Positions 1-12,559 of a DNA stretch of 12,559 bases are shown here, piece after piece. The notes under the pieces were generated by a model. It was not told the origin of the DNA, searched no databases, and saw only the letters and a program-made list of their open reading frames with translations. Made by a program: the position numbers and the translations under genes. Source of the stretch: a candidate division Zixibacteria bacterium SM23_81 (GTDB lineage Bacteria > SM23-81); contig LJUY01000067.1 of the NCBI GenBank assembly GCA_001304015.1, forward strand, positions 1 through 12,559, read 5' to 3'. How positions within the stretch are numbered: the stretch's first letter is position 1; each line of letters begins with the position of its first letter.

Positions 1-407
1 GCATATTCCGCGTATTCTCTGATAAGCTCGTCTCCCTCTCCATAGGCCTCGATTTTATCCTCCAGGATGCGAATGCCCAGTCCGCTGGCGTACCGGCTCA
101 TGACCCGAGCGGCATCCTCGATGGTCTCCCCGGCACTGCTCTTCGTCTTCAGACGCATGGCCTGGGGCTCCAGAAACTGTGCGTGAGCTCCCAGTTCAGT
201 GGCCGCAGCCTCGAAGGACTGGCGGGTGCGGACCGAGGGATTGTAGAAGAACATCATGAAGGTTTTATACCGCAACAAGCCGGAGTACCGGTCTGAGAAC
301 CGGTTCTCCTTCATCTTCCGGGCCAGCCCGAGGACCAATTCCAACTCATCCAGGCTCCACTCCTGAGTACAAATCAGATCCTTCCCCTTCAGCGCTGTTT
401 TTGTCAT
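1..407 (-). CDS. Knotted transcarbamylase paralogue, N-terminal part (cut by window edge)
   Basis: This is the first 135 residues of an aspartate/ornithine-carbamoyltransferase-fold protein; the rest lies left of position 1. Residues 56-65 contain the carbamoyl-phosphate loop with SVRTR at 58-62, the SxRTR signature of the superfamily, followed by a QSFE helix. The pattern YNPSVRTRQSFE and the ELGAHAQFLEP strand resemble N-acetylornithine transcarbamylase and the next gene in the operon rather than classical ArgF or PyrB. The ATG at 407 lies 15 nt after the stop of the upstream transcarbamylase, with GAGGG just before it, so the two genes are surely co-transcribed. The carbamoyl acceptor cannot be told, because the acceptor-binding C-terminal domain is outside the window. 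In this catabolic setting the likely direction is phosphorolysis of a ureido compound to carbamoyl phosphate, which is inference. Confidence 0.85.
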   Translation of the reverse strand, partial: MTKTALKGKDLICTQEWSLDELELVLGLARKMKENRFSDRYSGLLRYKTFMMFFYNPSVRTRQSFEAAATELGAHAQFLEPQAMRLKTKSSAGETIEDAARVMSRYASGLGIRILEDKIEAYGEGDELIREYAEY

Positions 408-422
408 CGCTTCCCTCACCGT

Positions 423-1466
423 CTATCGCATAACCATGGCCATGACGGCCTTCTGAACGTGCAAACGATTCTCTGCTTCGTCGAAGACCACTGACCGCGG
501 ACCGTCGATGACCTCATCGGTCACCTCGAAGCCCCGGTCACACGGGAGGCAATGCATGTAGACTGCCCCCCCATCGCACAGGTCCATTTTGGCCTTATCG
601 CAGATCCAATCCTGGTGTTGTTGGAACAGTTTTTCCGTCTTTTCCATCTCCGGCTTGGCTGTCTGAGGAGGAATATTTTCCATGCTCGTCCAGGACTTGG
701 GGTAGACTACATGGGCACCCCGGAAGGCCTCCTGCATATCGTGAGAGATCTGAAAGGAGCCCCCGGAGTTCTCCACGTTGACCTGGCAGGCCCTGATCAC
801 CTCGGGATCCAGCTCCAGTCCCTTAGGATGGGCCAGCACCACCTCCATGCCCATCTTACTGGCGGCTATGACGACACTCTGGGGCACGCTCAGGGGCTTC
901 TCCACGCTGGGGGAATAAGCCCAGCTCATCACCAAGCGACGTCCCCGAAACCCACCCAGTTTCTCCTTGATGGTCAAAAGATCCGCCAGGGCCTGACAGG
1001 GATGATACTTATCACACTCCATGTTGATGATGGGGATGTCCGACCAGCGGGCAAACTCGTTGACGATCTGGTTGGCTTTACCGTAGATCCAATCCACGGG
1101 CTGACCATACATTCTGATGGAGATACCATGGCCCATGCGAGACAGGGTCCGAGCCACATCCGCAATCCGCTCTGTGGAATAAGCTTGCTCGTCCCCCTCC
1201 AGAGCCGGCGCGTAAATTTTGCCAGGATCCAAAAAGTGGGCGTGCCCGCCCAACTGTGTCATGCCCGCCTCGAAACTGTTTCTGGTACGCAGAGATTGGT
1301 TGTAAAAGATCATGAACAGGCTTTTGTCCGACAGGAGATGATGCGGTTGGCCGGTGGCGAATTTCCTTTTCAAGTCCAGGGCCACATCCAAAAGGGTCTC
1401 AATCTCCTCCCGTGAATACGATAGTAGGCTAATGTAGTCTCTTCCGCGGAAGGTGTTGGTTTTCAT
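423..1466 (-). CDS. ygeW: Knotted transcarbamylase, YgeW / N-acetylornithine carbamoyltransferase type
   Basis: This 347-residue carbamoyltransferase has SLRTR at 58-62 (carbamoyl-phosphate site), HPCQ at 155-158 and HCLP at 305-308, the three hallmark motifs of the superfamily. The segment AYSPSVEKPLSVPQ at 183-196 closely matches what I recall of E. coli YgeW, the knotted catabolic transcarbamylase. The C-terminal DEAENRLHVQKAVMA resembles N-acetylornithine transcarbamylase, also knotted. Residues binding ornithine in ArgF are not obvious, so an unusual acceptor is likely. The ATG at 1466 is chosen because AAGGAGG sits 9 nt upstream; the reading frame extends to a TTG at 1517 with no ribosome site. 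It is followed by a second transcarbamylase 15 nt later. The role proposed is release of carbamoyl phosphate from a ureido amino acid, feeding ATP formation by a carbamate kinase not seen in this window. Family assignment is firm; substrate is inference. Confidence 0.88.
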   Translation of the reverse strand: MKTNTFRGRDYISLLSYSREEIETLLDVALDLKRKFATGQPHHLLSDKSLFMIFYNQSLRTRNSFEAGMTQLGGHAHFLDPGKIYAPALEGDEQAYSTERIADVARTLSRMGHGISIRMYGQPVDWIYGKANQIVNEFARWSDIPIINMECDKYHPCQALADLLTIKEKLGGFRGRRLVMSWAYSPSVEKPLSVPQSVVIAASKMGMEVVLAHPKGLELDPEVIRACQVNVENSGGSFQISHDMQEAFRGAHVVYPKSWTSMENIPPQTAKPEMEKTEKLFQQHQDWICDKAKMDLCDGGAVYMHCLPCDRGFEVTDEVIDGPRSVVFDEAENRLHVQKAVMAMVMR

Positions 1467-1532
1467 AGGCCGGAACCTCCTTGGGAAACGAGAAAAAAGA
1501 AAGTGCTTATGGATCAAAAGTGCTGCCTGGCC

Positions 1533-1542
1533 ATCACGTGAT
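1533..1542. promoter_or_regulatory. 10-bp perfect palindrome in the 129-nt intercistronic gap
   Basis: ATCACGTGAT is a perfect palindrome in the only long gap inside the operon (1467-1595, between the PLP enzyme and the first transcarbamylase). The gap shows no convincing -35/-10 pair for the minus strand and no terminator hairpin with a T run. The palindrome could be a protein-binding site or chance. Confidence 0.3.
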
Positions 1543-1595
1543 CATGTATATGAGAGAGGGGCAAAGATCATCTCTGGGAGAAAGACAGATAATCT

Positions 1596-2642
1596 TCACT
1601 CGATGATTTCCCATCGGCTCTGATACTTGTCCAATTGTTCGACGGTGTATTGGTCCATGGGATGTTCCCGCTCGGGGATGTCCACCTCCTTGGCCTCGCC
1701 ACACAGTTCCGTGGAGAAATACCGCTGTCCCGTGTCGTTTATCATGGTGACCACGGTCTTTAGTTCGGGATGCTTTCGGGCCAGCTTGATGGCAGCCATA
1801 ACATTGCTGCCCGAGGAGATCCCGCAGAAAAGCCCCTCCTCCAGGGCCAGCCGCCGCCCCATCTGAATGGCCCGTTCCGAGGTAGTGGTGATAATTCCAT
1901 CCAGGATGCTCAGATCCAGGTTAAAGGGCACAAATCCATCGCCGATCCCCTCGATCTTATGGGATCCCCACTCCCTTTTTGAAAGCATAGGTGCCTCGAA
2001 GGGCTCTACGGCGAAAAGCTTTACCTGTGGATTGCGTTCCCTGAGATAGCGGCCCACACCCGTGATGGTTCCGCCGGTTCCCTGGGTGGCCACGAAGGCG
2101 TCTACCTGCCCATCTGTCTGTTCCCAGATCTCTGGACCGGTGGTCTTGTAGTGAGCCCCGATGTTATTGGGATTACCGTACTGGTCGGGTTCCCAGTATT
2201 TGCCCGGATTGGCCGCCTTGATCTCAGCCGTCTTGGCGATGCATAGGTCCACATCCGATTCAGCTCCCGGGGTGAAGATGATGTCGGCGCCATAGGCTCG
2301 CATGATCTTCATTCGCTCTTCGCTCATCCCATCGGGCATCACGATGGTCACCTTATAGCCCAGCAGTTTGCCCACAAAAGCACAGGCGATGCCCGCATTG
2401 CCCGTGGAGGTCTCTATGATCTCCATCCCTGGCTTTAGCTCCCCCTTTTCAATGGCCTGGGTGATCATCTCGTAGAAGATGCGGTCTTTCAAGCTGCCAG
2501 TGGGACTGAACCATTCCAGCTTCCCCAGAACACGAGAGGCCAGCCCTTGGGTCACAGAATTAAGGCGCACCATCGGGGTTCTGCCTATAGCCTCGAAGAT
2601 ATTGTCGGCGATGCGCTTGTTGGCTCTCCAGTCAACGCCCAT
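1596..2642 (-). CDS. Cysteine synthase-fold PLP enzyme (beta-elimination or replacement, substrate unknown)
   Basis: This 348-residue protein belongs to fold-type II PLP enzymes, closest to CysK/CysM/cystathionine beta-synthase. Lys52 in GSLKDRI is the Schiff-base lysine, GTGGT at 188-192 binds the PLP phosphate, EGIGDGFVP at 231-239 matches the CysK GIGAGFIP region, and GISSGSN at 274-280 supplies the serine near the pyridine nitrogen. The substrate-carboxylate loop, TSGNTG in CysK, reads STGNAG at 79-84, so specificity probably differs from O-acetylserine sulfhydrylase. The ATG at 2642 has AAGGAG 6 nt upstream and follows the SsnA-like gene by 15 nt. E. coli has YgeX, a diaminopropionate ammonia-lyase of the same fold type, in the comparable locus. 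A similar beta-elimination of a diamino or ureido-amino propionate is a reasonable guess. Plain cysteine synthesis is less likely in this operon but not excluded. Confidence 0.85.
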   Translation of the reverse strand: MGVDWRANKRIADNIFEAIGRTPMVRLNSVTQGLASRVLGKLEWFSPTGSLKDRIFYEMITQAIEKGELKPGMEIIETSTGNAGIACAFVGKLLGYKVTIVMPDGMSEERMKIMRAYGADIIFTPGAESDVDLCIAKTAEIKAANPGKYWEPDQYGNPNNIGAHYKTTGPEIWEQTDGQVDAFVATQGTGGTITGVGRYLRERNPQVKLFAVEPFEAPMLSKREWGSHKIEGIGDGFVPFNLDLSILDGIITTTSERAIQMGRRLALEEGLFCGISSGSNVMAAIKLARKHPELKTVVTMINDTGQRYFSTELCGEAKEVDIPEREHPMDQYTVEQLDKYQSRWEIIE

Positions 2643-2657
2643 GTAGTTCTCCTTTCC

Positions 2658-4010
2658 TCAAAATCTCTCCCAAAGCTTGCTGGCCAGCTCCCGAGCCCGA
2701 GCAGCAATCTGTTCTTCGTCGAGGTTGACGAGCTGACCATTTCGCATGAGCTCATTTCCGGCCACTATGGTGGTCTGCACTCTGGCGCCGGAGATGCCGA
2801 ACAGCAAATGTCCCAAAAAATTATCGGGTCTCAACGGCGTCGGCGGGTGATAATCTAAAAAGATCAGGTCGGCCGCAGCGCCCGGACGGATCACCCCGAG
2901 AGAATCCCGGAAAAACAGCCCAGCGATGTCCCGGTTATTTTGAAATGCCATACGGAGCAGCTCTGCATAACCTACCCGGGGATCCCCATGGCTCAGCTTA
3001 TGCAGGATGTTGGCCGTCCTGATCTCATCAAACATATTTGCGGTAAAGCCATCGGAGCCTAAACCCACGCGAATGCCTCGATTTAACATCTCAACAACCG
3101 GGGCCACGCCGACCCCATTATTGCAGTTCGACTGCGGGTTGTGGATCACATTGGTGTCCGTTTCTCGAAGGATGTCCATGTCATCCCCATCCACATGAAC
3201 GCAATGGATAGCCAGCGTTTCGGGTCCCAGAACGCCGCAATCGGCCAGTCGCTGCACCGCCGATTTCCCATACTTCGCCCGGGCATCGCTCACATCGGCG
3301 GCGTCCTCGGCCACATGAAGATGAAAACCAACATCGAGGTCTTTGGCCAGCTCAACACATTCTCTCAGGGTTTCGTCCGACAGGGTAAAGGAAGCGTGCA
3401 GGCCAAAGCTAGCCGCTCGCATGGCCTTCTTTTCATATTGGCACCTGCGGATAAATCGACTATTCTCCTGGATGCCCGCCTGCGCCTCTTGGCAACCGCC
3501 CCTGTCCGAAACCTCATAACACAGGCAACCCCGAAGGCCCGCTTGATCGATGGCTTGGGCGATGAGATCTAAGCTTCCCGAAATGCTCCCGGGGCTGGCG
3601 TGATGGTCAACGATGGTGGTAGTACCATGTCGAATGCAGTCAATAAGAGCCACCAGGGCACTGTAAAGAATGTCCTCTGCCACGAGAGCCTTATCCAGAC
3701 GCCACCACAGCCGTTCCAAGATCTGCACGAAATTGGCGGGAGGCTCATCCTTCAGAGCCATTCCTCGAGCCAAAGTGCTGTACAGATGCGTATGGGCGTT
3801 GATCAGACCGGGCATGACCAGCTGGCCCTGGGCATCCACAACTCGCTCCTCTGGATGACGCCCTGACAGTCTCTGGGTGGATCCCACCTCGACGATCAGA
3901 CTCTCTTGGATGAGCAGGGCACCGTCCGGGATGATCCGACCTGATTCGTCCAGGGTGACCAGATTGGCGTGAGTGATCAACAGCCCTCTTTCTTCCCCAG
4001 TTCTTCCCAT
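2658..4010 (-). CDS. ssnA: SsnA-like metal-dependent aminohydrolase
   Basis: This 450-residue protein of the amidohydrolase superfamily (TRZ/ATZ, guanine-deaminase-like) is close to the 442-residue E. coli SsnA. Likely metal ligands are His73 and His75 (NAHTHLY), His232 (HLHVAED), His272 and Asp320 (GLGSDG). Stretches such as LWWRLDKAL at 101-109 and VDHHASPGSISGSL at 134-147 match SsnA as I recall it. The ATG at 4010 begins 5 nt after the preA-like stop, with AAAGGT about 10 nt upstream. The frame runs on to a GTG at 4127 inside preA, but those extra 39 residues look unrelated to the family. SsnA has been linked to the purine/urate catabolic region in E. coli and to gut urate degradation; its exact reaction is not something I can state. 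A hydrolytic deamination or ring opening in the cytoplasm is the expected chemistry. Confidence 0.88.
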   Translation of the reverse strand: MGRTGEERGLLITHANLVTLDESGRIIPDGALLIQESLIVEVGSTQRLSGRHPEERVVDAQGQLVMPGLINAHTHLYSTLARGMALKDEPPANFVQILERLWWRLDKALVAEDILYSALVALIDCIRHGTTTIVDHHASPGSISGSLDLIAQAIDQAGLRGCLCYEVSDRGGCQEAQAGIQENSRFIRRCQYEKKAMRAASFGLHASFTLSDETLRECVELAKDLDVGFHLHVAEDAADVSDARAKYGKSAVQRLADCGVLGPETLAIHCVHVDGDDMDILRETDTNVIHNPQSNCNNGVGVAPVVEMLNRGIRVGLGSDGFTANMFDEIRTANILHKLSHGDPRVGYAELLRMAFQNNRDIAGLFFRDSLGVIRPGAAADLIFLDYHPPTPLRPDNFLGHLLFGISGARVQTTIVAGNELMRNGQLVNLDEEQIAARARELASKLWERF

Positions 4011-4015
4011 AAGCT

Positions 4016-5260
4016 TCAGGACCTTTCTCCCTCCTGCGAGTCCTCTCTTTGCTCGGGTTTCACTTCTTCCATATAGAGACAATCGCTCACAGGACAAACG
4101 GTGAGACACAGGCCACAACCCACACACTTTTCCTCGTCCAACAGGGGCAATCGATTCTCGTCCAGCTCGATGGCCTGATGACCCCCGTCACGGCAAGCCA
4201 GGTAGCAAAGGTCATCTTTGATGCACAGTTCCGGGCGTATGCGGCTGACCACCTTCTTGGCCTGGGAAAGTCCCTCGTGGCTGGTGATAAAGGCCAGCGA
4301 TTTCCCCACCAGTTCTTTGGGAGACCGCATCCCTTTGTCCCTCAGGTATCGTTCTAGCCCATCGGTGAGGTCCTCGATAATTCGGAACCCATAGTGCATG
4401 GGTGCCGTACAGAACTGGACCGTGCGGGCCCCCACCAGCATAAATTCCACGGCATCTTGCCAGTCAGCCGCTCCGCCCGTGCCGGTTATGGGAATCTGAA
4501 CGTTCCGAGCGATCTCGGCGATGACTCGCAGGGTGATAGGCTTAATTGCCGGTCCGGACAGGCCACTATAAGTAGATTTGCCATCTACCCGAGGATAGGG
4601 AACGAAGGTCTCCAAATCAACGCCCATGAGAGACGGGATGGTATTGGAAGCGCAGATGCCATCGGCGCCCCCATCCTTGACCGCCTGAGCCACCTCTACG
4701 ATATCAGCAACCTGAGGGGTGATCTTGATCACCACAGGGGTCTCACCAGCCCCCTCCTTCACCCAAGCGGTGACCTCCCGCACCAGCTTGGGATCCTGGC
4801 CCAGCATAAAACCTGGCCTGGTCCCCAGAGTTCCTTGAGGACAGGAAAAACTGCACTCGATGAGATCTACACCAGCGGCGCTAAGCCTTTCCGCCACCGT
4901 CTTCCAATCCTCCCTGATGGCCGCCATCATGCTGGCTATGACCACTTTCTGGGGGAACGCCTTTTTCAGAACGCGAATTCGCCCTTCAATCTCATCGATG
5001 TGATGTTGGGAGATGAGGTCGATGTTGCCCAGGCCGAAAACTCGTTTGCCCTCATGGTCTAAACCCACGATCATGGGGTAGACCAGATCCACCGCAGTGC
5101 CCTCCACCGATGTGGTTTTCAGCACTGCCCCTGCCCACCCTGCCTGAAAAGCCCTTGTCACCATATCAGCATCATCGGTGCATGGTGAGGCAGCCAGTAC
5201 GAAGGGACTGTCAAAAGACACGCCACAAAAAGTGGTCCCGAGATCGACGTGTTGCGACAT
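4016..5260 (-). CDS. preA: PreA-like FMN/ferredoxin subunit of a dihydropyrimidine-dehydrogenase-type reductase
   Basis: This 414-residue protein has a dihydroorotate-dehydrogenase-like FMN barrel (about 1-320) followed by a two-cluster ferredoxin domain (about 340-400), the layout of E. coli PreA and of the C-terminal part of mammalian DPD. Cys140 in SFSCPQG aligns with the catalytic cysteine of DPD, and Asn206-Thr207 with uracil-contacting residues. Other contacts differ: NID (79-81) for NIE, Ser137 for Asn, and Gln142 for His in SCPHG. The first ferredoxin motif is C346-xx-D349-xx-C352-xxx-C356, with Asp where DPD has Cys; the second (379-389) is complete. The ATG at 5260 has GAGGT 8 nt upstream. 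The gene lies 37 nt after the PreT-like gene, as its natural partner. The fold and electron-transfer role are clear; the substrate, uracil or something else, is open. Confidence 0.9.
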   Translation of the reverse strand: MSQHVDLGTTFCGVSFDSPFVLAASPCTDDADMVTRAFQAGWAGAVLKTTSVEGTAVDLVYPMIVGLDHEGKRVFGLGNIDLISQHHIDEIEGRIRVLKKAFPQKVVIASMMAAIREDWKTVAERLSAAGVDLIECSFSCPQGTLGTRPGFMLGQDPKLVREVTAWVKEGAGETPVVIKITPQVADIVEVAQAVKDGGADGICASNTIPSLMGVDLETFVPYPRVDGKSTYSGLSGPAIKPITLRVIAEIARNVQIPITGTGGAADWQDAVEFMLVGARTVQFCTAPMHYGFRIIEDLTDGLERYLRDKGMRSPKELVGKSLAFITSHEGLSQAKKVVSRIRPELCIKDDLCYLACRDGGHQAIELDENRLPLLDEEKCVGCGLCLTVCPVSDCLYMEEVKPEQREDSQEGERS

Positions 5261-5297
5261 GGAAACTTACCTCGATATGCGGTCCAGAGCGCTTCTG

Positions 5298-6629
5298 TTA
5301 ACGGTTCTCCTGCAGGTATCGATGAATGCCCCGGGCCGCCCTTTTCCCCTCAGCCACAGCCTGAACTACCGTGGCCCCACCGTTGACCACATCGCCACCG
5401 GCAAAAACGGAGGGATTGGATGTCTGGCCGGTTTCCGAATCGACGATGACCAGACCGGCCGGAGAGGTCTCCAGTCCGTAAATTTTGGCCACGGTCTCAT
5501 CTGGCCTCTGACCGATTGCCTCCACCAAGCTATCTACCCGCAGCTGGAACTCGGTACCCTCAATCACAACGGCATTGTCGGGCACGAACAGACCCGGCTT
5601 TTTCCAACGAATGCCCACCCCCTCCATGCCAACTACTCGGCCTCCCTCTCCCAGGATGCGCAGGGGCTTTGATCTAGTGTGAAACTCCACGCCATCATCC
5701 CAGGCGAAGCGGACCTCCGAGGGAAAAGCGGGCATCTCCTGGGGACCCTCCAGACAGACCATCTCCACCCTGTCAGCACCCAGTCTCAAAAGGCTACAGG
5801 CTGTGTCTATGGCCACGTTTCCCCCACCGATAACCGCCACTCTACGTCCCAGCTTGGCACAGAGATCCTTATGTGACCCCGGGTCCTCCTTGATGGCCCA
5901 CAGCAGCTCCTTGGCCCAGAAAACGCCCTTCAAATCCTCCCCTGGGATCTGCGCCCGGACGCTTTGTCCCAGCCCGGTACCCAGGAAGATGGCCCGGAAG
6001 CCTTTGGCCCGCAGAGCATCTGGATTCAGCTGACCATCAAATCCCTGGTTGTAAGAGATCTTCACCCCCAGGCGCCGGATCAGGTCTACTTCGCCCTCCA
6101 CCACGCTGCGTGGTAAACGATAGGCGGGTATTCCTGTGGCCAGCACACCTCCGGCCCTGCTGGTGGCCTCGAAAACCTCTACCTTATAGCCCAGCCTGGT
6201 CAACTCAGCTGCAGCAGCCAAGCCCGCAGGCCCTGCTCCCACCGCAGCCACCTTCATCTCTCTGGTCTTGGTCAAGGCCGGGGCCACATCCAGGTGCGAA
6301 TGCCCTTTCTCCCAGGCATACCGCTGCAGTCGGCCTATCTGAATGGGCTCCAACAGCTCCGTGTGGCTGCACGCCTCCTGGCAAAGCGTCTCTACGGGGC
6401 AAACTCGGGAGCAGGTATCCCCCAAAACGTTGGCCTGGAAAATGAGCTGGGCCGCTCCCGCCCGGTTGCCACTTTTAAGCCGGCGAATGAAGCCGGCCAC
6501 GTCGATGCCCGCGGGGCAGGCATTGCTGCACGGGGCGTCGTGACAGAAGAGACAACGCGAGGCCTCCAGTAGAGCCTGGTGCGGCAGATAGGTCTGTTCG
6601 ATCTCCCGGAAATCCTTCACATGGCCCAC
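5298..6629 (-). CDS. preT: PreT-like FAD/NAD(P)-dependent iron-sulfur oxidoreductase (GltD family)
   Basis: This 443-residue protein is the electron-input partner of PreA. The N-terminal domain carries CLFCHDAPCSNACP (Cys26, 29, 34, 38) and CSRVCPVETLCQEAC (Cys73, 77, 83, 87), the two [4Fe-4S] sites of the GltD/DPD family, followed by IGRLQRY (98-104). In mammalian DPD a glutamine in the equivalent stretch is a cluster ligand. The FAD dinucleotide fold is VGAGPAGLAAA at 130-140, the NAD(P) fold is IGGGNVAID at 267-275, and the closing GGDVVNGG at 411-418 is the usual FAD-binding C-terminal motif. Start: GTG at 6629 with AAGGAG 9 nt upstream, overlapping the end of the xdh gene; a second in-frame GTG is at 6620. 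E. coli PreT is about 412 residues. Besides feeding PreA, it might also serve the molybdenum subunit encoded just upstream, which lacks its own FAD partner here (inference). Confidence 0.9.
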   Translation of the reverse strand: MGHVKDFREIEQTYLPHQALLEASRCLFCHDAPCSNACPAGIDVAGFIRRLKSGNRAGAAQLIFQANVLGDTCSRVCPVETLCQEACSHTELLEPIQIGRLQRYAWEKGHSHLDVAPALTKTREMKVAAVGAGPAGLAAAAELTRLGYKVEVFEATSRAGGVLATGIPAYRLPRSVVEGEVDLIRRLGVKISYNQGFDGQLNPDALRAKGFRAIFLGTGLGQSVRAQIPGEDLKGVFWAKELLWAIKEDPGSHKDLCAKLGRRVAVIGGGNVAIDTACSLLRLGADRVEMVCLEGPQEMPAFPSEVRFAWDDGVEFHTRSKPLRILGEGGRVVGMEGVGIRWKKPGLFVPDNAVVIEGTEFQLRVDSLVEAIGQRPDETVAKIYGLETSPAGLVIVDSETGQTSNPSVFAGGDVVNGGATVVQAVAEGKRAARGIHRYLQENR

Positions 6630-6642
6630 AGATTGGGTCTCC

Positions 6643-8964
6643 TTAGAGTTCCTTTCTCTCCTCTAACAAGGCCCGACGCAGAGCCTCCGGGCCGATGGGC
6701 AGCTTTGTAATCCTGATCCCGGTGGCGTCGTGTATGGCATTGGCCACAGCGGCGGCCGTTGGGATGATGGGCTGTTCTCCCAGGCCCTTAGCACCATAGG
6801 GTCCCTTTTCGGATATGGCCTCCACGATGATGGGCTCCACTTGGGGAACGTCAAGAGAGGTGGGTATGGTGTAGGTGGCCAGATCTGGGGTTTGAATCTG
6901 TCCCTTGACCATCATGAAGTTCTCCAGGAGGGCGTATCCCACCCCCTGGACCACTCCACCCTCGATTTGACAGGAGACGCCCTGGGGATTGATGGCCTTG
7001 CCGACATCATGAGCCGCCGTCACTCTGAGAACTTGAACCTGGCCTGTATCCAGATCCACCTCTACCTCGGCGATCTGAGTGCCGTATCCATATACGTAGT
7101 AGGCATCCCCCTGCCCCGTCTCCTCATCGAAACTGCACGGAGGAGATACGAACCACCCTTCAGCGCCCAAGTTGATATTGCGGCTGTAGCAGTGCTGAAC
7201 CAGCTGGTCAAAAGAGATCTTCTTCCCCCCTCCCAGGACCTGCCCATCCCGGAAGTCCAGTTTCTCCGGAGCGACGGCCAAAAGCTCGCTGGCCAGCTCT
7301 GTCATGCTCCTCTTGATCTGTTCCAGGGCGTTCAATGTGGCGTTGCCGCTGAAAACGGTGGTTCTGGAGGCCACCGTAGGACCGCTGTCTGGGACCAAAC
7401 TGGTGTCTGTGGCCAGAATTGCGATCCTGTCCAAGGACAAGCCCATGCATTCGGCGGCCATTTGAGCGACGACAGTTTGCGCCCCCTGGCCCATCTCCGT
7501 GCCTCCGATGGCCACGCTCACCGAACCATCCTGATGCACCTGGACCGCGGCGGCCGAGCCGTCCAGAGGCCAACCCTTGGCGCCTAAGCTCACTCCGTAG
7601 AACATGGCAGAGGCGCCCAAGCCACGTCGGCGCGATGGGCCAATTCTCTTGTCTTCAGCTCTCTTGCTCTCCCAGTCGCAGGCCTCTTTGGCCTTCACGA
7701 TGGTCTCCTCAAGGCCCACGCTCTCCCTGAGAACTTGCCCCGTGGCCGTTTGAGATCCTAACCTGAGACCATTTATCAGCCTGATCTGTATGGGATCCAT
7801 ATTAAGTTTTGCGGCCAGCTCATCGACCATGGACTCGTGGGCGAATGTTACCTCCGGAGTACCGAAGCCTCGCATGGCCCCGCTAGGAATATTGTTGGTA
7901 TAGGCCCCATAAGTGTCCACCTTGACGTGGGGAATCTCATAAGGCCCAGTGGCGTGGACCGTACTGCGGAACATAACTACAGGAGAAAGAGTTGCATAAG
8001 CGCCTACATCAGCCAGAACCTCAATCTGAGCACAGAGGATCTTTCCCCCCTTAGTAGCACCCATCTTGTATGTGACGGACATGGGGTGCCGCTTGCTGCT
8101 GCGGCGAAGGTCTTCTTCTCGGGTTAGGATCATCTGCACTGGCCGATGGGTTTTCCAGGCCAGAAGGGAGGCGAAGCCGCATATCTCCGAGGGCACATCC
8201 TCCTTCCCGCCAAAGCCCCCTCCCGTGGTGGCCTGGACGATGCGGACCTTATTCATGGGTAGCCCCAGAACATGAGCCACTCCCTTTTGGACATAGAAGG
8301 GACACTGTATCGATCCCAAAATGGTCATTGAGCCATCCCCTTCGGGGATCGCCAAGGCCCCGATGGTCTCGATATAGACATGTTCTTGCCGCTGAGTGTG
8401 AAAAGTCTCCTCCAGAAGGATGTCACATTCCCCAATGCCTTTTTTCAGGTCGCCCTTGCGGATTTTCAAATGAGTCAAGAGGTTTCCTCCTTGGTGTACC
8501 AAGGGGCTGTTCTCCCCCAGGGCTTCCTGAGCCGTGTAGACGCCTGGCAACGTCTGGTAGTCCACTCGAATCAGTCCCAAAGCCTTTTCGGCAACAGACG
8601 CCGATTCCGCCGCCACCAGAGCCACACAGTCCCCCACGAATCGAACGGTCTCCTGGGCCAATAAGGGCTGATCTGGGGTGACCACACCGATCTGGTTCTC
8701 TCCAGGGATATGTTGGGCCGTGATCACAGCCCACACTCCCGGCAAACCCTCGGCCTTGCTGGTGTCAATGCCCTTAATGTGGGCGTGAGCATGGGGGCTG
8801 AACAACATCTTGCCGTACAACATGCCCTGAATTTTGACGTCGGCTACATATCGGGCTCTGCCGGTTACCTTGGACCGAGCGTCAATCCTCTTGACCGGCT
8901 GGCCCACCAGCGCTTGATGAGGCCTTCTCGTGTGTCGACCAGAATTGGCAATTGTCGGGCTCAA
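6643..8964 (-). CDS. Molybdenum hydroxylase large subunit (xanthine dehydrogenase family, XdhA/XdhD-like)
   Basis: This is a molybdopterin-binding subunit of about 773 residues. Using numbering from an upstream ATG at 8991: VKRIDARSKVTGRARY (33-48) is the family's N-terminal signature, GGGFGGKED (257-265) contacts the cofactor, GAMRGFGTPE (371-380) carries the arginine equivalent to Arg880 of bovine xanthine oxidase, QEHVYIE ends in Glu208 equivalent to Glu802, and GAKGLGE ends in Glu739, the catalytic base. Retention of both substrate-side residues favours a purine or similar N-heterocycle as substrate. The TTG at 8964 is preferred because AGGAGG lies 4 nt upstream; the ATG at 8991 has no visible ribosome site and a GTG at 8907 is a third option. 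The gene overlaps the amidohydrolase gene. No [2Fe-2S] or FAD subunit gene is present in this window. Family is certain; exact substrate and start are not. Confidence 0.88.
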   Translation of the reverse strand: MSPTIANSGRHTRRPHQALVGQPVKRIDARSKVTGRARYVADVKIQGMLYGKMLFSPHAHAHIKGIDTSKAEGLPGVWAVITAQHIPGENQIGVVTPDQPLLAQETVRFVGDCVALVAAESASVAEKALGLIRVDYQTLPGVYTAQEALGENSPLVHQGGNLLTHLKIRKGDLKKGIGECDILLEETFHTQRQEHVYIETIGALAIPEGDGSMTILGSIQCPFYVQKGVAHVLGLPMNKVRIVQATTGGGFGGKEDVPSEICGFASLLAWKTHRPVQMILTREEDLRRSSKRHPMSVTYKMGATKGGKILCAQIEVLADVGAYATLSPVVMFRSTVHATGPYEIPHVKVDTYGAYTNNIPSGAMRGFGTPEVTFAHESMVDELAAKLNMDPIQIRLINGLRLGSQTATGQVLRESVGLEETIVKAKEACDWESKRAEDKRIGPSRRRGLGASAMFYGVSLGAKGWPLDGSAAAVQVHQDGSVSVAIGGTEMGQGAQTVVAQMAAECMGLSLDRIAILATDTSLVPDSGPTVASRTTVFSGNATLNALEQIKRSMTELASELLAVAPEKLDFRDGQVLGGGKKISFDQLVQHCYSRNINLGAEGWFVSPPCSFDEETGQGDAYYVYGYGTQIAEVEVDLDTGQVQVLRVTAAHDVGKAINPQGVSCQIEGGVVQGVGYALLENFMMVKGQIQTPDLATYTIPTSLDVPQVEPIIVEAISEKGPYGAKGLGEQPIIPTAAAVANAIHDATGIRITKLPIGPEALRRALLEERKEL

Positions 8965-10327
8965 ATATCCTCCTGTGCAGAAACTGTCCATACCCAGAAG
9001 ATCCGCAGAACTGACTGTTCTGAGCTATAATCCGCCCCCGAAGCATGGTCAGCTGAACGGCCCCGCGGCATGTGAAACCCTGATATGGGGAGAAATCGGT
9101 ATTCATATGCAACGCTTTCGCGGATATGGTGAATTCCACTTGGGGGTCAAAGATGACCAAATCAGCGTCGCTGCCCACCTCGAGAGCGCCCTTGGCGGGA
9201 TAAAGCCCAAATATCTTAGCCGGATTGGCGGACATGGCCGCCACCAGCTGATTGGCCGTTAAATGACCTTGGTATACTCCATGGGTATAGATCAGGGGCA
9301 GAGATGTTTCCACCCCCGGTAAGCCATTGGGAATTCTATCGAAGCGCTCCATGCCGAGACGTTTTTGTTCTTTAGTGAAGGGACAGTGATCGGTGGAAAT
9401 CACCGAGATGCCTCCTTGGGCTAGACCGAGCCAGAGGGCCTCTCGGTCTTTGGGACTGCGCAGGGGTGGCGTGGCGATAAAGTCACCTCCCCCCTCTCCC
9501 AAATAGACGGTCTCATCCAGAAGAAGATACTGGGGGCAGGTCTCGGCCCACACGGGAAATCCCCCATCGTGAGTTTCCTGGACGGCTGACAGAGCCTGAC
9601 TGGTGGTCAGATGAACGATGTACAGGTGGCCATGAGCAAAACGGGACAGATAGATGGCTCGGCGAACGGCCTCTTCTTCCACTTGGTGAGGCCGACTCCG
9701 AGCGTGAAAAATGGGTGCGACCTTTCCATCCATCAACAGCTGCTCAGTGAGATGCTCCAGAAGGGGTCCGTTTTCGGCGTGAACCATCACCAAACCGCTC
9801 ACCTCAGCGGTGCGCTTCAAAACGGCGTATAGACCTCCGTCGTCCACCATGCGCCCGTCGCGACGGTAAGCCATATAGAGTTTAAAGCTGGTCACGCCAT
9901 CCCGCACCAGACGGGGGATTTCATCCAAGATGGCCTCATTGACCTCGACGATTTCGGCGTGCAAGCCATAATCGACGGCCACCCGCCCATCGGCGGCTCG
10001 GCGACGATCTCGAAGGCTGGCCTCTAGTGAAGTCCCCTTGCGGTGAAGGCTAAAATCGATGATAGTAGTGACGCCCCCGCAAGCAGCGGCCCTGGTGCCG
10101 GTGGTGAAATCGTCGCAGGAGGTGGCCAACTCCATGGGCAACTCCATGTGAGTGTGAACATCGATGATTCCGGGCAAAATCCACTTGCCCTCGGCATCCA
10201 AGACCTGGGCCGCCGCACTTACTTGACCGCCGCTGATCTGGGCGATGCGACCATCTTTTATGCCGATTTCAGCCCGATAACTTTTCTCGGCGGTGACGAT
10301 CAAGCCACCTCGTATCCACGTGTCCAC
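8882..10327 (-). CDS. hyuA: Dihydropyrimidinase / hydantoinase-type cyclic amidohydrolase
   Basis: This 481-residue zinc amidohydrolase should open a cyclic amide (dihydropyrimidine, hydantoin or a purine-derived ring). Metal ligands are His58 and His60 (DVHTHME), Lys149 in TSFKLYMAY (the carboxylated bridging lysine), His183, His239 and Asp313 (STDHCPF). The tyrosine of YMAY (154) sits where D-hydantoinases have an oxyanion tyrosine. Start is GTG at 10327, with only a weak GGGTG before it. This is the first gene of the operon. The usual C-terminal end seems to fall near GYGQFLHRRIFE (445-456); the last 25 or so residues are low-complexity and lie over the start of the xdh gene, giving an 83-nt overlap. 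E. coli HyuA (YgeZ) and allantoinase AllB are relatives. Class is firm; substrate is not determined. Confidence 0.9.
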   Translation of the reverse strand: MDTWIRGGLIVTAEKSYRAEIGIKDGRIAQISGGQVSAAAQVLDAEGKWILPGIIDVHTHMELPMELATSCDDFTTGTRAAACGGVTTIIDFSLHRKGTSLEASLRDRRRAADGRVAVDYGLHAEIVEVNEAILDEIPRLVRDGVTSFKLYMAYRRDGRMVDDGGLYAVLKRTAEVSGLVMVHAENGPLLEHLTEQLLMDGKVAPIFHARSRPHQVEEEAVRRAIYLSRFAHGHLYIVHLTTSQALSAVQETHDGGFPVWAETCPQYLLLDETVYLGEGGGDFIATPPLRSPKDREALWLGLAQGGISVISTDHCPFTKEQKRLGMERFDRIPNGLPGVETSLPLIYTHGVYQGHLTANQLVAAMSANPAKIFGLYPAKGALEVGSDADLVIFDPQVEFTISAKALHMNTDFSPYQGFTCRGAVQLTMLRGRIIAQNSQFCGSSGYGQFLHRRIFEPDNCQFWSTHEKASSSAGGPAGQED

Positions 10328-10472
10328 TGAAGCACCCAGGAATAGGTTAGCCTTTCAAGCTCAGAAGCTTTCTCTCACCGAGGAGAGTCCACAATCCCAC
10401 AGAGGGGAGAATTCAACGCTGCTGCCTCATCATATCGTGCAACAGAGACCTTATCACGTACTATGTTGACGC

Positions 10473-10489
10473 CCAAGAGGAGCTCTTGG
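10473..10489 (-). repeat. 7-bp hairpin in the operon leader
   Basis: CCAAGAG and CTCTTGG form a perfect 7-bp inverted repeat around a 3-nt loop. No T run follows on either strand, so it is not a typical intrinsic terminator. It lies about 145 nt before the amidohydrolase start. Confidence 0.5.
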
Positions 10490-10505
10490 AAGCGGAGAAG
10501 ACACG

Positions 10506-10542
10506 GGTAGCAGGTCCCTATGGACGCTCGATTCCTGCTACC
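10506..10542 (-). repeat. Composite stem-loop in the operon leader
   Basis: GGTAGCAGG (10506-10514) and CCTGCTACC (10534-10542) are perfect inverted repeats of 9 nt. Alternatively, inside them GTCC (10514-10517) and GGAC (10522-10525) form a second stem with a 4-nt loop. As RNA on the minus strand this gives an 8-bp stem and a 4-bp stem joined through a one-sided bulge of about 9 nt. There is no T run, so it is not a terminator. It may be an operator or a structured leader element. Confidence 0.5.
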
Positions 10543-10598
10543 AGAAAAGCCTAACGGTTCGATTTACCAGGCGGCTATAAAGATTTGAAACGGCTTCT

Positions 10599-10627
10599 AT
10601 AATACGAAAAGAAAGTCTCCTCGTCAA
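10599..10627 (-). promoter_or_regulatory. Sigma70-type promoter for the catabolic operon
   Basis: On the minus strand TTGACG (10627-10622) and TATTAT (10604-10599) are spaced by exactly 17 nt, each matching consensus at five of six positions. It points toward the amidohydrolase gene, with transcription expected to start near 10592. It is the best minus-strand promoter in the 620-nt divergent region. Confidence 0.6.
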
Positions 10628-10696
10628 CCACTTTTTCAGCCTCGGGGCAACAGCTCTTTCGACTTGGTGGGATCCATGAGGGAAGTGTGAGAATGC

Positions 10697-10725
10697 TTGA
10701 CAAATGGAAAATAATATGTTATATA
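10697..10725 (+). promoter_or_regulatory. Sigma70-type promoter for the response regulator
   Basis: A perfect TTGACA (10697-10702) is followed after 17 nt by TATATA (10720-10725), in an AT-rich stretch. It points toward the response regulator, whose start codon is about 220 nt downstream. The -35 boxes of this and the opposite promoter are only about 70 bp apart. Confidence 0.6.
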
Positions 10726-10731
10726 GAAAGA

Positions 10732-10947
10732 GAGGGTGCTTTCGAGGGTTCATGCCCTCAAAAGCCTTTGTTTTCCAAAAGACTCTCATATGAGGAAAGC
10801 TCCTCTGTGGTACTCTCCCGCTCACATCTCATGTGCGCGGCGGGATGGTGGTTTTCTGCCGATGAAGGGTTCAGAGATCCTGGGAGTAGCCCCGGTTTGA
10901 TGGCTCCGGTGTGAGGTTCATCCCTCTCCAGATAGAAGGAGACGGAC
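10732..10947 (+). promoter_or_regulatory. Untranslated leader of the response regulator with short hairpins
   Basis: About 215 nt lie between the predicted promoter and the regulator's GTG. It contains GAGGG/CCCTC (10744-10759), GAGGA/TCCTC (10792-10805) and CACAT/ATGTG (10823-10835), all small perfect stems with loops of 3-6 nt. A short open frame crosses it (10687-10914) but starts upstream of the -35 box and has no good ribosome site, so I do not call a gene. No known RNA class is recognised. Confidence 0.35.
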
Positions 10948-11607
10948 GTGGATAAAATCAGAGTTTTTCTGACGGATGACCATACCATCCTACGCGATAG
11001 TCTAACGTATCTCTTAGCGGATGAGGAGGAGATTGAGGTGGTGGGAGAGGCTGAAAACGGCCATCAGCTGTTAAAAGAGGCCAAAAAAACCTCTCCCGAC
11101 GTCGTTGTGGTGGACATCTCCATGCCAATCCTAGGCGGTTTGGAAGCTGCTCAGCGGCTTAAAAAAATACTGCCCAAAGCCAAAATCTTGATCCTCACCA
11201 TGCATACCGATGAAACCTACATACACCAGGCCTTCAAATCAGGAGCGTCCGGCTTTATGGTGAAAAAAGCAGCGGCACAAGATCTGGTCTCGGCCATCAA
11301 AGCCGTTCACAGAGGGGAAACATATATCAGCCCCATAGTCTCTGAGAGGGTGGTCCAAGAGTTCGTCCGGAGCTCTCGGCTCTCACGAAAAGCGATCTTT
11401 TCCGATAAACTCACTCTTCAAGAACGTCAAGTCCTCAAGCTCATTGCCGAAGGTTGGTCCAGCAAAAAAATAGGTCAGCATCTCAATATTAGCACCAGGA
11501 CCGTGGAGACTCATCGGGCTAATATAATGCAAAAACTTGATTTGCATAAAGTGGCCGATTTAGTAAAATACGCCATACGTCGAGGGTTGGTGCAGGTAGA
11601 ACCATAG
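10948..11607 (+). CDS. NarL/FixJ-family response regulator
   Basis: This 219-residue two-component regulator has an N-terminal receiver domain (about 4-120) with the acidic pair Asp10-Asp11, phospho-acceptor Asp56 in VVVVDISMP, Thr84 and Lys106. A LuxR-type helix-turn-helix follows at about 154-212, with LTLQERQVLKLIAEG and the recognition region STRTVETHRANIMQKL. Start is GTG at 10948 with AAGGAG 6 nt upstream. No histidine kinase lies next to it in the window, so its signal is unknown. It is divergent from the catabolic operon across a shared control region, which makes it a candidate regulator of that operon (inference). The receiver looks fully competent for phosphorylation. Family call is certain; target genes are not. 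Confidence 0.95.
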   Translation: MDKIRVFLTDDHTILRDSLTYLLADEEEIEVVGEAENGHQLLKEAKKTSPDVVVVDISMPILGGLEAAQRLKKILPKAKILILTMHTDETYIHQAFKSGASGFMVKKAAAQDLVSAIKAVHRGETYISPIVSERVVQEFVRSSRLSRKAIFSDKLTLQERQVLKLIAEGWSSKKIGQHLNISTRTVETHRANIMQKLDLHKVADLVKYAIRRGLVQVEP

Positions 11608-11665
11608 TACTCAAGCGCTTGCGCCTGACAAACCTTCGCAGTTATGGTTAAAATATTTCATATCA

Positions 11666-11701
11666 AAAATACGTATTTAATTCTGCTTAAATACGTATTT
11701 T
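11666..11701 (+). repeat. Nested inverted repeat: two 12-bp palindromes inside a 15-bp hairpin
   Basis: Two copies of the palindrome AAATACGTATTT (11667-11678 and 11689-11700) lie 22 bp apart centre to centre, about two turns of B-DNA. The longer arms AAAATACGTATTTAA (11666-11680) and its exact reverse complement (11687-11701) are separated by 6 nt. The element ends 6 bp before the -35 box of the XRE-cupin gene. It could be a tandem operator for a dimeric regulator, most simply the XRE protein itself. As RNA it could also be an AT-rich end hairpin for the response regulator transcript. Confidence 0.7.
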
Positions 11702-11707
11702 CATTTA

Positions 11708-11736
11708 TTGACAGTTTTTCAGGAAAGTAATATCTT
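11708..11736 (+). promoter_or_regulatory. Promoter of the XRE-cupin regulator gene
   Basis: Perfect TTGACA (11708-11713), a 17-nt spacer and TATCTT (11731-11736), in AT-rich DNA. It sits directly after the twin palindromes and about 60 bp before the start codon. The -10 is moderate (four of six), which fits a regulated promoter. Confidence 0.6.
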
Positions 11737-11795
11737 ATTTATACTAGCAACAAAAGTCCTTCAACAAAAGGCCTAAAATGTAAGGAGGTCAGGCC

Positions 11796-12383
11796 ATGGC
11801 GGACAAATTCGATCTCGGACGAAAGATCCACCGTCTGAGAAAAGAGAAGCTGCTCACCCTGAAACAGCTTTCCGAGATGTCTAACGTGACCGCCACGCAC
11901 ATCTCGGAGCTAGAGCGAGGTCTCGCCTCGCCCACCATCAACACCCTCCATAGAATCTCTCAGGCTTTGAGAAAGCCGGCTTCTTACTTCCTGCCCACTG
12001 AGGAAGACAAAAACGTCAAGATAACGACGGAGAAAAACCGTAAGTCTGTGGCCCGGAACGGGTACAAACTGCAGTTTTTTAACGCCGACATGACCGATGC
12101 CAAGCTGCGGGTGGGCCGTATCGCATTCGATGGAGAGGTCACTTTTCACCCCCTAGGATACGTAGGCGATGAAAAAATGGCCACCATCCTCCGGGGGAAG
12201 GTTGAGGTGGAGCTCAACGGGAATACGATGCAGCTGGAAGAGGGGGACACCATTCAGATCACCGAGGGCCTGCCCAGCAGATTACGCAGTCTCAGCAAGG
12301 GCGGAGCCGAGGCCATGCTGTTTCTGTCCGCCTCCTTTCACATCGACCCCAAGCGCATCAAATTCAGACCGAGTGGCAAGTAA
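11796..12383 (+). CDS. XRE-family transcriptional regulator with C-terminal cupin domain
   Basis: This 195-residue protein has a Cro/C1-type helix-turn-helix at about 9-65 (LGRKIHRLRKEKLLTLKQLSEMS, then the recognition region VTATHISELERG, in segments within 8-42). A small cupin domain follows at about 105-180, with ILRGKVEVEL and LEEGDTIQI as the typical strand motifs. Only part of the cupin metal motif is kept (His118, Glu126), so a small-molecule sensor role is more likely than catalysis. The layout and size resemble PuuR-type regulators. The ATG at 11796 has an almost ideal AAGGAGGT 6 nt upstream. It has its own promoter and a strong terminator, so it is a single-gene transcript. Twin palindromes beside its promoter suggest autoregulation. 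It may also control the catabolic operon; that is inference. Confidence 0.93.
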   Translation: MADKFDLGRKIHRLRKEKLLTLKQLSEMSNVTATHISELERGLASPTINTLHRISQALRKPASYFLPTEEDKNVKITTEKNRKSVARNGYKLQFFNADMTDAKLRVGRIAFDGEVTFHPLGYVGDEKMATILRGKVEVELNGNTMQLEEGDTIQITEGLPSRLRSLSKGGAEAMLFLSASFHIDPKRIKFRPSGK

Positions 12384-12403
12384 CGCTGTATTTTGATGCT
12401 CAC

Positions 12404-12444
12404 AAAAAGAGCCGCTAGACGTTTCGTCTGGCGGCTCTTTTTTT
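12404..12444 (+). terminator. Intrinsic terminator behind the XRE-cupin gene, probably bidirectional
   Basis: A 13-bp stem (12409-12421 with 12425-12437, one U-G pair) with a TTT loop is followed by seven Ts (12438-12444). Five As precede it, so the minus strand also has a hairpin followed by a T run. It begins about 20 nt after the XRE stop codon and would also end a convergent transcript from the right. Confidence 0.92.
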
Positions 12445-12499
12445 CTTTTCTATATACCCTGGCTGAATAGCGTTCATGTGTTCCCTTGCTTAAGGTAAT

Positions 12500-12559
12500 C
12501 TATTTAGCCTCCTCACCGTTGAACAGCTCCAACGGCTCGGAGCTCAGCGGCGTGGCCGG
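12500..12559 (-). CDS. Possible 3' end of a convergent gene (partial, unrecognised)
   Basis: On the minus strand a frame is open from the window edge to a TAG at 12500-12502, giving 19 residues that end in LELFNGEEAK. It is the longest open frame in this tail, and it ends shortly before a terminator that works in both directions, which is what a convergent gene would show. Nineteen residues are too few to name a family. Confidence 0.35.
   Translation of the reverse strand, partial: PATPLSSEPLELFNGEEAK

Follow-up and report, generated by a model that had tools for sequence, protein, structure and literature searches.

A probable variant of the reductive uric-acid degradation pathway with two adjacent transcarbamylases in a Zixibacteria draft genome

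Which substrate is degraded by an operon in which PreT and PreA, a molybdenum hydroxylase, two ring-opening hydrolases, a PLP enzyme and two transcarbamylases stand side by side? The question is raised by a contig of candidate division Zixibacteria bacterium SM23_81. The stretch analysed here, hereafter the window, is that entire contig (LJUY01000067.1, our contig C5) of 12,559 bases. It belongs to a 3.07-Mb draft genome (G000) in 99 contigs with a completeness of 92.6%, whose phylum is represented in our sample by three other genomes only. ORF calling of the window gave eight genes with short gaps on the minus strand between positions 3 and 10327, and profile matches agreed with the families named for them in an initial annotation (Table 1). 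With the most likely starts, the gaps among the seven genes that follow HyuA are 13, 37, 32, 15, 132 and 15 bases. SsnA starts at 3983 rather than at 4127, with the PreA stop at 4016, the most likely start of OTC1 is 1463, and the true start of the molybdenum subunit probably lies after the HyuA stop.

The eight genes had been described as an eight-gene operon. They are real, but the operon is larger. We observed that the first 104 bases of the window are exactly the last 104 of contig C25 of the same genome, and DNA of a second genome of the same family (G001) matched C25 right to its end. The joined operon continues past the window with the remainder of the second transcarbamylase (OTC2), carbamate kinase, a threonine-synthase-like (ThrC-like) PLP enzyme, a [2Fe-2S] subunit, a permease, MocA and an FAD subunit, and thus counts at least 14 genes in window and C25 together. 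The order in G001 (PreT-PreA-SsnA-CysK-OTC1-OTC2-carbamate kinase-ThrC-like-FeS-permease-MocA-FAD) is the same, indicating that it is not due to chance, and the co-occurrence of these families, proposed earlier as a check, was also seen in other genomes. A carbamate kinase and a purine-type permease, which were to be sought just left of position 1, are both there through the join. No NCBIfam model matched the permease at the threshold used; its assignment as purine-type is suggested by its resemblance to purine permeases and by its position in the cluster. Upstream of the operon and divergent from it, the plus strand encodes a LuxR-type response regulator (10948-11607) and an XRE-cupin regulator (11796-12383), after which follows a strong terminator-like hairpin at 12404-12442.

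Table 1 Features of the window and the evidence for each
Feature	Position	Strand	Evidence
Overlap with the end of contig C25	1..104	.	Exact identity
OTC2 transcarbamylase, N-terminal part	3..407	-	Remainder on contig C25 (L037:18077-18790)
OTC1 transcarbamylase	423..1463	-	PF02729 and PF00185; loop and motif table; tree; model
CysK-fold PLP enzyme	1596..2642	-	TIGR01139, 363 bits, over cut-off
SsnA aminohydrolase	2658..3983	-	TIGR03314, NF005540
PreA, FMN/4Fe-4S dihydropyrimidine-dehydrogenase-type reductase	4016..5260	-	NF006183
PreT, flavin/Fe-S NAD(P)H-oxidising subunit	5298..6629	-	PF14691 (Fer4_20) and PF07992
Mo hydroxylase large subunit, XdhA/4-hydroxybenzoyl-CoA reductase type	6643..8991	-	PF01315, PF02738, PF20256
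HyuA, D-hydantoinase/dihydropyrimidinase-type cyclic amidohydrolase	8882..10327	-	TIGR02033

The gene set had been said to match no standard pathway. This does not hold, since the set is explained by the reductive uric-acid pathway. Li et al. 2025 showed for E. coli and C. difficile that urate reduction by XdhD gives yanthine, which is then dearomatised by YgfK or UacX, and that the two rings are opened by SsnA and HyuA, resulting in 2,3-diureidopropionate (PMC12507026). The ureido groups are removed by YgeW or UacY and then by YgeY, and YgeX splits diaminopropionate (PMC12507026), although the order of ureido cleavage was considered unsettled in the commentary of Percudani (PMC12990295). SsnA (IPR017700) is the published marker of this pathway (PMC12507026). 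Moreover, PreA-like, SsnA, HyuA, YgeW and xdh genes were already linked by Barba et al. 2013, who described PreA-like 'X1' dehydrogenases adjoining ssnA, hyuA, ygeW and xdh genes (PMC4016543). The gene content fits the single purine or ureide pathway proposed in the initial annotation, comprising a reduction, the opening of rings, the recovery of carbamoyl phosphate and the breakdown of an amino acid, and we conclude that the operon very probably serves a variant form of the reductive (anaerobic) degradation of uric acid and purines. The oddities pointed out at the outset, namely PreTA, the CysK fold and the two transcarbamylases, are present, but what they mark are the differences between this variant and the published forms. 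New in the variant are PreT-PreA in place of YgfK/UacX, the ThrC-like enzyme in place of YgeX, and OTC1-OTC2 in place of YgeW-YgeY. In the open-access literature, we found no paper on PreTA with SsnA or on tandem transcarbamylases in this pathway.

We infer every reaction of the variant from characterised homologues or from gene position, as follows. The permease would take up the purine, and the three-subunit molybdenum hydroxylase would convert urate to yanthine, or the purine to urate. PreT would take electrons from NAD(P)H and hand them to PreA, which would dearomatise the ring, followed by the opening of the pyrimidine ring by SsnA and of the hydantoin ring by HyuA to give 2,3-diureidopropionate. 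One ureido group of this compound would be phosphorolysed by OTC1 and the remaining one by OTC2, for a total of two carbamoyl phosphates, which carbamate kinase would convert into two ATP, ammonia and CO2. Finally, the ThrC-like enzyme, perhaps together with the CysK-like one, would turn 2,3-diaminopropionate into pyruvate and ammonia. That both ureido groups are removed by phosphorolysis, yielding two carbamoyl phosphates per purine, is in our judgment somewhat favoured. Two consecutive phosphorolyses are thermodynamically demanding, which counts against this step of the scheme.

OTC2, a transcarbamylase family with a predicted function, is the most interesting part of the variant. In the alignment, OTC1 displays the proline-rich loop typical of knotted transcarbamylases such as YgeW (WAYSPSVEKPLSVP, against WAYSPSYGKPLSVP in YgeW), and it keeps the substrate lysine of E. 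coli YgeW and the HCLP motif. OTC2 displays a proline-poor loop, an arginine at the position of the substrate lysine, and HPMP. Both retain the carbamoyl-phosphate motifs SxRT, HPxQ and a variant of H-x-[L/M]-P; the meaning of these positions was taken from PMC4581275. OTC1 scored 175 bits against the curated YgeW family, below its cut-off of 500, and its 240s loop is shorter than the extended 240s loop of YgeW. It passes NF003384, the model of N-acetylornithine transcarbamylase (302 vs a cut-off of 288), an identity that we rejected on account of the Ala and Thr that stand where Trp77 and Glu92 are expected. Its structure model (84.4 pLDDT) matched knotted and unknotted transcarbamylases about equally. 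In the tree, OTC2 forms a clade of its own (support 100/99) and groups with YgeW/OTC1. The paired OTC1 proteins form a clade of 16 rows (100/99), every one of them adjoining an OTC2, while its sister clade (100/98) holds YgeW and single transcarbamylases in 19 rows, E. coli YgeW among them, all from loci with YgeY. The pair partners of G303, G075 and G345 fall in a separate group of the tree.

We surveyed 386 genomes across many families, 68 of which had an SsnA match, and a second SsnA sample of 80 loci from a named genome collection; the neighbourhoods of 125 SsnA loci were compared with reference proteins. Sequence searches found the OTC2 family in 22 of the 386 genomes. Identities outside the host's own family were 47-73%, and the next matches fell to about 36-44%. 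SsnA was present in 20 of these 22 genomes vs 48 of the 364 others (p about 1e-14), and the OTC1-OTC2-kinase module was seen in about twelve families, in almost every case together with SsnA. In nearly all complete loci, OTC2 has a transcarbamylase and a carbamate kinase as its direct neighbours. The exceptions are G138, where the kinase is present and does not adjoin OTC2, G164 and G104, which have the same three genes in a different order, and G372, with an M20 protein, OTC2 and the kinase and no OTC1 there. In this last locus (L286, 1637-5000), the M20 protein lies 3 bases from OTC2 and the carbamate kinase and is 32% identical to YgeY, and an in-frame TGA was flagged in its match.

The distribution of OTC2 is linked to that of YgeY, the ureidohydrolase of the published pathway. 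A profile search found nothing over the YgeY cut-off in G000, G001 or G002. Among SsnA genomes, YgeY over cut-off was absent from 11/20 with OTC2 vs 8/48 without it (p 0.0025); when only SsnA matches over cut-off were counted, from 9/15 vs 1/21 (p 0.0004); and when counted by family, from 6/11 vs 6/36 (p 0.02), in a sample where genomes are related and some are incomplete, so that absences are not proof. UacY was considered as the missing hydrolase and rejected: a query that finds relatives at 35-85% in the surveyed loci returned none in the 11 genomes that have OTC2 but lack YgeY. The clearest case of OTC1-OTC2 exchanged for YgeY and a single transcarbamylase was observed in the genus g104, where G242 and G370 display kinase-YgeY-transcarbamylase and G104 displays kinase-OTC1-OTC2 at the same locus. 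On both sides the flanking DNA is conserved, at about 68-81% identity in the main blocks, and identity is 84-93% for the kinase and the neighbouring PLP protein. Likewise, in the family f15, G016 has YgeY with a transcarbamylase, whereas OTC1 and OTC2, and no YgeY, are found in G164 and G303. That OTC2 always replaces YgeY was considered and rejected, as nine of the 20 genomes with OTC2 and SsnA also have a YgeY over cut-off. In the family f96, YgeY adjoins OTC1-OTC2.

These nine genomes speak for an ordinary reductive uric-acid pathway, in which OTC1 and OTC2 make up one heteromeric transcarbamylase, or one of them is a regulatory paralogue, performing the single YgeW step, while an unlinked M20 protein or another ureidohydrolase takes the second ureido group. 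A possible candidate for this role is an unlinked M20 peptidase on contig C68 of the same genome, whose match to the YgeY model, at 54 bits, stays below the cut-off. We consider this reading unlikely, though, since OTC1 and OTC2 each keep the carbamoyl-phosphate motifs, losses of YgeY are concentrated in genomes with OTC2, the swap in g104 took place at one locus, and the OTC2 of G372 adjoins an M20 protein without OTC1. To the double phosphorolysis by OTC1 and OTC2 we add a broader proposal, to which we give even chances: that the pair constitutes an undescribed and widespread energy-conserving branch, in which phosphorolysis of both ureido groups, by OTC1 and the new OTC2 family, doubles the ATP obtained from carbamoyl phosphate.

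The last step of the pathway might be served by either of two PLP enzymes. The PLP lyase of the initial annotation is indeed a PLP enzyme of CysK fold, but its identity as the lyase is put in doubt by the second PLP enzyme downstream, the ThrC-like protein of 412 residues on C25. All five PF00291 matches of G000 were inspected, and none is YgeX. Across the 125 SsnA loci, we observed ThrC-like in 29 and YgeX in 29, never together; because the ThrC-like enzyme excludes YgeX, we take it as the probable diaminopropionate lyase. Meanwhile, the CysK-like protein has the carboxylate loop ETSTGNAG instead of EPTSGNTG, so that STGNA replaces the TSGNT of CysK. An ordinary CysK with the EPTSGNTG loop is encoded elsewhere in the genome, on contig C36, and together with the altered loop this makes a housekeeping role as cysteine synthase unlikely for the CysK-like protein. 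A relative with 71% identity lies near SsnA in G269. Alternatively, the CysK-like protein and not the ThrC-like one could be the diaminopropionate lyase, or the pair could produce serine or cysteine through beta-replacement with water or sulfide, with an amino acid instead of pyruvate as end product. The CysK-like gene is flanked by SsnA and OTC1 within the operon of G000 and also of G001. This position and the STGNA loop speak for the alternative, as does the fact that the ThrC-like protein is the sole threonine-synthase homologue found in G000 and might carry that duty, alone or as a double role. We hold this alternative to be doubtful, since CysK-like proteins (over 300 bits) are rare by SsnA, in only 4/125 loci, whereas ThrC-like proteins are common there and exclude YgeX. 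Another PLP protein, of about 450-590 residues, shares 26-32% identity with CysK across some 300 residues and accompanies ThrC-like or YgeX at many SsnA loci (L103, L109, L120, L126, L146, L163, L171, L178, L179 and others). The PLP protein next to many ThrC-like genes has approximately 490 residues.

The molybdenum enzyme leaves two options for the entry into the pathway. The large subunit in the window is 33% identical to E. coli XdhA and 28-30% to XdhD, and the [2Fe-2S], FAD and MocA genes are found at the opposite end of the operon. The enzyme may reduce urate, as a urate 6-reductase, or oxidise xanthine, as a xanthine dehydrogenase. As an XdhD-like subunit, 44% identical to E. coli XdhD, is encoded on contig C22, the urate reductase is not necessarily the protein in the window. 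Glu606 of E. coli XdhD was considered as a test for urate reduction and dropped: it borders a stretch missing from the window protein, where its counterpart depends on the alignment, and clostridial homologues also lack this stretch and do not conserve Glu606. The C22 genes form a second purine cluster (L288, 8409-15324) with FAD, Fe-S and XdhD-like subunits and a deaminase-like amidohydrolase 30% identical to SsnA, and a further hydroxylase lies on contig C91.

The reductase and the two ring-opening enzymes connect these ends. SsnA scored above both cut-offs (TIGR03314, 570 bits; NF005540, 594 bits) and has the predicted role of opening dihydro-yanthine at its pyrimidine ring. HyuA (TIGR02033, 512 bits, cut-off 393; 43% to E. 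coli HyuA) is the predicted opener of the hydantoin ring of ureidomethyl-hydantoin. PreA (NF006183, 463 bits, cut-off 335; 42% to E. coli PreA), adjacent to PreT (36% to E. coli PreT, with PF07992 representing the pyridine-nucleotide-disulphide oxidoreductase domain), is predicted to reduce yanthine. Although a homologue of UacX, it clusters with E. coli PreA and not with the clostridial UacX. The own operon has no YgfK, and PreA adjoins SsnA in several phyla. Window-type PreA was observed in ten SsnA loci and never with YgfK, which occurred in 51 loci (p 0.005), counts that come from an SsnA-seeded survey and hold for PreA at SsnA loci. PreT was present in 7/125 SsnA loci, all seven with PreA. 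The position of the DPD catalytic cysteine is a Leu in the window PreA and is uninformative as to substrate, since E. coli PreA has no Cys there either. The passing of PreA and HyuA over the cut-offs of the PreA and dihydropyrimidinase models would also suit a catabolism of pyrimidines or hydantoins, with PreTA as the dihydropyrimidine dehydrogenase of uracil, HyuA as dihydropyrimidinase, and SsnA and Xdh as a separate purine salvage, but this is very improbable given the molybdenum hydroxylase, MocA and purine-type permease of the same operon and the avoidance of YgfK by PreA in SsnA loci, which is expected if PreA replaces it. Archaeal contigs (L168, L158 and L159, from Hadesarchaea and Thermoproteota MAGs) also encode SsnA with PreT-PreA or UacX-like genes, L168 having two SsnA-reductase sets. 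Long PreA-like proteins of about 670-870 residues, perhaps another reductase type, adjoin SsnA in L029, L111, L148, L154, L166, L169, L175 and L220, from Elusimicrobia, Verrucomicrobiota, deltaproteobacteria and others.

If the proposed variant is correct, OTC2 would represent a new transcarbamylase activity, and would define a family that is now automatically placed with ornithine or acetylornithine carbamoyltransferases. The clustering of PreTA and ThrC-like genes with SsnA would be accounted for, and in little-studied bacterial phyla the carbamoyl phosphate of purine fermentation would give two ATP. The natural exchange of YgeY for a second transcarbamylase, at one locus within one genus, makes the debated order of ureido cleavage accessible, with each decarbamoylating enzyme assignable to one ureido group.

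The cluster of E. coli (xdhD-ygfM, ygfK, ssnA, hyuA, ygeW, ygeY, ygeX, yqeA; PMC12507026) shares with this operon SsnA, HyuA, a molybdenum hydroxylase, a flavin/Fe-S reductase, a YgeW-type transcarbamylase, carbamate kinase and a purine-type permease. It differs in having YgfK where PreT-PreA is found here, YgeX instead of the ThrC-like and CysK-like enzymes, and YgeY, which is lacking here, whereas the present operon has a second transcarbamylase and separate Fe-S and FAD subunits of Xdh. The C. difficile cluster (UacX, UacY) likewise has a PreA-type reductase in place of YgfK. However, its UacX has no PreT partner, unlike the PreA described here, and its UacY hydrolyses a ureido group, whereas here there are two transcarbamylases and UacY was not found. 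In Nocardioides, Barba et al. 2013 reported a pseudo-ATCase beside a ygeW homologue (PMC4016543). Nocardioides sp. JS614 shares with our operon two adjacent transcarbamylases with xdhABC and hyuA, but that study neither detected a PreA (X1) homologue there nor proposed a pathway of double phosphorolysis (PMC4016543). The ureidoglycine carbamoyltransferase of Rubrobacter xylanophilus also replaces a ureido-hydrolase of purine catabolism and adjoins carbamate kinase (PMC4016543). That enzyme acts in the oxidative pathway, with allantoate, belongs to the ATCase branch and carries H(T/S)LP; OTC2, with its HPMP motif, falls with YgeW/OTC1 instead.
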